Below are positions 1 through 64,000 of a DNA stretch of 64,000 bases, piece by piece. The stretch's first letter is position 1, and every line of letters starts with the position of its first letter. The DNA lies in NCBI RefSeq assembly GCF_000761485.1, contig NZ_JPMX01000042.1, positions 1 to 64,000 of the forward strand, read 5' to 3'. The position numbers were made by a program, and so were the translations under genes. Source of the stretch: Modestobacter caceresii (GTDB taxonomy: Bacteria; Actinomycetota; Actinomycetes; Mycobacteriales; Geodermatophilaceae). The notes under the pieces are model-generated. The model saw only the letters and a program-made list of their open reading frames with translations, was not told where the DNA came from and did no database searches.

Positions 1-1
1 C

Positions 2-472
2 GACGCCGAGCGCCCCGCGCCCCCGGCGACCGACCCGGACACCGGGCGGGCCGCTGCCCGGGCCGCCCTCCGGCCGCGGGACGTCGCGCCGCTGACCGGG
101 CCGGCGGTCGTCGCCGAGCTGCGCGCCGAGACCAACCTGGCCGTCGGGGACGCCGCCTGGAGCCTGGCCCAGCCGCTGGCCGAGGCCGGCCTGCTGGCCG
201 CGGTGCAGACGGTGACCGAGGGCGGGGTCACCGCGGAGGAGGTCGCCGCCGCGGCGGACGGACGGCCGTTGGTGGTCGCCGTCCGGGACGCCTACCGCAG
301 CCCCTGGCAGATCGCGTGGCTCGACGGGCTCCGTGCGGCGCGGCCCGACGCGGTCCTGGTCGCGCTGGGCATGTCGGTCGATGCCGAGCGGGCGACGGGG
401 CCGGCGATCGCGGCCCACGGCGCCGCCCGGGTGGTCACCCGGGCGGTCGCCGACCTGCTCCGCGGCGACTGA
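2..472 (+). CDS. Glycoside hydrolase family 3 protein, C-terminal part (partial)
   Basis: The reading frame is open from the window edge to the TGA at 470-472, so only the last 156 residues are visible. The end, with LVVAVRDAYRSPWQIAWLDG and LVALGMS, resembles the C-terminal alpha/beta domain of actinobacterial beta-N-acetylhexosaminidase-like GH3 proteins. The catalytic N-terminal barrel lies outside the window, so substrate and localisation cannot be judged. Such enzymes usually act in cell-wall sugar recycling. The family call rests on the C-terminal domain alone. Confidence 0.6.
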   Translation, partial: DAERPAPPATDPDTGRAAARAALRPRDVAPLTGPAVVAELRAETNLAVGDAAWSLAQPLAEAGLLAAVQTVTEGGVTAEEVAAAADGRPLVVAVRDAYRSPWQIAWLDGLRAARPDAVLVALGMSVDAERATGPAIAAHGAARVVTRAVADLLRGD

Positions 473-633
473 GCCGGCCGGCCGGCCGCGGGGGCGAGCC
501 GTCCGGAGCAGACGGAGGTGAACAGGACCTGTCCGTATCGACGACTGACTGCTTTCATGTCGACACGTCGCGTTCACACGAATGAGTGACAGTCCTCGGC
601 GTCGTACCGACCCGTCGCACCCGGAGGCCACAC

Positions 634-2706
634 GTGCCCTTTGCCCACTCGATGACGGCCCGCAGGGTCGCTGTCGTCACCGCCGTCACCGTGGGGGGTG
701 CCCTGCTCGGCGCGTCCCCTGCCCTGGCGGTGGAGTCGCCCGTCAGCGACGACGGCACCACCGAGCTGCAGCTGCTCGGGATCAACGACTTCCACGGCCG
801 GCTGGACGACGCGGTCGCCCTGGCGGGCACCGTCGAGGAGCAGCGGGCCCGGGACGACGTCGACGCGACCGTGCTGCTGTCGGCCGGGGACAACATCGGC
901 GCCTCGCCGTTCGTCTCCGCCAGCCAGCAGGACGCACCGACGATCGAGGTGCTCAACGAGCTGGGGCTGGACGCCTCGGCCGTGGGCAACCACGAGTTCG
1001 ACCGCGGCTTCGCCGACCTGACCGGCCGGGTCGGGGTCGACGGCGAGAGCGGCCTGGCCGACTTCGACTACCTGGGCGCCAACGTCTACGGCACCGACGG
1101 TGACCCGGTGCTGCCGGAGTACGCGCTGCTGGAGGCCGCCGGCGTCACCGTCGGCGTCATCGGCGTCGTCACCCAGGAGACGAGCTCGCTGGTCTCCCCG
1201 GCCGGCATCGAGGGCATCACGTTCGGGGACCCGGTGGAGGCCGCGAACCGGGTGACCGACGAGCTCACCGACGGCGTCGGGGACGAGGCGGAGGTCATCG
1301 TCCTGGTCGCCCACGAGGGTGCACCGGAGGGCGAGGCCACCAGCACGCTGGAGGCCGAGCTCGCCGCGGACACCGCCTTCGCCGCGATCGTCAACGGCGT
1401 GGACGCCGACGTGGACGCGATCTTCACCGGGCACACGCACCAGACCTACGCCTGGCAAGCGCCGGTCCCGGGCACCGACGAGACCCGGCCGGTGATCCAG
1501 ACGGGTTCCTACGCCGCGGACCTCGGCCGGATCGTGCTCAGCTACGACGAGTCGACCGGTGAGGTCACCACCTCCACGGTGGAGAACCTGGCGCTGACCG
1601 AGGTGCCCGAGGAGGAGCTGGTCGTCGCCTACCCGCGCGTCGCCGAGGTCGCCGAGACCGTCGCGGCCGCCCAGGCAGCTGCCGACGAGCTCGGCAGCGT
1701 GGTCGTCGGGTCGGTCACGGCCGACATCACCCGGGCCTTCACCACCGGCCCGGCGGGGGAGCAGATCGAGGACCGCGGGTCCTACTCGGCCCTCGGCGGC
1801 CTGGTGGCGGACAGCTACGTGTACGGCGCCGCGGACAGCGCCATCGAGCCGGCCGACCTCGGCCTGGTCAACCCCGGCGGCCTGCGGGCCGACCTGCTCT
1901 ACGGGGAGGACGGTGAGATCACGCTGGCCGAGGCCAACGAGGTCACCCCGTTCGCCAACGACCTGGTCGTCGTCTCGCTGACCGGGGCGCAGCTGGTGCA
2001 GGTGCTGGAGCAGCAGTGGCAGCCCGAGGGCAGCTCGCGGCCGTTCCTGGCCCTGGGCACCTCGGAGGAGCTCACCTGGTCCTACGACCCGGAGGCGGCC
2101 CCCGGCGAGCGGATCATCGTCGACAGCATCCGGATCTCGGGGGAGCCGATCGACACCAACGCCACCTACCGGGTGGCGACCAACAGCTTCCTGGCCTCCG
2201 GCGGCGACAACTTCACCACCTTCGCCGAGGGCACCACGGAGCAGACCGGTCTGATCGACTTCGACGCCTTCCAGGGCTACCTGGAGGAGTTCTCCCCGCT
2301 CAGCCCCGAGGAGTTCACCGGACGGGTCACCGTCGGGGACGCCTCCGAGCAGCCGCAGCAGCCGGCGGCCGAGGTGGCGGTCTCGCCGTCGACCTTCGCC
2401 CGCGGCGACCTGGTGACCTTCTCGGTGAGCGGCTTCGGCCCCGCCGAGCGGGTCGAGGTGACCGTGGACGGCCGGCGGCTGGGCCGGGTCACGACCGACG
2501 CCGAGGGCGCCGCGACGGTCCAGGTGCGGGTGCCGGGCTCCGTGGACACCGGCACGGTCGAGGTCACGGCCACCGGCGTCACCTCCGGCTCGACCGCGAC
2601 GGTCGAGGTGCAGGTGACCGACCGGGCGCAGCCGGTCGACCGCGGCACCCTGGCGCAGAAGCTGGCCTCGTGGCTGCGGCAGGTGCTGGGCACCTGGCTG
2701 CGGTGA
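634..2706 (+). CDS. Secreted 5'-nucleotidase / 2',3'-cyclic phosphodiesterase
   Basis: This is a 690-residue exported metallophosphoesterase that removes phosphate from extracellular nucleotides. The GTG start at 634 is chosen because GGAGG (623-627) sits six bases before it. It is followed by a signal peptide (ARRVAVVTAVTVGG then ASPALA). Metal-site motifs of the calcineurin-like domain are visible: INDFHGRLDD, SAGDNIGAS, GNHEFDRG and FTGHTHQT. The C-terminal 5'-nucleotidase domain shows LVNPGGLRADLL and NSFLASGGDNF. A further Ig-like domain of about 90 residues follows (roughly residues 585-665), and the protein ends in a short basic amphipathic tail (KLASWLRQVLGTWLR). No sorting motif is visible, so it is probably released or loosely wall-bound. 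Confidence 0.9.
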   Translation: MPFAHSMTARRVAVVTAVTVGGALLGASPALAVESPVSDDGTTELQLLGINDFHGRLDDAVALAGTVEEQRARDDVDATVLLSAGDNIGASPFVSASQQDAPTIEVLNELGLDASAVGNHEFDRGFADLTGRVGVDGESGLADFDYLGANVYGTDGDPVLPEYALLEAAGVTVGVIGVVTQETSSLVSPAGIEGITFGDPVEAANRVTDELTDGVGDEAEVIVLVAHEGAPEGEATSTLEAELAADTAFAAIVNGVDADVDAIFTGHTHQTYAWQAPVPGTDETRPVIQTGSYAADLGRIVLSYDESTGEVTTSTVENLALTEVPEEELVVAYPRVAEVAETVAAAQAAADELGSVVVGSVTADITRAFTTGPAGEQIEDRGSYSALGGLVADSYVYGAADSAIEPADLGLVNPGGLRADLLYGEDGEITLAEANEVTPFANDLVVVSLTGAQLVQVLEQQWQPEGSSRPFLALGTSEELTWSYDPEAAPGERIIVDSIRISGEPIDTNATYRVATNSFLASGGDNFTTFAEGTTEQTGLIDFDAFQGYLEEFSPLSPEEFTGRVTVGDASEQPQQPAAEVAVSPSTFARGDLVTFSVSGFGPAERVEVTVDGRRLGRVTTDAEGAATVQVRVPGSVDTGTVEVTATGVTSGSTATVEVQVTDRAQPVDRGTLAQKLASWLRQVLGTWLR

Positions 2707-2766
2707 CCGCGGGTGCACCGGCTCGGGTGACCGTCCCGAGCTGAGGCACGGACCACCGCACGACGA

Positions 2767-2800
2767 CGACGGGCCCTCCACTCCGGTGGGGGGCCCGTCG
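2767..2800 (+). terminator. Hairpin terminator after the 5'-nucleotidase gene
   Basis: CGACGGGCCC (2767-2776) pairs perfectly with GGGCCCGTCG (2791-2800), and an inner CCAC/GTGG pair extends the stem. It lies 60 bases after the nucleotidase stop. There is no clear T-tract, which is usual for high-GC actinobacterial terminators. Confidence 0.65.
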
Positions 2801-2914
2801 CCGTCGGTGCCCTGCAGCGGGCGGGGACTCACCCGTACGGGGCGGCCGGGGGACCGTGGGAGGCAGTCGGCCTCCCTGGCTGCCGATCACCGGAGGGTGC
2901 AGATCAACGAGCGG

Positions 2915-3940
2915 ATGAGGGCGCGCGACCCTCGGACGGCAGCGCGGACCGCGGTCCCGGTGCTGCTGGTCTGTGCGGTGACGTTGCTGGTCTTCTCGCT
3001 GTTCGGGCCCAACGCGGTGACGACCGGGGGCGTCGTCGCCTCCTGGCTGTGTGCCGCACTGCTCGCGGTCCTGGCCGTGGTCTACCGGCTCGCCGACCCC
3101 GCCCGGGTCGACGCCCGCGGCGGGTACGTGCTGACCGCGCTCGTCGGCGTCGTGCTGTGCTGCGGGATGAACTGGATCACCCGCGACCCCTCCGCCGCCG
3201 GCCAGGCGTTCCTCGCCTTCCCGGTGCTCTGGGCCGGCGTCCACCTCCGGCACACCGCGGTGGTGCTGGTGACCGCCGTCGCGCTCGCCGGGGACGCCGT
3301 GGTGCTGTTCCACCTGCAGCCGGCCGGCCACGCGGTCAGCGACCTGAGCTTCTTCGGCGCCGTGCTCGTGGTCATGGCGACGATGCTGGTGCGCGCCGGG
3401 GACACCCAGACCCGGCTGGTCGCCCAGCTGCAGCAGCAGGCCGCCACCGACTCTCTCACCGGGCTGGTCAACCGGCGGGTGCTCGACACGGCGCTGGGCA
3501 CCGCGCTGGCCGCTCCGGTCGCGCCGCGGGGCACCTCACTGGTCCTCGTGGACGTCGACTCGTTCAAGACGATCAACGACGAGCACGGCCACCCGGTCGG
3601 CGACGACGCCCTGGTGCACATCGCCGCGGTGCTGCGCTCGGTGGTCCGCGCCGGGGACGCCGTGCTCAGCCGGATGGGCGGTGACGAGCTCGCCGTCCTG
3701 CTGCCCGACTGCCCGGCGGACGTGGCCGCCGCCCGGGCCACCGAGGTGCTCGACGCGGTCCGGGCTGCGCCCCTGGCGCTGCCCGACGGGAGCCTGCTGG
3801 CGATCTCGGTGAGCCTGGGCGTGGCCCACGCCCCGACGCACGCCACCAGGCTGGAGGAGCTCTACGCGGCCGCCGACGCGGCGCTGTACGCGGCCAAGCG
3901 TGCCGGCCGCGGCCGGGTCGAGGTGGCGGCGGTCAGCTGA
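2915..3940 (+). CDS. Membrane-bound GGDEF-domain diguanylate cyclase (GGDEL variant)
   Basis: This 341-residue protein has about six hydrophobic segments in its first 195 residues and a C-terminal GGDEF domain, which makes cyclic di-GMP from two GTP. The start of the domain shows DSLTGLVNRR and VLVDVDSFKTINDEHGH. The active-site loop near residue 255 reads MGGDELAVLLP, so Phe is replaced by Leu. An RAGD motif lies upstream but is spaced six residues from the loop rather than the five usual for an inhibitory I-site, so product inhibition may be altered. The ATG at 2915 is preferred; a GTG at 2897 is possible. Its 3' end overlaps the convergent Wzz-like gene by 8 bp. A role in controlling the neighbouring polysaccharide genes is plausible but inferred. 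Confidence 0.85.
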   Translation: MRARDPRTAARTAVPVLLVCAVTLLVFSLFGPNAVTTGGVVASWLCAALLAVLAVVYRLADPARVDARGGYVLTALVGVVLCCGMNWITRDPSAAGQAFLAFPVLWAGVHLRHTAVVLVTAVALAGDAVVLFHLQPAGHAVSDLSFFGAVLVVMATMLVRAGDTQTRLVAQLQQQAATDSLTGLVNRRVLDTALGTALAAPVAPRGTSLVLVDVDSFKTINDEHGHPVGDDALVHIAAVLRSVVRAGDAVLSRMGGDELAVLLPDCPADVAAARATEVLDAVRAAPLALPDGSLLAISVSLGVAHAPTHATRLEELYAAADAALYAAKRAGRGRVEVAAVS

Positions 3941-5273
3941 CCCGGTGGGGGAGCGGCCGCCGGGCCGGGCGGTCGGAGGACTCCAGGACGGCGCCGACCA
4001 GCGGCGCACCGAGGGTGTCGAGGAGGGAGGTGACGTCGTGCAGCTCGCGCCGCGTCGTGCCCCCGGCCCGGACGGCCAGCACGACCCCGTCGCTGAGCGT
4101 GGTCAGCGACGCAGCCCCCGAACGCCGGTCGAGGGGCGGGGGCACGACGATGGTGACGTCGGCGTCGCCGGAGACCCTGGCCAGGACCTCGGCCATCCGG
4201 GGGCCGTCGAGCAGGTCCTCGCCCCCCGCCTCCGGCGCCCGGCCGGCCGGCAGCACCCGCAGGCCGTGCGGGCCCGGCCGCAGCGCCTCCTGGAGCGGGA
4301 GACGCCCGGCCAGCACCTCGGCCAGCCCGGGGGTCTGCTCGGGCAGGCCCAGCAGCCCGGCCGCCCGGGGCGCCCACAGGTCGGCCTCGACCAGCACCGT
4401 GCGCAACCGGGCTGCGGCGAAGACGCCCGCCAGGTCCCAACCCAGGGCGGCGCTGTCGGCGCGCGCGGTCGGACCGAGCACGGTGACGGTGCGGGGTGCC
4501 GGGGTGCGGCGGCCCGGACGGTCCCCGAGGTGGGCGCGGATCCGGCGCAGCGCCTCGCCGCGGTCGGGGGCCATCCCCTCGGCCGGGTCCCGGTGCCGCC
4601 GGTCGCGCAGCGGGACGACGCCGATGACGGGGATGCCGGCGGCGGACAGCTCGTCGACGTCCCGGACGGTGTCGTCCAGCGACTCGCGCAGGAAGGCGAC
4701 GGCGATGCCGACGGCCAGCCCGAGCAGGGCGCCGACGGCGAGCAGCACCGCGGTGGTCGGCGCGGCGGGGGTGGTCGGCAGCGCCGCCGGCCGGATGGTG
4801 CTGACCTGCACGGTGTCGACGGTGGAGCCCGGCGCGTCCTCCAGCTCCGCCAGCAGCTCGGAGAACGTCTCCCCGACGGCGTTGGCGATCTCCTGGGCGC
4901 GCTCGGGCGAGGGGTCGCCCACGCGCACGGTGAGCAGCACCGTCTCCGGGGGCACCTCGACCGTCATCTCCCCGGCCACCTCGGCGCCGGTCAGCTCGAG
5001 GTCGAGGCGGTCGGCGACCCGTTCACCGAGCAGCGGGCTGCCCAGCACGGCCGCGTAGGACTGCATCCGCTGCTGCAGGTAGGCGGTGTCCTGCCGGGTC
5101 ACCACGCCCTCGTCGGCCTCCTCGGACGCACCCAGGAACAGCTGCGACTCGGCGACGTACACCGGGGTGCGGAACAGCGACCAGGCCAGGGCCAGGGCGA
5201 CGCCGAGGACGACGCACAGCGCGATGGGCAGTGCACCGCGGCGGAGCGCGCGGGAGATCTCGCGGAAGGTCAT
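3933..5273 (-). CDS. Wzz-type polysaccharide chain-length protein fused to a BY-kinase-like domain with a degenerate P-loop
   Basis: This 446-residue protein has two membrane segments (about 14-30 and 174-194) flanking an extracytoplasmic Wzz region. A cytoplasmic ATPase-like domain follows, resembling the bacterial tyrosine kinases that control polysaccharide export. The region matching Walker A (residues 266-278, LGPTARADSAALG) lacks the Gly-Lys-Ser/Thr core. The Walker A' match is VLVEADLW and the Walker B match is TIVVPPP. The C-terminus has no Tyr cluster. It therefore looks like a structural regulator without kinase activity. It is divergent from the glycosyltransferase at 5417 with a 143-bp shared upstream region. 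The ATG start has GAGG seven bases upstream. Confidence 0.85.
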   Translation of the reverse strand: MTFREISRALRRGALPIALCVVLGVALALAWSLFRTPVYVAESQLFLGASEEADEGVVTRQDTAYLQQRMQSYAAVLGSPLLGERVADRLDLELTGAEVAGEMTVEVPPETVLLTVRVGDPSPERAQEIANAVGETFSELLAELEDAPGSTVDTVQVSTIRPAALPTTPAAPTTAVLLAVGALLGLAVGIAVAFLRESLDDTVRDVDELSAAGIPVIGVVPLRDRRHRDPAEGMAPDRGEALRRIRAHLGDRPGRRTPAPRTVTVLGPTARADSAALGWDLAGVFAAARLRTVLVEADLWAPRAAGLLGLPEQTPGLAEVLAGRLPLQEALRPGPHGLRVLPAGRAPEAGGEDLLDGPRMAEVLARVSGDADVTIVVPPPLDRRSGAASLTTLSDGVVLAVRAGGTTRRELHDVTSLLDTLGAPLVGAVLESSDRPARRPLPHRVS

Positions 5274-5416
5274 GGAGGTGCCTCATCACATCGACGGTGT
5301 CCCGGTGGCGACGTCCGCACCTGTACCGTGCCCTCGGTGGCGCCGAGCCGACGTAGCGTAACCAGCCGCTTGCGAGAAGTCGCGAACGGCGCACGGACGT
5401 GGGCGCGGAGGCGACA

Positions 5417-6334
5417 GTGACGGGCACGGAGAGCACGGCCGTGCCGGGCGCGGCGACCGGCCGGGTCGGTGTGGTGTGCGTGCTGCACGGCGACCCGGAG
5501 GTGCCGGGGTGGCTGTTCCGGCTCGCCCGGGAACTGCCGCTGGTGCTGGTGGTCAACGACCCGGGGCCCGGGCGCTACTCCCGCCTCCCCGCGGCCGCGG
5601 TCACGCTGGTCAACGACGAGCCCGCGGGCTTCGCCGTGAACGTGGACCGGGGCGTCGACGCGCTGCTGGCGGCGGCGCCGGTCGACGTCCTGCTGAGCGT
5701 CAACTTCGACCTGGAGCTCGAGCCGGCCGTCGTCGACAGGCTGGTGGCCGCGCTGGACCAGCACCCGGAGGTGGCGGCCGCCGGGCCGCTGCTGACCGGG
5801 CACGACGGCGAGCCGGTGTTCAGCTCGGGCCGGCTGCCCCGTCCGGTGCTGGAGTTCCTGCGTGCCGCCGGCCTGCGTCAGGGCCGGCTGCTGGAGTGGC
5901 AGCGGCGGGTCCTCCGCCGCTCGGCCGCCTGGCGCGAGCGCAACGCCGGAGCCGCCAGTGCCCCGGTCCGGCTGCTGCAGGACGGCGAGTACCTGCCGTG
6001 GACGTGCGTGGCGGTGCGCCGCGCGGCCTGGACGTCGGTGGGGCCGCTGGACCGCCGGTTCCGCCTGTACGCCGAGGACATCGACTGGTCGGTGCGGGCG
6101 GTCGCGGCCGGTTGGCGGCTGTGCCTGGTCGCGCCGGACTCCCCGGTGGTGCACGCCGAGCGCTGGACCCGCAGCCCGACCACCGACGCCTGGTACGAGG
6201 CCAGTCACACCCGGCTGCACCGCAAGCACGGCTGGACGGCGAGCGGCCGCGCCCAGCGGGCCGGTCTCGCGCTCCGCCGGTGGACGCCGCTGCGGTGGGT
6301 CAGCCCGCTGGTCTGGGCGGAGATCCGCCGGTGA
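5417..6334 (+). CDS. Family 2 glycosyltransferase
   Basis: This 305-residue cytoplasmic glycosyltransferase has a GT-A-like fold and probably adds a sugar to a lipid-linked polysaccharide intermediate. It shows a LSVNFDLELEP motif where the metal-binding acidic residues are expected and a later LYAEDIDWSVRA motif typical of rhamnosyl/galactofuranosyl-type GT2 enzymes. The GTG at 5417 is chosen because GGAGG lies five bases upstream; an in-frame GTG at 5399 lacks such a site. The stop overlaps the next gene's GTG by four bases, so the two are translationally coupled. Donor and acceptor are unknown. Confidence 0.85.
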   Translation: MTGTESTAVPGAATGRVGVVCVLHGDPEVPGWLFRLARELPLVLVVNDPGPGRYSRLPAAAVTLVNDEPAGFAVNVDRGVDALLAAAPVDVLLSVNFDLELEPAVVDRLVAALDQHPEVAAAGPLLTGHDGEPVFSSGRLPRPVLEFLRAAGLRQGRLLEWQRRVLRRSAAWRERNAGAASAPVRLLQDGEYLPWTCVAVRRAAWTSVGPLDRRFRLYAEDIDWSVRAVAAGWRLCLVAPDSPVVHAERWTRSPTTDAWYEASHTRLHRKHGWTASGRAQRAGLALRRWTPLRWVSPLVWAEIRR

Positions 6335-7611
6335 CCTCCCCGGCGCTGTCCCGCCGGTTCGTGCTGGGCTACGCCGTCCTCTGGCTCGCCGGCGCCGGCT
6401 TCCTGTGGTGGCCGTGGCTGCTGGTCCGGCTGGTGCTGCGCGCCCGTGCCGATCACCGGCCGCCGCTGCTGCTGACCGGGGTGGCCGGCTTCCTCGGGCT
6501 GAGCCTGTTGCTCGCGCTCGTCCAGGGCCCTCCGGCCGGACGGGTGCTGGGCGCTGTGCTCAACCTCCTCGTCTGGGTCTGCCTGGTGCTGCTCGTCGCC
6601 GCCCGGCCGTCCCGGCGGCAGCTCGCCGAGGCCGCCGCGGGCCTGGTGGGGCTGGCCCTGGTCCAGGCCGCGCTGACCCTGCTCGCGCTGCTGGTCTACC
6701 CGCGGGCACAGGACCTGGTGCTGCCGCTCGGGCGGCTGCTGCCCGGCTCGGTGCTGGCCGATCCCAGCATCACCGCCTTCGCGGTCACCCACCTGGCCTT
6801 CCCCGACTACTTCGCGATGCCGGTCATCCGCAGCGGCGGCATCCTCGGCAACCCGACGTGGGGCGGCGCACTCGCCGCGCTGGGGATCCTGCTGCTGCTG
6901 GTGGACCCGTTCGGCCGGCGGCGCCCCGGGGTGCGGGGCTGGGCGCTCACGGGCGCGGGCGTCGTCGTCTTGCTGCCGTCGCTGGTGCTGTCGTACTCGC
7001 GCAACACCGTGCTCGCCCTGCTGGTCGCCCTCGTCGCGGCCGGGGCGGTGCTGTTGCGGCGCCGACTGGGCGCCCCCGGCTTCGCCGCGCTGGTCTCGCT
7101 GTCGGTCGCCGGCGGCGTCGCGGTCCTGGCGGTGCTGCCGGTCCCCGCGTTGATCGCGTCGCTGAACGGCACCCGGGCCGGGTCGGCCGAGACGCGCGGC
7201 GAGATCTACGCGATCACGCTGGACCGGGTGCTCGCCTCGCCCACCCCGCTGCTGGGCTCCGGGGTCAAGGAGCGGGTGCCCGGGCTGGTGGCCAGCCTGG
7301 GCAGTCACAGCAGCTACCTGGGGCTGCTGTACCGCGGCGGCGCGGTCGCCCTGCTGCTCTTCCTGGCCGCGCTGGTCGTGGCCGGCTGGGTCGCCTGGCG
7401 GCGCGCGGAGGCGGCGGCGCTGGCACTGGTCGTCTTCACCGCGGTCTGGTCGGTGGCCGAGGACGTCGACGTGGGGCACTTCGTCCCGCTCGCGCTGGTG
7501 CTGGCACTCGGGCTGCTCCGGTCCGACGACCCCGAGCCGCCCGACGACGCCGAGCCGCCCGACGACGTGGCGGTGCCGGTGGGCACCGCGTCCGGTGTCC
7601 GTGTCGGCTGA
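6331..7611 (+). CDS. O-antigen ligase / Wzy-like polysaccharide polymerase
   Basis: This 426-residue integral membrane protein has roughly ten to twelve hydrophobic segments. It shows the features of the Wzy/WaaL family: several short leucine-rich helices, a large extracytoplasmic loop around SITAFAVTHLAFPDYF, and a SYSRNTVLALL segment with Arg in the position often seen in this family. It would polymerise or ligate undecaprenyl-linked repeat units on the outer face of the membrane. It starts in the GTGA overlap with the glycosyltransferase and overlaps the flippase by 17 bp. The acidic, proline-rich C-terminus (DDPEPPDDAEPPDDVAV) has an internal repeat. Confidence 0.8.
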   Translation: MTSPALSRRFVLGYAVLWLAGAGFLWWPWLLVRLVLRARADHRPPLLLTGVAGFLGLSLLLALVQGPPAGRVLGAVLNLLVWVCLVLLVAARPSRRQLAEAAAGLVGLALVQAALTLLALLVYPRAQDLVLPLGRLLPGSVLADPSITAFAVTHLAFPDYFAMPVIRSGGILGNPTWGGALAALGILLLLVDPFGRRRPGVRGWALTGAGVVVLLPSLVLSYSRNTVLALLVALVAAGAVLLRRRLGAPGFAALVSLSVAGGVAVLAVLPVPALIASLNGTRAGSAETRGEIYAITLDRVLASPTPLLGSGVKERVPGLVASLGSHSSYLGLLYRGGAVALLLFLAALVVAGWVAWRRAEAAALALVVFTAVWSVAEDVDVGHFVPLALVLALGLLRSDDPEPPDDAEPPDDVAVPVGTASGVRVG

Positions 7612-8860
7612 TCAGGCGATCCCGGGCGAGGAGGTGCGCCCGGGACGCCAGCGGCTGTTCACCCTGCTCGACCAGGGCCTCTCCAGCGTCACCAACTTCG
7701 CCCTGTCCCTGGTCGCCGCCCGGGAGCTGGCCCCCGCCGAGCTGGGCGCGTTCGCCGTCGCCGTGGCCACCTACCTGATCATGCTGGGGCTGGTGCGCGC
7801 GGCCTGCGGGGAGACCCTGCTGGTGCGGCACGCCGGCGCCCCGGCCGGCGACTGGCCGGTCCTGACCCGGGCGGTCACCGGGCTGGCGGCGGCGGGCGGG
7901 TGCCTGGCCGCGGTGCTGGTGGCGGGGGTCGGGCTGGCGATCGGTGGCCGCGTCGGGCCGGCCCTGGTCGTGCTCGCACTGACGCTGCCCGGGCTGCTGG
8001 TGCAGGACGCCTGGCGGTACTGCCTCCTGGGCGCCGGGCGGGCCGGGGCGGCGTCGGCGCTGGACGGCGTCTGGGTGGTGCTGCTCGTGCCCGCGTTCGC
8101 CCTGCCGCTGGTCACCGACCGGGTGAGCGCCGCGTCGCTGCTGCTGGCCTGGGGGGTCGCCGGGGCGGCGTCGCTGCCGCTGGCGGTGCTGCTCGACCGG
8201 GTCCGCCCGGACGTCGTCCTGGGCTGGCGGTTCCTGCGGGAGAACTCCCAGCTGATCCGGCGCTACTGCCTCGAGTCGCTCACCGGGTTCGGCGCCTACC
8301 AGGTGCTCGTCTACGGGCTCGCGGCGCAGTTCGGCCTGGCGCTGGCCGGCGCGCTCCGGCTGGCGTTGACCGCGCTCAGTCCGGTGAACGTGCTGTTCCA
8401 GGGGGCGTACACGATCGCCACCGTGCGCAGCGTGCAGCTGCGCGGCCGGGGCGCGGGGCAGCACCTGCGCTGGTCGGTCACCGTCGGCGCGACGCTGGCC
8501 GGCGTCGCGGTGCTCTGGACGAGCGTGCTGCTCCTGCTGCCCACCGGTGCGGTGAGCGCGGTGCTCGGGCCGGAGTGGCCGGAGGTCCGGGGGATCGTGG
8601 CCGTGCTGGGGCTCTGGCTGGTGGCCATCGGGGTCCAGTCGGGGGCGGCCACCGGGCTGCACGGCCTGGTCGACTCGGGCCGGAGCCTGGCCGCCCAGCT
8701 GATGTCCGCGCCCGCACTGCTGGTCCTGGCCTGGACCGGCGCCGCGCTGGCGGGCGTCCAGGGCGTCGCGGTCGGGTACGTGGCGGCCGGTCTGGTCTCC
8801 GGGACCATCTGGTGGAGCCTGTACCGCCGCTCGTTGCAGCTGGGCGCCGCGGCGGCCTGA
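7595..8860 (+). CDS. Polysaccharide flippase, Wzx/MATE-like
   Basis: This 421-residue membrane protein has about twelve predicted helices. It begins with the TLLDQGLSSVTNFALSL segment that is characteristic of oligosaccharide flippases (DQGLSS.TNF). It would translocate lipid-linked repeat units across the membrane before polymerisation. It is the last gene of the GT-Wzy-Wzx run and overlaps the Wzy gene by 17 bp. GTG at 7595 or 7601 are both possible starts. Confidence 0.85.
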   Translation: MSVSADQAIPGEEVRPGRQRLFTLLDQGLSSVTNFALSLVAARELAPAELGAFAVAVATYLIMLGLVRAACGETLLVRHAGAPAGDWPVLTRAVTGLAAAGGCLAAVLVAGVGLAIGGRVGPALVVLALTLPGLLVQDAWRYCLLGAGRAGAASALDGVWVVLLVPAFALPLVTDRVSAASLLLAWGVAGAASLPLAVLLDRVRPDVVLGWRFLRENSQLIRRYCLESLTGFGAYQVLVYGLAAQFGLALAGALRLALTALSPVNVLFQGAYTIATVRSVQLRGRGAGQHLRWSVTVGATLAGVAVLWTSVLLLLPTGAVSAVLGPEWPEVRGIVAVLGLWLVAIGVQSGAATGLHGLVDSGRSLAAQLMSAPALLVLAWTGAALAGVQGVAVGYVAAGLVSGTIWWSLYRRSLQLGAAAA

Positions 8861-8892
8861 CCGAGCCCGCGCCGCCCGACCGCGTCGTTCCA

Positions 8893-8920
8893 TTGACCGG
8901 AAAATTGCTCACTGTACGTA
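8893..8920 (+). promoter_or_regulatory. Candidate promoter upstream of the pectinesterase gene
   Basis: TTGACC (8893-8898) and TACGTA (8915-8920) are separated by 16 bp in an unusually AT-rich patch of the 269-bp gap between the flippase and the pectinesterase gene. The spacing suits a vegetative sigma factor. The leader would be about 200 bases long; no riboswitch class could be assigned to it. Confidence 0.4.
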
Positions 8921-9129
8921 GTCGAGCGGCAGCGCGGTGGCGAGTGGCCATGCACCCGAACAGGTGAAACCCGGATCAGGGCGGTGGCGATGCTGACTCT
9001 GCGTTGCCTTGTGCGCAATGGGGACCGTAGCGTTCCGCCGCGACCCCCCGAGCGCCCGCTGGTGTGCGGATCGGCGTGTCGCCGTCCTCGGAGCCTGTCT
9101 CCTCGGCCCCTGCAGAGAAGAGCTCGTCT

Positions 9130-12100
9130 GTGTCTCGCACCTCCCGTCCGCCCGCACTCGCGTCCCGTGCCGGCGGTGCCACCCTGGTCGCCGCCGCCCT
9201 GCTCGGCAGCGTCGTCGTCGGTGTGCCCAGCGCCGCCGCCGCCACCGGCTCGACCGCCGTGGCCGACTTCGACGGGGACGGCGCCAGCGACCTCGGCGTC
9301 TTCCGGCCCGCCGAGGGCCGCTTCCTGGTCCAGGGGCAGGACGCCACCTGGTGGGGCGGCGAGGGTGACGTCGACGTCTCCGCGGACTACGACGGCGACG
9401 GCACGACCGACGTCGCGGTGTTCCGCCCGTCGACCGGCCAGTGGTTCGTCCAGGGCGGCGCCACCTCGTGGTGGGGCGAGGCCGGGGACGTGGCCGTGCC
9501 GGCGGACTACGACGGTGACGGTGCGGCCGAGGTCGCGGTGTTCCGTCCGTCGACCGGGCAGTGGTTCGTCGAGGGCGGTGCCAGCACGTACTGGGGCGGC
9601 GCGGGTGACGTGGCAGTGCCGGCGGACTACGACGGCGACGGCAGCAGCGACATGGCGGTGTTCCGCCCGGAGACCGGGCAGTGGTTCGTCCAGGACGGCG
9701 CCAGCACGTACTGGGGCGGCGCGGGCGACCTCGCACTGACCCGCAGCCTGGGCGCCCGGCAGGCGACGGCCGCCACGCCGGTCGACACCACCGCCCCGGC
9801 AGCCCCGGCCGAGGTCAGCACCGTGCTGGGCGACAGCTCGGTGACGGTCAGCTGGGCAGCCGGCGCCGAGGACGACCTCGCGGGCCACTCCGTCCAGCGC
9901 ACCGAGGCCGGCGGCGAGCCGGTCGAGCTGACCGACGCGCTGGTCGAGGGCACCTCGTTCACCGACTCCACCGCCACGGTCGGGACCCGGTACTCCTACA
10001 CGGTCACCGCGACCGACACCGCGGACAACACCTCGGCCCCCTCGGCTGCCGCCGTCGCCACCCCGGTGGACGCCGACGTGGTCGTCGCCTCCGACGGCTC
10101 CGCCGACGCCACGACGGTGCAGGCCGGCGTGGACCTGGTGCCGAACAACGCCGACCACCGGGCCGACCCGAAGCTGGTCCTGGTCCAGCCGGGCACCTAC
10201 GAGGGCCTGGTCACCTCGGGCAACCGGTACGGCGTCACGGTCATGGGTGCCACCACCGACCCCGCCGACACCGTGCTCACCGCCGCCGACGCGGTGAACC
10301 CGACCGTCTCGCTGTCCGGCCACGAGTGGTCGCTGCTGAACCTGACCGTGGTGAACACCAACGGCACCGGCGTCGCCGGCGCCCAGGCCACCGCGCTGAA
10401 GGTCAACTCCGGTGACCGCGACGTCTTCGACAACGTCGCCTTCCTCGGCAACAAGCAGACCCTGCAGCTGCAGACGGCGAACACCACCACCTACAGCCGG
10501 CTCTTCTTCTCGAACGCCTACGTCGAGGGTGGGCAGGACATCGTCCTGGGCCGCGCCGTCGCCGTCTTCGAGGACAGCACGATCCACGTGCTCGACCAGC
10601 CCAACGCGGCGATCACCGACTCGTCGATCAGCTCCGCGCACCCCTACGGCTTCCTGGTCACCGACAGCGAGATCGTCACCGACGGGGCAGCCGGTTCGAT
10701 CTACCTGGGCCGCCCCTACCCGGCCAGTGCCACCTCCCAGGCCCAGGTGACGATCCGCGGCACCGAGCTGGGTGCGGCGATCAACACCACCCAGCCCTGG
10801 AAGGACTGGAACGCCACCACCCCGTGGACGTCGGGTCGCTTCTCCGAGTACCAGAACACCGGCCCGGGCGCGACGGTCAACGCCAACCGCCCGCAGCTGA
10901 CCGACGAGCAGGCCGCGCAGTACACCAAGGCCGCCTACCTCGCCGGCACCGACGGCTGGGCCCCGGTCGGGCAGCAGCTGCCCACCGAGCCGGCCGACAC
11001 CACCGCCCCGGGAGCGCCGGCCGGCCTCACGGCCACCGCCGGGAACGCCCAGGTCGAGCTGACCTGGACGGCGAACGCCGACAGCGACCTCGCCGGCTAC
11101 GACCTCTACCGGGCCGCAGGCACCACGGTCGAGGTCACGGCGGAGAACAAGGTGAACACCGAGCTGCTCACCGGCTCCTACTACACCGACCGCGCAGTGG
11201 TCAGCGGGACCGGGTACGCCTACGTGCTCACCGCCGTCGACGGTGCGGGCAACGCGTCGGCCGCCTCGGCGACCGTCTCGGCCACCCCGACCGGCGAGGT
11301 GCTGCCGGTGCACGACCTGCTGGTCGCGCAGGACGGCTCGGGTGACTTCACCACCGTGCAGGCCGCCGTCGACGCCGCCGGCGCCGGCACGGCGGGCGAC
11401 CCGGTCGTCATCGCGATCAAGCCGGGCACCTACCGCGAGCTGGTCAGCATCACCGACAGCAACGTCTCGCTGCTCGGCACCACCGGGACGGCCACCGACG
11501 TCGTGCTCAGCTACGACAACGCCGCCGGCACCACCAACCCGGCCACCGGCTCGGCGTACGGCACCGGCAACAGCCAGAGCGTGCTGGTCAAGGGCAACGA
11601 CGTCACGGTCAGCGACCTGACGATCGAGAACGCCTTCGACGAGGCGGCGGCGACGTTCAACGACAAGCAGGCGGTCGCGCTGAACACCACCGGTGACCGG
11701 CTGGTCTTCGACGGTGTGCGCGTGCTGGGCAACCAGGACACCCTGCTGGTCAACTCGGGCGACGCCAACAAGGTCGCCCGGTCCTACTTCGTGGACAGCT
11801 ACATCGAGGGCGACGTCGACTTCGTGTTCGGCCGGGGCACCGCGGTGTTCGACCGGAGCACGATCCACGCGCTGAGCCGGGGCAGCAGCTCCAACAACGG
11901 CTACCTCACCGCCGCGAGCACCGCGGACGACAACCGGTACGGGATCCTGATCACCAACAGCACGGTGACCAGCGACGCCCCGGCGGAGACCTTCTCGCTG
12001 GGTCGCCCGTGGCGCGGCTGGAGCGACGACTACACGAAGAACGGCGTCGAGATGCCGAACTCGCGTGGTCAGGTCACCATCCGCGAGACCGAGCTGCCCG

Positions 12101-14649
12101 CCGCGATCCGGACCAGCCAGCCGTGGGCCGACATGTCCCCGAACCTGTGGACCGACGGTCGTTTCGCCGAGTACGCCAACACCGGTGCCGGTGCGACGGT
12201 GAACGCCAACCGGCCGCAGCTGACCACCGCCGAGGCCACCGAGTACACCAAGTGGGACTACCTGGCCGGCAGCGACAGCTGGAACCCGATCGGCTCCGAG
12301 GAGCCGGCGGCCGGCGACATCACCGCCCCGGCGGCACCGGCCGGCCTCACCGCCGCCGCGGACGGCGCCGGTGTGGCCGTGACCTGGACGGCGAACGGCG
12401 AGGCCGACCTGGCCGGCTACCACGTCTACCGGGCCACCGGCAGCACGGTCGAGGCCACCGCGGCCAACCAGCTGACCACCGAGCTGCTCACGGAGGCCGG
12501 CTACCAAGACACCGCCGTCTCCCCGGGTGTCGAGTACAGCTACCTGGTCACCGCGGTGGACACCACCGGCAACGTGTCGGCCGCCTCGGCGCCGGCCACG
12601 CTGACCACCGTGGGCACGCCGCTGCCCGACCACGACCTGCTGGTCGCCCAGGACGGCTCGGGTGACTTCACCACCGTGCAGGCCGCGGTGGACGCAGCCG
12701 GCGCGGGCACCGCGGCCGACCCGGTCGTCATCGCGGTGACCCCGGGTGAGTACCGCGGGGTCGTCACGATGTCGCGCAACCACGTGACGCTGATCGGCAC
12801 CACCGGCGACGCCGCCGACGTGGTCATCGTGGAGGCCCACGCGGCCGGGACACCCAAGCCCGACGGCTCCGGCACCTACGGCTCCTCCGGCAGCGCCACG
12901 GTGCTGATCAAGGGCAGCGACGTCACGGTCCGGGACCTCACCTTCGCCAACGACTTCGACGAGGAGTCCTCCGACCTCTCGGCGAAGCAGGCGCTGGCGC
13001 TGAAGACCCAGGGTGACCGGCTGGTCTTCGACAACGTCCGGTTCCTGGGCGACCAGGACACCCTGATGGTCGACTCGCCCGGCACCGGCGTGCAGGCGCG
13101 GTCGTACTTCGTGGACAGCTACGTCGAGGGCGACGTGGACTTCATCTTCGGCCGGGGCACCGCGGTGTTCGACCGGAGCACGATCTTCGCGTCCACCCGG
13201 GGCAGCAGCTCCAACAACGGCTACATCACGGCCGGCAGCATCGACATCAGCCTCCCGTACGGGATCCTGATCACCGACAGCACCGTGCAGAGCGACGCCC
13301 CGGCGGGCACCTTCCACCTGGGCCGCCCGTGGCACCCCAGCGGTGACGTGAACGCCATCGCCCAGGTCGTCATCCGCGACACCGAGCTGCCCGCGGCGAT
13401 CAAGTCCGCGCCGTGGACGGACATGAGCGGGTTCTCCTGGACCGAGGCCCGGTTCTCCGAGTTCCAGAACACCGGCCCGGGTGCCGGGGTCAACGAGAAC
13501 CGTCCGCAGCTGACGGCCGCCGGGGCCGAGCAGTACACCAAGTGGGACTACCTGGCCGGCAAGGACGGCTGGAACCCCACCGGTGAGGTCGAGCCGCCGC
13601 CGTCGGACACCACCGCGCCGGCCGCGCCGGCCGGGCTCGCCGCCACGGTGGCACCGGGTGCGGTGACGCTGGACTGGGCCGACAACGCCGAGCCCGACGC
13701 CGCCGGGTACGTGGTCTACCGCGCGCTGACCGAGACCGGCACCTACGCCCGGCTCACCAGCGCCCCGATCACCGCCTCGACCTACCTGGACAACACCGTC
13801 CCGGTCGGCTCGACCGGTTGGTACCGGGTCACCGCGGTCGACGTCACGGGCAACGAGTCCGCGGCGGCGACGGCGAGCGCGACGGTTACCGAGGGCAACG
13901 GGGAGACCCGCCCGCTCAGCGTCTTCGTGATCGGTGACTCGACCGCGTCGGTCTACCAGGCCAACGAGGGCCCGCGGACCGGCTGGGGCCAGGCGCTGGG
14001 GCTGTTCACCACCGAGAACGCCACGGTGGTCGACTACGCCAAGTCCGGGGCCAGCTCCAAGGACTACTACGACAGCGGCCTGTTCGACCGGACGCTGGCG
14101 GAGATCCAGCCGGGTGACTTCCTGCTCATCTCCTTCGGGCACAACGACCAGAAGGCCGACGACCCGAGCCGGTACACCGACCCGTACGGCACGTACCAGG
14201 AGTACCTGCAGAAGTACGTCGACGGTGCCCGGGCCGCCGGTGCCACCCCGGTGCTGGTGACCTCGGTGGAGCGTCGCCGGTTCACCGAGGACGGGGTCGC
14301 CAAGAGCACCCACGGTGAGTACCCGGCCGCGATGCGAGCGCTGGCCGCCGAGCAGGGCGTCGCGGTGGTCGACCTGACCGCCATGAGCACCGACCTGTGG
14401 AACGAGCTGGGGCCGGAGGGGACGAAGGACTACTTCCTCCACGTCGAGCCGGGTGAGTACCCGAACTACCCGGACGGCCGCGCCGACGACACCCACTTCC
14501 AGGCTCGGGGGGCGATCGAACTGGCTCGCATCGTCGCCACGTCCCTGGCCGAGCAGGGGGTCCTGCCGGCGGGTGGCGAGTACTTCCAGCGGCTGGACGG
14601 CGCGGTCGCCGACGACGAGATCGTCTGGCCGGCCAAGCGCCCGATCTGA
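9130..14649 (+). CDS. Giant secreted protein: FG-GAP-like repeats, three pectinesterase domains, four FN3 domains and an SGNH esterase
   Basis: This 1839-residue extracellular pectin-degrading protein begins with a signal peptide (LVAAALLGSVVVG ending AAAA). Four Asp-rich repeats follow at about residues 45-205 (DYDGDG then VFRPSTGQWFV), likely binding calcium. FN3 domains lie near 218-313, 624-721, 1064-1161 and 1494-1587. Pectin methylesterase domains lie near 316-611, 727-1054 and 1166-1487. A rhamnogalacturonan-acetylesterase-like SGNH domain lies at about 1596-1827 (IGDST, SFGHNDQK, DDTHF). Domains 2 and 3 keep NQDTL/DQDTL, GDVDF[VI]FG and LGRPW. Domain 1 reads NKQTL, so the catalytic acid Asp is replaced by Gln. 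GTG 9130 is preferred over GTG 9064 because the signal peptide follows directly. Confidence 0.9.
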   Translation: MSRTSRPPALASRAGGATLVAAALLGSVVVGVPSAAAATGSTAVADFDGDGASDLGVFRPAEGRFLVQGQDATWWGGEGDVDVSADYDGDGTTDVAVFRPSTGQWFVQGGATSWWGEAGDVAVPADYDGDGAAEVAVFRPSTGQWFVEGGASTYWGGAGDVAVPADYDGDGSSDMAVFRPETGQWFVQDGASTYWGGAGDLALTRSLGARQATAATPVDTTAPAAPAEVSTVLGDSSVTVSWAAGAEDDLAGHSVQRTEAGGEPVELTDALVEGTSFTDSTATVGTRYSYTVTATDTADNTSAPSAAAVATPVDADVVVASDGSADATTVQAGVDLVPNNADHRADPKLVLVQPGTYEGLVTSGNRYGVTVMGATTDPADTVLTAADAVNPTVSLSGHEWSLLNLTVVNTNGTGVAGAQATALKVNSGDRDVFDNVAFLGNKQTLQLQTANTTTYSRLFFSNAYVEGGQDIVLGRAVAVFEDSTIHVLDQPNAAITDSSISSAHPYGFLVTDSEIVTDGAAGSIYLGRPYPASATSQAQVTIRGTELGAAINTTQPWKDWNATTPWTSGRFSEYQNTGPGATVNANRPQLTDEQAAQYTKAAYLAGTDGWAPVGQQLPTEPADTTAPGAPAGLTATAGNAQVELTWTANADSDLAGYDLYRAAGTTVEVTAENKVNTELLTGSYYTDRAVVSGTGYAYVLTAVDGAGNASAASATVSATPTGEVLPVHDLLVAQDGSGDFTTVQAAVDAAGAGTAGDPVVIAIKPGTYRELVSITDSNVSLLGTTGTATDVVLSYDNAAGTTNPATGSAYGTGNSQSVLVKGNDVTVSDLTIENAFDEAAATFNDKQAVALNTTGDRLVFDGVRVLGNQDTLLVNSGDANKVARSYFVDSYIEGDVDFVFGRGTAVFDRSTIHALSRGSSSNNGYLTAASTADDNRYGILITNSTVTSDAPAETFSLGRPWRGWSDDYTKNGVEMPNSRGQVTIRETELPAAIRTSQPWADMSPNLWTDGRFAEYANTGAGATVNANRPQLTTAEATEYTKWDYLAGSDSWNPIGSEEPAAGDITAPAAPAGLTAAADGAGVAVTWTANGEADLAGYHVYRATGSTVEATAANQLTTELLTEAGYQDTAVSPGVEYSYLVTAVDTTGNVSAASAPATLTTVGTPLPDHDLLVAQDGSGDFTTVQAAVDAAGAGTAADPVVIAVTPGEYRGVVTMSRNHVTLIGTTGDAADVVIVEAHAAGTPKPDGSGTYGSSGSATVLIKGSDVTVRDLTFANDFDEESSDLSAKQALALKTQGDRLVFDNVRFLGDQDTLMVDSPGTGVQARSYFVDSYVEGDVDFIFGRGTAVFDRSTIFASTRGSSSNNGYITAGSIDISLPYGILITDSTVQSDAPAGTFHLGRPWHPSGDVNAIAQVVIRDTELPAAIKSAPWTDMSGFSWTEARFSEFQNTGPGAGVNENRPQLTAAGAEQYTKWDYLAGKDGWNPTGEVEPPPSDTTAPAAPAGLAATVAPGAVTLDWADNAEPDAAGYVVYRALTETGTYARLTSAPITASTYLDNTVPVGSTGWYRVTAVDVTGNESAAATASATVTEGNGETRPLSVFVIGDSTASVYQANEGPRTGWGQALGLFTTENATVVDYAKSGASSKDYYDSGLFDRTLAEIQPGDFLLISFGHNDQKADDPSRYTDPYGTYQEYLQKYVDGARAAGATPVLVTSVERRRFTEDGVAKSTHGEYPAAMRALAAEQGVAVVDLTAMSTDLWNELGPEGTKDYFLHVEPGEYPNYPDGRADDTHFQARGAIELARIVATSLAEQGVLPAGGEYFQRLDGAVADDEIVWPAKRPI

Positions 14650-14664
14650 CCCGACCGGGTCCTC

Positions 14665-14714
14665 GTCACCCGGGAGGGTGGGCCGGCTGCTGCCAGCCCC
14701 CCCTCCCGGGTGAC
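14665..14714 (+). terminator. Strong hairpin terminator after the pectinesterase gene
   Basis: GTCACCCGGGAGGG (14665-14678) pairs perfectly with CCCTCCCGGGTGAC (14701-14714), with an inner GGCTG/CAGCC stem. It begins 15 bases after the stop codon. Confidence 0.75.
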
Positions 14715-14799
14715 GTACCGGCCTGCGCAGGAGCACCGGGGCCCCCTCGCGGGATGAGATGGCTGTGCACAACAGGATCGGACGAGGCGAGGACAGCGC

Positions 14800-15669
14800 G
14801 TGCGCACCCCGGACACATCACCACTCGGCTCGATCGTCGACTTCAGCACCGAACGAGCCCTCCGCCGGGCCGAGCCGGTCAGCCGGCCCGCGTCGGCTCC
14901 GCAGGCCGACCCGGTCGCTGAGGTGGCCGGCCATCTCGCCCGGTTGCACGACACCGGCCAGCCGGTGGTCACCGTCTCCTGGGTGAACCACCACAGCGCC
15001 CTGGAGCTGCTGCACGCGGCACCCGAGCTGCTGGGGCGCCTCACCTACCTCGGCGTCGACGGGCTCTTCCTGCGCAGCCTGCTGGGCGGGGGACTGGTGC
15101 CCCGCACCAGCGCCGATCTCGTCCTCCCGGAGCTGCTGGGCCGGCTCCGGGCGCCCCGGGTCGCCGTCGTCGGCGGGCGACCGGAGGACGTGGCGAGCCT
15201 CCGGCGCGCGGTGGCCGCTCTGCTCCCGCCGGACGGCGAGCTGGTCTCCGTCCGCGACGGCTACGCCGGCCGGCCCTCCCCGGAGGAGCTGGACGTCTGG
15301 CTGGCCCGCACCCGGCCCACCGTGGTGCTGGCCGGGCTCGGTGCCCCCCTGCAGGAGCAGTTCGTCCTGGACGTCGCCCGACACCTGCCGCGGGGGCTGG
15401 TGCTCACCTGCGGCGGCTTCCTCGACCAGGTGCAGCAGGCCGGCTACTACCCCGCCTGGGCCTATCCGCTGAAGCTGAACTGGCTGGTGCGGCTGGCCCG
15501 CGAGCCGCAGCGGATGTGGCGGCGGTACTCGGTCGAGGCCGTGGCGGCGCTCCGTGCCCGTGCCGCGCTGCGCGCCGAGGTCCTCGGCGCCCCGGGATTC
15601 CAGCGGCTCCGGTGGTACGCCTGGCCCGAGGTCGACGACCGGTGGACCGCGGAGGCCACCAGCTCCTGA
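14800..15669 (+). CDS. WecG/TagA/CpsF family glycosyltransferase
   Basis: This 289-residue enzyme of the GT26 family transfers an N-acetyl-aminosugar (often ManNAc or its uronate) from UDP to a lipid-linked acceptor at the inner membrane face. Diagnostic stretches are VVTVSWVNHHSALELL, VVLAGLGAPLQEQF, GGFLDQVQQ and PLKLNWLVRLAREPQRMWRRY without its last residue. The length is close to the family norm plus a short N-terminal extension. The GTG start is supported by a GAGGCGAGGA stretch upstream. It stands alone after a terminator but belongs functionally with the polysaccharide genes at 3933-8860. Confidence 0.88.
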   Translation: MRTPDTSPLGSIVDFSTERALRRAEPVSRPASAPQADPVAEVAGHLARLHDTGQPVVTVSWVNHHSALELLHAAPELLGRLTYLGVDGLFLRSLLGGGLVPRTSADLVLPELLGRLRAPRVAVVGGRPEDVASLRRAVAALLPPDGELVSVRDGYAGRPSPEELDVWLARTRPTVVLAGLGAPLQEQFVLDVARHLPRGLVLTCGGFLDQVQQAGYYPAWAYPLKLNWLVRLAREPQRMWRRYSVEAVAALRARAALRAEVLGAPGFQRLRWYAWPEVDDRWTAEATSS

Positions 15670-15788
15670 GCCCGCCCGGTCGGCGCCGCCGGCGTGGCGT
15701 GGCCGTCCTGCTCCTGGTCACCCGGCGTCCGCCCTGCTCACGTGCATGATCGGCCGGTAGCGCGGCCGATGCGGGGGAGGGGGGGACG

Positions 15789-16547
15789 GTGGACGGGATG
15801 CTGCTGGTGGCCGGCGGCGTGGTCGTCTTCGCCGCCAGCGTCCTGGCCGGCGGAACCGGCTTCGGCTACTCCCTGGTGTGCGCGCCGCTCCTGCTGCTCG
15901 CCGGCATCCCGCTGACCGACGTCGTCGTCATCAACCTCACGGTCGGCGTGGTGACCCGGATCGGAGCCGTCCTCCGGCTCCGGCACTCGGTCGACCGGCA
16001 ACGGTCCACGTACCTGGTGGTGGGTTGCGTCCCCGGACTGCTGCTCGGCCACCTCGCCCTCGACCGGGTCGACGCCGACGCGCTCAAGGTGACGGCTGGA
16101 GTCGTGGCGGTCGTCGCCGCGGGCTTCCTCCTGCTCCGGCGGCCGGCCGTCCGGTCCGGTGAGCCGGGGGCGCCGTCCCGCCTCGCGCCGGGTGTCGCCG
16201 GGGTGCTGGGCGGGTTCCTCGGCATCACGACCTCGATGAACGGCCCCCCGCCGGTGATCCTGCTCTCCCACCGGAACGTGGCGCCCCGGGCGTTCATCGC
16301 CGACATGGCGGTGTACCTGCTCGCCTGCAACGCCATGGCCCTCGCCGTGATCGGGCTGACGGGTGGGCTGTCGCTGGACCGGGTGGGGCTGCTGCTGGCG
16401 TGCTGGCTCCCGGGCGCGGTGCTGGGCAACCTCCTGGGCGTGGCCTACGGCTCCCGGCTGCCCCTGGCCCCGTTCCGGCTGCTGACGCTCGGTCTGGTCA
16501 TGGTCACGGGGCTGGCGACCGTGGCGACGTCGGTCGGCAGTCTGTGA
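15789..16547 (+). CDS. TauE/SafE family anion exporter
   Basis: This 252-residue membrane protein has about seven to eight helices and two internal repeats, matching the sulfite exporter TauE/SafE family. The repeats start at FAASVLAGGTGFGYSLV and GVLGGFLGITTSMNGPP. Family members export sulfite, sulfoacetate or related small anions; the substrate here is unknown. The GTG start follows a very G-rich ribosome binding site (15775-15786). The gene is convergent with the reductase at 16570, with only 22 bp between them. Confidence 0.85.
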   Translation: MDGMLLVAGGVVVFAASVLAGGTGFGYSLVCAPLLLLAGIPLTDVVVINLTVGVVTRIGAVLRLRHSVDRQRSTYLVVGCVPGLLLGHLALDRVDADALKVTAGVVAVVAAGFLLLRRPAVRSGEPGAPSRLAPGVAGVLGGFLGITTSMNGPPPVILLSHRNVAPRAFIADMAVYLLACNAMALAVIGLTGGLSLDRVGLLLACWLPGAVLGNLLGVAYGSRLPLAPFRLLTLGLVMVTGLATVATSVGSL

Positions 16548-16569
16548 CGGGGCCCCTGTCGCTCGAGGG

Positions 16570-17685
16570 TCAGCGCAGCCGGCGTGCGGTGGCCGCCAGG
16601 GTCCGGGCGGTGAGCCGGCCGTCGGCCAGCCCGAGGGCGACGACGTCGTCGAAGACCCGCTGGTCGGCCCGCGCCGCCCGCACGGCGGCGTCCATCAGCA
16701 CCGGCCACCGGCTCAGCTGGGAGGTCACCGCCGACGCGCGGAGGTGCCCGCCGAGCCGGCGGCGCAGCAGCCGCCGGTGCACCTCACCGGCGCGCGGACC
16801 GTGGCCGGCCGCCGTGCCCGCCAGGGCGCCGGAGAGGACGGCGTAGAAGATCCCCTCCCCGGTCAGCGGGTTGATCAGTGACTGGGCGTCCCCGGCCAGC
16901 AGCACCCGGCCCCCGGGCAGCCTGGGCCGGCCGGTCGACAGCGGCAGCCGGTGCGCGCGCAGCCCCTCGGGCCGCACGCCCGGCAGCATCCGGTGCAGCC
17001 CGGCGACCAGCTCGGTGCGGGTCACGCCCCCGGAGACGAGCTCGCCGTAGCCGACGTTGGCCCGTCCGTCGCCGATCGGGAAGGACCAGGCGTAGGCCGG
17101 CCAGCGCTGGTCGGTGGTGGTCACCACCTGCACGCCGTCCAGGCCGGGGAGCACCGGGGCGTAGCCGCGGATCGCGATGGCCAGCCGGTCCGGCGGGTTG
17201 GGGGCCAGCCCGAGCGCCCGGCGCACCACCGACTCGGCGCCGTCGGCGCCCACCATCACCCCGGCGCGGACGACGTCGTCGACCTCGACGTGCGTGCGGC
17301 GCACGGTGACCTGGCGGACGGTGTGCCGCCGGAACCGGACGCCGGTGGCCAGCACCTGGGCGAGCAGTCGCCCGTCGAGCACCGCACGGGGCACGACGAG
17401 CGAGGGCCGGTGCAGGGCCCGCTCCACCGTCGTCCCGCCCGGGCCCTGCAGGCGGAGCCGGGGGACGGCGGGGAACCCCGCGGTCAGCGCCGGGACGTCG
17501 ATCCCCAGCGCGGCGAGCACGTCCAGCGCCTCGGGGGCGATCCCGTCCCCGCAGACCTTGTCCCGGGGGAAGTCGGCGCGGTCGAGGACCAGCACGTCGG
17601 CGTCCGGCCGGGCCCGGCGGACGGCGGCCGCGCACGCCGCGCCGGCCGGCCCGCCCCCGACGACGACGACGTCCGCGTGCTCCAT
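16570..17685 (-). CDS. Geranylgeranyl reductase family FAD-dependent oxidoreductase
   Basis: This 371-residue flavoprotein has the dinucleotide-binding motif VVVVGGGPAGAACAAAVRR at residues 5-23, a DKVCGDGIAPEAL motif typical of the family, and the second FAD motif VLLAGDAQSLINPLTGEGI. Family members reduce isoprenoid double bonds. In actinobacteria the related MenJ-type enzymes saturate the menaquinone side chain, but this assignment is only a possibility here. The ATG at 17685 is chosen because the FAD motif begins at once. The LOG gene ends 10 bp upstream on the same strand, so the two may be cotranscribed. Confidence 0.82.
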   Translation of the reverse strand: MEHADVVVVGGGPAGAACAAAVRRARPDADVLVLDRADFPRDKVCGDGIAPEALDVLAALGIDVPALTAGFPAVPRLRLQGPGGTTVERALHRPSLVVPRAVLDGRLLAQVLATGVRFRRHTVRQVTVRRTHVEVDDVVRAGVMVGADGAESVVRRALGLAPNPPDRLAIAIRGYAPVLPGLDGVQVVTTTDQRWPAYAWSFPIGDGRANVGYGELVSGGVTRTELVAGLHRMLPGVRPEGLRAHRLPLSTGRPRLPGGRVLLAGDAQSLINPLTGEGIFYAVLSGALAGTAAGHGPRAGEVHRRLLRRRLGGHLRASAVTSQLSRWPVLMDAAVRAARADQRVFDDVVALGLADGRLTARTLAATARRLR

Positions 17686-17695
17686 GGGCAGCAGG

Positions 17696-18268
17696 CTAGG
17701 CGGCCGGTGGCGGGGTCCACTTGCGCGCCGGGTGCTCGTAGCCCGCGACGAAGGCCAGCAGCTCCGCGGCGTCGTGCACCACGCCGAGGGCGTCGAGCCG
17801 GTTGGCCGCCAGGTAGCCGTCGTCGACCATCCGGCGCAGCTGGTCCAGCAGCGGCTGCCAGAACCCGTCGACGTCGAGGAACGCGGTGGGCTTGGCGTGC
17901 AGCCCGAGCATGCCCCAGGTCCAGGCCTCGAACAGCTCCTCGAGGGTGCCGGCGGCACCGGGCAGGGCGACGAACGCGTCGGACAGGTCCGCCATCACCG
18001 CCTTGCGCTCGTGCATCGTCTGCACGACCTCCAGGCGGGGCAGGCCGGGGTGCGCCACCTCGTCGTCCACCAGGTGCTGCGGGATCACCCCGACCACCTC
18101 GCCGCCGGCGGCCAGCGCGGCATCGGCGACGACGCCCATCAGCCCGACGTTCCCCCCGCCGTAGACGATGCCGACGCCGGCCCGGGCCAGCTCGGTGGCG
18201 AAGGTGGCGGCAGCCCGCTGGTGGGACGGCGGCCCGGCGTGGGACCCGGTGAAGACGGCGATGCGCAC
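17696..18268 (-). CDS. LOG family protein (nucleotide 5'-monophosphate phosphoribohydrolase type)
   Basis: This 190-residue Rossmann-fold protein belongs to the TIGR00730/LOG group, which cleaves the N-glycosidic bond of (cytokinin) nucleoside monophosphates. It shows GIVYGGGNVGLMG and the catalytic Arg/Glu region MHERKAVM. The normally conserved PGGxGTxxE motif reads PGAAGTLEE, so one Gly is replaced by Ala. Its stop codon is TAG (complement of 17696-17698), one of only two found at gene ends in this window. It lies directly upstream of the flavoprotein gene. Biological substrate unknown. Confidence 0.85.
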   Translation of the reverse strand: MRIAVFTGSHAGPPSHQRAAATFATELARAGVGIVYGGGNVGLMGVVADAALAAGGEVVGVIPQHLVDDEVAHPGLPRLEVVQTMHERKAVMADLSDAFVALPGAAGTLEELFEAWTWGMLGLHAKPTAFLDVDGFWQPLLDQLRRMVDDGYLAANRLDALGVVHDAAELLAFVAGYEHPARKWTPPPAA

Positions 18269-18297
18269 GCCTCGGACGGTATGCGCATCGCCGTCAT

Positions 18298-18353
18298 GGC
18301 CCTCCTGCAGGGGCCCGCCGCGAACTTGCGAGCGGTGGGGGGCAGGAGGGTCC
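18298..18353 (-). terminator. Hairpin terminator with conserved loop after the MaoC operon
   Basis: GGCCCTCCTGC (18298-18308) pairs with GCAGGAGGGTCC (18342-18353) with one bulged T. On the minus strand it starts just after the MaoC stop codon. The loop contains CTCGCAAGTTCG, also found with small changes in the elements at 32080 and 41206. Confidence 0.65.
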
Positions 18354-18355
18354 TT

Positions 18356-18814
18356 TCAGGCGTAGGTGCGGGTGACCCACTCGGCGATGCAGACCGGCTT
18401 GTCGCCGCCCTCGCGCTCGATGGTGACGGTGACGGTGTTCTGCAGCCCGCCGGCGATCTCCTCCACGTCCTTGAGGGTCACCCGCGCCCGGACCTTCGAG
18501 CCGACCGGCACGGGCGCGGGGAAGCGGACCTTGTTCAGTCCGTAGTTCACGCCCATCTTCGCGTCGGTGACCGTGTAGGTCTGCGAGACCAGGGGCACGA
18601 GCAGCGACAGGGTCATGTAGCCGTGCGCGATCGGGCCGCCGAAGGGGCTCTCCGCCTTCGCCCGCTCGACGTCGACGTGGATCCACTGGTGGTCACCGGT
18701 GGCGTCGGCGAACAGGTTGACCGCCTCCTGGGTCACCTCGTACCAGTCGCTGGTGCCGAGTTCCTGGCCCTTCAGCGAGGGCAGCTCGGCGATGGTGGTG
18801 GTGGTGCTGGTCAT
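18356..18814 (-). CDS. MaoC-like (R)-specific enoyl-CoA hydratase
   Basis: This 152-residue single hot-dog-fold protein hydrates the double bond of an enoyl-CoA. It carries the catalytic hydratase motif FADATGDHQWIHVD followed by GGPIAHGYMTLSL, with the Asp and His in their usual places. It is the last gene of a four-gene leftward operon and overlaps the acyl-CoA ligase by four bases. Together with ligase, SDR and amidohydrolase it fits the CouM-like step (hydration of a hydroxycinnamoyl-CoA). The general family is clear; the specific substrate is inferred from context. Confidence 0.88.
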   Translation of the reverse strand: MTSTTTTIAELPSLKGQELGTSDWYEVTQEAVNLFADATGDHQWIHVDVERAKAESPFGGPIAHGYMTLSLLVPLVSQTYTVTDAKMGVNYGLNKVRFPAPVPVGSKVRARVTLKDVEEIAGGLQNTVTVTIEREGGDKPVCIAEWVTRTYA

Positions 18815-20355
18815 GCGTCCTCCTCGGTTGGCACGTACGTCTGTCGCAGGTCCGGCTTGCGGATCTTGCCGGTCGCGGTCTTGGGCAGCTCGTCCACGTA
18901 GCGGACCTCCTTGGGCACCTTGAACCCGGCGAGCCGTTCTCGCAGCGCGGCGCGGAGCGCGTCGGCGTCACGGGGGGCCCCGGGCGCGGGGACGACGACG
19001 GCCAGGCCGACCTCGCCCCAGTGCGGGTCGGGCTTGCCGATCACCGCGACCTCCTGCACCTCGGGGAGCTCCAGCATCACCGACTCGACCTCCGCCGGGT
19101 ACACGTTCTCCCCGCCCGAGATGATCATGTCCTTGTAGCGGTCGCGGATGTAGAGGTAGCCGTCCTCGTCGGTGGAGCCGGCGTCCCCGGAGTGGTACCA
19201 GCCGTCCACGATCGCGGCGGCGGTGGCGTCGGGCGCGTTCCAGTACCCGGCCATGACGTTCGGCCCGGACAGCACGATCTCGCCGACCTCACCCGGCGGG
19301 CACTCGGTCCCGTCGGGCCGCACGACCCGGACGTCGGTGAAGAACTGCGACTTCCCGGCCGACCCGACCTTGGTCACCGCGTCCGCGCTGTCCAGCGCGG
19401 TGCCGGCCGGGGCCGTCTCGGTCATCCCGTAGGCCTGCTGCACGGTCACCCCACGCTCCAGCCAGGTGCGCAGCAGCGGGAGGGGGAGCGGTGCCCCGGC
19501 GGCGCCGATGGTGCGCAGCGCCGAGAGGTCGAGGGTGCCGAAGTCCGGCTGGCGGCTGAGCGCGTCGAGCATCGTGGGGACGGCGAAGAACGACGTCACC
19601 CGCTGCTCGGCGATGACCGCCAACGTCGCCGGCGGGTCGAACCCCCGCACGAGCACGACGCAGCCGCCGCGCAGCAGGGTCGGGTTGAGCGTCCCGTTCA
19701 GCCCGCCGATGTGGAAGAGCGGGGCGAGGGCAAGCGTCCGTTCGTCGGGGGTGAAGTCGAAGCCGAGCACCTGGCTCATGCACGACCAGGTCATGTTCCC
19801 GTGGGTCAGCACCGCGCCCTTGGGTCGTCCGGTGGTGCCGGAGGTGTACATGATCAGGCAGATGTCGTCGAGGGTGACCGGCTCGTCGCGCTGCACCGGC
19901 TCCGCCTCCGCCAGCAGCCCCGCCCAGTCCAGCGAGTCGGCGCCGCCGGACAGTGGGGGCTCGGCCGCCACCCAGTGCCGGACGGCGGGCAGGGCCGCGC
20001 GCAGGGCGTCCGCCGTCGCCCCGTGCTCCCGGCCGTGCACGACCAGGGACGCACCGGAGTGCTCGAGCACGTACTGCGCCTCGGGCGGGGTGAGCCGGGC
20101 GTTGACCGGCACCCAGATCGCGCCGAGCTGGCCGCACGCGTAGTGCGCCTCGAGCCCGGCCGGGTGGTTCCCGCCGAACCACGCGACCCGGTCACCGCGC
20201 TGCACCCCGAGCCCGGCCAGCGCGGTGGCGGCCCGCCGCACCCGCAGGGCGAACTCGCCGTGCGTCGTCGTCGTCCCCTCGAACCAGAGCGCCGGCTTGT
20301 GCGGGGAGCTCCGCAGCCGGCGTTCGGGCCAGGAGCCCAGTCCGGCGTTCCTCAC
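18811..20355 (-). CDS. Acyl-CoA ligase (AMP-forming), candidate aryl/hydroxycinnamoyl-CoA synthetase
   Basis: This 514-residue member of the ANL superfamily activates a carboxylic acid via an acyl-adenylate to its CoA thioester. The P-loop-like motif is MYTSGTTGRPKG, the adenylate-binding motif is QQAYGMTETAP, and the hinge/C-domain motifs are YHSGDAG and RYKDMIISGGENVYP with the catalytic Lys in KTATGKI. It overlaps the MaoC gene and the amidohydrolase gene by four bases each. This places it as the entry step of the pathway encoded by the operon, likely activating a hydroxycinnamate. The substrate cannot be read from the sequence. Confidence 0.9.
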   Translation of the reverse strand: MRNAGLGSWPERRLRSSPHKPALWFEGTTTTHGEFALRVRRAATALAGLGVQRGDRVAWFGGNHPAGLEAHYACGQLGAIWVPVNARLTPPEAQYVLEHSGASLVVHGREHGATADALRAALPAVRHWVAAEPPLSGGADSLDWAGLLAEAEPVQRDEPVTLDDICLIMYTSGTTGRPKGAVLTHGNMTWSCMSQVLGFDFTPDERTLALAPLFHIGGLNGTLNPTLLRGGCVVLVRGFDPPATLAVIAEQRVTSFFAVPTMLDALSRQPDFGTLDLSALRTIGAAGAPLPLPLLRTWLERGVTVQQAYGMTETAPAGTALDSADAVTKVGSAGKSQFFTDVRVVRPDGTECPPGEVGEIVLSGPNVMAGYWNAPDATAAAIVDGWYHSGDAGSTDEDGYLYIRDRYKDMIISGGENVYPAEVESVMLELPEVQEVAVIGKPDPHWGEVGLAVVVPAPGAPRDADALRAALRERLAGFKVPKEVRYVDELPKTATGKIRKPDLRQTYVPTEEDA

Positions 20356-21224
20356 CGCAGCCCCAGGGCCACGATCGCGTTCTCCTTCATGATGAGCGGC
20401 CGGACCTCGTCCTTGATCTCCAGGGCCTCGAAGTCGCGGATCCAGCGCTCCGGGCGCAGCAGCGGGTAGTCCGAGCCGAACAGCACCTTCCGCTTCAGCA
20501 TCGTGTTCGCGGCGCGGACCAGCTGCGGCGGGAAGTACTTCGGCGACCAGCCGGAGAGGTCGATGTAGACGTTGGCCTTGTGGGTGGCCACCGAGATGGC
20601 GGCGTCCTGCCAGGGCACCGAGGGGTGGGCCATGATGATCGTCAGGCCCGGGAAGTCGGCCGCGACGTCGTCCAGCAGCATCGGGTCGGAGTAGCGCAAC
20701 TTGATCCCGCGCCCGCCGGGCAGCCCGGCGCCGATCCCGGTCTGCCCGGTGTGGAACAGCGCCGGGACGCCGAGGGACTGCAGCTCCTCGTACAGCGGGT
20801 ACACCGCGCGGTCGTTGGGCAGGAAGTCCTGCAGGCTGGGGTGGAACTTGAACCCCCGCACGCCGTGCTCCTGCACCAGCCGGCGGGCCGCCCGGATGCC
20901 GGCCACCCCGCGAGCCGGGTCGATCGACCCGAACGGGATGAGGACGTCGGGGTGCTGCGCGGCGAGGTCGGCGATCTCCTCGTTGGACAGCGTCATCTGC
21001 CCGGTGGCCGCCTCGGCGTCGACGGTGAAGACGACCGCGGCCATCTGCTTGCCCCGGTAGTCGGCGGCGATGTCGGGGACGGTCGGGTCGTAGGGGTCGC
21101 CCTTGAAGTACTGGCTGGCGGCGGCGTTGAGCTCGTCGTCCAGCGCGAGGTGCCCGTGCTGGTCGGCGTGCACGTGGACGTGCACGTCGATCGCGACCAG
21201 CGTGTCCAGGTCCAGCCCGGTCAC
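20352..21224 (-). CDS. Amidohydrolase (TIM-barrel), candidate beta-ketoacyl-CoA hydrolase of a phenylpropanoid pathway
   Basis: This 290-residue metal-dependent hydrolase belongs to the amidohydrolase-2/ACMSD group. It has an N-terminal DVHVHVHADQHG metal motif, HPSLQDFLP, LFHTGQTG, IIMAHPSVPWQ and a C-terminal LFGSDYPLLRPERW with the catalytic Asp. The GTG at 21224 overlaps the SDR stop (GTGA); the longer open frame upstream is an SDR shadow. In actinobacterial hydroxycinnamate catabolism an amidohydrolase (CouO/Phd type) splits aryl-beta-ketopropionyl-CoA into the benzoate and acetyl-CoA. Its position between ligase and SDR suggests the same role here; this is inference from gene order. Confidence 0.82.
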   Translation of the reverse strand: MTGLDLDTLVAIDVHVHVHADQHGHLALDDELNAAASQYFKGDPYDPTVPDIAADYRGKQMAAVVFTVDAEAATGQMTLSNEEIADLAAQHPDVLIPFGSIDPARGVAGIRAARRLVQEHGVRGFKFHPSLQDFLPNDRAVYPLYEELQSLGVPALFHTGQTGIGAGLPGGRGIKLRYSDPMLLDDVAADFPGLTIIMAHPSVPWQDAAISVATHKANVYIDLSGWSPKYFPPQLVRAANTMLKRKVLFGSDYPLLRPERWIRDFEALEIKDEVRPLIMKENAIVALGLR

Positions 21225-22129
21225 TTCGGGGGCTCCGGCAGCTGCTGGCCCACCGTCTGCTGGGACGACGCGAACTTCGCCGGCCACGCCTCGGCGATGG
21301 CGTCGGGCGACCAGCCGGTGCCGTCGGCGAACTCGACGACGACCTCGGTCGGGTGGCTCCACAGTGCGAGCCGGTCGCCGCCGATGCCCACGGCCTGCCC
21401 GGTGATCCCGGCCGCGGCGTCGGAGGCGAGGAAGGCCACCAGGCCGGCGGCGTCCTGGGGGCTGCCGAAGCCCAGCTCCTGCCGGGCGAAGGCCGGCAGC
21501 GGGTCTCCGGCGGCGAGCGCGTCGACGTAGGGCTTGAGGAAGGGCACCGTCTCGGTCATCGCGGTGGCGGCGACCGGGACGACGGCGTTGACGGTGATCT
21601 CGGCCCGGGCCAGCTCCATCGCCCAGGTGCGCACCATGCCGACGATCCCGGCCTTGGCGGCGGCGTAGTTGGTCTGGCCGAAGTTGCCGACCTGGCCGGT
21701 GGGGGAGCCGATGCAGATGACCCGGCCGCCCTCGCCCTGCTCGCGCATCCGGATCGCGGCGGCACGGGTGCAGGTGAAGGTGCCGCGCAGGTGGGTGGTG
21801 AGGACGGCGTCGAACTGCTCGTCGGTCATCTTCCACACGGTGGTGTCGCGCAGGATGCCGGCGTTGTTGACCAGCACGTCCAGCCGGCCGAACTCGTCCA
21901 CCGCCCGGTCGACGAGCGCCTGGGCGGCCTCGCTGCTGCCGACCGCGACGACCTCGGCGACGGCGGTGCCCCCGGCGTCGGTGATCGACTGCACGGCGGC
22001 CTCGGCGACGTCGGGGTCGACGTCGTTGACGACGACGGCGGCCCCGCAGCGGGCGAGTTCGGTGGCGTAGGCGAGGCCGAGGCCCCGTCCGGATCCGGTG
22101 ACGACGGCGACCTTGCCGGTCAGGTCCAT
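21221..22129 (-). CDS. Short-chain dehydrogenase/reductase
   Basis: This 302-residue NAD(P)-dependent oxidoreductase has the cofactor motif VVTGSGRGLGLAYA near the N-terminus, the NNAG motif, the catalytic Ser in ICIGSPTG and the YAAAK Tyr-Lys pair. A C-terminal extension of about 50 residues follows the core. It is the first gene of the leftward four-gene operon; an ATG with an upstream AAGGAGCAC site supports the start. In the proposed pathway it would oxidise the beta-hydroxyacyl-CoA formed by the MaoC hydratase (CouN-like step). It could instead serve a fatty acid pathway. Confidence 0.88.
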   Translation of the reverse strand: MDLTGKVAVVTGSGRGLGLAYATELARCGAAVVVNDVDPDVAEAAVQSITDAGGTAVAEVVAVGSSEAAQALVDRAVDEFGRLDVLVNNAGILRDTTVWKMTDEQFDAVLTTHLRGTFTCTRAAAIRMREQGEGGRVICIGSPTGQVGNFGQTNYAAAKAGIVGMVRTWAMELARAEITVNAVVPVAATAMTETVPFLKPYVDALAAGDPLPAFARQELGFGSPQDAAGLVAFLASDAAAGITGQAVGIGGDRLALWSHPTEVVVEFADGTGWSPDAIAEAWPAKFASSQQTVGQQLPEPPK

Positions 22130-22190
22130 GAGTGCTCCTTCGTTCGACGCCGTGGTGGCGACGGTTGGGGGGATCGGTGGGTGGGTGGGG

Positions 22191-23150
22191 TCACGGGCCG
22201 GGAGCGGCGCGGACCGCCCGGGTCAGGGCGGCGTCGGCCCCGGGCCGGAGGGCGGCGAACGTCCGCCGGTAGAGGTCGGTGCTGCGGGCGGCCGGCCAGT
22301 CCGGGCCGAGGTGGCGCGCGGGGAGCCCGGGGTCGGTCCCCAGCAGCCGGAGCCAGTCGGCGATGAGCAGGGTGGCCCGCCCCAGCTCGCTGAGGTCCTC
22401 CGGCGGTGCGGCCCACGCCTGGAGGAAGAGCTCGTGCGCGGCGAGCACGGCCGGGACGTCCCAGGCCCGGTGCACCAGTCCGTCGACGTCGGTGCCCGGC
22501 AGCGGCTGCGCCGCGAACCAGTCGGCCAGCCCGGCGGCGTCCTCCAGGCCGGCCTCGGCGAAGACCTCCGCGACGTCGACCGTGCCCGGGGCGATCCACA
22601 GCCCGTCGCGCAGCCCGCCGAAGCCCGCCCACGCCAACCGGGAGCGCACCCGGTGCCGGAGGTCGCGGAGGCTCTCCGGCATCGAGTAGCTCAGCAGCGT
22701 CCAGCTGCCCTCGGGGTGCTCGAACGGGGTGGGGGAGTCGACCCGCCGGCCGGCCCGGCTCAGCACCCCCTCGCTCAGGGCGGTCAGCTGGTAGCGCGCG
22801 GTGCGCCCCACCTGCGACCGCTCCAGCAGGCCGCGGTGGGTCATCCGCTTGAGCGTGGCGCGGGCGGCGGCCTCGGTGACGCCGAGCTCCCCGAGGAGGT
22901 CGAGCAGCACCACCGCCGGCAGCGGGGGCACCTCCCGGCCCTGTACGAAACCGCCGAGGAAGCCCAGCAGCAGCGACTGGGGCCGGTGCGGCCCGTCCGC
23001 CCCGCGGTCGGCCGGCGCCGGAGCCGCCTGGGAGTTCACCGCTGCGTCCGCGTCCGCAGTCGCCTCCACAGGTCCCACGTCCGCAGTCGTCTCCACTGCG
23101 CCCACGTCCGCAGTCGCCTCCACCGCACCCACGTCCGCAGTCGCCTCCAC
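22191..23150 (-). CDS. PaaX family transcriptional regulator with a repeat-encoded N-terminal tail
   Basis: This protein of up to 319 residues resembles PaaX, the phenylacetyl-CoA-responsive repressor. A winged helix region (LLGFLGGFVQGREVPPLPAV to TLKRMTHRGLLERSQVGRTA, both shown in part) is followed by the long PaaX central and C-terminal domains. The first ~40 residues are 9-residue repeats (VEATADVGA) coming from the 27-bp DNA repeat at 23051-23158. If translation starts instead at the GTG at 23039 the repeats would be leader DNA. It is divergent from the Liv transporter operon, with an inverted repeat between them, and is probably the local regulator sensing an aryl-CoA. The effector is unknown. 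Confidence 0.82.
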   Translation of the reverse strand: MEATADVGAVEATADVGAVETTADVGPVEATADADAAVNSQAAPAPADRGADGPHRPQSLLLGFLGGFVQGREVPPLPAVVLLDLLGELGVTEAAARATLKRMTHRGLLERSQVGRTARYQLTALSEGVLSRAGRRVDSPTPFEHPEGSWTLLSYSMPESLRDLRHRVRSRLAWAGFGGLRDGLWIAPGTVDVAEVFAEAGLEDAAGLADWFAAQPLPGTDVDGLVHRAWDVPAVLAAHELFLQAWAAPPEDLSELGRATLLIADWLRLLGTDPGLPARHLGPDWPAARSTDLYRRTFAALRPGADAALTRAVRAAPGP

Positions 23151-23158
23151 AGGTACCC
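23051..23158. repeat. Four tandem 27-bp repeats at the PaaX gene start
   Basis: Four consecutive 27-bp units begin with CGTCCGCAGTCGCCTCCAC (23051, 23078, 23105, 23132). Only a few bases differ between units, mostly in the last eight positions. On the minus strand each unit encodes nine residues, so changes in copy number would keep the reading frame. Confidence 0.9.
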
Positions 23159-23191
23159 CCCGTCCGAGCCGCCGGGCGGCGACTCGGACAC

Positions 23192-23237
23192 AAAGCTAGA
23201 CAACTCCTTGACGCGCGTCGAGACCCTCTCTAGCTTT
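23192..23237. promoter_or_regulatory. Divergent operator and promoter between paaX-like gene and Liv operon
   Basis: AAAGCTAGA (23192-23200) and its exact inverse TCTAGCTTT (23229-23237) are separated by 28 bp; the similarity extends further to CACAAAGCTAGA against TCTAGCTTTCGTG with one inserted base. A promoter for the rightward operon overlaps it: TTGACG (23208-23213), 17-bp spacer, TAGCTT (23231-23236), so the right arm covers the -10 box. The region is much more AT-rich than its surroundings. A PaaX-type dimer binding both arms would repress the transporter; that binding is inferred. Confidence 0.65.
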
Positions 23238-23304
23238 CGTGTGACACCGACCACGTCGGACGAGCGCCGCTCGTCCCTCTCGGGAGCGACCAGGAAGGAC
23301 GGCG

Positions 23305-24867
23305 ATGGCCGAACCGCTGCTGAGCGTCGAGCACCTCGACGTCTCCTACGACGGCGCAGTCCAGGCGTTGCGCGACGTGTCGCTGGAGGTCGCGGCCGGG
23401 TCGGTCGTCGCCGTCCTCGGCTCCAACGGCGCGGGGAAGACGTCGCTGCTGCGGGCGGTCTCCCGGGCCCTGGGCTCCTACGGCGGCGCGGTCACCGGCG
23501 GCACGATCCGCTACCAGGGCGTGGACCTCGCCGGGCTGGACACCTCCACGGTGGTCCGGCGCGGGCTGGTCCAGGTGCCCGAGGGGCGGCGCGTCTTCCG
23601 GGACCTCACCGTGGAGGAGAACCTGCGCGCCGGCGGGTTCACCGTCCGCGACGCCAAGGCCCGGGACGAGGCCCGCGACCGGGTCTTCGACCTCTTCCCG
23701 GTGCTCGCCGAGCGCCGCACCCAGCTCGGCGGGCTGCTGTCCGGTGGCCAGCAGCAGATGCTGGCGATGGGCCGCGCGCTGATGACCTCCCCGCAGCTGC
23801 TGCTGCTCGACGAGCCCTCGCTCGGCCTCGCCCCGCTCCTGGTCGACCAGATCGGCGAGATCGTCACCACGATCAACGCCCAGGGCACCGCCGTCCTCCT
23901 CATCGAGCAGAACGCGGTGATGGGCCTGCGGGTCGCCGACCGCGCCTACGTGCTCGAGGTGGGCCACGTGACCGCGGCCGGCAGCGCCGACGAGCTCGCG
24001 GCCAGCGACGACGTCCGGCAGCGCTACCTGGGCGCCGCTGCGCCGGAGCGTCCCGCGGCCGTCGTCGTCACCGAGCCGGGGATCCCGACCGCCGAGGCGC
24101 CCAAGCGGCTCGCCGTCGAGGGGCTGACCGTCCGGTTCGGTGGCATCGCCGCGCTGTCGGAGGTCTCCTTCGCCGTCGAGCCCGGCACCGTGCACGCGCT
24201 GATCGGGCCGAACGGGGCGGGCAAGTCCACCTGCATCAACGTGCTCGGCGGCGCCTACCGCGCCACCGAGGGGCGGGTGACCTACGGCGAGGACGAGCTG
24301 ACCGCGCTGCCCTCCCACCGGACCGCCGGGCTGGGCGTCGCGCGGACCTTCCAGAACATCTCGCTGGCCCTCGAGGACACCGTCGAGGACAACCTGCTGG
24401 TCGGTCGGCACCGGTTGATGCGCTCCGGAGTCCTGGCCAGTGCCCTGCGCACACCCGGGGCCCGCCGCGAGGAGCGCGCGCACCGGTCGACCGTCCGCGA
24501 CATCGCCGACCTCCTCGGCCTGGGCCCGCTGCTGCACGTGCCCGTGCACAGCCTGTCCTACGGCAACCGCAAGCGCGTCGAGATGGGCCGGGCGCTGGCC
24601 GCCCGCCCGTCCCTGCTGCTGCTGGACGAGCCGGTCGCCGGGATGACCCACGGGGAGTCGCAGGAGATGGCCGAGACCATCCGCCAGGTGCGCCGGGACC
24701 TGGGGCTGTCGGTGCTGCTCGTCGAGCACGACATGCCCTTCGTGATGGGGCTCGCCGAGCAGGTCACCGTCCTCGACTTCGGCAAGAAGATCGCCGAGGG
24801 CACCCCGGCCGAGGTCCAGCGCGACCCCGAGGTGCTCCGGGCCTACCTCGGGGCGTCGGCAGCGTGA
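23305..24867 (+). CDS. Branched-chain-amino-acid-type ABC transporter, fused LivF-LivG ATPases
   Basis: This 520-residue protein carries two complete ABC ATPase domains in one chain, which are normally separate LivF and LivG subunits. The first has Walker A GSNGAGKT (residues 39-46), signature LLSGGQQQM and Walker B LLLLDEPSLGLAP (LivF type). The second has Walker A GPNGAGKST near residue 301, signature SLSYGNRKRVEM and LLLLDEPVAGM (LivG type). A linker of about 25 residues joins them. The ATG has a GGAAGGAC site upstream. Genes for both permeases and the binding protein follow directly. Linked catabolic genes suggest an aromatic acid rather than an amino acid as substrate. Confidence 0.92.
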   Translation: MAEPLLSVEHLDVSYDGAVQALRDVSLEVAAGSVVAVLGSNGAGKTSLLRAVSRALGSYGGAVTGGTIRYQGVDLAGLDTSTVVRRGLVQVPEGRRVFRDLTVEENLRAGGFTVRDAKARDEARDRVFDLFPVLAERRTQLGGLLSGGQQQMLAMGRALMTSPQLLLLDEPSLGLAPLLVDQIGEIVTTINAQGTAVLLIEQNAVMGLRVADRAYVLEVGHVTAAGSADELAASDDVRQRYLGAAAPERPAAVVVTEPGIPTAEAPKRLAVEGLTVRFGGIAALSEVSFAVEPGTVHALIGPNGAGKSTCINVLGGAYRATEGRVTYGEDELTALPSHRTAGLGVARTFQNISLALEDTVEDNLLVGRHRLMRSGVLASALRTPGARREERAHRSTVRDIADLLGLGPLLHVPVHSLSYGNRKRVEMGRALAARPSLLLLDEPVAGMTHGESQEMAETIRQVRRDLGLSVLLVEHDMPFVMGLAEQVTVLDFGKKIAEGTPAEVQRDPEVLRAYLGASAA

Positions 24868-24892
24868 ACGGCAGCGGAGCGGAGACCCCGAG

Positions 24893-25786
24893 ATGAGCTA
24901 CTTCCTCACCCAGGTCCTCAACGGCCTGTCCTACGGGCTGGTGCTGAGCCTGATCGCGGCCGGGTTCGCCATCGTCTTCACCTCGACCGGGGTGCTGAAC
25001 TTCGCGCACGGCTCGATCGTGCTGCTGGGGGCCTACCTGGTCGCGGTCCTGCACCCGACGATCGGCTTCTGGCCCGCGATGCTGGTGGCGCTGTTCGGTG
25101 CGGCGCTGGTCGGGGTGCTGATCAACGCGCTCCTGGTGCGCAACCTCGCCGATCCCGAGCCCGGGGCCGCGGCCATCCTCATGCTCGGGGTGGACATCGT
25201 GCTGCTCACCGAGCTGACCCGGCGGATCGGCAACCAGGTGCTCCCGGTCGGTGCGCCGTGGGGGGCCTCGGTGGTCCGCTTCGGCGACATCGCGCTGCCC
25301 ACCGGACGGGTGGTGGCGGCCGGGGTGACGGTGGTCGCGTTCGCCGCCCTCTGGTACCTCTTCTCCCGCACCGACCTCGGTGTGGGCATGCGCGCCGCGG
25401 CCGCCGACGGCCCGACCGCCTCGCTGATGGGCATCCGGCTGTCCCGCACCGCGGCCACCGGCTGGGCGCTGGCCGGTGTGCTCGCCGCGGTCGCCGGCGT
25501 CTTCCTCACCTCCTTCCCCTCCCCGGGGGTCGCCCCGACGATCGCGCTCAGCGCCTTCGCGGCGATCCCGGCGTGGGTGCTCGGCGGGTTCGACTCGGTG
25601 CCCGGCGCCGTCGTCGGCGGCCTGCTCATCGGGCTCACCAGTGCCCTGGTCACCGGCTACGAGGGCGACCTCGAGCACGTCCTGGGCGCCGGGTTCGGCG
25701 AGGTCGCGCCGTACGTGGTCATGATCGTCGTCCTGCTCGTGCGGCCCTCGGGCCTCATGGGCAGCAAGGAGGCCGTCCGTGTCTGA
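24893..25786 (+). CDS. Liv-type ABC transporter permease (LivH family)
   Basis: This 297-residue permease has about eight membrane helices and the LivH signature region (GLSYGLVLSLIAAGFAIV, NFAHGSIVLLGAY). The cytoplasmic coupling motif RAAAADGPTASLMGI meets the ATPase. It starts 25 bp after the fused ATPase gene and overlaps the second permease by 8 bp. It forms one half of the membrane channel. Confidence 0.92.
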   Translation: MSYFLTQVLNGLSYGLVLSLIAAGFAIVFTSTGVLNFAHGSIVLLGAYLVAVLHPTIGFWPAMLVALFGAALVGVLINALLVRNLADPEPGAAAILMLGVDIVLLTELTRRIGNQVLPVGAPWGASVVRFGDIALPTGRVVAAGVTVVAFAALWYLFSRTDLGVGMRAAAADGPTASLMGIRLSRTAATGWALAGVLAAVAGVFLTSFPSPGVAPTIALSAFAAIPAWVLGGFDSVPGAVVGGLLIGLTSALVTGYEGDLEHVLGAGFGEVAPYVVMIVVLLVRPSGLMGSKEAVRV

Positions 25787-26990
25787 TCTCCTCCGTCGGC
25801 TCGGCGGCGTCGCGCTCCTCGTCGTCGCCCTGGCGCTGCCCCTGGTGCTCGACGACTTCTGGCTGCAGACCGGGCTGTTCGTGATGGCCGCGGCCATCGG
25901 GGCGGTCGGGCTCACCCTGCTGGTCGGCGTCGCCGGGCAGCTGTCGCTGGGGCACGCGGCCTTCGCCGCGATCGGCGCCTACGTGTACGCGTGGTCCACC
26001 GGTGAGACCACGACGTCGGTCACCGGCGGGGGTCTGCCCCCGGTGCTGGGGCTGGCGCTGGCCGCGCTCGTCGCTGCGGGCGTGGGCGCCGCCTTCTCAC
26101 CCGTCGCCGGCCGGCTGCGGGGCATCTACCTGGGCCTGGCCACCCTGGGGCTCGTCTTCGTCGTCCGGCACCTGCTGCTCAACCTCACCGACTGGACCGG
26201 CGGGTTCACCGGCCGGTCGGTCGAGTCCTTCGCGCTCGGCGGGTTCAGCTTCAGCAACCGCGACCCCGACTACCTCGCCGTCGGCGGCGTGGAGTTCGAG
26301 GGGCTGCACCGGCTCTGGTACCTCTTCCTCCTGCTCGCGGTGGTGGCCTGCTGGCTGGCCGGGAACCTGCGGGCGAGCCGCACCGGCCGGGCCTGGGCCA
26401 ACGTCCGTGACTCCGAGACGGCGGCAGCCGCCATGGGCATCGGGGTGGCCCGGGCGAAGGCGGCGGCCTTCGTCGTCTCCTCCGCCTACGCCGGGACCGC
26501 GGGCGCGATGCTGGCGCTCGCCTACGGGCGGGTCGCGCCGGACGTCTTCTCGCTGACCGCGTCGGTCGACTTCCTGGTGATGATCGTGTTGGGCGGGCTG
26601 GGCTCGGTGGCCGGAGCGGTCGTCGGCGCGCTCTTCGTGACCGCGCTGCCGCTCGTGCTGGCCGAGTACAGCTCGGCGCTGCCCTTCCTCGCCGCCCCCG
26701 GTTCGGGCGGCCTGGACCCCTCGACGGCCTCCCGGATCGTCTACGGGCTGGCGATCATCGCCGTCCTGGTCCTCCTCCGCGGCGGCCTCGCCGGCGCCGG
26801 TCGTCGACTCCGGCACCGGCTCGGGGGCGGCGGTCCCTCCGGCGACGCCGGCACCACCGACCCGGACACGCCCGGTCCCGGACCCACCGGCCGCACCGCC
26901 CCAGCCTCCGGCACCACCGACCCCAGCACCCCAGACGGCAGCCACCCGGCCGCGGTCACCCACCCCCGGTCGAAGGAGACCACCCGATGA
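25779..26990 (+). CDS. Liv-type ABC transporter permease (LivM family) with a low-complexity tail
   Basis: This 403-residue permease has about nine to ten helices. It carries LivM features such as GVAGQLSLGHAAFAAIGAY and the coupling motif ARAKAAAFVVSSAYAGTAGA in its second half. The last ~60 residues are a Pro/Thr/Gly-rich tail with repeated GTTDP units and no predicted fold. The tail is unusual for LivM and faces the cytoplasm if topology is standard. The stop overlaps the next ATG by four bases. Confidence 0.9.
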   Translation: MSDLLRRLGGVALLVVALALPLVLDDFWLQTGLFVMAAAIGAVGLTLLVGVAGQLSLGHAAFAAIGAYVYAWSTGETTTSVTGGGLPPVLGLALAALVAAGVGAAFSPVAGRLRGIYLGLATLGLVFVVRHLLLNLTDWTGGFTGRSVESFALGGFSFSNRDPDYLAVGGVEFEGLHRLWYLFLLLAVVACWLAGNLRASRTGRAWANVRDSETAAAAMGIGVARAKAAAFVVSSAYAGTAGAMLALAYGRVAPDVFSLTASVDFLVMIVLGGLGSVAGAVVGALFVTALPLVLAEYSSALPFLAAPGSGGLDPSTASRIVYGLAIIAVLVLLRGGLAGAGRRLRHRLGGGGPSGDAGTTDPDTPGPGPTGRTAPASGTTDPSTPDGSHPAAVTHPRSKETTR

Positions 26991-28252
26991 AGCACCTGCC
27001 CCGCACCTGTGCGCTGACCGCCGCGGCCGTCACGATGCTCTCGCTGGCCGCCTGCAGCACCACGGACCCGAACGCGTCGGGCGAGGGCGGCGGTGGGGAG
27101 GGTGACGTGACCACCGGCAGCGGGGTCACCGACTCCGAGATCACCGTCGGCATGCTCACCGACCTGTCGGGGCCGTTCGCCGCCGGCGCCGCGGTGCAGG
27201 TCACCCAGACCAACGCCTACTGGGACCAGGTCAACGCCGACGGCGGGGTCTGCGACCGGGACGTCGTGGTCGACGTGCAGGACCACGGCTACGACCCGCA
27301 GCGCGCGGTCACCCTCTACCGGAGCATGGCGCCGGACGTCATCGCCCTGCAGCAGGTCCTCGGCGGCCCGACCAGCGCGGCCGTGCTGCCGCTCGCCGAG
27401 CAGGACGACGTCTACGTCGGCGGCGTCGGGTGGACCGGCTCCGCGCTGCAGTACGAGAACAACCAGCTCCCCGGCGCCAGCTACGCGATCGAGGCCGCCA
27501 ACGCCGTCGACTACCTGGTCGACGAGCTCGGCGTGCCCGAGGGCGGCCGCATCGGTGTCGTCTACTTCGCCGGGGACTACGGCGGCGACGCCCTGGCGGG
27601 GGCCGAGCACGCCGCCGAGGAGCGGGGCGTGGAGATCGTCGCCCAGGAGATCACCTCGCAGACCACCGACCTGTCCGCGCAGGCCTCGGCGCTGGTCCAG
27701 GCCGACGTGGCCGGCGTCGTGCTCGCCGCCGCGCCCACCCAGCTCGCCTCGCTGGCCGGGGTGCTGGCCACCCAGGGGGCCGACGTCCCGATCGTCGGGA
27801 TGAACCCGACGTTCAACCCCTCGCTGCTGGGCAGCCCGGTCGCGGACGCGCTTGTGGCCAACGCCTACAGCATCACCAGCGTGGCGCCGTACGCCTCGGA
27901 CGCCCCGGGCGTCCAGGCCGCCAACGAGCTCTACGCCTCCGTCGCCCCCGACGGTGACGTGGGCTGGGAGGTCCCGCTGGCCTACGTCCAGGGTGAGCTG
28001 CTCCGGCAGGCGCTCGAGGGAGCCTGCGAGGCCGGGGAGCTGACCCCGGAGGGCGTCGTCGCCGCACTGCAGGAGAGCTCGTCGGTGGACACCGACGGTC
28101 TGCTGCCCGACGGGCTGGACTACTCCCAGCCCGGGCAGTCGCCCACCACCACCGTCTACGTCTCCAAGGTGGGCGCCGCCGCCGAGGCCGGACTGGCGCT
28201 GCTGGAGGAGTTCAGCGGCCCCAGCGCGGAGTCCTTCTCCTACGGGGGCTGA
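26987..28252 (+). CDS. Liv-type substrate-binding lipoprotein
   Basis: This 421-residue lipoprotein captures the substrate outside the cell and delivers it to the permeases. A lipoprotein signal (MLSLAACSTT, lipid-attached Cys near residue 22) precedes a Gly/Glu-rich linker and a periplasmic-binding-protein fold of the Leu/Ile/Val family (ITVGMLTDLSGPFAAGA, GVVYFAGDYGGDAL). It is coupled to the permease gene by a four-base overlap, and the second acyl-CoA ligase starts three bases after its stop. Related proteins bind aromatic acids such as hydroxycinnamates or benzoates. Confidence 0.92.
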   Translation: MKHLPRTCALTAAAVTMLSLAACSTTDPNASGEGGGGEGDVTTGSGVTDSEITVGMLTDLSGPFAAGAAVQVTQTNAYWDQVNADGGVCDRDVVVDVQDHGYDPQRAVTLYRSMAPDVIALQQVLGGPTSAAVLPLAEQDDVYVGGVGWTGSALQYENNQLPGASYAIEAANAVDYLVDELGVPEGGRIGVVYFAGDYGGDALAGAEHAAEERGVEIVAQEITSQTTDLSAQASALVQADVAGVVLAAAPTQLASLAGVLATQGADVPIVGMNPTFNPSLLGSPVADALVANAYSITSVAPYASDAPGVQAANELYASVAPDGDVGWEVPLAYVQGELLRQALEGACEAGELTPEGVVAALQESSSVDTDGLLPDGLDYSQPGQSPTTTVYVSKVGAAAEAGLALLEEFSGPSAESFSYGG

Positions 28253-28255
28253 GCG

Positions 28256-29815
28256 GTGCCGGCGCTGGCGGTGAGCGAGCTGCGGTCGCCGGGCGTCGGC
28301 CTGGTGGAGGGCGTCCTCGGCGACGTCCTCCACCGGGCGGTCCGGGAGGGCCCCGAGGACCTGCTGCTGAGCACCCCGGCCACCGGGGGGACCTGGACGG
28401 CGGCACAGCTGCTGGCCGACGCCCGGGTGGTGGCCGCCGGGCTGCTGCGCGACCGGGCGCCCGGTGCCCGGATCGCCACCTGCCTGGGCAACGGGCCGGC
28501 GCCGGTGCTGCTGCAACTGGGCGTCGCCCTGGCCGGGATGACCCTCGTGCCGATCAACCCCCGGTCTCGGCCGGCCGAGCTGGAACACGCCCTGCGGCTC
28601 TCCGGCGCGGCCTGCGTCTTCGCCGCCGAGGACGTCGCCGGCAACCCGGTGGCCGACCTCTGCGCGGCCGTCGCCGGCGTCGAGGTCGTCCGGGTCGGCG
28701 CCGACTGGCGGGCCGCCCTGCCGGAGGCCGTGCCGGGGGAGCTGCCGGTCGTCGACCCCGAGAGCCTCGCCCAGGTGCAGTTCACCTCCGGCACCACCGG
28801 CCGGGCCAAGGGGGTGCGGATCACCCACCGCGCCATGGTCGTCACCGGGCACGCCTTCGCCGAGCGGCTGGGGCCCACCGCCGGCCGGACCTGGTGCAAC
28901 CCGATGCCGCTGTTCCACACCGCGGGCAACGTGCTCGGGGTGGTCGGGGCGCTGTGGGCCCGGGCCGAGCACGTCGTCTTGCCGTTCGCGCCGGGACCGG
29001 TGCTGCAGGCGCTGGCCGACCGCCGGGTGACCATGCTGTCGGCCGCCCCCACCCTGCTGGACCTGCTGGCCGCCCAGGGCCCGCCCGGGCTGCCCGACCT
29101 GCGCGTGCTGTTCACCGGCGGGATGACGGTGACGCCGGCCTTCGTCGACCGGGTGGAGCAGGTCTTCGACGCGCGGCTGTCGATCACCTTCGGCATGACC
29201 GAGACCTGCGGGGCGGTGCTGCAGACCGCGCCGACCGACCCCGACCCGATGCGCCGGGAGACCGTCGGGGCGCCCCTGGCCGGCACCGACGTGCGGATCG
29301 CCGGCCCGGACGGCGACGCCGTGCCGCCCGGGACGCCGGGGGAGCTGTGGGTGCGCGGCGCGCGGATCACCCGCGGCTACCTGGACGACCCGCCCGCGAC
29401 GGCCGCGGCCATCGACGCCGACGGCTGGCTGCACACCGGCGACCTGGCCGCGATGGACGCCGGTGGTGCCTGCCGGGTCGTCGGCCGGCTCAAGGACATG
29501 ATCAAGACCGGTGGGGAGAACGTGTCCCCGGTCGAGGTCGAGGAGGTGCTGGCCGAGCACCCGGACGTCGCCCGGGCCGCCGTCGTCGGGGTGCCGGACG
29601 AGCGGTGGGGGGAGCTGGTGGTGGCGTTCGTCGTCCCGGCGGGCGGCCGCGACCCGCACCCGGACGAGCTGACCGCCCACTGCCGGGAGCGGCTGTCGCC
29701 GTTCAAGGTGCCGCGTTCGTGGCGGGTCGTGGACGAGCTGCCGATGACCGCCTCGGCCAAGGTGCAGCGCGCCGAGCTGCGCCGGATCGCCGCCGAGCCG
29801 TCGACGGTGCCGTGA
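28256..29815 (+). CDS. Second acyl-CoA ligase (AMP-forming)
   Basis: This 519-residue ANL-superfamily enzyme makes CoA thioesters through an acyl-adenylate. It contains VQFTSGTTGRAKGVR, ITFGMTETCGA, LHTGDLA and the hinge region RLKDMIKTGGENVSPVE. The catalytic Lys lies in MTASAKVQR; the usual Gly of the GK motif is Ala. The GTG start at 28256 lies three bases after the transport gene. It is only distantly related to the ligase at 18811, so the cluster can probably activate two kinds of acid. Confidence 0.88.
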   Translation: MPALAVSELRSPGVGLVEGVLGDVLHRAVREGPEDLLLSTPATGGTWTAAQLLADARVVAAGLLRDRAPGARIATCLGNGPAPVLLQLGVALAGMTLVPINPRSRPAELEHALRLSGAACVFAAEDVAGNPVADLCAAVAGVEVVRVGADWRAALPEAVPGELPVVDPESLAQVQFTSGTTGRAKGVRITHRAMVVTGHAFAERLGPTAGRTWCNPMPLFHTAGNVLGVVGALWARAEHVVLPFAPGPVLQALADRRVTMLSAAPTLLDLLAAQGPPGLPDLRVLFTGGMTVTPAFVDRVEQVFDARLSITFGMTETCGAVLQTAPTDPDPMRRETVGAPLAGTDVRIAGPDGDAVPPGTPGELWVRGARITRGYLDDPPATAAAIDADGWLHTGDLAAMDAGGACRVVGRLKDMIKTGGENVSPVEVEEVLAEHPDVARAAVVGVPDERWGELVVAFVVPAGGRDPHPDELTAHCRERLSPFKVPRSWRVVDELPMTASAKVQRAELRRIAAEPSTVP

Positions 29816-30582
29816 GGCCCGGGCTGCTGGCCGACCTGGCCGCCGAGGGCGCTGCGCTGGAGGAGCTGCTCGGCACGCTCGAGCCCGCGGACTGGGCCCG
29901 GCCCACCCCCGCGGCCGGGTGGACCGTCGCCCACCAGGTCGCCCACCTGGCCTGGACCGACGAGGTCGCCCTGCTGGCCGCCGCGGACCCCGCCGCGTTC
30001 GCCGTCCGGGCGGCCGCGGAGCCGGCCGACGCCGTGGTGGGCGGGGCCGAGGAGGGGGCGGCCGAGCCGCCCGCGGTGCTGCTGGCCCGGTGGCGGACCG
30101 GCCGGGGAGCCCTCGCCGAGGCCCTCGCGGCCGTGCCCGACGGCACCCGGCTGCCCTGGTTCGGCCCGCCGATGAGCGCGGCGTCGATGGCCACGGCGCG
30201 GCTGATGGAGACCTGGGCGCACGGCGTGGACGTCGGGGACGCCCTCGGCCGCCCGCCCCGCCCCTCCGCCCGGCTGGACCGCGTCGCCCACCTCGGCGCG
30301 CGCACCCGGGCGTTCGCCTTCGCCGCACACGGCCGCCCGGCGCCGACGGCCCCGATCCGGGTCGAGCTGACCCGTGCGGACGGCTCGCGCTGGACCGAGG
30401 GCCCGCCGGACGCCGGGCAGTCGGTCACCGGGCCACTGCTGGACTTCTGCCTGCGGGTGGTCCAGCGCCGGCCCCGGGCCGCCCTGTCCCTCGTCGCCGT
30501 CGGCCCGGACGCCGACGCGTGGCTCGACGTGGCACAGGCGTTCGCCGGCCCGCCCGGACGGGGCAGCGATGGGCTTCCGTGA
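29812..30582 (+). CDS. TIGR03084-like / maleylpyruvate isomerase-like metal-binding protein
   Basis: This 256-residue protein has the DinB/MDMPI fold. Histidines that would hold a metal occur in VAHQVAHLAWTDE and in METWAHGVDVGDAL. Actinobacterial members of this wider fold use mycothiol or similar thiols as cofactors, but this subfamily has no established reaction. It starts inside the stop codon of the ligase gene (GTGA overlap), so it is produced with the transporter and ligase, and probably assists the same pathway. Confidence 0.75.
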   Translation: MRPGLLADLAAEGAALEELLGTLEPADWARPTPAAGWTVAHQVAHLAWTDEVALLAAADPAAFAVRAAAEPADAVVGGAEEGAAEPPAVLLARWRTGRGALAEALAAVPDGTRLPWFGPPMSAASMATARLMETWAHGVDVGDALGRPPRPSARLDRVAHLGARTRAFAFAAHGRPAPTAPIRVELTRADGSRWTEGPPDAGQSVTGPLLDFCLRVVQRRPRAALSLVAVGPDADAWLDVAQAFAGPPGRGSDGLP

Positions 30583-30660
30583 GGCGGAAGGAGGGCTGTT
30601 CTCCGCCGTGACTGCCGTCACGCTGGAGGGGTCGAAGAGGACACCAGCGGGAGGAAGCCC

Positions 30661-31752
30661 ATGACGTCGATCGTCCGCAACCAGTGGTACGTGGCCGCCT
30701 ACGGCCGCGAGGTCGGCCGCGAGCTGTTCAGCCGCACGATCTGCGGGGAGTCGATCCTCTTCTGGCGGACCGAGGCCGGCGAGGTCACCGCGATGAGCGA
30801 CCGCTGCGTGCACCGCCGGTTCCCGCTCTCGCAGGAGCCCAGCCACCTGGTCGGCGACACCGTCGTCTGCGGTTACCACGGCTTCACCTACGGCGCCGAC
30901 GGCGGCTGCGTGGCCGTGCCCGGTCAGACCCGGGTGCCGCGCACCGCCCGGCTGAAGAGCTACCCGGTGGTGGAGCAGGACAGCTTCGTCTGGGTGTTCA
31001 TCGGCGACGCCGAGAAGGCGGAGGGCGCCGCGATCCCGCGGGCACCGTGGCTGGCCCAGGAGGGCTGGACGACGGTCAGCGGCATGGAGCCGCTCGCCGC
31101 GCGGGCCAGCCTGCTCGTGGACAACCTGATGGACCTCTCGCACGAGACCTACCTGCACGGCGGGTACATCGGGACGCCGGAGGTGGCGAACACCCCGATC
31201 ACCACCGAGGTCGACGACGCCGCCGGGGTCGTCTACGTCAGCCGGCACATGGCCGACGCGGAGTGCCCGCCGTTCTACGCGAAGAGCACCGGCATCACCG
31301 GCCGGATCACCCGCTGGCAGGACATCGAGTTCACCCCGCCCTGCCTGTACAAGCTGCACAGCCGGATCGCCCCGGTCGGGGTGCTGCCGAACGACGACGG
31401 CACCGACCCGGACGCCTTCCACGTCGAGGTCGTCTACGCGATCACCCCGGAGACGGAGTCCACCACGCACGACTTCTGGGCGGTCGCCCGCGACTTCGCC
31501 CTCGACGACGAGGGGGTCTCGGACTTCCTGCGGGAGAGCAACCGCACCGTCGTCCTGCAGGACGTCGTCGCCCTCGACGTGCTGGAGAAGGTGCTGACCG
31601 GCGAGCCGGACGGCTACCAGGAGCTCTCCATCAACATCGACACCGGTGGCCTGGCCGCCCGGCGGATCATCGCCCGGCTGGCGGCCGAGGGCGCCGGCGA
31701 GCAGGCACCGGCCACCCCGCCGGCCCGCACCCCCGCGGCGGCCACCCGGTGA
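30661..31752 (+). CDS. vanA: Rieske oxygenase, vanillate O-demethylase oxygenase-like (VanA)
   Basis: This 363-residue Rieske non-haem iron oxygenase probably removes the methyl group of vanillate or a similar methoxy-aromatic acid as formaldehyde. The Rieske cluster ligands are in DRCVHRRFPLS and VCGYHGF (Cys-X-His and Cys-X2-His). The mononuclear iron site is in DNLMDLSHETYLHGG. Length and sequence are typical of VanA. The ATG is preceded by GGGAGGAA. The matching VanB-like reductase follows at 32181 after one small gene and a hairpin. Exact substrate unproven. Confidence 0.85.
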   Translation: MTSIVRNQWYVAAYGREVGRELFSRTICGESILFWRTEAGEVTAMSDRCVHRRFPLSQEPSHLVGDTVVCGYHGFTYGADGGCVAVPGQTRVPRTARLKSYPVVEQDSFVWVFIGDAEKAEGAAIPRAPWLAQEGWTTVSGMEPLAARASLLVDNLMDLSHETYLHGGYIGTPEVANTPITTEVDDAAGVVYVSRHMADAECPPFYAKSTGITGRITRWQDIEFTPPCLYKLHSRIAPVGVLPNDDGTDPDAFHVEVVYAITPETESTTHDFWAVARDFALDDEGVSDFLRESNRTVVLQDVVALDVLEKVLTGEPDGYQELSINIDTGGLAARRIIARLAAEGAGEQAPATPPARTPAAATR

Positions 31753-32069
31753 CCGTCCCCGAGCCCCGGGACGGGTCGCGCACCGAGCCCGGGCTGACGC
31801 TGCCCGCGCCGCGACAGGTGCTCGAGGGCGAGCGGGTGCTGCGGGTCAACTGGCTGCCCGGCTCCGACCGGCTGCGCGGCCTGTGCCACTGCGGCGCCGA
31901 GGCCGAGGCGTCGGACCCGGTGGAGATGTGGGAGTGGCTGCTGGCCCATCCCGACCACCCGGCCGGTGGACCGGTCGAGCCCCCGGTGACAGGCCCGCTG
32001 CCGACCCCGCCCGCCCACCTGGTGACCGACCCGCTGGTGATCATCCGCAGGGTCCCGGTCCCCGCCTGA
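31749..32069 (+). CDS. Small hypothetical protein between oxygenase and reductase
   Basis: This 106-residue protein is not recognised. It overlaps the oxygenase stop by four bases (GTGA), so it is translated with it. It contains a short CHCG motif (residues about 45-48) followed by EAEASDPVEMWEWLLAHPDH and a hydrophobic, Pro-rich C-terminus. The Trp-rich helix and the two close Cys might bind a metal or a partner, but nothing establishes a function. Confidence 0.7.
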   Translation: MTVPEPRDGSRTEPGLTLPAPRQVLEGERVLRVNWLPGSDRLRGLCHCGAEAEASDPVEMWEWLLAHPDHPAGGPVEPPVTGPLPTPPAHLVTDPLVIIRRVPVPA

Positions 32070-32079
32070 GAAAGTCGAA

Positions 32080-32133
32080 GGACCCCGTCCTCCTCACCCC
32101 TCGCAAGCTCGGGGCGAGCCTCGGGACGGGGCC
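32080..32133. repeat. Intergenic palindromic element, copy 1 (54 bp)
   Basis: The element starts GGACCCCGTCC and ends GGACGGGGCC, which pair as a stem; the middle carries CTCGCAAGCTCG. It is 49/54 identical to the copy at 41206-41259. It lies 10 bases after the stop at 32069, between the oxygenase pair and the reductase, and probably weakens or ends transcription there. Confidence 0.8.
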
Positions 32134-32180
32134 GGGGCGGGATCTGGCGATGCGGGCGTGACCCCACGACGAGGAGAGCA

Positions 32181-33158
32181 GTGCACAGCACGCATGACGA
32201 GGTCGACCTGCGGCTGCAGGTGGCCCGGCGGACGACGGGCGCGGAGGGCGTCGTCGTCCTCGAGCTGCGCGACCCGACCGGCGCCGACCTGCCGGCCTGG
32301 TCGCCCGGTGCGCACATCGACCTGCTGCTGCCCGGCGGGCTGACCCGGCAGTACTCGCTGTGCGGCGACCCGCACGACCGGGCGGTCTGGCAGATCGGCG
32401 TGCTCCGCGAGCCGGCGGGGCGGGGCGGTTCGGCCCTCGTGCACGACCAGGTGCAGGACGGTACGGAGATCGACGTCCGGGGGCCGCGGAACCACTTCGA
32501 GCTGGTGCCCGCCCAGCGGTACGTGTTCCTCGCCGGCGGCATCGGCATCACCCCGATCCTGCCGATGGCGGCCGCCGCCGAGGAGGCCGGCGCCACCTGG
32601 GAGTTCCACTACGGCGGGCGCACCCGGACGTCGATGGCCTTCCTCGAGGCGCTGGAGGCGCTGGAGGCGAAGACCGGGCACGGTCTGCGGGTCACGCTGC
32701 ACCCGCAGGACGAGGTGGGGCTGATCGACCTCGACCGCATCCTGGGCACCCCGCAGCCGGACACGAAGGTGTACTGCTGCGGCCCCGAGCCGCTGCTGGC
32801 CGCGGTGGAGCAGCGGTGCGCCGACTGGCCGCCCGGGTCGCTGCACGTGGAACGATTCGCCCCGAAGGAGCAGGGCGAGCGGGTGCTCAGCGGGGACTTC
32901 GACGTCGAGCTGACGCTGTCGGGCACGACGCTGACCGTCCCGCCGGACAAGTCGATCCTGCAGGTGGTGGAGGAGGCGGGCATCCCGGTCCTCTCCTCGT
33001 GCCAGGAGGGGACGTGCGGCACGTGCGAGACCGGAGTGCTGGAGGGGACCGTCGACCACCGCGACTCGCTGCTGAGCCCGGAGGAGCAGGCGGCGAACGA
33101 CACGATGTTCATCTGCGTCTCCCGAGCCGCGTGTCCGAAGCTCGTCCTGGAGCTCTGA
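32181..33158 (+). CDS. vanB: PDR/VanB family ferredoxin-type oxidoreductase
   Basis: This 325-residue reductase transfers electrons from NAD(P)H through flavin and a plant-type [2Fe-2S] cluster to the Rieske oxygenase. The FMN-binding RQYSLCGDP motif is at about residues 56-64, the NAD-binding motif is FLAGGIGITPILPM, and the C-terminal ferredoxin domain has CQEGTCGTCETG plus a distal Cys in FICVSRAAC. GTG start with GAGGAG four bases upstream. It is the expected partner of the oxygenase at 30661. Confidence 0.9.
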   Translation: MHSTHDEVDLRLQVARRTTGAEGVVVLELRDPTGADLPAWSPGAHIDLLLPGGLTRQYSLCGDPHDRAVWQIGVLREPAGRGGSALVHDQVQDGTEIDVRGPRNHFELVPAQRYVFLAGGIGITPILPMAAAAEEAGATWEFHYGGRTRTSMAFLEALEALEAKTGHGLRVTLHPQDEVGLIDLDRILGTPQPDTKVYCCGPEPLLAAVEQRCADWPPGSLHVERFAPKEQGERVLSGDFDVELTLSGTTLTVPPDKSILQVVEEAGIPVLSSCQEGTCGTCETGVLEGTVDHRDSLLSPEEQAANDTMFICVSRAACPKLVLEL

Positions 33159-33172
33159 GCCCGGCCGGTCCG

Positions 33173-33925
33173 GTGGCCCGCCGGACGGCGGGCAGCAAGC
33201 TCTTGGCCGTCCTCGACGCGTTCACCCGGGACCGGCGCGCGCTGACCCTCTCCGAGATCGCCCGGGCCACCGACGTCCCGCTGTCCACCGCACACCGGCT
33301 GATCGGCGAGCTGTGCAGCTGGGGCGGGCTCGAGCGCGACCCCGACGGCCGGTACCGGGTCGGGTTGCGGCTGTGGGAACTGGGCGCGCTGGCGCCGCGC
33401 GGGCTGGGTTTGCGGGAGGCGGCGCTGCCGTTCATGGAGGACCTCTACGAGGTGACCCACGAGAACGTCCAGCTGGCGGTGCGGGACGGCGTCGAGGTGG
33501 TGTTCGTCGAGCGGTTCGCCGCCCGGGACGCGGTCGCGGTCTACACCGAGGTCGGCGGCCGGTTCGCGCTGCCGCCCACCGGGGTCGGGCTGGTGCTGCT
33601 CGCGCACGCACCGACCGCGGTGCAGGAGCAGGTGCTGGCCGCGCCGCTGCGCCGGTACACCGCGCAGACGATCACCGACCCGGTGCAGCTGCGCCGGGTG
33701 CTGGCCGAGGTCCGCCGCGCCGGGGTGGCGGTCAGCGACCGGCAGGTCACCGACGACGCGGTCTCGGTGGCCGCGCCGATCTCCGCCCGGGGCGAGGTGG
33801 TCGCGGCGCTGTCGATCGTGGTGCGGGGCAGCTCGGCCGCCGCCGTCCGGCCGATGGCGCCCGGCGTGCGGGCCGCCGCCCGGGCGATCAGCCGGACCCT
33901 GTCCGGAGGCCCTGACCAGGCCTGA
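33173..33925 (+). CDS. IclR family transcriptional regulator
   Basis: This 250-residue regulator has an N-terminal winged helix (LAVLDAFTRDRRALTLSEIA, then STAHRLIGELCSWGGLERD) and a C-terminal GAF-like effector domain. IclR proteins often control aromatic degradation genes, and this one follows the reductase by 14 bp. The GTG at 33173 is chosen; an upstream CTG at 33155 overlapping the reductase stop is a weaker choice. It probably regulates the van-type genes in response to their substrate. Confidence 0.88.
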   Translation: MARRTAGSKLLAVLDAFTRDRRALTLSEIARATDVPLSTAHRLIGELCSWGGLERDPDGRYRVGLRLWELGALAPRGLGLREAALPFMEDLYEVTHENVQLAVRDGVEVVFVERFAARDAVAVYTEVGGRFALPPTGVGLVLLAHAPTAVQEQVLAAPLRRYTAQTITDPVQLRRVLAEVRRAGVAVSDRQVTDDAVSVAAPISARGEVVAALSIVVRGSSAAAVRPMAPGVRAAARAISRTLSGGPDQA

Positions 33926-34049
33926 GGTATGGCGCGCTCCCGGACGTCGGCTGTTCGCCCGATGATCTCCTGGGTGTCACCCGCTGGTCTGTACCGGCGA
34001 CGCAGAGTTCCCGCGACAGATGCAGTGCGGACGATGCGGGAGCGCCTCG

Positions 34050-35741
34050 ATGAGCCACGACCACCACCACGACCACCCCCACCACCACGATCACGACCAC
34101 TCCCACGGTGAGGTCTCCGGCGTGGAGGGCACCTGGGCCGACCCGCAGGCCGACGACCCGTTGTCGGTCTCGCGGCGGGCCTTCCTCGTCACCACGGCCG
34201 TCGTCGCCGGTGCCGCCGCCGGGCTGGGCGGCGCCGTCTCCGGCGTCGGCCAGGGAGTCGCTGCCGCCGCGGGCGCGGGGACGACGACCAACGCGTGGAC
34301 CGGGCGGACCCGGTACTACGCCGGCGACCACCACATCCACACCAAGTACTCGCCCGACGCGCAGTACGACGTGGCGACCCAGGTCATCAAGGGCCGTCAG
34401 TACGGCCTGGACTGGATGGTCATCACCGACCACGGTGGCGTCGCCCACCAGAAGCTCTCGATCGACAAGATCACCCCGGAGATCGAGAAGGTCCGCCGGC
34501 AGTACGCGGGCACGATGATCTACCAGGGCCTGGAGTGGAACATCCCCGGCGCCGAGCACGCCACCGTCATGCTGCCCCCGGGCAACGCGACCGTCGACAT
34601 CCTCAAGGCGTTCGAGGCCGGCTACGACGGCAGCGCGCTGGCGGCCAAGGGCGTCACCGGCAACGTCGAGCCCTACGCCATCGAGGCGCTGAAGTACCTG
34701 GACAACCAGGTGCGCAACCGGCGCACCGAGATCGCGCTGATGTTCGCCAACCACCCCTCCCGGCAGGGCATCGACAGCCCGCACGAGCTCCGCAACTGGC
34801 GCGACGCGGCCCCGTCGGTCGCCGTCGGCATGGAGGGCGCGCCCGGTCACCAGGCCGCCGGCATCCCGGTCTCGCAGGGCGGTCCCGGCAGCGGCCGTGG
34901 CTACTACGACAACGCCGGCGCCCGTGCCGACCGGTTCCTGCCGTACCCGCCGGAGTCCTACCGCACCTTCGGTGGCTTCGACTGGATGACCGCCACCCTC
35001 GGCGGGCTCTGGGACTCGCTGCTGGCCGAGGGCAAGCCGTGGTGGGTCACCGCCACCTCGGACTCGCACCGGGTCTTCCGGGACACCCGGGTCCAGGGCC
35101 CGCTGGACTTCAACACCAACGGCACCAAGGGCGACGCCGTCGACACCGGCCGGCCGATCACCCAGTACGGCGACTTCTGGCCCGGCCAGTACAGCAGCAC
35201 CCTGGTGGGATCGGACTCCCGCTCCTACGTCGGGATCATGCAGGGCCTGCAGGCCGGCAAGGTCGTGGCCGTGCACGGCCGGATCATCGAGGGCCTGGAC
35301 GTGCGGGTCCGCTCGGCGAAGGACGGCGACCCGCAGGGTGCCACGCTCGGCGGCCGCACCTGGGTGCGCCGCGGCGGCAGCGTCACGGTGACCATCACGG
35401 TCAAGGTGGCCGGCGGCGCCAACGCCAACGGCGACGTGCCGAAGCTCGCCAAGGTCGACCTGATCAGCGGCCCGATCACCGGCGAGGCCAGCGACCGGGA
35501 CCGGTTCACCGCCCCGGAGACCACCGTGGCGAAGACCTTCGAGGTGGGCCGCGGCCGGGCCCAGTGGACGTTCGAGCACACGTTCACCAACGTCGAGCGG
35601 TCGTTCTACGTGCGCCTGCGCGGCAGCGACGGCAATCAGCTCGACAGCAACGGCAACCCGCTGATGGACGTCGTCGGGGACGCGAACCCGTGGGAGGACC
35701 TCTGGTTCTACGCCAACCCGGTGTTCGTCGACGCGATCTGA
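34050..35741 (+). CDS. Tat-exported PHP-domain phosphoesterase with a His-rich N-terminus
   Basis: This 563-residue protein starts with about 20 residues that are mostly His and Asp (MSHDHHHDHPHHHDHDHSHG), before a twin-arginine signal SRRAFLVTTAVVAGAAAG near residue 42. The mature part is a PHP-type metallo-hydrolase: GDHHIHTKYSPDA, MVITDHGG, FANHPSRQG and TATSDSHRVF supply the metal ligands. About 150 C-terminal residues form a beta-rich domain. The enzyme would fold with metal in the cytoplasm and be exported. The His-rich leader may load or sense metal. The substrate is unknown. The ATG at 34050 has GGGAG upstream; its stop overlaps the next gene's ATG by one base. Confidence 0.82.
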   Translation: MSHDHHHDHPHHHDHDHSHGEVSGVEGTWADPQADDPLSVSRRAFLVTTAVVAGAAAGLGGAVSGVGQGVAAAAGAGTTTNAWTGRTRYYAGDHHIHTKYSPDAQYDVATQVIKGRQYGLDWMVITDHGGVAHQKLSIDKITPEIEKVRRQYAGTMIYQGLEWNIPGAEHATVMLPPGNATVDILKAFEAGYDGSALAAKGVTGNVEPYAIEALKYLDNQVRNRRTEIALMFANHPSRQGIDSPHELRNWRDAAPSVAVGMEGAPGHQAAGIPVSQGGPGSGRGYYDNAGARADRFLPYPPESYRTFGGFDWMTATLGGLWDSLLAEGKPWWVTATSDSHRVFRDTRVQGPLDFNTNGTKGDAVDTGRPITQYGDFWPGQYSSTLVGSDSRSYVGIMQGLQAGKVVAVHGRIIEGLDVRVRSAKDGDPQGATLGGRTWVRRGGSVTVTITVKVAGGANANGDVPKLAKVDLISGPITGEASDRDRFTAPETTVAKTFEVGRGRAQWTFEHTFTNVERSFYVRLRGSDGNQLDSNGNPLMDVVGDANPWEDLWFYANPVFVDAI

Positions 35742-36337
35742 TGACCGCATCGCTGACGGCGGTCTGGTGGGGCGGGGCGCCGGCGGCCGACCGGGTCGCC
35801 GACGCCCACCTGCTGGCGGCGGTCGACGAGGCGCTGGCCGGCTCAGGGGCCGCGGCGGAGCTGGTCTGCACCCACGTGGACGGTTCCGCCCCGGCGCCCC
35901 GGGTCGGCGTCTCGATCCGGCTGACCGGGGAGCCGGCCGACCCGGCGGCGACCCGGTCGGTCCTGGCGAGGGCGTTGGCCGGCCCGGTCGTGGCCGGCGG
36001 CACCCACGACGCGGACGTCGCCGGCCCGGCCCGGACGGCGCTGGTCGAGGCCGCTGCCGGGGACGCCGGCCGGGCGGTCCGTTTCCCGGGGTCGGCGTCG
36101 GTCACCGGGCGGGTGCCCGTGGCCGACCTGATCGCCGCCACCGCGATCGAGCAGGTCGTCGGGATCGGCGTGGAGCCGGCCGGCACCGACGTCGTGGACA
36201 CCGGGCCGAACGGGTTCCTGCGGCCGCGGTTCTCCGGCGGCCGGCTCACCCTGCTGGTCGAGCGGGCCGCCGGGGGCGTGCTCCAGCCGTTCGAGATCGA
36301 GGACCCGCACCAGTGCTGCGAGGGCGGCGGGCACTGA
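35741..36337 (+). CDS. Hypothetical protein coupled to the PHP phosphoesterase
   Basis: This 198-residue protein is not recognised. Its ATG shares one base with the stop of the PHP gene, so the two are probably made together. It is rich in Ala and Gly, has no signal peptide, and ends with a Cys/His cluster (DPHQCCEGGGH) that could bind metal. The pairing with a His-rich metalloenzyme suggests a metal-handling or accessory role, which is conjecture. Confidence 0.7.
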   Translation: MTASLTAVWWGGAPAADRVADAHLLAAVDEALAGSGAAAELVCTHVDGSAPAPRVGVSIRLTGEPADPAATRSVLARALAGPVVAGGTHDADVAGPARTALVEAAAGDAGRAVRFPGSASVTGRVPVADLIAATAIEQVVGIGVEPAGTDVVDTGPNGFLRPRFSGGRLTLLVERAAGGVLQPFEIEDPHQCCEGGGH

Positions 36338-36342
36338 GCGAC

Positions 36343-36379
36343 CCGCGGGGGCAGGGACGGTCCGTCCCTGCCCCCGCGG
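36343..36379. terminator. Perfect hairpin terminator between convergent genes
   Basis: CCGCGGGGGCAGGGACGG (36343-36360) and its exact inverse (36362-36379) are separated by one base; the innermost pairs must open to form a loop. It sits between the stop at 36337 and the convergent stop at 36384 and can serve both strands. Confidence 0.8.
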
Positions 36380-36383
36380 ACGT

Positions 36384-36680
36384 TCAGACGGCGGAGACGG
36401 CGAAGCCGATCTCCTTGTCGGCGACGCACGCCGGGAAGGTCTCGAACACCCGGGCCCGCTCGGGGGAGTCGTGGTACGTCTCCTCCACCCGGCGGAACTC
36501 GTCCTGGTCGCCGTCGTGCGCGACGGCCCAGGTGAACGTCTGGTGCTCCTCGTCGGCCAGGGCGAACAGCACCCGGAACCCGTACTGCTCGCGCACCGGC
36601 AGCAGGGTCGGGAACCAGGCCAGGAAGTCGGCCATCCGGCCCGGCTCGAGCACGTATCGGCGCAGCTGCACGGTCTCCAT
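36384..36680 (-). CDS. NIPSNAP-like small protein
   Basis: This 98-residue dimeric alpha/beta-barrel protein resembles the NIPSNAP group: VQLRRYVLEPGRMADFLAWF at the start and VLFALADEEHQTFTWAV in the middle. The group has no firmly known biochemical role. The ATG at 36680 is the natural start. The VOC gene ends 30 bp upstream on the same strand. Confidence 0.7.
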   Translation of the reverse strand: METVQLRRYVLEPGRMADFLAWFPTLLPVREQYGFRVLFALADEEHQTFTWAVAHDGDQDEFRRVEETYHDSPERARVFETFPACVADKEIGFAVSAV

Positions 36681-36709
36681 GCCGTCATCCTGCCCGTCGG
36701 GCCGGCAGC

Positions 36710-37057
36710 TCAGGACGGTGGCGCGTAGAACTGCAGGTCGTTGCCCTCGGAGTCCCTGAACGGTGCGAGCCGGCCCCACGGGTGGTCGGCGATCCCGCCG
36801 AACTCCACGCCCTTGTCCTGCAGGGCGGCCACCTCGGCGTCCAGGTCGCCGTCGGGCTGGAAGGTGATCACCGCGCCGCCGCTGGCGGGCTGGGCGCTCT
36901 CCCGCGCGTTCAGCCCGATCATCAGGCCGTTGGCGTCGAACTCGCTCCAGTCCTCGGTGGTCTTCCCCTCGGACAGCCCCAGGGTGTCCCGGTAGAACGC
37001 CCGGGCCCGGTCCATGTCCGTCACCGGCACCCACACACTCGCCACGCCACTCGCCAC
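36710..37057 (-). CDS. VOC family (glyoxalase/bleomycin resistance-like) protein
   Basis: This 115-residue protein has a paired beta-alpha-beta-beta-beta fold of the vicinal oxygen chelate superfamily: VWVPVTDMDRARAFYRDTLG at the start and FRDSEGNDLQFYAPPS at the end. Members bind a metal and small organic ligands. GTG 37057 is chosen for the GAGGGAG site seven bases upstream. The function cannot be narrowed. Confidence 0.8.
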   Translation of the reverse strand: MASGVASVWVPVTDMDRARAFYRDTLGLSEGKTTEDWSEFDANGLMIGLNARESAQPASGGAVITFQPDGDLDAEVAALQDKGVEFGGIADHPWGRLAPFRDSEGNDLQFYAPPS

Positions 37058-37139
37058 GTCAGCACTCCCTCGTCCTCGATCGGTCGTGCCCGACCGGTGC
37101 CCCGCGCGGCGACCGGTCAACCCACGGCAGACTGTCGGC

Positions 37140-37613
37140 GTGCGCTCTCCGACCGATGGCTGGACGACCTGCGCCCTGGGCCACCGGCACTGGGGCCTGG
37201 CCGGCGCGGCCGGTCTGCTGCTGCACCGGCCCGGTGCCGACGGTGTCGAGGTGCTGCTCCAGCTGCGGGTGGAGTGGTCGCACCACGGCGGCACCTGGGG
37301 CACCCCGGGCGGCGCGCTGCACCCGCAGGAGTCCGCGGCCGACGGCGCGCTGCGCGAGGCGGGGGAGGAGCTCGGGCTGCGCCCTGTGGACGTCGTCCTC
37401 GGCGCGGAGTGGGTCGACGACCACGGCGGCTGGAGCTACACCACCGTGCTGGCCACGCCCGCCGGCGCGCTCGAGCCCGACGACCTGGCGCTGAACGAGG
37501 AGAGCGCCGGCGTCGGCTGGTTCGCCCTCGACGCGCTGCCCGTGCTCCACCCCGGGCTCGCCGCGACCCTGCCGGTGCTGGCGCGCGCGGTGACCGGCTC
37601 CGACGCCACATGA
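37140..37613 (+). CDS. Nudix hydrolase
   Basis: This 157-residue pyrophosphohydrolase acts on nucleoside diphosphate-linked substrates. The Nudix box is complete: GALHPQE, seven residues, then REAGEELGL, matching GX5EX7REUXEEXGU. It starts at a GTG without a strong ribosome binding site; a leaderless message is possible. It overlaps the following membrane gene by four bases (ATGA). Confidence 0.88.
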   Translation: MRSPTDGWTTCALGHRHWGLAGAAGLLLHRPGADGVEVLLQLRVEWSHHGGTWGTPGGALHPQESAADGALREAGEELGLRPVDVVLGAEWVDDHGGWSYTTVLATPAGALEPDDLALNEESAGVGWFALDALPVLHPGLAATLPVLARAVTGSDAT

Positions 37614-38281
37614 GCGGACGGCAGATCGCGCGGGGCTACTGGGCGGTGGTGGCACTCGTCGTCGGGGCGTGCCTGGCGACGTCCCTGGTGCGCACCGTGC
37701 TCGAGGCGGCGGGCGGCCGCACCACCACGGTGACAGAGGTGGTCCGGTGGCTGAGCCTGTTCACGGTCGGGAGCAACGTGCTGGTGCTGGCCGCTGCGAC
37801 GACCCTGGCGCTCGACCCGGTGCGCTCCGGCCGCCTCTGGCGGGTGCTGGTGCTCGACGCGCTGCTGGCCATCACGGTCACCGGGTTGGTCTTCTCGGTC
37901 CTGCTGTCGCCGACCGTCGACCCCACCGGCGTGACCGTGTGGACCAACCTCGTGCTGCACTACCTGGCACCGCTGGCCATGGTGGGCGGCTGGCTGGTCT
38001 TCGGGCCGCGGCCGCGGATCACCGGCGGCACGGTCGCCTGGGCGATGATCTTCCCGGTGGCCTGGATCGGCTGGACGATGTGGCACGGCGCGCAGAGCCG
38101 CTGGTACCCCTACTTCTTCCTCGACGCCCGCGACCTCGGCCTCGCGGTCGCGCTGCGGAACACCGCTCTCGTCGTGCTCCTGGCCCTGGTGTTCCTGCTG
38201 GTCTACTGGGCGGCCGACCGGTGGCTGCCGGCGACCGACGGCCGCCGACGGGAGCGCGAGGAGGCTGCCGCGCAGAGCTGA
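37610..38281 (+). CDS. Pr6Pr family integral membrane protein
   Basis: This 223-residue protein has six predicted helices and matches the Pr6Pr/FAR-17a-like group of actinobacterial membrane proteins (WLSLFTVGSNVLVLAAA, MVGGWLVFGPRPRI, YPYFFLD). Its function is unknown. It is translationally coupled to the Nudix gene. The C-terminus is charged and cytoplasmic. Confidence 0.75.
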   Translation: MSGRQIARGYWAVVALVVGACLATSLVRTVLEAAGGRTTTVTEVVRWLSLFTVGSNVLVLAAATTLALDPVRSGRLWRVLVLDALLAITVTGLVFSVLLSPTVDPTGVTVWTNLVLHYLAPLAMVGGWLVFGPRPRITGGTVAWAMIFPVAWIGWTMWHGAQSRWYPYFFLDARDLGLAVALRNTALVVLLALVFLLVYWAADRWLPATDGRRREREEAAAQS

Positions 38282-38325
38282 CCGTGGGCGGGCGCCCCCG
38301 GGGGCCACGCGGCCCGCGCGAGGGC

Positions 38326-39147
38326 TCAGCCCGGGGACACCGACACGGTGACCAGCCGGTGGTCGCCGAGCGGGAGCTGCCGCACCTCGGGGCGCTGCGG
38401 GTCCAGGCCGGCCGGGCCGAGCAGGTGGTCGAACTGCACCCGCGGCGCCGGGGCCGGATAGCTCGGCGCGCTGACCAGTCGCGTGGCGCCGAACACCCGC
38501 GCGGGCACCGGCCCCACCAGATTGAGGTCGCCGGCCAGCACCACCGGGCCGGGCAGCTCGGCGCACCACCGGCGCAGCCGGGTCAGCTGGCGCAGCGCGG
38601 TGTGCGGCGCGAAGGACAGGTGGGTGCAGACCACGGTGCAGTGCTCGAGCTCGGCGGCGATCGCCAGCCGCGGCTCGTCGGGGAACCACCACCGGCGGGT
38701 CTGCCCGGTGCGCGGGTCGGGCGCCCGCAGCGGCAGCCGGGCCCGGCCGGCGCCCAGCGCGAGCACCGACCAGCGGTGGACCGGCAGCCGACTGAACAGC
38801 GCTATCCCGTAGTGCGGGCCGGTCAGCGTCTCCCAGGACCCGCGGAGCACCGGCGGGTCGACCGGGGTCCAGCTGCGGAACGGGTCGGGGGTGCCGGCGA
38901 CGGCTGCGGCGAACCGCCACTCGGGCGCACCGAGCGCGGCGGCCACCTCGGCGGCCTGGTCGACACCGTGCGACCGGGGCTGGCCCACGTCGACCTCCTG
39001 GACGGCGAGGACGTCGACGTCCACCTCCGCCAGCGCGCCCCGCAGTGCCGCGGCGTCGAGCGAGCGACCGGCACCGTCCCGGCCGGAGGCGAGGTTCAAC
39101 GTCCCGATCCGGAGTTCCACACCTCCATCAGACCAGTCCGGGGCCAC
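38326..39147 (-). CDS. Endonuclease/exonuclease/phosphatase family protein
   Basis: This protein of about 273 residues has the EEP fold: RIGTLNLASGRDG at the start, DVLAVQEVDVGQPRSHGVDQ, VVCTHLSF, VVLAGDLNLVGP and FDHLLGP, with the final GDHRLVTV motif carrying the catalytic His. EEP enzymes cut phosphodiester bonds in nucleic acids or phospholipids. The start at GTG 39147 has GGAG five bases upstream; a GTG at 39120 would leave a 264-residue protein that begins right at the fold. It is divergent from the MenB gene. Confidence 0.8.
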   Translation of the reverse strand: MAPDWSDGGVELRIGTLNLASGRDGAGRSLDAAALRGALAEVDVDVLAVQEVDVGQPRSHGVDQAAEVAAALGAPEWRFAAAVAGTPDPFRSWTPVDPPVLRGSWETLTGPHYGIALFSRLPVHRWSVLALGAGRARLPLRAPDPRTGQTRRWWFPDEPRLAIAAELEHCTVVCTHLSFAPHTALRQLTRLRRWCAELPGPVVLAGDLNLVGPVPARVFGATRLVSAPSYPAPAPRVQFDHLLGPAGLDPQRPEVRQLPLGDHRLVTVSVSPG

Positions 39148-39244
39148 TCGTGCTCCGCTCACCCGGGCTGAGCAGAGCACGGGGCGGCGAGGAGACCCCG
39201 GCTCGGCGGAGCGGGGGCATCCTGCTGCGGCTAGGTTCGGGACC

Positions 39245-40135
39245 GTGAGTGCCCGCGCCGACGTCTCCGAGATCTTCGACCCCACCGCCTGGCGGCCGGT
39301 CGAGGGCTTCGAGCAGCTGACCGACGTCACCTACCACCGCGCCGTCGACGCCGGGGTGGTGCGGATCGCCCTCGACCGGCCCGAGGTGCGCAACGCCTTC
39401 CGGCCGCAGACGGTCGACCAGCTGCTCGCCGTCTTCGAGCACGCGCGGCTGGCCACCGACATCGGCTGCGTGCTGCTCACCGGCAACGGCCCCAGCGCCA
39501 AGGACGGCGGCTGGGCGTTCTGCTCCGGCGGGGACCAGCGGGTGCGCGGGAAGTACGGCTACGAGGCCGGCGACGGCGCGAACGGACGGCTGCACATCCT
39601 GGAGGTGCAGCGGCTGATCCGGTTCATGCCGAAGGTCGTCGTCTGCGTCGTCCCGGGCTGGGCGGCCGGTGGCGGGCACAGCCTGCACGTGGTCGCCGAC
39701 CTGACCCTGGCCAGCGCCGAGCACGCCCGGTTCAAGCAGACCGACGCCGACGTGGGCAGCTTCGACGGCGGGTTCGGCTCGGCGTACCTGGCCCGCCAGG
39801 TCGGGCAGAAGTTCGCCCGGGAGGTCTTCTTCCTCGGCGAGGAGTACTCCGCCGAGGAGGCGCACCGGATGGGCATGGTGAACCGGGTCGTGCCGCACGC
39901 CGAGCTGGAGGCCACCGCGCTGGACTGGGGACGCCGGATCGTGGCCAAGAGCCCGACCGCCCAGCGGATGCTCAAGTACTCGTTCAACCTGATCGACGAC
40001 GGGCTCGTCGGTCAGCAGCTGTTCGCCGGGGAGACCACCCGGCTGGCCTACATGGCCGAGGAGGCGGTGGAGGGTCGGGACTCGTTCCTGGAGAAGCGCC
40101 CGGCCGACTTCTCCCGCTTCCCATGGCACGCCTGA
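39245..40135 (+). CDS. menB: 1,4-dihydroxy-2-naphthoyl-CoA synthase (MenB)
   Basis: This 296-residue crotonase-fold enzyme closes the second ring of naphthoate in menaquinone synthesis. It contains the active-site features of MenB: CSGGDQRVRGKYGYE, VVPGWAAGGGHSLHVVADL and TDADVGSFDGGFGSAYLARQ. The C-terminus (SRFPWHA) is typical of the enzyme. No other men gene is in the window, so it is an isolated member of the pathway. GTG start at 39245. Confidence 0.93.
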   Translation: MSARADVSEIFDPTAWRPVEGFEQLTDVTYHRAVDAGVVRIALDRPEVRNAFRPQTVDQLLAVFEHARLATDIGCVLLTGNGPSAKDGGWAFCSGGDQRVRGKYGYEAGDGANGRLHILEVQRLIRFMPKVVVCVVPGWAAGGGHSLHVVADLTLASAEHARFKQTDADVGSFDGGFGSAYLARQVGQKFAREVFFLGEEYSAEEAHRMGMVNRVVPHAELEATALDWGRRIVAKSPTAQRMLKYSFNLIDDGLVGQQLFAGETTRLAYMAEEAVEGRDSFLEKRPADFSRFPWHA

Positions 40136-40150
40136 AGGAGGAGGACACGG

Positions 40151-40483
40151 ATGATCGTCGAGGTGATCGGGGGTGCCGACGAGGTGCCCGAGGTGCGGGT
40201 GGCCGACGTCGACGACCTGGCCCGGCTGCACCTGGCCGTCGGCGCGCTGACCGACGAGGACGTCGACCGGGCGCTGCGCGAGGCGGGCCTGGGCCGGCTG
40301 ACCGAGGGGGACACCGGCCTGCTCGACGTGGCGGCCCTGCGCGCCGCGGCCGAGCCGCAGGCGACCGCCGACGACTGGGCGCAGCGTTTCGACGGGATGG
40401 TGGAGCAGGCCGGCGCGAAGGGCTGGACGGCGGACGACGGGGCCAGCCTGCAGGTGCACGTGGAGCCCGCCGCGTCGGCCTGA
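40151..40483 (+). CDS. Hypothetical acidic protein downstream of menB
   Basis: This 110-residue protein is not recognised. It is acidic and mainly helical, without signal peptide or Cys. The ATG has a strong AAGGAGGAGG site upstream and lies 15 bp after the menB stop, so it is probably expressed with menB. A relation to menaquinone synthesis is possible but unsupported by the sequence itself. Confidence 0.7.
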   Translation: MIVEVIGGADEVPEVRVADVDDLARLHLAVGALTDEDVDRALREAGLGRLTEGDTGLLDVAALRAAAEPQATADDWAQRFDGMVEQAGAKGWTADDGASLQVHVEPAASA

Positions 40484-40540
40484 GGGCGCTCCCCGACCTG
40501 CCCGGCGACATGTGTTCTCGATTGGAGTCGCTCGGTTGTT

Positions 40541-40582
40541 GTGGTCACTCCACCTTCTTGGGCACGATTGCACGGTGACCAC
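40541..40582. promoter_or_regulatory. Possible autoregulatory inverted repeat at the TetR gene start
   Basis: GTGGTCAC (40541-40548) is the exact inverse of GTGACCAC (40575-40582), which includes the TetR start codon. The patch is less GC-rich than its surroundings. Arms and spacing suit a TetR-type operator, but an eight-base match may arise by chance. Confidence 0.3.
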
Positions 40583-41201
40583 GACCGACCTGCCTCCGCG
40601 ACCCGCCGGCGCCCGTCCTCCGGGGCGCCCACTGTCCTCGGAGCTGTCCGAGCAACTGGTGGCCGTGGCGGTGGAGATCCTCGCCGACGAGGGCTGGGGG
40701 AGGCTCAACAGCGACCGCGTGGCCGCGCGGGCCCGGGCCGGCAAGGCCGGCATCTACCGGCGGTGGCCCACGATGGCCGCACTGGCGCGGCACGCCCTGA
40801 GCACCGCGCCGCTGGTCGAGCTGCCCGCCGACTCCGGGTCGCTGCGCAGCGACCTCTGCGAGCTGCTGGCCCGCTGGACCCGGCCGCTGGACCGGGCGGA
40901 GCGAGCCGCCGCGAGCCTGGTCGGGGCAGCCCGGCACGACGACGACCTGCGCGCCGGCCTCGAGGAGGCGCTGGTGCGCCCGCTGGCCGGTGCGGTGCGC
41001 GAGCTCGCGGCGCGGGAGGCCGCCCGCGGGCGTGAACTGCCGCACCAGCGGGTCGCGCTGCTGGGGTCGGCGGTGCAGGCCCTGTGGTGGCAGCGCTACA
41101 CGGCCTTCGGTCCGGCGACGATGAGCACCGCGCAGGTCGAGCAGCTGGTCACCGACGTGCTGCTGCCGATCGTCGAGCTGGCGCAGCTGCCGCCCGGCTG
41201 A
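40575..41201 (+). CDS. TetR family regulator
   Basis: This 208-residue repressor-like protein has an N-terminal helix-turn-helix (EILADEGWGRLNSDRVAARA then GKAGIYRRWPTMAALARHAL) and a TetR_C ligand-binding domain. The ligand is unknown. GTG 40575 is chosen because upstream in-frame codons lie in the promoter region. It is convergent with a second TetR gene at 41287; the palindromic element at 41206 lies between. Confidence 0.87.
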   Translation: MTTTDLPPRPAGARPPGRPLSSELSEQLVAVAVEILADEGWGRLNSDRVAARARAGKAGIYRRWPTMAALARHALSTAPLVELPADSGSLRSDLCELLARWTRPLDRAERAAASLVGAARHDDDLRAGLEEALVRPLAGAVRELAAREAARGRELPHQRVALLGSAVQALWWQRYTAFGPATMSTAQVEQLVTDVLLPIVELAQLPPG

Positions 41202-41205
41202 GGGA

Positions 41206-41259
41206 GGGCCCCGTCCTCCTCATCCCTCGCGAGCTCGGGACGAGCCTCTGGACGGGGCC
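41206..41259. repeat. Intergenic palindromic element, copy 2 (54 bp)
   Basis: It starts GGGCCCCGTCC and ends GGACGGGGCC, with CTCGCGAGCTCG in the middle. It differs from the copy at 32080-32133 at five of 54 positions. It begins five bases after the stop at 41201 and lies between two convergent TetR genes, where it likely works as a two-way terminator. Confidence 0.8.
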
Positions 41260-41286
41260 GAGGGGCGGGGGCAGCGGAGTCCTCCT

Positions 41287-41961
41287 TCAGTCGATCCGCA
41301 CGTCCAGCTGCCGGGCGAGCCGGCGCACCCCGTCCTCGAGCATGGCGAGGGTGGCGGCGGTGGTCGCGTGCTCGGGTCCGTGCGCTGCGGCGCCGCGCTC
41401 CGTGCCGAGCACCTGGCGGCGGTTCGCGAGCACCAGCACCCGCCCGGCCACCAGGAACAGGTCGGCCGCCAGCCGGCTGAGCAGGTCGACCGAGGCGCCG
41501 TCCGGCTGCTCCGTCGCCGAGAGTGCCGTCGCCAGCGCAGCGGCCACCCGCACGCCGGCCTGCTCGACCAGCGTCCGCTCCCGTTCCTGCAGGCTGGCCG
41601 AGCACGCCAGGGCCTCCAGGTAGCTGCGGTGCTCCGGCTGCGCCTCCTGCTCCAGCAGCTGGTGGAGGTCGCTCTCCAGGTAGCTGCGCAGCGCGGCCAG
41701 CGGTCCGGTGCCCTGCGGCCGGGCCGTGACGGCGGCGGCGACCCCCTCGACCCAGGGCGTCCGGCCGTCGAAGAAGAGCGCGTCCTTGCTGTCGAAGTGG
41801 TTGAAGACGGTCTGCACCGCGACGTCGGCGGTCGCGGCGACGTCGGCGATGGTCACCGCGTCGAAGCTGCGCTCGGCGAACAGGCGCTGAGCCGCCGCGC
41901 GTATCTCCGCCCGGGTCTGCGCCTTGCGGCGCTCCCGGCGTCCTCCTGTCGCCGCGTCCAC
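41287..41961 (-). CDS. TetR family regulator
   Basis: This 224-residue regulator has an N-terminal helix-turn-helix (RAAAQRLFAERSFDAVTIAD, VQTVFNHFDSKDALFF) and a mostly helical ligand domain. The GTG at 41961 is chosen; the open frame continues upstream but without homology. A TACATT hexamer lies seven bases before this GTG on the minus strand, which fits a leaderless message. Ligand and targets are unknown. Confidence 0.87.
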   Translation of the reverse strand: MDAATGGRRERRKAQTRAEIRAAAQRLFAERSFDAVTIADVAATADVAVQTVFNHFDSKDALFFDGRTPWVEGVAAAVTARPQGTGPLAALRSYLESDLHQLLEQEAQPEHRSYLEALACSASLQERERTLVEQAGVRVAAALATALSATEQPDGASVDLLSRLAADLFLVAGRVLVLANRRQVLGTERGAAAHGPEHATTAATLAMLEDGVRRLARQLDVRID

Positions 41962-42002
41962 GGTCGACAATGTAGAGCGCAACTGACGCTCGCGATGCTG
42001 TG

Positions 42003-42524
42003 TCAGCCGGTCAGGGCCGTGTCCGCGGCGGCGCGCAGCCGGTCGTGCGCCGGTGCCCAGTCCGCCCACACCGCGTCGGCCCAGGCGCGCACCAGTGCCG
42101 GCAGGTCCACGACGTCCAGGTCGGCGGCCAGGTCCGCGACGGTCGTCGTCCAGCGCGCCGGTGCGGTCAGGTCACGGGGGGCGGCGTCGTCCACCCGGCT
42201 GCCGAGTGCGGCCGAGCGCGCGTGGTCGACGTTCCGCTCCAGCTCCAGGCAGAGCCGGACCGGTGCGGCGGCCGGTCCGCCGGGCACCAGGTGCTGGGCG
42301 TCGTAGGCGTCGGTGGACACCCGGAGCAGCGATGCGGCCCGCACGTCCTGTCCGGCCTCCTCGCGCAGGCCGCGCACGGTCACGGCGAACAGCCCGGCGC
42401 AGCTGGCCGAGGCGCCGGGGTGCGTGCCGACCAGGCCGGGGACGACGGCGAGCACCGCACCGCAGCCGGGACAGGCGGAGGTCTCCGGCGCCTGCTGGGG
42501 GCTCGGGGTGTCGGCGCCGGTCAC
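42003..42524 (-). CDS. DUF5946-like protein
   Basis: This 173-residue protein of unknown function resembles the DUF5946 group: CPGCGAVLAVV near the N-terminus followed by GASASCAGLFAVTV and a helical region ending in RAWADAVWADWAPAHDRL. The CPGC pair and the later Cys may bind zinc. The GTG at 42524 is a reasonable start. It stands between a TetR gene and the alcohol dehydrogenase and is divergent from the latter. Confidence 0.7.
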   Translation of the reverse strand: MTGADTPSPQQAPETSACPGCGAVLAVVPGLVGTHPGASASCAGLFAVTVRGLREEAGQDVRAASLLRVSTDAYDAQHLVPGGPAAAPVRLCLELERNVDHARSAALGSRVDDAAPRDLTAPARWTTTVADLAADLDVVDLPALVRAWADAVWADWAPAHDRLRAAADTALTG

Positions 42525-42655
42525 GACGGTCGATCGTGCCGTACGGGGACGGGCACCGCCGACCGGACGGGTGGCACTGGGTGCCACCCGACGGCGAGAG
42601 GTGACGCCGGACCCCCTAGCGTGGGCCAGGTCACGCTCGAGACAGGAGACGGTGG

Positions 42656-43762
42656 ATGAAGACGCACGGCGCGGTGCTGCGGGGTCCCGGCGACTGGGAG
42701 GTCGCGGAGCTCGAGCTGGTCGACCCCGGCCCGGGGCAGGTGCTGGTCGAGATGGCCTATGCGGGGCTGTGCCACTCCGACGAGCACCTGCGGTTCGAGA
42801 GCCAGCGCTACCCCATCGTCGGCGGGCACGAGGGCGCCGGCGTCGTCCAGGCCGTCGGGGCCGGCGTCACCGGCGTGCAGCCCGGCGACCACGTGGTCAC
42901 CTCCTTCCTGCCGGCGTGCGGCCACTGCCGCTGGTGCGCCACCGGCCGCTCCAACCTCTGCGACCTCGGCGCGACGATCGGCACCGGGCAGATGCCGGAC
43001 GGGACCTGGCCGTTCCGGCTGGACGGCGAGGAGCTCGGCGGCTTCTGCATGGTCGGTGCCTTCGCCCAGCACTCGGTGCTGTCCCAGTTCTCCTGCGTCA
43101 AGATCGAGCCGCACCTGCCCCTGGACGTCGCCGCGCTGATGGCCTGCAGCGTCCCGACCGGCTGGGGGTCCGCGGTGAACGCCGGGCCGGTGCGCCAGGG
43201 CGACGTCGTGGTCGTCGTCGGCACCGGCGGGGTCGGCTGCAATGCCGTGCAGGGCGCGGCGATGGCCGGTGCAGGCGCCGTCGTCGCCGTCGACCCGGTG
43301 GCCTTCCGCCGCGAGTTCGCCCAGACCCTGGGCGCCACCCACGCGGTCGCCAGCACCGAGGAGGCGGCGAGCCTGGCGAAGCAGCTGTCCCGCGGCACGG
43401 GGGCCGACGTCGTCATCCTGGCCACCGGCACGACCAGCCCGGAGATCACCGGCGGCGCCTACCGCTGCCTGGGCAAGGGCGGCACGCTGGTGCTCACCGG
43501 CCTGGCCGACCACACGATGGCGACGACCGTCGCGCTGCCCGGCAACATCACCACCGTCTACGAGCAGCGGGTGCAGGGGGCGCTGTACGGGATGTGCAAC
43601 GCCTACCGGGACATCCCGCGGCTGCTGCGGCTCTACGAGGACGGCGCGCTCGAGGTCGACTCGCTGATCACCAAGCGCTACTCGCTCGACGAGGTCAACC
43701 AGGGCTACCAGGACCAGCGCGACGGCACGGTCATCCGCGGCGTCCTCCAGCACCAGCACTGA
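42656..43762 (+). CDS. NDMA-dependent type zinc alcohol dehydrogenase
   Basis: This 368-residue medium-chain dehydrogenase has the catalytic zinc ligands in AGLCHSDEH and GGHEGAGVV, the structural zinc site in CGHCRWCATGRSNLC and the NAD-binding GTGGVGCNAVQGAA motif. The whole sequence resembles the actinobacterial N,N-dimethyl-4-nitrosoaniline-dependent alcohol dehydrogenases, which keep NAD tightly bound and recycle it with an external acceptor, often a mycofactocin-type system. No mycofactocin gene is in the window. The ATG follows a GGAG-containing site. Confidence 0.87.
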   Translation: MKTHGAVLRGPGDWEVAELELVDPGPGQVLVEMAYAGLCHSDEHLRFESQRYPIVGGHEGAGVVQAVGAGVTGVQPGDHVVTSFLPACGHCRWCATGRSNLCDLGATIGTGQMPDGTWPFRLDGEELGGFCMVGAFAQHSVLSQFSCVKIEPHLPLDVAALMACSVPTGWGSAVNAGPVRQGDVVVVVGTGGVGCNAVQGAAMAGAGAVVAVDPVAFRREFAQTLGATHAVASTEEAASLAKQLSRGTGADVVILATGTTSPEITGGAYRCLGKGGTLVLTGLADHTMATTVALPGNITTVYEQRVQGALYGMCNAYRDIPRLLRLYEDGALEVDSLITKRYSLDEVNQGYQDQRDGTVIRGVLQHQH

Positions 43763-43765
43763 CCT

Positions 43766-43800
43766 CTCCAGGGCCAAAATCGCGACTTTGGCCCCTGGAG
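43766..43800 (+). terminator. Hairpin after the alcohol dehydrogenase gene
   Basis: CTCCAGGGCCAAA (43766-43778) pairs with TTTGGCCCCTGGAG (43787-43800) with one bulged base around an ATCGCGAC loop. It begins four bases after the stop. The AT-containing stem is unlike the other terminators here. Confidence 0.65.
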
Positions 43801-43836
43801 GGGTGGTCGTCCGGGTGACTGGGCAGGTCAGCGGGC

Positions 43837-44502
43837 ATGGCCGAACCCACCATCGCCGTCATGGACGTCGACGGCACCCTCGTCGACTCGAACTACCACC
43901 ACGCCCTGGCCTGGTACCGGGCGCTGCGCTCACTGGGGGAGACCTACCCCGTCTGGCGCATCCACCGCCTGATCGGCATGGGCGGTGACCAGCTCGTCGC
44001 CGCCCTCGGCGGGGAGGAGGTCGAACGGCGGATCGGTGCCGAGGCCCGCGACCGGTGGGTGGAGGAGGTCGACCCGTTCATCGACGAGATCGCCCCGCTG
44101 CCCGGCGCCCGGGACCTGCTGGTGGCCGTCAAGGAGCGCGGGCACCGGCTGGTGCTGGCGAGTTCGGGCAAGCCGAAGCACGTGGAGGCCTTCCTCGACC
44201 TGCTCGACGCCCGGGACCTCGCCGACGCCGTCACCTCCAGTGGTGACGTCGAGTCGTCCAAGCCCGAGCCGGACCTGCTGCAGGTGGCGCGGCAGATGCT
44301 CGGCGCCGCTGACGAGACGAGCAGCGTGATGATCGGCGACTCGGTGTGGGACGTGGTGGCGGCGAAGAACGCCGGGATGCCGGCGATCGTCGTCCGCTCC
44401 GGTGGCTTCGGGGACGACGAGCTGCACGACGCCGGTGCGGTCGGGATCTACGACACCCCCGGCGACCTCGCGGCCGCGCTGGACGACACCCCGCTCGCCT
44501 GA
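43837..44502 (+). CDS. HAD family hydrolase (phosphoglycolate phosphatase-like)
   Basis: This 221-residue phosphatase has the catalytic motif VMDVDGTLVDSN with two Asp, the Ser/Thr motif LVLASSGKP, the Lys motif SSKPEPDLL and the final MIGDSVWDVVAA motif. The helical cap between them is of the beta-phosphoglucomutase/phosphoglycolate type. The substrate is unknown. The ATG at 43837 is the only reasonable start. Confidence 0.88.
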   Translation: MAEPTIAVMDVDGTLVDSNYHHALAWYRALRSLGETYPVWRIHRLIGMGGDQLVAALGGEEVERRIGAEARDRWVEEVDPFIDEIAPLPGARDLLVAVKERGHRLVLASSGKPKHVEAFLDLLDARDLADAVTSSGDVESSKPEPDLLQVARQMLGAADETSSVMIGDSVWDVVAAKNAGMPAIVVRSGGFGDDELHDAGAVGIYDTPGDLAAALDDTPLA

Positions 44503-44526
44503 GTGATGCTCCGGCCCCTCGGCGGG

Positions 44527-44582
44527 GCACTGTGCAGTGAGGGCGCGTTCCCGGCCGGGAACGCGCCCTCATCGCACAGTGC
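44527..44582. terminator. Long two-part hairpin between convergent genes
   Basis: An outer 9-bp stem (GCACTGTGC at 44527-44535 with GCACAGTGC at 44574-44582) and, after a two-base mismatch on each side, an inner stem (TGAGGGCGCGTTCCCGG at 44538-44554 with its exact inverse at 44555-44571) form a very stable structure. It separates the HAD gene from the convergent GpgS gene. Confidence 0.8.
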
Positions 44583-44594
44583 GGTGGCCGCTCC

Positions 44595-45623
44595 TCAGCC
44601 GACGACGCCGGCGCGGTGCGCGGTGTACTCGTCGACCGCGCACATCGGCGGCCGCTCGTCGACGGCGACGGTGTGGCTGGTCGGCACGAAGCCGCGCCCG
44701 TCGTGGGCGAACTGGGTGAGCAGCCCGCCGGGCTCCAGCCGGCGCCGGTCCGACCGGCCGCGCTCGGCGCGGGACAGCACGGTCGAGACGATCTGGCCGG
44801 CCATGGTGCCCAGCGCCTCGTCCGTCTGGTGGGAGTGCGTGCGGGTGCCGAGGTCGACCTGGGCCAGCCCGTTGAGTCCGCAGACCTGCAGCAGGTCGAC
44901 CAGCAGGCCGACCTCCACGCCGTAGCCGGAGACGAACGGCACCTGCTCCAGGGCCGAGCGGCGGCCGGCGTACTCCCCGCCCAGCGGCTGCACGAACCCG
45001 GCCAGCTCCGGCCACAGCGCGTTCAGCAACGGACGGGCGGTGAGCTCGGTGACCCGGCCCCCGCCGGCCGGGCGGTGCTCGCCGTCGACGGTGAGCGGGC
45101 GGGTGTAGCAGCCCTTGACGTACTCGATGCGGGGGTCGGTGAGCAGCGGGGTGAGCAGCCCCGGCACGTAGTGGCTGACGTCGCCCAGCAGGTCGGAGTC
45201 GATGAAGACGACGAGGTCGCCGGTGGTGGCCGCCAGGGACTTCCACAGCGCCTCGCCCTTGCCCGGACGGTCGCCCTGCCTCGGCAGCACGTCGCCGACC
45301 GCGACGACCTCGGCGCCGGCGGCCCGGGCCACCTCGGCGGTCGCGTCGGTGGAGTGGGAGTCGATGACGACGAGCTCGTCGATCAGCGGCACACCCTCGA
45401 CCCAGCGCTCGACCAGGTCGCGGACCAGGACCCCGACGGTGGTCTCCTCGTTCCGCGCGGGGAGGACGACGCTGACCCGGTGGCCGCCGCGGCGTTTGGC
45501 CAGCAGCAGCGCATCGACGTCGATCTCGGCCAGGGAGGTGGCCGACGTGGTGCGGTGCTCGAACCAGGCCCGGGCGTCAGGTCGCATCAGCCCACTGTCG
45601 AGCAATCCAGCCACCTCCGGCAC
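44595..45623 (-). CDS. gpgS: Glucosyl-3-phosphoglycerate synthase
   Basis: This 342-residue GT81 enzyme joins glucose from a nucleotide sugar to 3-phosphoglycerate, the first step to glucosylglycerate and, in mycobacteria, methylglucose lipopolysaccharide. Family marks include VSVVLPARNEETTVG, VVFIDSDLLG (metal-binding DSD), GGGRVTELTARPLLN and FVSGYGVEVGLLVDL. The start at 45623 is a GTG; an ATG at 45587 is possible. The gene stands alone. Glucosylglycerate helps tolerate salt and nitrogen stress, which would suit a desiccation-tolerant soil organism. Confidence 0.9.
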   Translation of the reverse strand: MPEVAGLLDSGLMRPDARAWFEHRTTSATSLAEIDVDALLLAKRRGGHRVSVVLPARNEETTVGVLVRDLVERWVEGVPLIDELVVIDSHSTDATAEVARAAGAEVVAVGDVLPRQGDRPGKGEALWKSLAATTGDLVVFIDSDLLGDVSHYVPGLLTPLLTDPRIEYVKGCYTRPLTVDGEHRPAGGGRVTELTARPLLNALWPELAGFVQPLGGEYAGRRSALEQVPFVSGYGVEVGLLVDLLQVCGLNGLAQVDLGTRTHSHQTDEALGTMAGQIVSTVLSRAERGRSDRRRLEPGGLLTQFAHDGRGFVPTSHTVAVDERPPMCAVDEYTAHRAGVVG

Positions 45624-45737
45624 GTCGGCGGGGCGGCGTTCACATGAACTTCACGTTCCCCCTGCGACCCAGGGTGACGGCTGTGTGGCCACCCAGCAAA
45701 TCCCGTGGGACGGACCGATCGGTGCACCGGAGGTCGG

Positions 45738-46559
45738 TCAGGTGCCCTCCCGGCCGGGCTCCGCGGCGTCCAGTGCGACGCGGGCGCCGGGGGCGGTCAG
45801 CGCCACGGCGGTGGCCGAGCCCGCGGCGGCGACCGCGGCCGCGAACCGGCGGGGTGGCTCGACGAGCAGTGCCCGCATCCGGGCCCGCCAGGGGCTGGGC
45901 ACCGAGGTCAGCCCGGCGACGGCGAAGGTGCCCCAGTGCACCGGGACGGCGACCTGCGGGCGGAGCAGTGCCACCGCCCGGGCGGCACCGGCCGGGTCCA
46001 GGTGGCCGGGGCCGAGCGTGGGGCCCCACCCCCACACCGGCAGCAGGGCGACGTCCACGCCGTCGTCGCCGAGGTCGGCCATCCCGGGGAAGAGGTCGGT
46101 GTCGCCGGCGGCGTAGACGGTGACGCCGTCCCCGGCGAGCAGGTGCCCGACCGCCGGGGCGTGCGGGCCGTGGGTGAACCGCGGCCCCCAGCGGTGGGCG
46201 GCGTGGTCGGCGGGGGTGGCGGTGACGGTGAGGCCGCCGTCGGTGAGGCTCGCACCCGCACCGAGCTCCTCGACGGCGGTGAAGCCGTGCCGGCCGAGCC
46301 ACCGGCCGGCGCCGCGGGGCACCACGATCGGCGTGCTGCGGCCCAGCCGGCGCAACGAGGGCAGGTGCAGGTGGTCGTTGTGCAGGTGCGAGACGACGAC
46401 CAGGTCGACGCCGGCCCAGGCCTCGGGGGCCAGGCGGGGGACCACCCGCCGCAGCGGGCCCAGCCGGTGGGTGAGCAGCGGGTCGGTGAGCACCGTCCGG
46501 CCGACCAGTTCCACCCGGACGGTCGAGTGGCCGAGGAAGTGCAGGGACGGCGCGGTCAC
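45738..46559 (-). CDS. MBL-fold metallo-hydrolase (UlaG-like)
   Basis: This 273-residue metallo-beta-lactamase-fold protein has the zinc motif VVVSHLHNDHLHLPSL, a later AAGDTDLFPGMADLG motif and PVHWGTF with the final His. It belongs to the UlaG/lactonase-like group; the reaction is unknown. GTG start at 46559. It lies 35 bp downstream of the GGDEF/EAL gene at 46594 on the same strand, so it may be read from the same message. Confidence 0.83.
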   Translation of the reverse strand: MTAPSLHFLGHSTVRVELVGRTVLTDPLLTHRLGPLRRVVPRLAPEAWAGVDLVVVSHLHNDHLHLPSLRRLGRSTPIVVPRGAGRWLGRHGFTAVEELGAGASLTDGGLTVTATPADHAAHRWGPRFTHGPHAPAVGHLLAGDGVTVYAAGDTDLFPGMADLGDDGVDVALLPVWGWGPTLGPGHLDPAGAARAVALLRPQVAVPVHWGTFAVAGLTSVPSPWRARMRALLVEPPRRFAAAVAAAGSATAVALTAPGARVALDAAEPGREGT

Positions 46560-46593
46560 CGGGTCAGTGTCGCGCCGACCACCCGCCCGGTCG

Positions 46594-49221
46594 TCACACT
46601 CCGGCGCGTGGTCGCGGCAGCGGCACGGGGACGGGTGCGGGGGCGACCACCGCGGGACCGGGGTGGCGCAGCAGGGCGGCCACCTCGGCGACGGTCAGGC
46701 CGGTCGGCAGCACCGGGCCGGAGACGGCGACCACGCCCTGCACGCGCAGCTCGTGGAGCAGCTGCCGGGAGTCGATCTCCTTGGCCACGGTGGACACCTG
46801 GAAGTCGCGGGCACTGCGGCCGATCGCGCCGAGCACCTCCAGTGTCCGGTCGTGGTTGCCGCCGGCCGACAGGTTGCGGACGTCGACCATCACCACCTCC
46901 AGGGGCAGCCGGGAGAGCTGCGACCACAGGGTGGAGCCCATGCCGTAGTCGTCCAGCCCGATCCGGACCCCGGTCCGGTGCACGGCGTGCAGCGCGGGGA
47001 TGAGGGCTGCCGACGAGGTCTGCAGCACCTCCTCGGTGACGAAGAGGGTGAGCCGGGGAGGTGCCAGGTCGACCGCGGCCAGCGCCACGGCCACCTCGCC
47101 GGGCAGCTCGTCGGCGTGCACCAGCCCCGCAGGCAGGTCGACGGCGACGAGCAACTGGTCGTCGAGGGCGGCGACGTCGGCGCAGGCCCGGGTGATCAGC
47201 CACTGCTGCAGGGCCGCGGTGCAGCCCTGCCGTTCGGCGGCGGCCCACAGCTCCGCCGCGGGCAGCGCGCCGAGCTCGGGGTGCAGCCACACGGGCTGGG
47301 CGTGCAGCGCGGCGAGGATGCCGGTGTCGCCGTTGGCGATGGTGTCGAAGCGGAGCTGGACCTCCCCGTCGGCCAGGGCGGTGGCGACGGAGCTGCTGGC
47401 CGCGGCCTGCGCCACCCGGTCGTCGGTGTGCAGCCGCCAGCAGCCCTTGCCGGCCCGCTTGGCGGCGCCGAGGGCGGCGTCGGCCTGGCGGAAGGCGAGC
47501 TGGCCGCCCCCGGGGTGCACCCGGCAGATGCCCACGCTGGCGCCGACGGTGAAGGTGCGGTCGCCGATCCGGCAGGGCCGGGCGAGCACGTCGAGCACCC
47601 GCTGGGCGGCCTCGACGGCGGCGTCCTCGCCCCCGGCCAGCAGCACGGCGAACTCGTCGCCGCCGAGGCGGGCGACCAGGTCGTCGGTGCGCAGCAGGCC
47701 CTGGAGCCGCCGGGCCACCTCGACCAGCAGCAGGTCACCGGCCTCGTGGCCGGCGGAGTCGTTGACCGCCTTGAACCCGTCGAGGTCCAGCACCAGCAGG
47801 GACCGCTCGGCGGTGGTCGCCGACCCGGCGGCCATCTCCTGGAAGAGCAGTGCACGGTTGGGCAGCCGGGTGAGGTGGTCGGTGAACGCCATCCGCTCCA
47901 GCTCCTGCTCGCGGCGTCGCCGGGTGGTCACGTCCCGCAGGTGGAGCACCCGCCGCCCGCTGCCGGGGCGCTCGTGGTGGGTGACCTCCAGGTCCCGGCG
48001 CTCGCCCTCGGGGCCGTGCAGCCGCAGGTGGACCACGGGGGTGACCCCGCCGGCCGCGGTGGTCAGCTCACGGCGGACGCGGGGGCGGTCCTCCTCGTGC
48101 AGCAGGTCCAGCAGCAGGGGGTGCGGGTCGGCCTCGACGACCCCGAGCAGGGTCCGGGCCGCGGGGGAGGTGAACTCGAGGCGGAGCTCGGCGTCCACGA
48201 TCGCCACGCCGTCCGAACTGGCCTCGACCAGGCCGCGGAAGTCCTCCTCGCTGCGCAGCAGGTCCTCCTCGATGCGGTCGCCGTCCCGGATCCGCATGAA
48301 CAGCCGCACCAGCAGCAGGAGGACCACCACGGCGGTGCAGGCCAGCGCGCCGTCGGGGACGCGCAGGTCGAGCAGCAGGGCGGTCACCAGGGTGACCGGC
48401 ACCCCGATCAGGGCCAGGACGTCGATGACCAGGCCGGCGGAGTTCACCGTCGGGGTGGAGTCGGCGGCGGAGGACCGGCCCGGGACGGCGCTGGCCAGCT
48501 GGACGGCGTGGACGGCGGCGACCAGTGCGCCGGCGATCGCCACGTCGGCCGCGGCGGCCCACGTCGTGCCCGGCTGCACGATGTGCACGGCGAGCAGCGC
48601 CGAGGCCAGTCCCAGCAGCCCGGTCATGAGGATCATCGCGGTCGCCGGACGCCGGACGGCCGCGGTCGACACCGTGCACAGGGCCCCGACGACGCCCACG
48701 GCCACCGCGGGGTAGATGCCGTAGGCGAGCACCAGGGGCAGCAGGTCGGGGTCGATCGCGCCCGGCGTCACTGCCGGGGCCAGCACCAGCACGTCGGCGA
48801 CGACGACGAGGGCGAGGGTGACCAGCACCCCGTCGATCACCAGGATCGGCCAGCGGGTGCCGCGGACCCGCCCACCGATCAGCGCGGCGCTGACCGTCGG
48901 CCCGAGGGCCGCGATGAGCACGAGCAGGTCACCCAGGCCCAGTTGGCCGAGCGCACCGCCGACGCCCAGCCCGGTGACCAGGCTGGCGCAGGTGAAGAGC
49001 AGGGAGCTGGCGCCCAGGACCTGCCAGGGCAGCCGGTCGCGGACGTCCATCCCACGGGTGAGCCGGGCGCAGCGCCAGGCCGCCCACCCGCCGAGCGCAG
49101 CCAGCACCAGGTTGTCCCACTGCGGCACGGCCCCGTGCGGACTGGCCGGCACGGCGATGCCCAGGGCGACCAGCGCGCCGAGCAGCACCAGGCTCAGCGG
49201 TGCCCGCCTGACCTGGTTCAC
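46594..49221 (-). CDS. Membrane PAS-GGDEF-EAL protein with intact GGDEF and decayed EAL
   Basis: This 875-residue protein has about nine N-terminal membrane helices, a PAS domain near residues 310-430, a GGDEF domain and an EAL-like domain. The cyclase loop near residue 520 is intact (LGGDEFAVLL) and is preceded by the inhibitory I-site RTDD at the correct five-residue spacing. The EAL domain has lost its marks: EALLRW is replaced by LHAQPVW, the DDFGTG site reads DDYGMG, and the EGVET loop reads KEIDS. It should make but not degrade c-di-GMP. The GTG start overlaps the stop of the partner gene at 49218 by four bases. Confidence 0.88.
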   Translation of the reverse strand: MNQVRRAPLSLVLLGALVALGIAVPASPHGAVPQWDNLVLAALGGWAAWRCARLTRGMDVRDRLPWQVLGASSLLFTCASLVTGLGVGGALGQLGLGDLLVLIAALGPTVSAALIGGRVRGTRWPILVIDGVLVTLALVVVADVLVLAPAVTPGAIDPDLLPLVLAYGIYPAVAVGVVGALCTVSTAAVRRPATAMILMTGLLGLASALLAVHIVQPGTTWAAAADVAIAGALVAAVHAVQLASAVPGRSSAADSTPTVNSAGLVIDVLALIGVPVTLVTALLLDLRVPDGALACTAVVVLLLLVRLFMRIRDGDRIEEDLLRSEEDFRGLVEASSDGVAIVDAELRLEFTSPAARTLLGVVEADPHPLLLDLLHEEDRPRVRRELTTAAGGVTPVVHLRLHGPEGERRDLEVTHHERPGSGRRVLHLRDVTTRRRREQELERMAFTDHLTRLPNRALLFQEMAAGSATTAERSLLVLDLDGFKAVNDSAGHEAGDLLLVEVARRLQGLLRTDDLVARLGGDEFAVLLAGGEDAAVEAAQRVLDVLARPCRIGDRTFTVGASVGICRVHPGGGQLAFRQADAALGAAKRAGKGCWRLHTDDRVAQAAASSSVATALADGEVQLRFDTIANGDTGILAALHAQPVWLHPELGALPAAELWAAAERQGCTAALQQWLITRACADVAALDDQLLVAVDLPAGLVHADELPGEVAVALAAVDLAPPRLTLFVTEEVLQTSSAALIPALHAVHRTGVRIGLDDYGMGSTLWSQLSRLPLEVVMVDVRNLSAGGNHDRTLEVLGAIGRSARDFQVSTVAKEIDSRQLLHELRVQGVVAVSGPVLPTGLTVAEVAALLRHPGPAVVAPAPVPVPLPRPRAGV

Positions 49222-51893
49222 CTCGGCAGTCCGTCGTCCGCGGCCCGGGGCAGCCCCGGTGCCGAGGTGGGCACCGGCGCCCCGCCCAGCCCTGGGAGCT
49301 GGGTGGTCAGCGCGGCCTCGTCCAGCGGCCGGGCCAGCAGGTAGCCCTGGATGAACCGGTGGCCCATGTCGCGCAGCAGCTGCAGCTCGGTCGCCGTCTC
49401 GACGCCCTCCACGACCACGACGAGGCCCAGGCTGGTGCCCAGGTGCAGGACGGAGCTGCACAGTGCCCGGCGCTGCGGGTCGGTCTCGACGTCGGCGAGG
49501 AACTGCCGGTCCATCTTCAGGACGTCGATCGGCAGGCCGACGAGGTAGGCCAGCGAGGACCAGCCGGTGCCGAAGTCGTCGACGGCGATCCGGACACCCA
49601 GCCGCCGCAGGGCGGCCAGGTCGTCGGTCACGTGCTCGTCGTCCAGCAGCACCGACTCGGTGATCTCCAGGACCAGCCGGGAGGCGGACAGCCCACTGGA
49701 CCCCAGGGCCTGGAGCACGTCGGAGACCAGCTCGCCGCTGCGGACGTGCCGCGCCGAGACGTTGACCGCCACCGCCAGGTCCGGGTGCGGGAGTGCGGCG
49801 ACCGTGGCGGTGGCCTCGGCGAGCACCCACCGACCCAGTTCGGTGATCAACGCCGACTCCTCGGCCAGGGGCACGAACTCCGCCGGCGACACCTCGCCGT
49901 ACACGGGGTGCCGCCAGCGCAGCAGCGCCTCGACCGAGACGGTGCGGTGCAGCGCCAGGTCGACGACCGGCTGGTAGACCAGCCGCAGCTGACCCTCGGC
50001 GAGGGCCTGGTGCAGGTCGGTGCGCAGGGTCTCCTCGCGCTGCTGGGTGATCCGGAGGGCGTCGGAGTGCCGGCGGACCCGGCCGGGACCGGCGGCGCGG
50101 GCGCTGCGCAGCGCCAGGTCGCCCCAGCGCAGCGCGTCCCCGGCGTCCGCGTCGGCGTCCAGGGGAGTGACGCCGGCCGCGGCGGTCAGCCGCAGGGTGC
50201 CGTTGCCGATGGCGACCGGCTCGACGGCGGCGACCAGCCGGCCGGCGATCACCTCGGCGTCGGCCACCGTGCCGGAGACCAGGACGGCGAACTCGCTCAC
50301 CCCGGAGCGGGCCAGCCAGTCGTCGCCGCGCAGGGCCCGGGCGAACCGGGTGGTGAGCTCGCGCAGCACCGCGACGTCGTCGCCCGCAGGGAGCCCGTCG
50401 ACGCCCAGCACGACGAGGGAGGCGCTGCTGGCCGACGGGGCGCGGAGGGTGGCGGCGAGGCGCTGGGTCAGGGCCGAGCGGTTGGGCAGGCCGGTCGCCG
50501 GGTCGCTCGTGCTGAAGGTGACCACGGGCTCGGCCGGCTGCGGGGCACTGGCGCTGACGTCCCGGCAGTAGAGCACCAGGGCGCCCACGTCGGGGTCGCC
50601 GCGCAGGTCGCGGACCTGGGACTGGATGAGTCGCCATCGACCGTCGAGGTGCCGCACCCGCGCCGTCCGGGTCTTGGTCTCCATCGGGTCGGTCGAGGCG
50701 GCGCTGAGGGCGGCGACCAGGCCCGGGGCGTCGTCGGGGTGGACGGCGGCGGCGATCGAGTGGCCGACGATGCGCTGGGGGTCCAGGCCGAGCAGCGCGG
50801 TGATGGCGGGGGAGACCCACTGCACCTGCAGCTGGTCGTCGAGGATCAGCACCGGGTCGGCGCTGCCGCGCACCAGCGTGCGGAAGTAGGCCTCGCTGCG
50901 CTGCAGGTCGGTGGTGAGCCGCTGCTGGGTGCGCCAGGACGCCACCTGGTGGGCCAGCAGGGCGCCCAGCCCGAGCACGCCGAGCGTCGTCCCGAAGATG
51001 GTGAGCGTCCCGGTGACCGGGACGCTGAGCAGCAGCAGCGAGCCGCCGGCCAGCGCGGTGGCGTGCGGCAGCATGGCGCCGAGGGCGGAGCCGTCCACGC
51101 GCCCGCGGTCGGCGGTGGGCTGCGGTCGGTCGGCGTGGCAGGCGACCACCAGCAGGGCCAGCCCGAGGACGCTCAGCGCGCAGGCCAGGTACTGGACGTA
51201 GCCCGGCCCGGAGGCGATCGAGGAGCACGCGCCGGCCAGTGCGGTGGCGACCTGGGAGGCGAACAGCAGCCAGCCGACCGGACGCTGGGCGGCGGGGCAG
51301 ACCGCGATGAGGACCAGCGAGAAGCCGGTGCCGAGGGCGATGCTGGACAGCAGCGCGAAGAGCGCGATCGTCTCCGACAGGGCCAGTACGCCGTCCCGGG
51401 CGATGGTCAGGTGGTAGAGCGTGTGCACGGTCAGCAGGTCGGCGATCACGAAGAGCGTGAACATCGTCGCCACCTGCGCCCGGGCGGCCCGGAGCGACGC
51501 CCGGTCGAGCATCCGCAGGATCGCCACGACCACCAGCAGCTGACCGGGGACGCTGCCCAGGGCGGTCTGCCCCCAGGGCAGCACCGACGCGGCGGCCAGG
51601 GCACCGCCGGCGCCCACGGCGACCGAGGCGGCGTACCAGCGCCAGCCGGCCGGGTGGGCGCTCCGGCGCCCGGCGCGGGTGAGGAGGACGAGCACCCCGA
51701 CGACGGCGAGGAAGTTCACCGTCACCGCCACGGTGACGGCGGTCCGTCCCGGCAGCAGCCCGGCGGACAGGGTGGCGCAGGCCGCCAGGACGGAGAGCAG
51801 CAGTGGCCGGCTGAGCGTGCGGACGGCGGCCGGGCCGCCCCGCGTCGGAGCGGCCATGGCCCGCATGGGTGCGGCGAGGGCTCCGGAGGTCAC
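49218..51893 (-). CDS. Membrane PAS-GGDEF-EAL protein with intact EAL and decayed GGDEF
   Basis: This 891-residue protein has about nine N-terminal helices, a PAS domain, a GGDEF-like domain and an EAL phosphodiesterase domain. The cyclase loop near residue 530 reads SGVSEF instead of GGDEF, so cyclase activity is not expected, but RGDD stands at correct I-site spacing. The EAL domain is complete: VEALLRW near residue 654, NVSARH, LEITES, DDFGTGWSSL, LKMDRQF and VEGVET. It should hydrolyse c-di-GMP. It is upstream of and coupled to the cyclase-competent partner. The GTG at 51893 lacks a good site; ATG codons at 51866 and 51857 are alternatives. Confidence 0.88.
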   Translation of the reverse strand: MTSGALAAPMRAMAAPTRGGPAAVRTLSRPLLLSVLAACATLSAGLLPGRTAVTVAVTVNFLAVVGVLVLLTRAGRRSAHPAGWRWYAASVAVGAGGALAAASVLPWGQTALGSVPGQLLVVVAILRMLDRASLRAARAQVATMFTLFVIADLLTVHTLYHLTIARDGVLALSETIALFALLSSIALGTGFSLVLIAVCPAAQRPVGWLLFASQVATALAGACSSIASGPGYVQYLACALSVLGLALLVVACHADRPQPTADRGRVDGSALGAMLPHATALAGGSLLLLSVPVTGTLTIFGTTLGVLGLGALLAHQVASWRTQQRLTTDLQRSEAYFRTLVRGSADPVLILDDQLQVQWVSPAITALLGLDPQRIVGHSIAAAVHPDDAPGLVAALSAASTDPMETKTRTARVRHLDGRWRLIQSQVRDLRGDPDVGALVLYCRDVSASAPQPAEPVVTFSTSDPATGLPNRSALTQRLAATLRAPSASSASLVVLGVDGLPAGDDVAVLRELTTRFARALRGDDWLARSGVSEFAVLVSGTVADAEVIAGRLVAAVEPVAIGNGTLRLTAAAGVTPLDADADAGDALRWGDLALRSARAAGPGRVRRHSDALRITQQREETLRTDLHQALAEGQLRLVYQPVVDLALHRTVSVEALLRWRHPVYGEVSPAEFVPLAEESALITELGRWVLAEATATVAALPHPDLAVAVNVSARHVRSGELVSDVLQALGSSGLSASRLVLEITESVLLDDEHVTDDLAALRRLGVRIAVDDFGTGWSSLAYLVGLPIDVLKMDRQFLADVETDPQRRALCSSVLHLGTSLGLVVVVEGVETATELQLLRDMGHRFIQGYLLARPLDEAALTTQLPGLGGAPVPTSAPGLPRAADDGLPR

Positions 51894-52014
51894 GGATCAG
51901 TTGTCGGACCGCGGGCGGCCGGACTGCACCAGTGGCCGGCGCCACTCACCCGAAGGGGCGGGGGCGGGGGTGGAGGGGCGAGGGCGGAGGGGGCGACCGC
52001 TCAGTCGGGCCGGT

Positions 52015-52242
52015 TCACCAGCGCAGGGGCTGGGTCGCCCGGGAGTCGGCGGTGCGGCAGACCCGGCAGTGACCCCAGGTGGCGATCCGCACGAGGCTGC
52101 TGGGCTCACCGCACTCGGGGCAGTCGACCATCCCCTCGGCGCCGGGCCGGGGCTCGCCGGCGTGCCGGGCGTGGACGGCCGCGTCACCGGCGCACGGGCA
52201 GTCGAGGTGGGCTTCTGAGCAGCGTGCATGGTCGGTTGCGAT
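52015..52242 (-). CDS. Small Cys-rich zinc-ribbon-like protein, apparent ATC start
   Basis: This 75-residue protein ends with a clear two-knuckle pattern, DCPECGEPSSLV then GHCRVCRTADSR, and has more Cys at the N-terminus (ARCSEAHLDCPCAG). A perfect AGGAGG (52254-52249) sits six bases before an ATC codon at 52242, and no ATG, GTG or TTG lies nearby in frame; the only ATG (38 residues before the end) has no such site. The rare ATC start is therefore proposed. The gene is divergent from formate dehydrogenase (154 bp apart). A role as a metal-binding or regulatory partner is only a guess. Confidence 0.6.
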   Translation of the reverse strand: MATDHARCSEAHLDCPCAGDAAVHARHAGEPRPGAEGMVDCPECGEPSSLVRIATWGHCRVCRTADSRATQPLRW

Positions 52243-52396
52243 GGGGCGCCTCCTGGTGTCCCCGACGACGCTACTCAGGCGCACCAGCCCCCCGTGCCGC
52301 GTCGTCCTCCCGGAGGCGGGCCCGCGCGGAGGGACAGGGCGACCCGCGGGAGGGCTCGGCGCGCGAACGGTGCCTCCGGGTGGCAAGCTCGTCGGG

Positions 52397-55300
52397 GTGA
52401 AGACGTGGCTGGATGCATGGCCGGTGTTCCGGCAGCTGACGGGTCCTGACCCGCTGGGGCGTGGCAAGGCCGCGCGCAGCAAGGCGACAGAGCAGGTGGT
52501 CAGCCGCACGGCCACCGCCGACAGGGTGGTGCAGTCGGTCTGCCCGTACTGCGCGGTGGGCTGCGGCCAGCGGGTGTTCGTCAAGGACGAGCAGGTCGTG
52601 CAGATCGAGGGCGACCCGGACTCGCCGATCAGCCGCGGCCGGCTCTGCCCCAAGGGCAGCGCCAGCAAGCAGCTGGTCACCAGCCCGAGCCGGGTCACCA
52701 CGGTCAAGTACCGCCGTCCGCACGGGACGGAGTGGGAGGACCTCGACCTGGACACGGCGATGGAGATGATCGCCGACCGCGTGCTCGACGCCCGCCGCAA
52801 GGGCTGGCAGGACGAGGTCGACGGGCACCAGGTGAACCGCACGCTGGGCATCGCGAGCCTCGGCGGGGCGACCCTCGACAACGAGGAGAACTACCTGATG
52901 AAGAAGCTGTACAGCGCCATGGGCGCTGTACAGATCGAGAACCAGGCCCGCATATAGCACTCCGCGACGGTCCCCGGTCTGGGGACCTCGTTCGGTCGTG
53001 GCGGCGCCACGAACTTCCAGCAGGACCTGGTGAACTCCGATTGCATCGTGATCGAGGGTTCGAACATGGCCGAGTGCCACCCGGTCGGCTTCCAGTGGGT
53101 CATGGAGGCCAAGGCGCGGGGCGCGAAGATCGTCCACATCGACCCGCGGTTCACCCGCACCAGCGCGCTGGCCGACCTGCACGTGCCGTTGCGCGCGGGC
53201 ACCGACATCGCCTTCCTCGGCGGGCTCATCAAGTACGTCCTCGACAACGACCTGGACTTCCGCGAGTACGTCGTCGCCTACACCAACGCGGCGGCGATCC
53301 TGCGCGAGGACTTCCAGGACACCGAGGACCTCGACGGCCTGTTCTCCGGCTTCGACCCCGAGACCGGGCAGTACGACGAGACCACCTGGCAGTACGAGGG
53401 CGTCAACGTGCCCTCCTCGGCCGGTCAGCGCTCACCGAGCCAGCCCGGCGGGTCGGCCTTCCGCGAGGACGACCGGCCCGACGACACCGCGGACGACGGC
53501 ACCGACGACGAGACCGAGAGCGTCAAGGAGGCCGACCAGCAGCAGGGCGCGCAGGGCTCGGCCGACATCCACGGCAAGCCGAAGCGGGACGAGACGCTGC
53601 AGCACCCGCGGTGTGTCTTCCAGGTGCTCAAGCGGCACTACGCCCGGTACACCCCGGAGATGGTCAGCGACATCTGCGGCATCGAGCCCGAGGTGTTCCT
53701 CAAGGTCGCCGAGTGGGTCACCGCCAACAGCAACCGCGAGCGGACGACCGCGTGGGTCTACTCGGTGGGCTGGACGCACCACACCGTGGGCGTGCAGTAC
53801 ATCCGGACGGCGTCGGTGCTGCAGGCGCTGCTGGGCAACATGGGCCGCCCGGGCGGCGGGATCCTGGCGCTGCGCGGGCACGCGAGCATCCAGGGCTCCA
53901 CCGACATCCCGACGCTGTTCAACATCCTGCCCGGCTACATCCCGATGCCCCACGCCCAGCAGCACACCGACCTGGACAGCTTCTGCGCCTCCAGCGACGA
54001 CCGGGTGGGCTTCTGGGGCAACATGCGCTCGTACACGACGAGCCTGCTCAAGTCCTGGTGGGGCGACGCGGCGCAGCCGGAGAACGACTTCGCGTTCAAC
54101 TACCTGCCCCGGCTCACCGGCGACCACGGCACGTACACCACGGTCGCCGACATGATCCAGGGGAACGTGCCCGGCTACTTCCTGGTCGGGGAGAACCCGG
54201 CGGTGGGCAGCGCCAACGGCCGGATGCAGCGGTTCGGCCTGGCCAACCTGGAGTGGCTGGTCGTCCGCGACCTGCAGATGATCGAGTCGGCGACGTTCTG
54301 GAAGACGGCCCCGGAGATCGAGACCGGCGAGCTGGTCACCGAGGACATCGCCACCGAGGTCTTCTTCATGCCGGCGGCCACGCACGTGGAGAAGGAGGGC
54401 ACCTTCACCCAGACGCAGCGGCTGCTGCAGTGGCGGCACAAGGCGGTCGAGCCGCCGGGCGAGTGCCGCAGCGACCTGTGGTTCTACTTCCACCTGGGCC
54501 GCAGGCTGCGGGAGAAGCTCGCCGGGTCGACCGACCCGCGGGACCGTCCGCTGCTGGACCTCACCTGGGACTACCCGACGCACGGGGAGCACGACGAGCC
54601 CAGCGCCGACGCCGTCCTGCGGGAGATCAACGGCTGGGGTCCGGACGGCGAGATGCTCTCGACCTACCTGGACATGAAGGACGACGGGTCGACCACCGGC
54701 GGCTGCTGGATCTACACCGGCGTCTACGCCGACGGGGTCAACCAGGCCGCCCGGCGCAAGCCCGGGCGGGAGCAGGACTGGGTGGCCGCCGAGTGGGGCT
54801 GGGCCTGGCCGTCGAACCGCCGGGTGCTCTACAACCGCGCGTCGGCCGACCCCGACGGCAAGCCGTGGAGCGAGCGCAAGGCCTACGTCTGGTGGGACGA
54901 GGAGGCCGGCACGTGGACCGGTCACGACGTCCCCGACTTCGAGGCGACCAAGCGACCGGACTACGTGCCGCCGGAGGGCGCGACCGCGCAGGCCGGCCTC
55001 GGCGGTGCCGACCCGTTCGTCATGCAGGCCGACGGGAAGGCCTGGCTCTACGTGCCGGCCGGTCTGGCCGACGGCCCGATGCCGGCGCACTACGAGCCGG
55101 CCGAGTCGCCGGTGGAGAACGCGCTCTACGGCCAGCAGGCCAACCCGGGTCGGGAGGAGATCCAGGGGGCGTGGAACCGGGGCAACCCGCCGCGCAGCAC
55201 GGTCTACCCCTACGCGATGACCACCTACCGGCTGACCGAGCACCACACCGCCGGTGGGATGAGCCGAACGCTGCCCTACCTGTCGGAGCTGCAGCCGGAG

Positions 55301-55714
55301 TTCTTCGTGGAGGTCAGCCCACAGCTGGCCGAGGAGCGCGGGCTGGAGAACGGCGGCTGGGCGACGCTGATCAGCGCCCGGACGGCGATCGAGGCCCGGG
55401 TGCTGGTCACCGAGCGGATCCGGCCGATGAAGCTCAAGGGCGGCCAGGTCGTCGAGCAGATCGGCATCCCCTACCACTGGGGCGAGCAGGGACTGTCCAC
55501 GGGCGACTCGGGCAACGACCTGTTCGGCGTGGTGATGGACCCGAACGTGCACATCCAGGAGACGAAGGTCGCCACCTGCGACATCCAGCCCGGGCGGCGT
55601 CCGCGCGGCAAGGCGCTGGTGCAGTACGTGGAGGACTACCGGATCCGGGCGGGCGTCCAGTCGGGCCTGGTCCCCAGTGGCGGCCGGGCCCCGATCGAGG
55701 AGGGGACGAGCTGA
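52397..55714 (+). CDS. fdhA: Formate dehydrogenase catalytic subunit with UAG-encoded selenocysteine
   Basis: This 1105-residue molybdo/tungsto-bis-MGD enzyme oxidises formate to CO2. A [4Fe-4S] cluster is held by Cys49, 52, 56 and 84 (SVCPYCAVGCG, GRLCPKGS). The frame meets TAG at codon 187 (52955-52957), exactly where homologues have selenocysteine or Cys (NQARI-U-HSATV), and then stays open for 918 codons through normal FDH sequence (GLGTSFGRGGATNFQQD, MAECHPVGFQWVMEAKARG). A SECIS hairpin follows at 52969. No Tat signal is present, so the enzyme faces the cytoplasm. An acidic low-complexity insert lies near residues 337-395. GTG 52397 matches the usual actinobacterial N-terminus. Standard gene calling would split it into two fragments. 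Confidence 0.93.
52955..52957 (+). other. TAG codon read as selenocysteine (Sec187 of FdhA)
   Basis: The codon follows CGC ATA (Arg-Ile) and precedes CAC (His), the invariant surroundings of the Sec/Cys molybdenum ligand. Sec is normally UGA. UAG-Sec with a matching tRNA-Sec(CUA) has been reported for Geodermatophilus and Blastococcus. TAG is also the ordinary stop of genes at 17696 and 58107 in this window. Confidence 0.9.
52969..52987 (+). promoter_or_regulatory. Bacterial SECIS element
   Basis: GGTCCCC (52969-52975) and GGGGACC (52981-52987) form a perfect seven-pair stem with a GGTCT loop. The loop equals the GGUCU of the Escherichia coli fdhF SECIS, whose G and U bind SelB. The stem starts 11 bases after the TAG and the loop 18 bases after it, inside the bacterial range. 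The element is within the coding sequence. Confidence 0.9.
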
Positions 55715-55745
55715 TGCGGCTCGACCCGATGGAAGAGGAGCGCTC

Positions 55746-56873
55746 GTGACGACCGTCAGCTCGGCGAGCCCGGCGCTCACCGGCAACGACCCGGCCAACC
55801 GGCTCTACGGTCCGCTGCCCGATGTGAGCGGGGAGGCCGGCTACGCGGAGGACCACCCCGCGCGGGTGGGCTTCTTCACCGACACCTCGGTGTGCATCGG
55901 CTGCAAGGCCTGCGAGGTCGCCTGCAAGGAGTGGAACACGCTCCCGATGGACGACGCGGACGGCAACCGCGACGCCATGGCGCTGACCGGGATGTCCTAC
56001 GACAACACCGGCATGCTCGGGGCCAGCTCCTGGCGGCACGTGGCGTTCGTCGAGCAGAGCCGGGCCGTCGACCTCCCCATGCCGGGGGTCGGGCTGCCGG
56101 GCGCCGGTGGCGCGGGTGCCGCCGCACCCGCGGCCGGCTGCGGCAGCGGCGGGGGCTGTGGGGGTGGCTCGGTCGACCCGCACGCCGTCTCGGCCGGTGG
56201 CGACGCCGACGGCGGGCTGACCGCGCAGTCCAGCGTGCTCAACGCCGAGGCGCTCAGCGAGTTCGACCCGCAGACCGGCCACTCGGCCGACCGGGAGATC
56301 CGCTGGCTGATGTCCTCGGACGTGTGCAAGCACTGCACGCACGCCGGCTGCCTGGACGTCTGCCCGACCGGGGCGCTGTTCCGCACCGAGTTCGGCACCG
56401 TGGTCGTGCAGGGCGACATCTGCAACGGCTGCGGCTACTGCGTGCCGGCCTGCCCCTACGGCGTCATCGACCAGCGCAAGGACGACGGCCGGGTCTTCAA
56501 GTGCACGATGTGCTACGACCGGCTCACCGACGGCCTGCAGCCGGCGTGCGCCACCGCGTGCCCCACCCAGTCGATCCAGTTCGGCGACCTCGACGAGCTC
56601 CAGGCCCGGGCCGATGCCCGGCTGGCGACGCTCAAGGAGCAGGGTGTGGAGACCGCCCGGCTCTACGGGCGGGACGAGGACGACGGCGTCGGCGGTGCCG
56701 GGGCGTTCTTCCTGCTGCTCGACGAGCCGGAGGTCTACGGACTCCCGCCGGACCCGATCGTCACCACCCGGGACCTGCCGTCGATGTGGAAGCACGCCGT
56801 CGGCGGGGCCGCCATGGTGGTCGGCTTCGCGCTCTCGGCCGTGCTCGGTTCCCGGAAGGGGCTGCGCCGATGA
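55746..56873 (+). CDS. fdhB: Formate dehydrogenase iron-sulfur subunit with a Gly/Cys-rich insert
   Basis: This 375-residue electron-transfer subunit carries four [4Fe-4S] clusters from FdhA to the membrane. Cysteine sets are CIGCKACEVACKE (Cys50-60), CKHCTHAGCLDVCP, CNGCGYCVPACPYG and CTMCYDRL with ACATACP. Between the first and second sets is an insert of about 60 residues containing GCGSGGGCGGGS. A hydrophobic C-terminal segment (AMVVGFALSAVLG) probably anchors it. The GTG at 55746 is preferred because GAGGAGC lies just upstream; it begins 31 bp after fdhA. It overlaps the membrane subunit gene by four bases. Confidence 0.92.
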   Translation: MTTVSSASPALTGNDPANRLYGPLPDVSGEAGYAEDHPARVGFFTDTSVCIGCKACEVACKEWNTLPMDDADGNRDAMALTGMSYDNTGMLGASSWRHVAFVEQSRAVDLPMPGVGLPGAGGAGAAAPAAGCGSGGGCGGGSVDPHAVSAGGDADGGLTAQSSVLNAEALSEFDPQTGHSADREIRWLMSSDVCKHCTHAGCLDVCPTGALFRTEFGTVVVQGDICNGCGYCVPACPYGVIDQRKDDGRVFKCTMCYDRLTDGLQPACATACPTQSIQFGDLDELQARADARLATLKEQGVETARLYGRDEDDGVGGAGAFFLLLDEPEVYGLPPDPIVTTRDLPSMWKHAVGGAAMVVGFALSAVLGSRKGLRR

Positions 56874-57970
56874 CCGAGGGACTGGCGACGCCGGGCGCCG
56901 GTTGGCGCCGGGCCGACGGCCCGCCGGCGCAGGCGCGGGAGAAGAAGCGGCGCAAGGGCGGCCGGCGCGGCGGTGGCCGGGACGGCGACCCGACCGTCGA
57001 CGAGGCCGAGTTCACCTCGTACTACGGCCGCCCCATCATCAAGCCGCCGGTGTGGAAGACCCCGGACGTGCCGCTGTACCTGTTCCTGGGCGGCGCGGCG
57101 GGCTCGTCGGCAGTGCTCGGCGCGATCGCGGACGTGACCGGGCGCCCGGCGCTGACCCGGGCCGCGCACTACACCGCCGGCGGCGGGGCGCTGGCCTCGG
57201 TGGTCTGGCTGATCCACGACCTCGGGCGGCCGGCGCGGTTCCTGCACATGCTGCGGGTGATCAAGCCGACGTCGCCGCTGTCGGTGGGCTCCTACATCCT
57301 GGCGCCGTTCAGCGCCCTCACCGCGGCGACCGCGGGGATCCAGCTGCTGGAGGCCTTCCCCGGTCTGCAGAAGTTCGGGCTGCGCCGGATCGCCGGCTGG
57401 TTCCCTGCGCTGCGGAAGGTCGTGGGGAGCACCTCTGCGGTCTTCGGTGGTCCGATGACCACGTACACGGCGGTGCTGCTGGCCAACACCGCGGTGCCGT
57501 CGTGGCACGAGCCGTACAAGGAGCTCCCGTTCGTCTTCGCCGGCTCCGGGATGGCGGCCGGCGGTGGCATCTGCATGGCGTTCACCCCGGTCGACGAGGC
57601 CGGGCCCGCGCGGAAGATGGCGGTCGCCGGCGCGGCGGTCGAGCTGGCCGCGATGCACAAGGTCGAGCACGACCACGGCATCGTCGGTGAGCCTTACCAG
57701 CTGGGCAAGGCGGGCACCATGATGAAGGCCGCGAAGGCCTGCACCGCCAGCGGTGCCGGGCTGACCGTGGTGGCCGGCCGCACCCGGGTCGGTGCCGCGG
57801 TCTCCGGTGCGCTGCTGGCCGCCGGCTCGCTGCTCACCCGGTTCGGGGTCTTCGAGGCCGGCATGGCCAGCGCGCGGGACCCGAAGTACACGGTGGTCCC
57901 GCAGCGGGCACGGATGGCCGCCCGCGAGGAGCAGGCGCGCCAGGACGAGGCCCGCTCCGTCACCCGCTGA
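56870..57970 (+). CDS. NrfD/PsrC-type membrane subunit of formate dehydrogenase
   Basis: This 366-residue quinone-reducing membrane subunit has about eight helices after a 50-residue basic cytoplasmic tail (EKKRRKGGRRGGGR). Family features include VPLYLFLGGAAGSSAVLGA, VWLIHDLGRPARFLHMLRV and FGGPMTTYTAVLLANTAVP. It replaces the cytochrome b subunit of the Escherichia coli FdnGHI enzyme and needs no haem. It would pass formate electrons to menaquinone. It overlaps fdhB by four bases and is the last gene before the terminator at 57985. Confidence 0.9.
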   Translation: MTEGLATPGAGWRRADGPPAQAREKKRRKGGRRGGGRDGDPTVDEAEFTSYYGRPIIKPPVWKTPDVPLYLFLGGAAGSSAVLGAIADVTGRPALTRAAHYTAGGGALASVVWLIHDLGRPARFLHMLRVIKPTSPLSVGSYILAPFSALTAATAGIQLLEAFPGLQKFGLRRIAGWFPALRKVVGSTSAVFGGPMTTYTAVLLANTAVPSWHEPYKELPFVFAGSGMAAGGGICMAFTPVDEAGPARKMAVAGAAVELAAMHKVEHDHGIVGEPYQLGKAGTMMKAAKACTASGAGLTVVAGRTRVGAAVSGALLAAGSLLTRFGVFEAGMASARDPKYTVVPQRARMAAREEQARQDEARSVTR

Positions 57971-57984
57971 GCGACCAGCTCCGA

Positions 57985-58027
57985 CCGAACTGCCCCGTCC
58001 CACCGCTGGTGGTGCGGGGCAGTTCGG
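57985..58027. terminator. Strong terminator after the formate dehydrogenase operon
   Basis: CCGAACTGCCCCG (57985-57997) pairs with CGGGGCAGTTCGG (58015-58027), and an inner CCACC/GGTGG stem closes on GCT. It lies 15 bases after the stop and faces the convergent gene ending at 58107. Confidence 0.85.
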
Positions 58028-58106
58028 CGTCCCGGGCACTGCACACCCGAGGTGGCCGTCGGTGACCAGGTGGCCGTCGGCGGCAGCCCCGTGCCGGGCC
58101 GGGCTC

Positions 58107-59540
58107 CTAGGGCGCGGTGGGAGTCCCCGGCGCAGCCTCTGGGGGCCGGGGGGATGCGACGTCGCCGGCCGCGGCCGCCGCATCCGGCTCGTCGAGCTCG
58201 CCCGGCTCCGTCGGCACCGGCTCCGTCGGCACCGGCTCCGTCGGTGCTGGCTCCGTGGGCGCCGGCTCCGTCGGCTCGGCCGGGTCGGTCGGGCTGAGAG
58301 TGGGGGTCGGCTCCGGGTCGGTCGGGGTCGGCGTGGGCTCCGGGTCGGTCGGCGTCGGCGTCGGGGTCGGGGTCGGGGTCGGCGTGGGCTCCGGATCGGT
58401 CGGCGTCGGCGTCGGCGTCGGCGTGGGCGTCGGCTCGGGATCGGTCGGGCTGGGGGTCGGGGTGGGCCGAGGCGCGGTGGGGTCGGCCGGGTCCGACGGC
58501 GTCGGTGTCGGCGTCGGCACGGTGGTGCGGGTGACCCCGCCGGTCGCGGCACCGCTCGCCGGCGGTGGGTCGTCGGGGACGGCGCCGGGTGGCACCGTCG
58601 GCCCGTCGCCGGGCGCGTCGTCGGTGGAGGTCGCAGGTGGGGCGGTGGTCCGGCTCGACTCGGTGGCGGCCGTGGTGGGTCCGGGGTCGGGTGCCCGCCT
58701 GGTGGACCGGTCGTCGAGCTCGTCCGACACCGTCCTGGTCGACGGAGACCGCCATTCGGGGATGGCGACCGGGGTGGTCAGCCCGGATGCCGCGGCCCCA
58801 CGGTTGAGCGCCTCCCAGGTGGCCGAGTACTGGTCGGGGTTGGCGGCGAGCTCGGCCTGGAGGGGGTCGTCGAACCCGAGGGTGCTGCCCGATCGGGCCA
58901 GCACCGGTGCGAGCGCGATGGCCGAGAGCGCGGTGAGGGCGAGCAGCCGCTGCGGGCCGCGCCCCCGTGGCCCCGGGCGCGCGGGCCCCCCACGCGTCCA
59001 CGCCGGCCGGAGGCGGTGGGCGGGAGCACCCGGCGCGATGCCGGCGAGGGGGAGCGGGACCGAGCGCGGCGGCTGGTGGGGGGGTGTCGAGACGAAGACG
59101 GTGACGGCGCCCCGCGCAGCTGCGGCGAGCGGACCGTGGCCGGCGGTCCGCCGGGGCGCGCAGCACGCCTGCGCCACGGCACCCGGCACCTGGGGGAGGG
59201 GCGTCCGGCTCGATGCGCGCCGCCGGCGCCCCGGGACGAGCTGGGCCTGCAGGGGGAGACGGTGGACCGGCCCGCGGGCCAGGCCGAGGGGCATCGGCGC
59301 GCCGGTCGTGGTCGTGGGGCGGTGCCGGGTGAGGGGTGGGCCACCGGGGCGGCCGGTCGGTGGACGGGAGGCGGGTCGGCGGCGCAGCCTCAAGGGGTGC
59401 CCGCCGGGGAGGTGGGCGCGTTTTACGGGGGTCAGCTCATGGCAGCGGTCCGGCGGCACGTGGCTGACGACGAGGTGGAAGACGGCAGCGGCCAGCAACC
59501 CCACCAGGGGCCATGCGACCAGCAGCCACCACCACGCCAC
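58107..59540 (-). CDS. Membrane-anchored Pro/Thr-rich protein A
   Basis: This protein of about 477 residues is not recognised. From the GTG at 59540 (GAGGG six bases upstream) it begins with a membrane helix (WWWLLVAWPLVGLLAAAVFHL), then a basic Pro/Arg-rich stretch, a second helix (LLALTALSAIALAPVLARS), a conserved patch AELAANPDQYSATWEAL, and about 200 residues of Pro/Thr/Asp/Glu repeats (PTPTPTDPEPTPTP, PTEPAPTEP). The part before the second helix may belong to another start, since its composition is less gene-like. The helix and patch match the protein at 60556. Stop is TAG. It looks like a stalk reaching through the wall, without a sorting signal. Confidence 0.55.
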   Translation of the reverse strand: MAWWWLLVAWPLVGLLAAAVFHLVVSHVPPDRCHELTPVKRAHLPGGHPLRLRRRPASRPPTGRPGGPPLTRHRPTTTTGAPMPLGLARGPVHRLPLQAQLVPGRRRRASSRTPLPQVPGAVAQACCAPRRTAGHGPLAAAARGAVTVFVSTPPHQPPRSVPLPLAGIAPGAPAHRLRPAWTRGGPARPGPRGRGPQRLLALTALSAIALAPVLARSGSTLGFDDPLQAELAANPDQYSATWEALNRGAAASGLTTPVAIPEWRSPSTRTVSDELDDRSTRRAPDPGPTTAATESSRTTAPPATSTDDAPGDGPTVPPGAVPDDPPPASGAATGGVTRTTVPTPTPTPSDPADPTAPRPTPTPSPTDPEPTPTPTPTPTPTDPEPTPTPTPTPTPTPTDPEPTPTPTDPEPTPTLSPTDPAEPTEPAPTEPAPTEPVPTEPVPTEPGELDEPDAAAAAGDVASPRPPEAAPGTPTAP

Positions 59541-59830
59541 GGAGTTCCCTCGTCTCGGCCACTCTGCCCACGCTGGCAGCGTCCCCACGCCAAGGTTCGC
59601 CCGGTCGGACGTTCCCGTCAATCGCGGGTCCACCAGGCCATCGGTCCGTTGGAGCGACCTGCCGACAGGTCCTCGGCGGTGCCCCAGCGGGACGGTGACC
59701 CCTCCGATCCGAAGGGGCGGCACCGAGGTCCGGGAGACGAGCGCAGCGGCAGCCTAGGGGGCGTGGCGGAGCGACCCGGCGACGGGTGGGTGCCAGCGCC
59801 GTCCGGGCTCGGTCGACCGGACACGTGGAG
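59541..59830. other. Intergenic leader of the Pro/Thr-rich protein A gene
   Basis: Together with the hairpins up to 59926 this is a gap of nearly 390 bases on the minus strand. No open frame here has gene-like composition. A TTGACG hexamer occurs on the minus strand near 59620, but no convincing -10 box follows at normal spacing. Nothing else could be recognised. Confidence 0.5.
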
Positions 59831-59867
59831 CTGCCCCGTGCCGCCGGGACACGGCGGCACGGGGCAG
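59831..59867 (-). terminator. Second hairpin after the GGDEF-like gene
   Basis: CTGCCCCGTGCCGCCG (59831-59846) and its exact inverse (59852-59867) form a 16-pair stem with a GGACA loop. It follows the hairpin at 59893 on the minus strand, making a tandem terminator. Confidence 0.75.
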
Positions 59868-59892
59868 GCCTGGGGGATGGACGCCGATCGTC

Positions 59893-59926
59893 CACGTGTC
59901 CACCGCGCCGCTGCGGTGGACACGTG
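59893..59926 (-). terminator. First hairpin after the GGDEF-like gene
   Basis: CACGTGTCCACCGC (59893-59906) pairs with GCGGTGGACACGTG (59913-59926) around a six-base loop. It begins three bases after the stop codon of the minus-strand gene at 59930. Confidence 0.75.
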
Positions 59927-59929
59927 TCG

Positions 59930-60439
59930 TCAGCGGCGGGTGCCGCGGTAGCGGATGACCCGACCGCCGCCGATGCTGCGCGCCGCGGTGAGGCACAGGG
60001 TGGCCCGGCGGTGCACCTCGCTGGGGGAGGTGTCCGGGGAGAGCCCGGCGATGCCGGCGCAGGCGGTCAGGCCGGGGACGCCGGTGCCGGCGACGACCTC
60101 GAGGAGCCGGTCGGCCGCGGTCTCGGCGTGGTGTGCCGCCGCGCCCAGCAGCACGGCGAACTCGGTGGGCCCGGAGCGGGCCAGCCAGTCGTCGCCACGG
60201 ACGTTGGCCGACAGCGCAGCAGCGACCTGGTCGAGCTGGTCGCCCGGCAGGGGCCAGCCGGTGTCCCGGCGGAGCAGTCCGACGAGCACCAGCGCCGCGG
60301 GGGCGACGTCCGAGGCGGCCGTCTGCTCGGTGATGCGGTCGAGCAACGTGGCCCGGGTGGGCAGCAGGGAGACGGCGGCGGCGTGGAGGCCCGGCGGTGA
60401 CGGGACCTCGTCGGCGACCGGGGTGGCGGCGATCGGCAT
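59930..60439 (-). CDS. GGDEF-like protein without active site
   Basis: This 169-residue soluble protein is a single degenerate GGDEF domain. The position of the GGDEF loop reads SGPTEF, and the substrate-binding DxLTGLPNR region is reduced to LLPTRATLLDRI. The I-site RGDD is retained at the right five-residue spacing (RGDDWLARSGPTEF), as in the protein at 49218, to which this domain is clearly similar. It may bind c-di-GMP as a receptor rather than make it. The ATG at 60439 is used. It lies between two related Pro/Thr-rich protein genes. Confidence 0.75.
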   Translation of the reverse strand: MPIAATPVADEVPSPPGLHAAAVSLLPTRATLLDRITEQTAASDVAPAALVLVGLLRRDTGWPLPGDQLDQVAAALSANVRGDDWLARSGPTEFAVLLGAAAHHAETAADRLLEVVAGTGVPGLTACAGIAGLSPDTSPSEVHRRATLCLTAARSIGGGRVIRYRGTRR

Positions 60440-60555
60440 GACGGGGGTGTCGGCGTCCTGGACGGCTCGGTTGAGGCCGGCGACGACCGGGGTGCCTCGT
60501 CGGAGGGAGCGGCCGCTGCCCGCCGCTGAGGCGGGTGGTCCGCCGCGGCCCCGGC

Positions 60556-61587
60556 TCAGCGACCGACGAGGGTGCCCACCCGCTCGATGAGCGCGGCGAC
60601 GGTGCCGTCCGACGCCTCTGCTGTTTCCGGAGGCGGCGGGGTCGTCGCGGTCGGTGCCGGCTCCGAGGGCTGCGGCGCGACCGTCGCTCCCGGCGCACCG
60701 GTGGACGGCTGGGTGGGGCTCGGTGGCGGCGCGTCCTGGGTCAGGAAGGACTGGACGGGCGGCTCGTCGGTCGACGGGGCGTCGGTGGTCTCCGGAGCCG
60801 GCTGGCTGCTCGTCGCGGGCGTGCTGTCGTCCGCCGGCGTCGCCCCGGTCGGCTTCGCGTCGGTCGGCTTCGCGTCGGTCGGCTTGGCGTCGGTCGGCTT
60901 GGCGTCGGTCGGCACAGGTGTCACCGGGCGGGTGCCAGGCGGCGTCGGCTCCCCGTTCCCGGTGGGCGAGCCGGCGGACGCGCTGCTGGTGGTGGTCGGA
61001 CCAGGGGCCGGTCGGCCGGCGCTGTCGGGGCCTGGCGCAGCACCGGGCCGGGTGGCCGCGGCGTTCGCCGGGGCTGGAGCCGTGCCGTCGGGCTCCGCTG
61101 CCCGCGCGCCGGGGCCGTCAGGAGCGGGCGGCACCACGGCCGGGCTGGGCGAGGCCGCGCCGGCCAGGACGCCGCCGGCGGTGAGCGCCGCCAGTGTGTC
61201 GTCGGCCTGGTCGGGGTGGGCGGCGATCTCGGCGGCGACCGCGTCGTGCATGCCGAGTGCGGTGGTGGACCGGGCGAGCACCGGCGTCGCGGTGATCAGC
61301 AACAGGGTGGCGCCGGCGAGGACCCGCTGCGGTGTCCGGCTGCGCCGGCGGCGGGCATCGGGGTGCGAGCTCGGCGCCTCGTCCGCCGCGTGCCGGCGGC
61401 GCACCGGCCGCAGCGGCTCCGGGATCGGCAGCGCGGGCTCGGTCGTCCCAGGCGGCGGTGCGGGCTCGGCCGCCCGGGGCGGCGGTGCGGTGACCACCCG
61501 GTGCCGGCCGGTCTCGGGGGGCGCCGGTGGCACCTGGACCCGGCGGTGCCGGCCGGAGGTCTCCGGGTCTGGTCGATCGGTCTGCAC
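60556..61587 (-). CDS. Membrane-anchored Pro/Thr-rich protein B
   Basis: This 343-residue protein is not recognised. About 85 Pro/Arg-rich cytoplasmic residues precede one helix (VLAGATLLLITATPVLARS), then a short patch AEIAAHPDQADDTLAAL, then 200 residues rich in Pro, Ala and Thr with four PTDAK repeats from a 15-bp DNA repeat near 60845-60910. The end (ASDGTVAALIERVGTLVGR) may be a short helix. The helix and patch are shared with protein A at 58107, so the two are paralogues. The GTG start has no strong ribosome binding site. It is divergent from the glycosylphosphotransferase gene. Confidence 0.65.
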   Translation of the reverse strand: MQTDRPDPETSGRHRRVQVPPAPPETGRHRVVTAPPPRAAEPAPPPGTTEPALPIPEPLRPVRRRHAADEAPSSHPDARRRRSRTPQRVLAGATLLLITATPVLARSTTALGMHDAVAAEIAAHPDQADDTLAALTAGGVLAGAASPSPAVVPPAPDGPGARAAEPDGTAPAPANAAATRPGAAPGPDSAGRPAPGPTTTSSASAGSPTGNGEPTPPGTRPVTPVPTDAKPTDAKPTDAKPTDAKPTGATPADDSTPATSSQPAPETTDAPSTDEPPVQSFLTQDAPPPSPTQPSTGAPGATVAPQPSEPAPTATTPPPPETAEASDGTVAALIERVGTLVGR

Positions 61588-62025
61588 GTCCTGCGTTCCC
61601 CCCTCGCGCGCCGGCAGGAGCCGACGGCAGCAAGGTAGTTGTCGTGGCAGCCTGTGCCTAGACGACTACGGCGTGTCCGCATCGACACGCTGAGCGGGGT
61701 GGAGTCGACGCCAGCGGCTCGCAGCGTCTGCGCCCGAGGTCCCCGACAGCCCGCCCGCAGTGACTCAATTCACCCGCTACCAGATGGATCGGGTATCGGG
61801 AAATGCCGCGTGTGTCCTTGCAGTCAGTATTGGCCGACTGACTGCGCGTACTCGGAAATGGTCAGTACACCAAGACCCGTGGAACTTCCATTCTCTCGGG
61901 GTGCCGCTATTGCTACGACTTCGTTACCTTCACCCTGGCCGGTCGGACAGAGCAGTCGTCGGTCCGTCCAAGACATGGCTACGAGGTGCGCTTCCCGTGG
62001 CGCCGACCTCCCGGGGGTGCACTGC
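61588..62025. other. 438-bp divergent intergenic region, AT-richer than its surroundings
   Basis: The stretch 61740-61960 is clearly less GC-rich than the rest of the window and has no gene-like open frame. It separates the Pro/Thr-rich protein B gene from the glycosylphosphotransferase gene and contains the palindrome at 61821-61844. It most likely holds both promoters and a long leader of the polysaccharide gene. Confidence 0.6.
61821..61844. promoter_or_regulatory. Candidate operator: 8-bp inverted repeat
   Basis: CAGTCAGT (61821-61828) and its exact inverse ACTGACTG (61837-61844) flank an 8-bp spacer, a 24-bp site typical of dimeric regulators. A further GTCAG half occurs at 61861-61865. 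The regulator is unknown. Confidence 0.5.
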
Positions 62026-63564
62026 ATGAGCATGATCGACGAGCGGAACAGCGCCGTCCGTCCTCGACGGGGCACGGCGTCCAAGCACCGGGCGCAGGAG
62101 CCGCGGCGCCGCACGTTCGCACGCTCCTGGCTGCGCGGTGAGGGCACCGTGGCCCGCCGGGCCTGGCGTGCCCAGTACGTGCGTCGCATCGCCTTCGGGG
62201 ACGCGGCAGCGGCCGGCGCCGCCGCCACCGTCGGTTACCTGACCCGCTTCGGCCCCGCGGGGATGTCCGCGGGCCAGCAGGCGTCGGTCTGGATGGCCAC
62301 GATCCTCCCCGTGGCGTGGGTGACCCTGATGCTCGTCAGCCGCAGCTACGAGGAGCGCTTCCTGTGGGTGGGCCCGGAGGAGTTCCGCCGGGTCTTCTCC
62401 GCCGCCGTCCTGCTGCTCGCCCTGGTCGGCACCGTCTCCTGGGCCTTCAAGCTCGAGATCGCCCGGGGCTTCATCGTGGTCGCCCTGCCCCTGGCCACCG
62501 GTCTCTCGCTGCTGCAGCGTTACCTGCAGCGGCAGTGGGTGCACCGCCGTCGCGCCGAGGGGCGCTTCCTGCAGACGGCGATCCTCGTCGGTCACCGCAG
62601 CGGGGTCACCGCGCTGCACGCGCAGATCGACCGTGAGGCCTACCACGGCTACCGGGTGATCGGCTGCTGCCTCCCGGCCGGCCCGCAGGGGGAGTCCCCG
62701 CAGGCCTTCGACGGGCTGCCGGTGCTGGGCACCCTCAACGAGGTGGTCGACGTCGTCCACGCCTACGAGGTCGACACCGTCGCGGTGCTGCCCTCTCCGG
62801 AGCTGGACGGTCCGGCGCTGCGCCGGCTGGGCTGGGACCTGGAGAAGACCCGCGCCGAGCTGCTGCTGGCTCCTGCGGTCACCGAGATCGCCGGCCCCCG
62901 CGTGCGCATCCGCCCGGTGTGCGGGCTGCCGCTGCTGCACATGGAGCGGCCCGAGCTGCGTGGCGTCCGCCGGCTCACCAAGGAGTCCTTCGACCGCACG
63001 GCCGCGACGGTGGGGATCCTGCTCATCCTGCCGGTGCTCGCCGCCCTGGCCCTGGCCGTCGGGCTCACCAGCCGTGGCGGGGTGTTCTACCGGCAGGAGC
63101 GCGTCGGCCGGGACGGGCAGACCTTCGGGATGCTGAAGTTCCGCACCATGGTCGCCGGCGCCGACCGGATGGTGCCCGACCTGGCCGAGCAGAGCGACGG
63201 CAACGGCGTCCTGTTCAAGATGAAGGGCGACCCGCGGGTCACCCCGATCGGCCGGGTGCTGCGCCGCTACTCCCTCGACGAGCTGCCGCAGCTGCTGAAC
63301 GTGCTGCGCGGTGAGATGTCGCTGGTCGGGCCGCGCCCGCCGCTGCCCACCGAGGTCGAGCGCTACGGCTTCGACATGCACCGCCGCTTCCTGGTCAAGC
63401 CCGGGATCACCGGGCTGTGGCAGGTCAGTGGCCGCTCCGACCTCTCCTGGGACGACTCGGTGCGCATCGACGTCCGGTACGTGGAGAACTGGTCCTTGGC
63501 CTTCGACTTCATGATCCTGTGGAAGACCGTGGGTGCGGTCTTCCGCGGCTCCGGCGCCTACTGA
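62026..63564 (+). CDS. Exopolysaccharide polyprenyl glycosylphosphotransferase
   Basis: This 512-residue membrane enzyme of the WbaP/CpsE family transfers a sugar-1-phosphate from a UDP-sugar to undecaprenyl phosphate, the first committed step of polysaccharide synthesis. The N-terminal half has about five helices and a Rossmann-like domain (AILVGHRSGVTALHAQI). The catalytic domain shows SRGGVFYRQERVGRDGQTF, MLKFRTM, YSLDELPQLLNVLRGEMSLV, GPRPPLP and VKPGITGLWQVSGRS. ATG 62026 is used; ATG 62032 is possible. It probably primes the polymer built by the enzymes at 3933-15669, although 46 kb apart. Confidence 0.92.
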   Translation: MSMIDERNSAVRPRRGTASKHRAQEPRRRTFARSWLRGEGTVARRAWRAQYVRRIAFGDAAAAGAAATVGYLTRFGPAGMSAGQQASVWMATILPVAWVTLMLVSRSYEERFLWVGPEEFRRVFSAAVLLLALVGTVSWAFKLEIARGFIVVALPLATGLSLLQRYLQRQWVHRRRAEGRFLQTAILVGHRSGVTALHAQIDREAYHGYRVIGCCLPAGPQGESPQAFDGLPVLGTLNEVVDVVHAYEVDTVAVLPSPELDGPALRRLGWDLEKTRAELLLAPAVTEIAGPRVRIRPVCGLPLLHMERPELRGVRRLTKESFDRTAATVGILLILPVLAALALAVGLTSRGGVFYRQERVGRDGQTFGMLKFRTMVAGADRMVPDLAEQSDGNGVLFKMKGDPRVTPIGRVLRRYSLDELPQLLNVLRGEMSLVGPRPPLPTEVERYGFDMHRRFLVKPGITGLWQVSGRSDLSWDDSVRIDVRYVENWSLAFDFMILWKTVGAVFRGSGAY

Positions 63565-63580
63565 CCGACCGCCGCCGACC

Positions 63581-63621
63581 GGGGTGGGCCTGGGCTGCGC
63601 ATGCAGCCCCGGGCCCACCCC
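63581..63621 (+). terminator. Hairpin terminator after the glycosylphosphotransferase gene
   Basis: GGGGTGGGCC (63581-63590) pairs with GGCCCACCCC (63612-63621), and GGGCTGC (63592-63598) pairs with GCAGCCC (63603-63609), closing on GCAT. It begins 17 bases after the stop. Confidence 0.8.
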
Positions 63622-63698
63622 GACGTCGTTCCGGCGCCGGTGTCAGTGGGCCGTGCACCCCTGACGCGCACCCCTGACGCCCGGTGACGGCCCGACAC

Positions 63699-63740
63699 GA
63701 CGGAGGCGGGGCGCTGGTCTGCCAGCGCCCCGCCTCCGTC
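63699..63740. terminator. Perfect 19-bp hairpin terminator
   Basis: The arms 63699-63717 and 63722-63740 are exact inverses of each other (core GGCGGGGCGCTGG) around a TCTG loop. It lies 22 bases past the minus-strand stop at 63762 and can serve both convergent units. Confidence 0.85.
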
Positions 63741-63761
63741 CTGCCGTCCGTGTCGGACGCG

Positions 63762-63998
63762 TCAGATGATCAGCAGCCCGGCGTCCTCGGCCTGGATGAC
63801 GGCCTCGACGAGCTTCCGCGGTGACTTGTACGTACCGAAGGGGAGCAGGTGGGTCGCGTACCCGTCGAGCATCCGCTCGATGTGCACACCGTGCCGACCG
63901 TTGATGACGGCGTGCGCGCTGTTGCCGATCTTCTGGATGGCCACCGCGCGCCCCCGGGACGTGAAGCGCTCTTCCCCGGCCGCGGCCGCACTCGGCAC
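63762..63998 (-). CDS. Hypothetical protein at the window edge (possibly partial)
   Basis: Seventy-eight residues are visible and the frame may continue beyond the window. The sequence (AIQKIGNSAHAVINGRHGVH, LLPFGTYKSPRKLVEAVIQA) has good coding character, a small globular pattern and no membrane helix. No family is recognised. It is convergent with the glycosylphosphotransferase gene across two terminators. Confidence 0.55.
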   Translation of the reverse strand: MPSAAAAGEERFTSRGRAVAIQKIGNSAHAVINGRHGVHIERMLDGYATHLLPFGTYKSPRKLVEAVIQAEDAGLLII

Positions 63999-64000
63999 GT

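Follow-up and report, generated by a model that had tools for sequence, protein, structure and literature searches.

The window analysed here, a 64,000-nucleotide stretch of contig NZ_JPMX01000042.1 of Modestobacter caceresii, contains a frame for the alpha subunit of a formate dehydrogenase (fdhA; Table 1), which runs from a predicted GTG start to a TGA terminal codon and holds a single internal stop, a TAG at codon 187 that is followed by 918 further codons. The translated frame matched NCBIfam NF041513 (formate_DH_Act) over residues 4-1082 with 1961.8 bits (cut-off 1400), as well as Pfam Molybdop_Fe4S4, Molybdopterin, and Molydop_binding, which confirms that normal FDH sequence extends past the TAG, as a sequence-only reading of this DNA had claimed. 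Its companion claim, that the TAG stands in frame at the Sec/Cys position of the enzyme, was borne out by printed alignments to solved FDHs, which place the codon on the X (Sec) of both 1h0h_A and 1kqf_A. On sequence grounds, FdhA is an FDH-N-like alpha subunit. An acidic, low-complexity segment (residues 335-389; window 53399-53563) is absent from all three alignments printed against solved FDHs.

Downstream of fdhA lie a frame with 4Fe-4S and FDH-beta-like matches and another whose NrfD and NrfD_2 matches occupy frame residues 375-660 (about 57014-57871). Since both frames are 3' of fdhA, the cluster looks like a predicted fdhABC operon. Just upstream, on the opposite strand, a frame with PAS, GGDEF, and EAL domains extends over 46594-51945 (-).

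Table 1. Features discussed in the text, with their location and basis
Feature	Sequence	Position	Strand	Remarks
fdhA, formate dehydrogenase alpha subunit	window	52397..55714	+	one TAG read through; 1105 aa
TAG, codon 187, Sec position	window	52955..52957	+	frame reading and alignment to solved FDHs
SECIS-like hairpin	window	52969..52987	+	7-bp stem; loop GGTCT at 52976-52980; stem begins 11 nt past the TAG
fdhB frame	window	55677..56873	+	4Fe-4S / FDH-beta-like matches; overlaps the fdhA end; frame limits, not gene start
Frame holding NrfD-type membrane subunit	window	55892..57970	+	NrfD, NrfD_2 matches; frame limits, not gene start
tRNA-Sec gene, anticodon CUA	contig C64	12295-12386	-	64.2 bits (gathering 47)
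selD	contig C64	20228-21136	+	385 bits
Coriobacteriia MAG segments (L218)	JAUNNF010000009.1	4895-6205, 10310-10795, 15597-15689		GrdB/GrdA TAG sites and tRNA-Sec(CUA)

We compared the Sec codon with that of UGA- and Cys-containing homologues, a check that the sequence-only reading had proposed. Codon-by-codon reading revealed TAG at this residue in 47 of 47 loci from Geodermatophilaceae, a non-random sample made up of best matches and 12 hand-picked further copies, and TGA in 27 of 28 loci from other families, the remaining one carrying a Cys codon. The same set served to evaluate the SECIS-like hairpin that follows the TAG. For every one of its seven pairs, 45 to 47 of the 47 TAG rows show standard pairing. 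The most informative one, pair 17-29, joins two third codon positions at which changes are synonymous (Val GTC/GTG with Gly GGG/GGT/GGC); it is standard in all 47 TAG rows and switches in step from GTC/GGG to GTG/GGT or GTG/GGC. On the tree of these proteins, the covariation agreed in 6 of 6 independent contrasts (p 0.031), or 7 of 7 when TGA rows were included (p 0.016). Covariation was weaker at the outer pair 14-32 (about 3 of 4 contrasts, p 0.25), which is standard in 10 of the 27 TGA rows, as against 26 or 27 for the other six pairs. In L208, the sole Cys homologue read, three of the hairpin's seven pairs are broken. Its folding energy does not stand out (z -1.71; 15 of 200 shuffles were equally good), and the Rfam SECIS families gave no match to the hairpin. 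The pattern TAG-N11-GG..GGTCT..CC, devised after viewing the site, has a single match in the window and none in 100 shuffles. Judged by its pairing and by the covariation at one pair, a SECIS-like hairpin follows the fdhA TAG.

The sequence-only reading had made its case depend on a tRNA-Sec(CUA) and SelB, whose absence from the genome it named as refutation; both were found on contig C64, along with selA and selD, in a search of 139 contigs. Among the 150 of 1250 first-look tRNA-Sec candidates that were scored, two exceeded the RF01852 cut-off, namely the tRNA-Sec(CUA) and one tRNA-Ser(TGA), and four weaker matches corresponded to tRNA-Gly, two tRNA-Ser, and tRNA-Leu; no tRNA-Sec(UCA) was found among them. 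The tRNA-Sec(CUA) gene is followed by selA and then selB, with profile scores of 313.6 and 271.7 bits, respectively, which are over cut-off, as is that of selD. Over 3868 aligned bases, the selAB region shares 95.8% identity with Modestobacter sp. VKM Ac-2977. The encoded SelB has the GTPase domains and a C-terminal wing_3 domain; Pfam SelB-wing_2 matched neither this protein nor anything else in the genome, the E. coli control being positive.

Stop codon usage was surveyed in 364 kb (the window, most of contig C118, and part of C64) with a simple home-made gene finder. The stop is TGA in 294 of 323 predicted genes, TAG in 29, one of which is the N-terminal piece of FdhA, and TAA in none. Inspection of two TAG gene ends evidenced a spacer and then another gene after each, and UAG, as judged by gene prediction only, is used as a stop elsewhere in this genome. 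We also considered a downstream coding score as proof of read-through. It ranked fdhA first of 323, but 35 of the 323 exceed 20; because the gene that follows is often in the same frame, the score was discarded for this purpose. The two other top-ranking TAG cases look like ordinary neighbours. Placing Sec on the rarer stop may reduce the cost of competition with termination.

Collectively, the codon position, the hairpin, the tRNA-Sec(CUA), selA, selB, and selD, and the agreement of codon and tRNA across genomes described below support the reading of fdhA as a gene for a selenocysteine formate dehydrogenase with UAG as the Sec codon, to which we assign a probability of roughly 0.95. According to the established bacterial pathway, SerRS would load serine onto tRNA-Sec(CUA), and SelA, using selenophosphate from SelD, would convert the serine to Sec on the tRNA. 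SelB-GTP, tethered by the hairpin 11 nt past the UAG, would then deliver Sec-tRNA to the ribosome, so that the fdhA UAG would be decoded as Sec while release factor 1 competes for it, and UAG codons without the hairpin would terminate other genes.

Other explanations of the TAG are conceivable. A lone in-frame stop is how a decaying gene looks, and the TAG could accordingly have replaced a TGA or Cys codon by nonsense mutation, in a pseudogene or through a sequencing error. Yet the same residue is TAG in 47 of 47 in-family loci read, spread over five groups of the tree as drawn, the rest of the frame is intact, the hairpin is conserved, and a matching tRNA is present, all of which makes this explanation scarcely credible. 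Decoding of the UAG as pyrrolysine might be proposed on the grounds that ARAGORN labels the CUA tRNA on C64 as tRNA-Pyl(cta). However, tRNA-Sec is the only Rfam family that matches this locus at E<=0.01, selA and selB adjoin the tRNA gene, and the TAG residue coincides with the Sec position of FDH, so that we regard pyrrolysine as extremely improbable too. Slightly less far-fetched, albeit still very unlikely, is that the tRNA is a plain suppressor and the UAG is read as serine or another standard residue. Indeed, tRNA-Sec is known to be initially charged with serine; on the other hand, selA, selB, selD, and the hairpin have all been retained, and a TGA stands in 72 of the 73 rows listed outside the family. 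Insertion of Sec at the fdhA UAG is the reading we retain.

We then asked how widely this arrangement is distributed, scoring up to 6 candidates per genome in a survey of Geodermatophilaceae and up to 2 in a survey of the order. An FdhA match was found in 100 of 112 family genomes and the tRNA-Sec(CUA) pattern in 101, with both in 98, FdhA only in 2, the tRNA only in 3, and neither in 9, the last belonging to genera g6-g8. The five one-component genomes are 67-81% complete. A TAG was reported in the match over the Sec site in 98 of the 100 FdhA-bearing genomes; the codon position itself was read in the 47 loci mentioned above, and the others are scored as having a TAG somewhere in the match over the site. 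The two genomes left out of the 98 offer no readable site: in G034 the match begins past it, and in G080 both FdhA copies (L247, L248) are devoid of the Sec-site segment, yet the tRNA-Sec(CUA) pattern is present. Either a deletion or an assembly fault would account for the segment missing from G080. One locus (L032) was considered as doubly recoded, with TGA and TAG, and rejected; its TGA, the sole one reported in the family, is the gene's own terminal stop. The survey of the order took in 397 genomes, and among the 73 rows listed from outside the family, 72 contain one TGA and one contains none. The sequence-only reading had called UAG-Sec a rare code variant, described to its knowledge only for Geodermatophilus and Blastococcus; the trait extends beyond these two genera, most of the family having the pattern.

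A scan of genome contigs for the tRNA-Sec(CUA) pattern returned at least 117 stretches. The Rfam check covered 34 of the 117, those titled outside Geodermatophilaceae, and recovered tRNA-Sec in four (L067, L078, L111, and L157) but not in the remaining 30. Three of the four align best with Geodermatophilaceae loci (84.5, 83.2, and 81.1% identity for L067, L078, and L111, respectively). L078 (1-4845), a 4.8-kb contig binned with Jatrophihabitans, bears tRNA-Sec(CUA), and its 83.2% identity is to a Geodermatophilus locus. Both FdhA copies found in this bin have TGA, a clash between tRNA and codon that a stray contig would possibly explain. In an Erysipelotrichaceae MAG, a tRNA with anticodon CTA (L129, 2779-2868, -) matches the Rfam tRNA family rather than tRNA-Sec; it is a possible amber suppressor.

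The relationship between Sec codon and host was further addressed with a tree of 75 FdhA proteins, built with a quick method under LG+G4. TAG on this tree entails at least 5 codon changes, equal to the number forced by the starred branches, a count that does not tell gain from loss. The drawn tree places the TAG rows in five groups, namely a main clade of 39, L192, L193-194, L195, and L196-199, and the four small ones adjoin TGA copies from other families. A single clade of all 47 TAG rows was rejected (AU p 8e-8), and so was joining the main clade with each other TAG group (p 0.0014, 4e-120, 6e-38, and 0.0021); the small groups were defined after viewing the tree, and each was tested against the main clade only. 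Because TGA is used outside the family, we infer that it is ancestral to TAG in FdhA. Transfer and old duplication are both compatible with the tree comparison as sources of the TAG groups. The Sec codon of FdhA thus appears to track the anticodon of the host's tRNA-Sec, that is, the codon follows the host's tRNA.

Another locus reached through the tRNA pattern scan belongs to a Coriobacteriia MAG (JAUNNF010000009.1), which appears to carry a separate case and likewise speaks against confinement of UAG-Sec to Geodermatophilus and Blastococcus. Its grdB has a TAG at codon 351, before GTCTRC, and its grdA a TAG within CFV-U-TSAG, and the same contig bears selA and selB beside the tRNA-Sec(CUA) (64.2 bits), as well as a selD-like gene. 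Rfam SECIS_4 matched right after the grdB TAG (55.7 bits, gathering 38), and no Rfam SECIS was found at the grdA TAG; the grdB and grdA stretches fold no better than shuffles (z 1.11 and -0.14). GrdB was detected in 12 of 138 genomes searched as the MAG's family, with TAG in the MAG copy and TGA in 20 others. Similarly, three stretches from relatives have TGA in grdB (3 of 3) and in grdA (both stretches that contain it), and a search for tRNA-Sec in these three stretches found none. One gene on the MAG contig terminates in TAG. On these data from one MAG contig, the Coriobacteriia UAG-Sec is apparently of separate origin.

UAG-Sec was reportedly described in Geodermatophilus and Blastococcus by Mukai et al. 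in 2016, whose abstract is said to demonstrate it by 75Se labelling or mass spectrometry. According to PMC5330540, three genomes of Geodermatophilaceae have tRNA-Sec(CUA), and Blastococcus saxobsidens has an AhpC with UAG; for FDH and UGSC, that paper refers to Mukai et al. 2016. PMC10778597, PMC8124441, and PMC7609411 mention further anticodons of tRNA-Sec or further Sec codons. The main text of a 2026 review (PMC13188914) contains no words beginning with 'geodermato' or 'coriobacter'. A limited literature search found nothing on selenocysteine in Modestobacter, nor on Coriobacteriia together with selenocysteine and UAG, and either may have appeared in print before. The locus resembles the published Geodermatophilaceae system in family, tRNA-Sec(CUA), and an FDH whose Sec codon is TAG, and differs in coming from a Modestobacter genome and in that UGSC (PF24696), part of that system, gave no match here, although control genomes gave none either. 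With E. coli fdhF (FDH-H), it shares the GGTCT loop, equally far from the Sec codon in both, and similar surrounding protein sequence, whereas fdhF has a UGA codon and another stem, and FdhA is FDH-N-like, with beta and NrfD-like frames after it. The Coriobacteriia MAG is alike in having tRNA-Sec(CUA) beside selA/selB and TAG at Sec sites, but differs in its 35% G+C (first locus), its selenoproteins (GrdA and GrdB), and its relatives, which report TGA.

UAG-Sec is already published for Geodermatophilaceae, and the fdhA studied here is ordinary for the family. That UAG recurs in FDH copies whose nearest groups on the tree carry UGA provides evolutionary evidence of UAG decoding that is independent of labelling. 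The Coriobacteriia case, if upheld, would be a second example of a joint change of Sec codon and tRNA anticodon. We consider it likely that bacteria have shifted their Sec codon from UGA to UAG on at least two occasions, once in Geodermatophilaceae, where every FDH copy with a readable site carries UAG in keeping with the tRNA-Sec(CUA), and separately in a Coriobacteriia lineage whose grdA and grdB changed along with the selC anticodon. The codon would then be a host property to which selenoprotein genes must conform when they arrive or are duplicated, a natural barrier to gene exchange. The Modestobacter genome thereby joins a natural code variant that spans most of a bacterial family.
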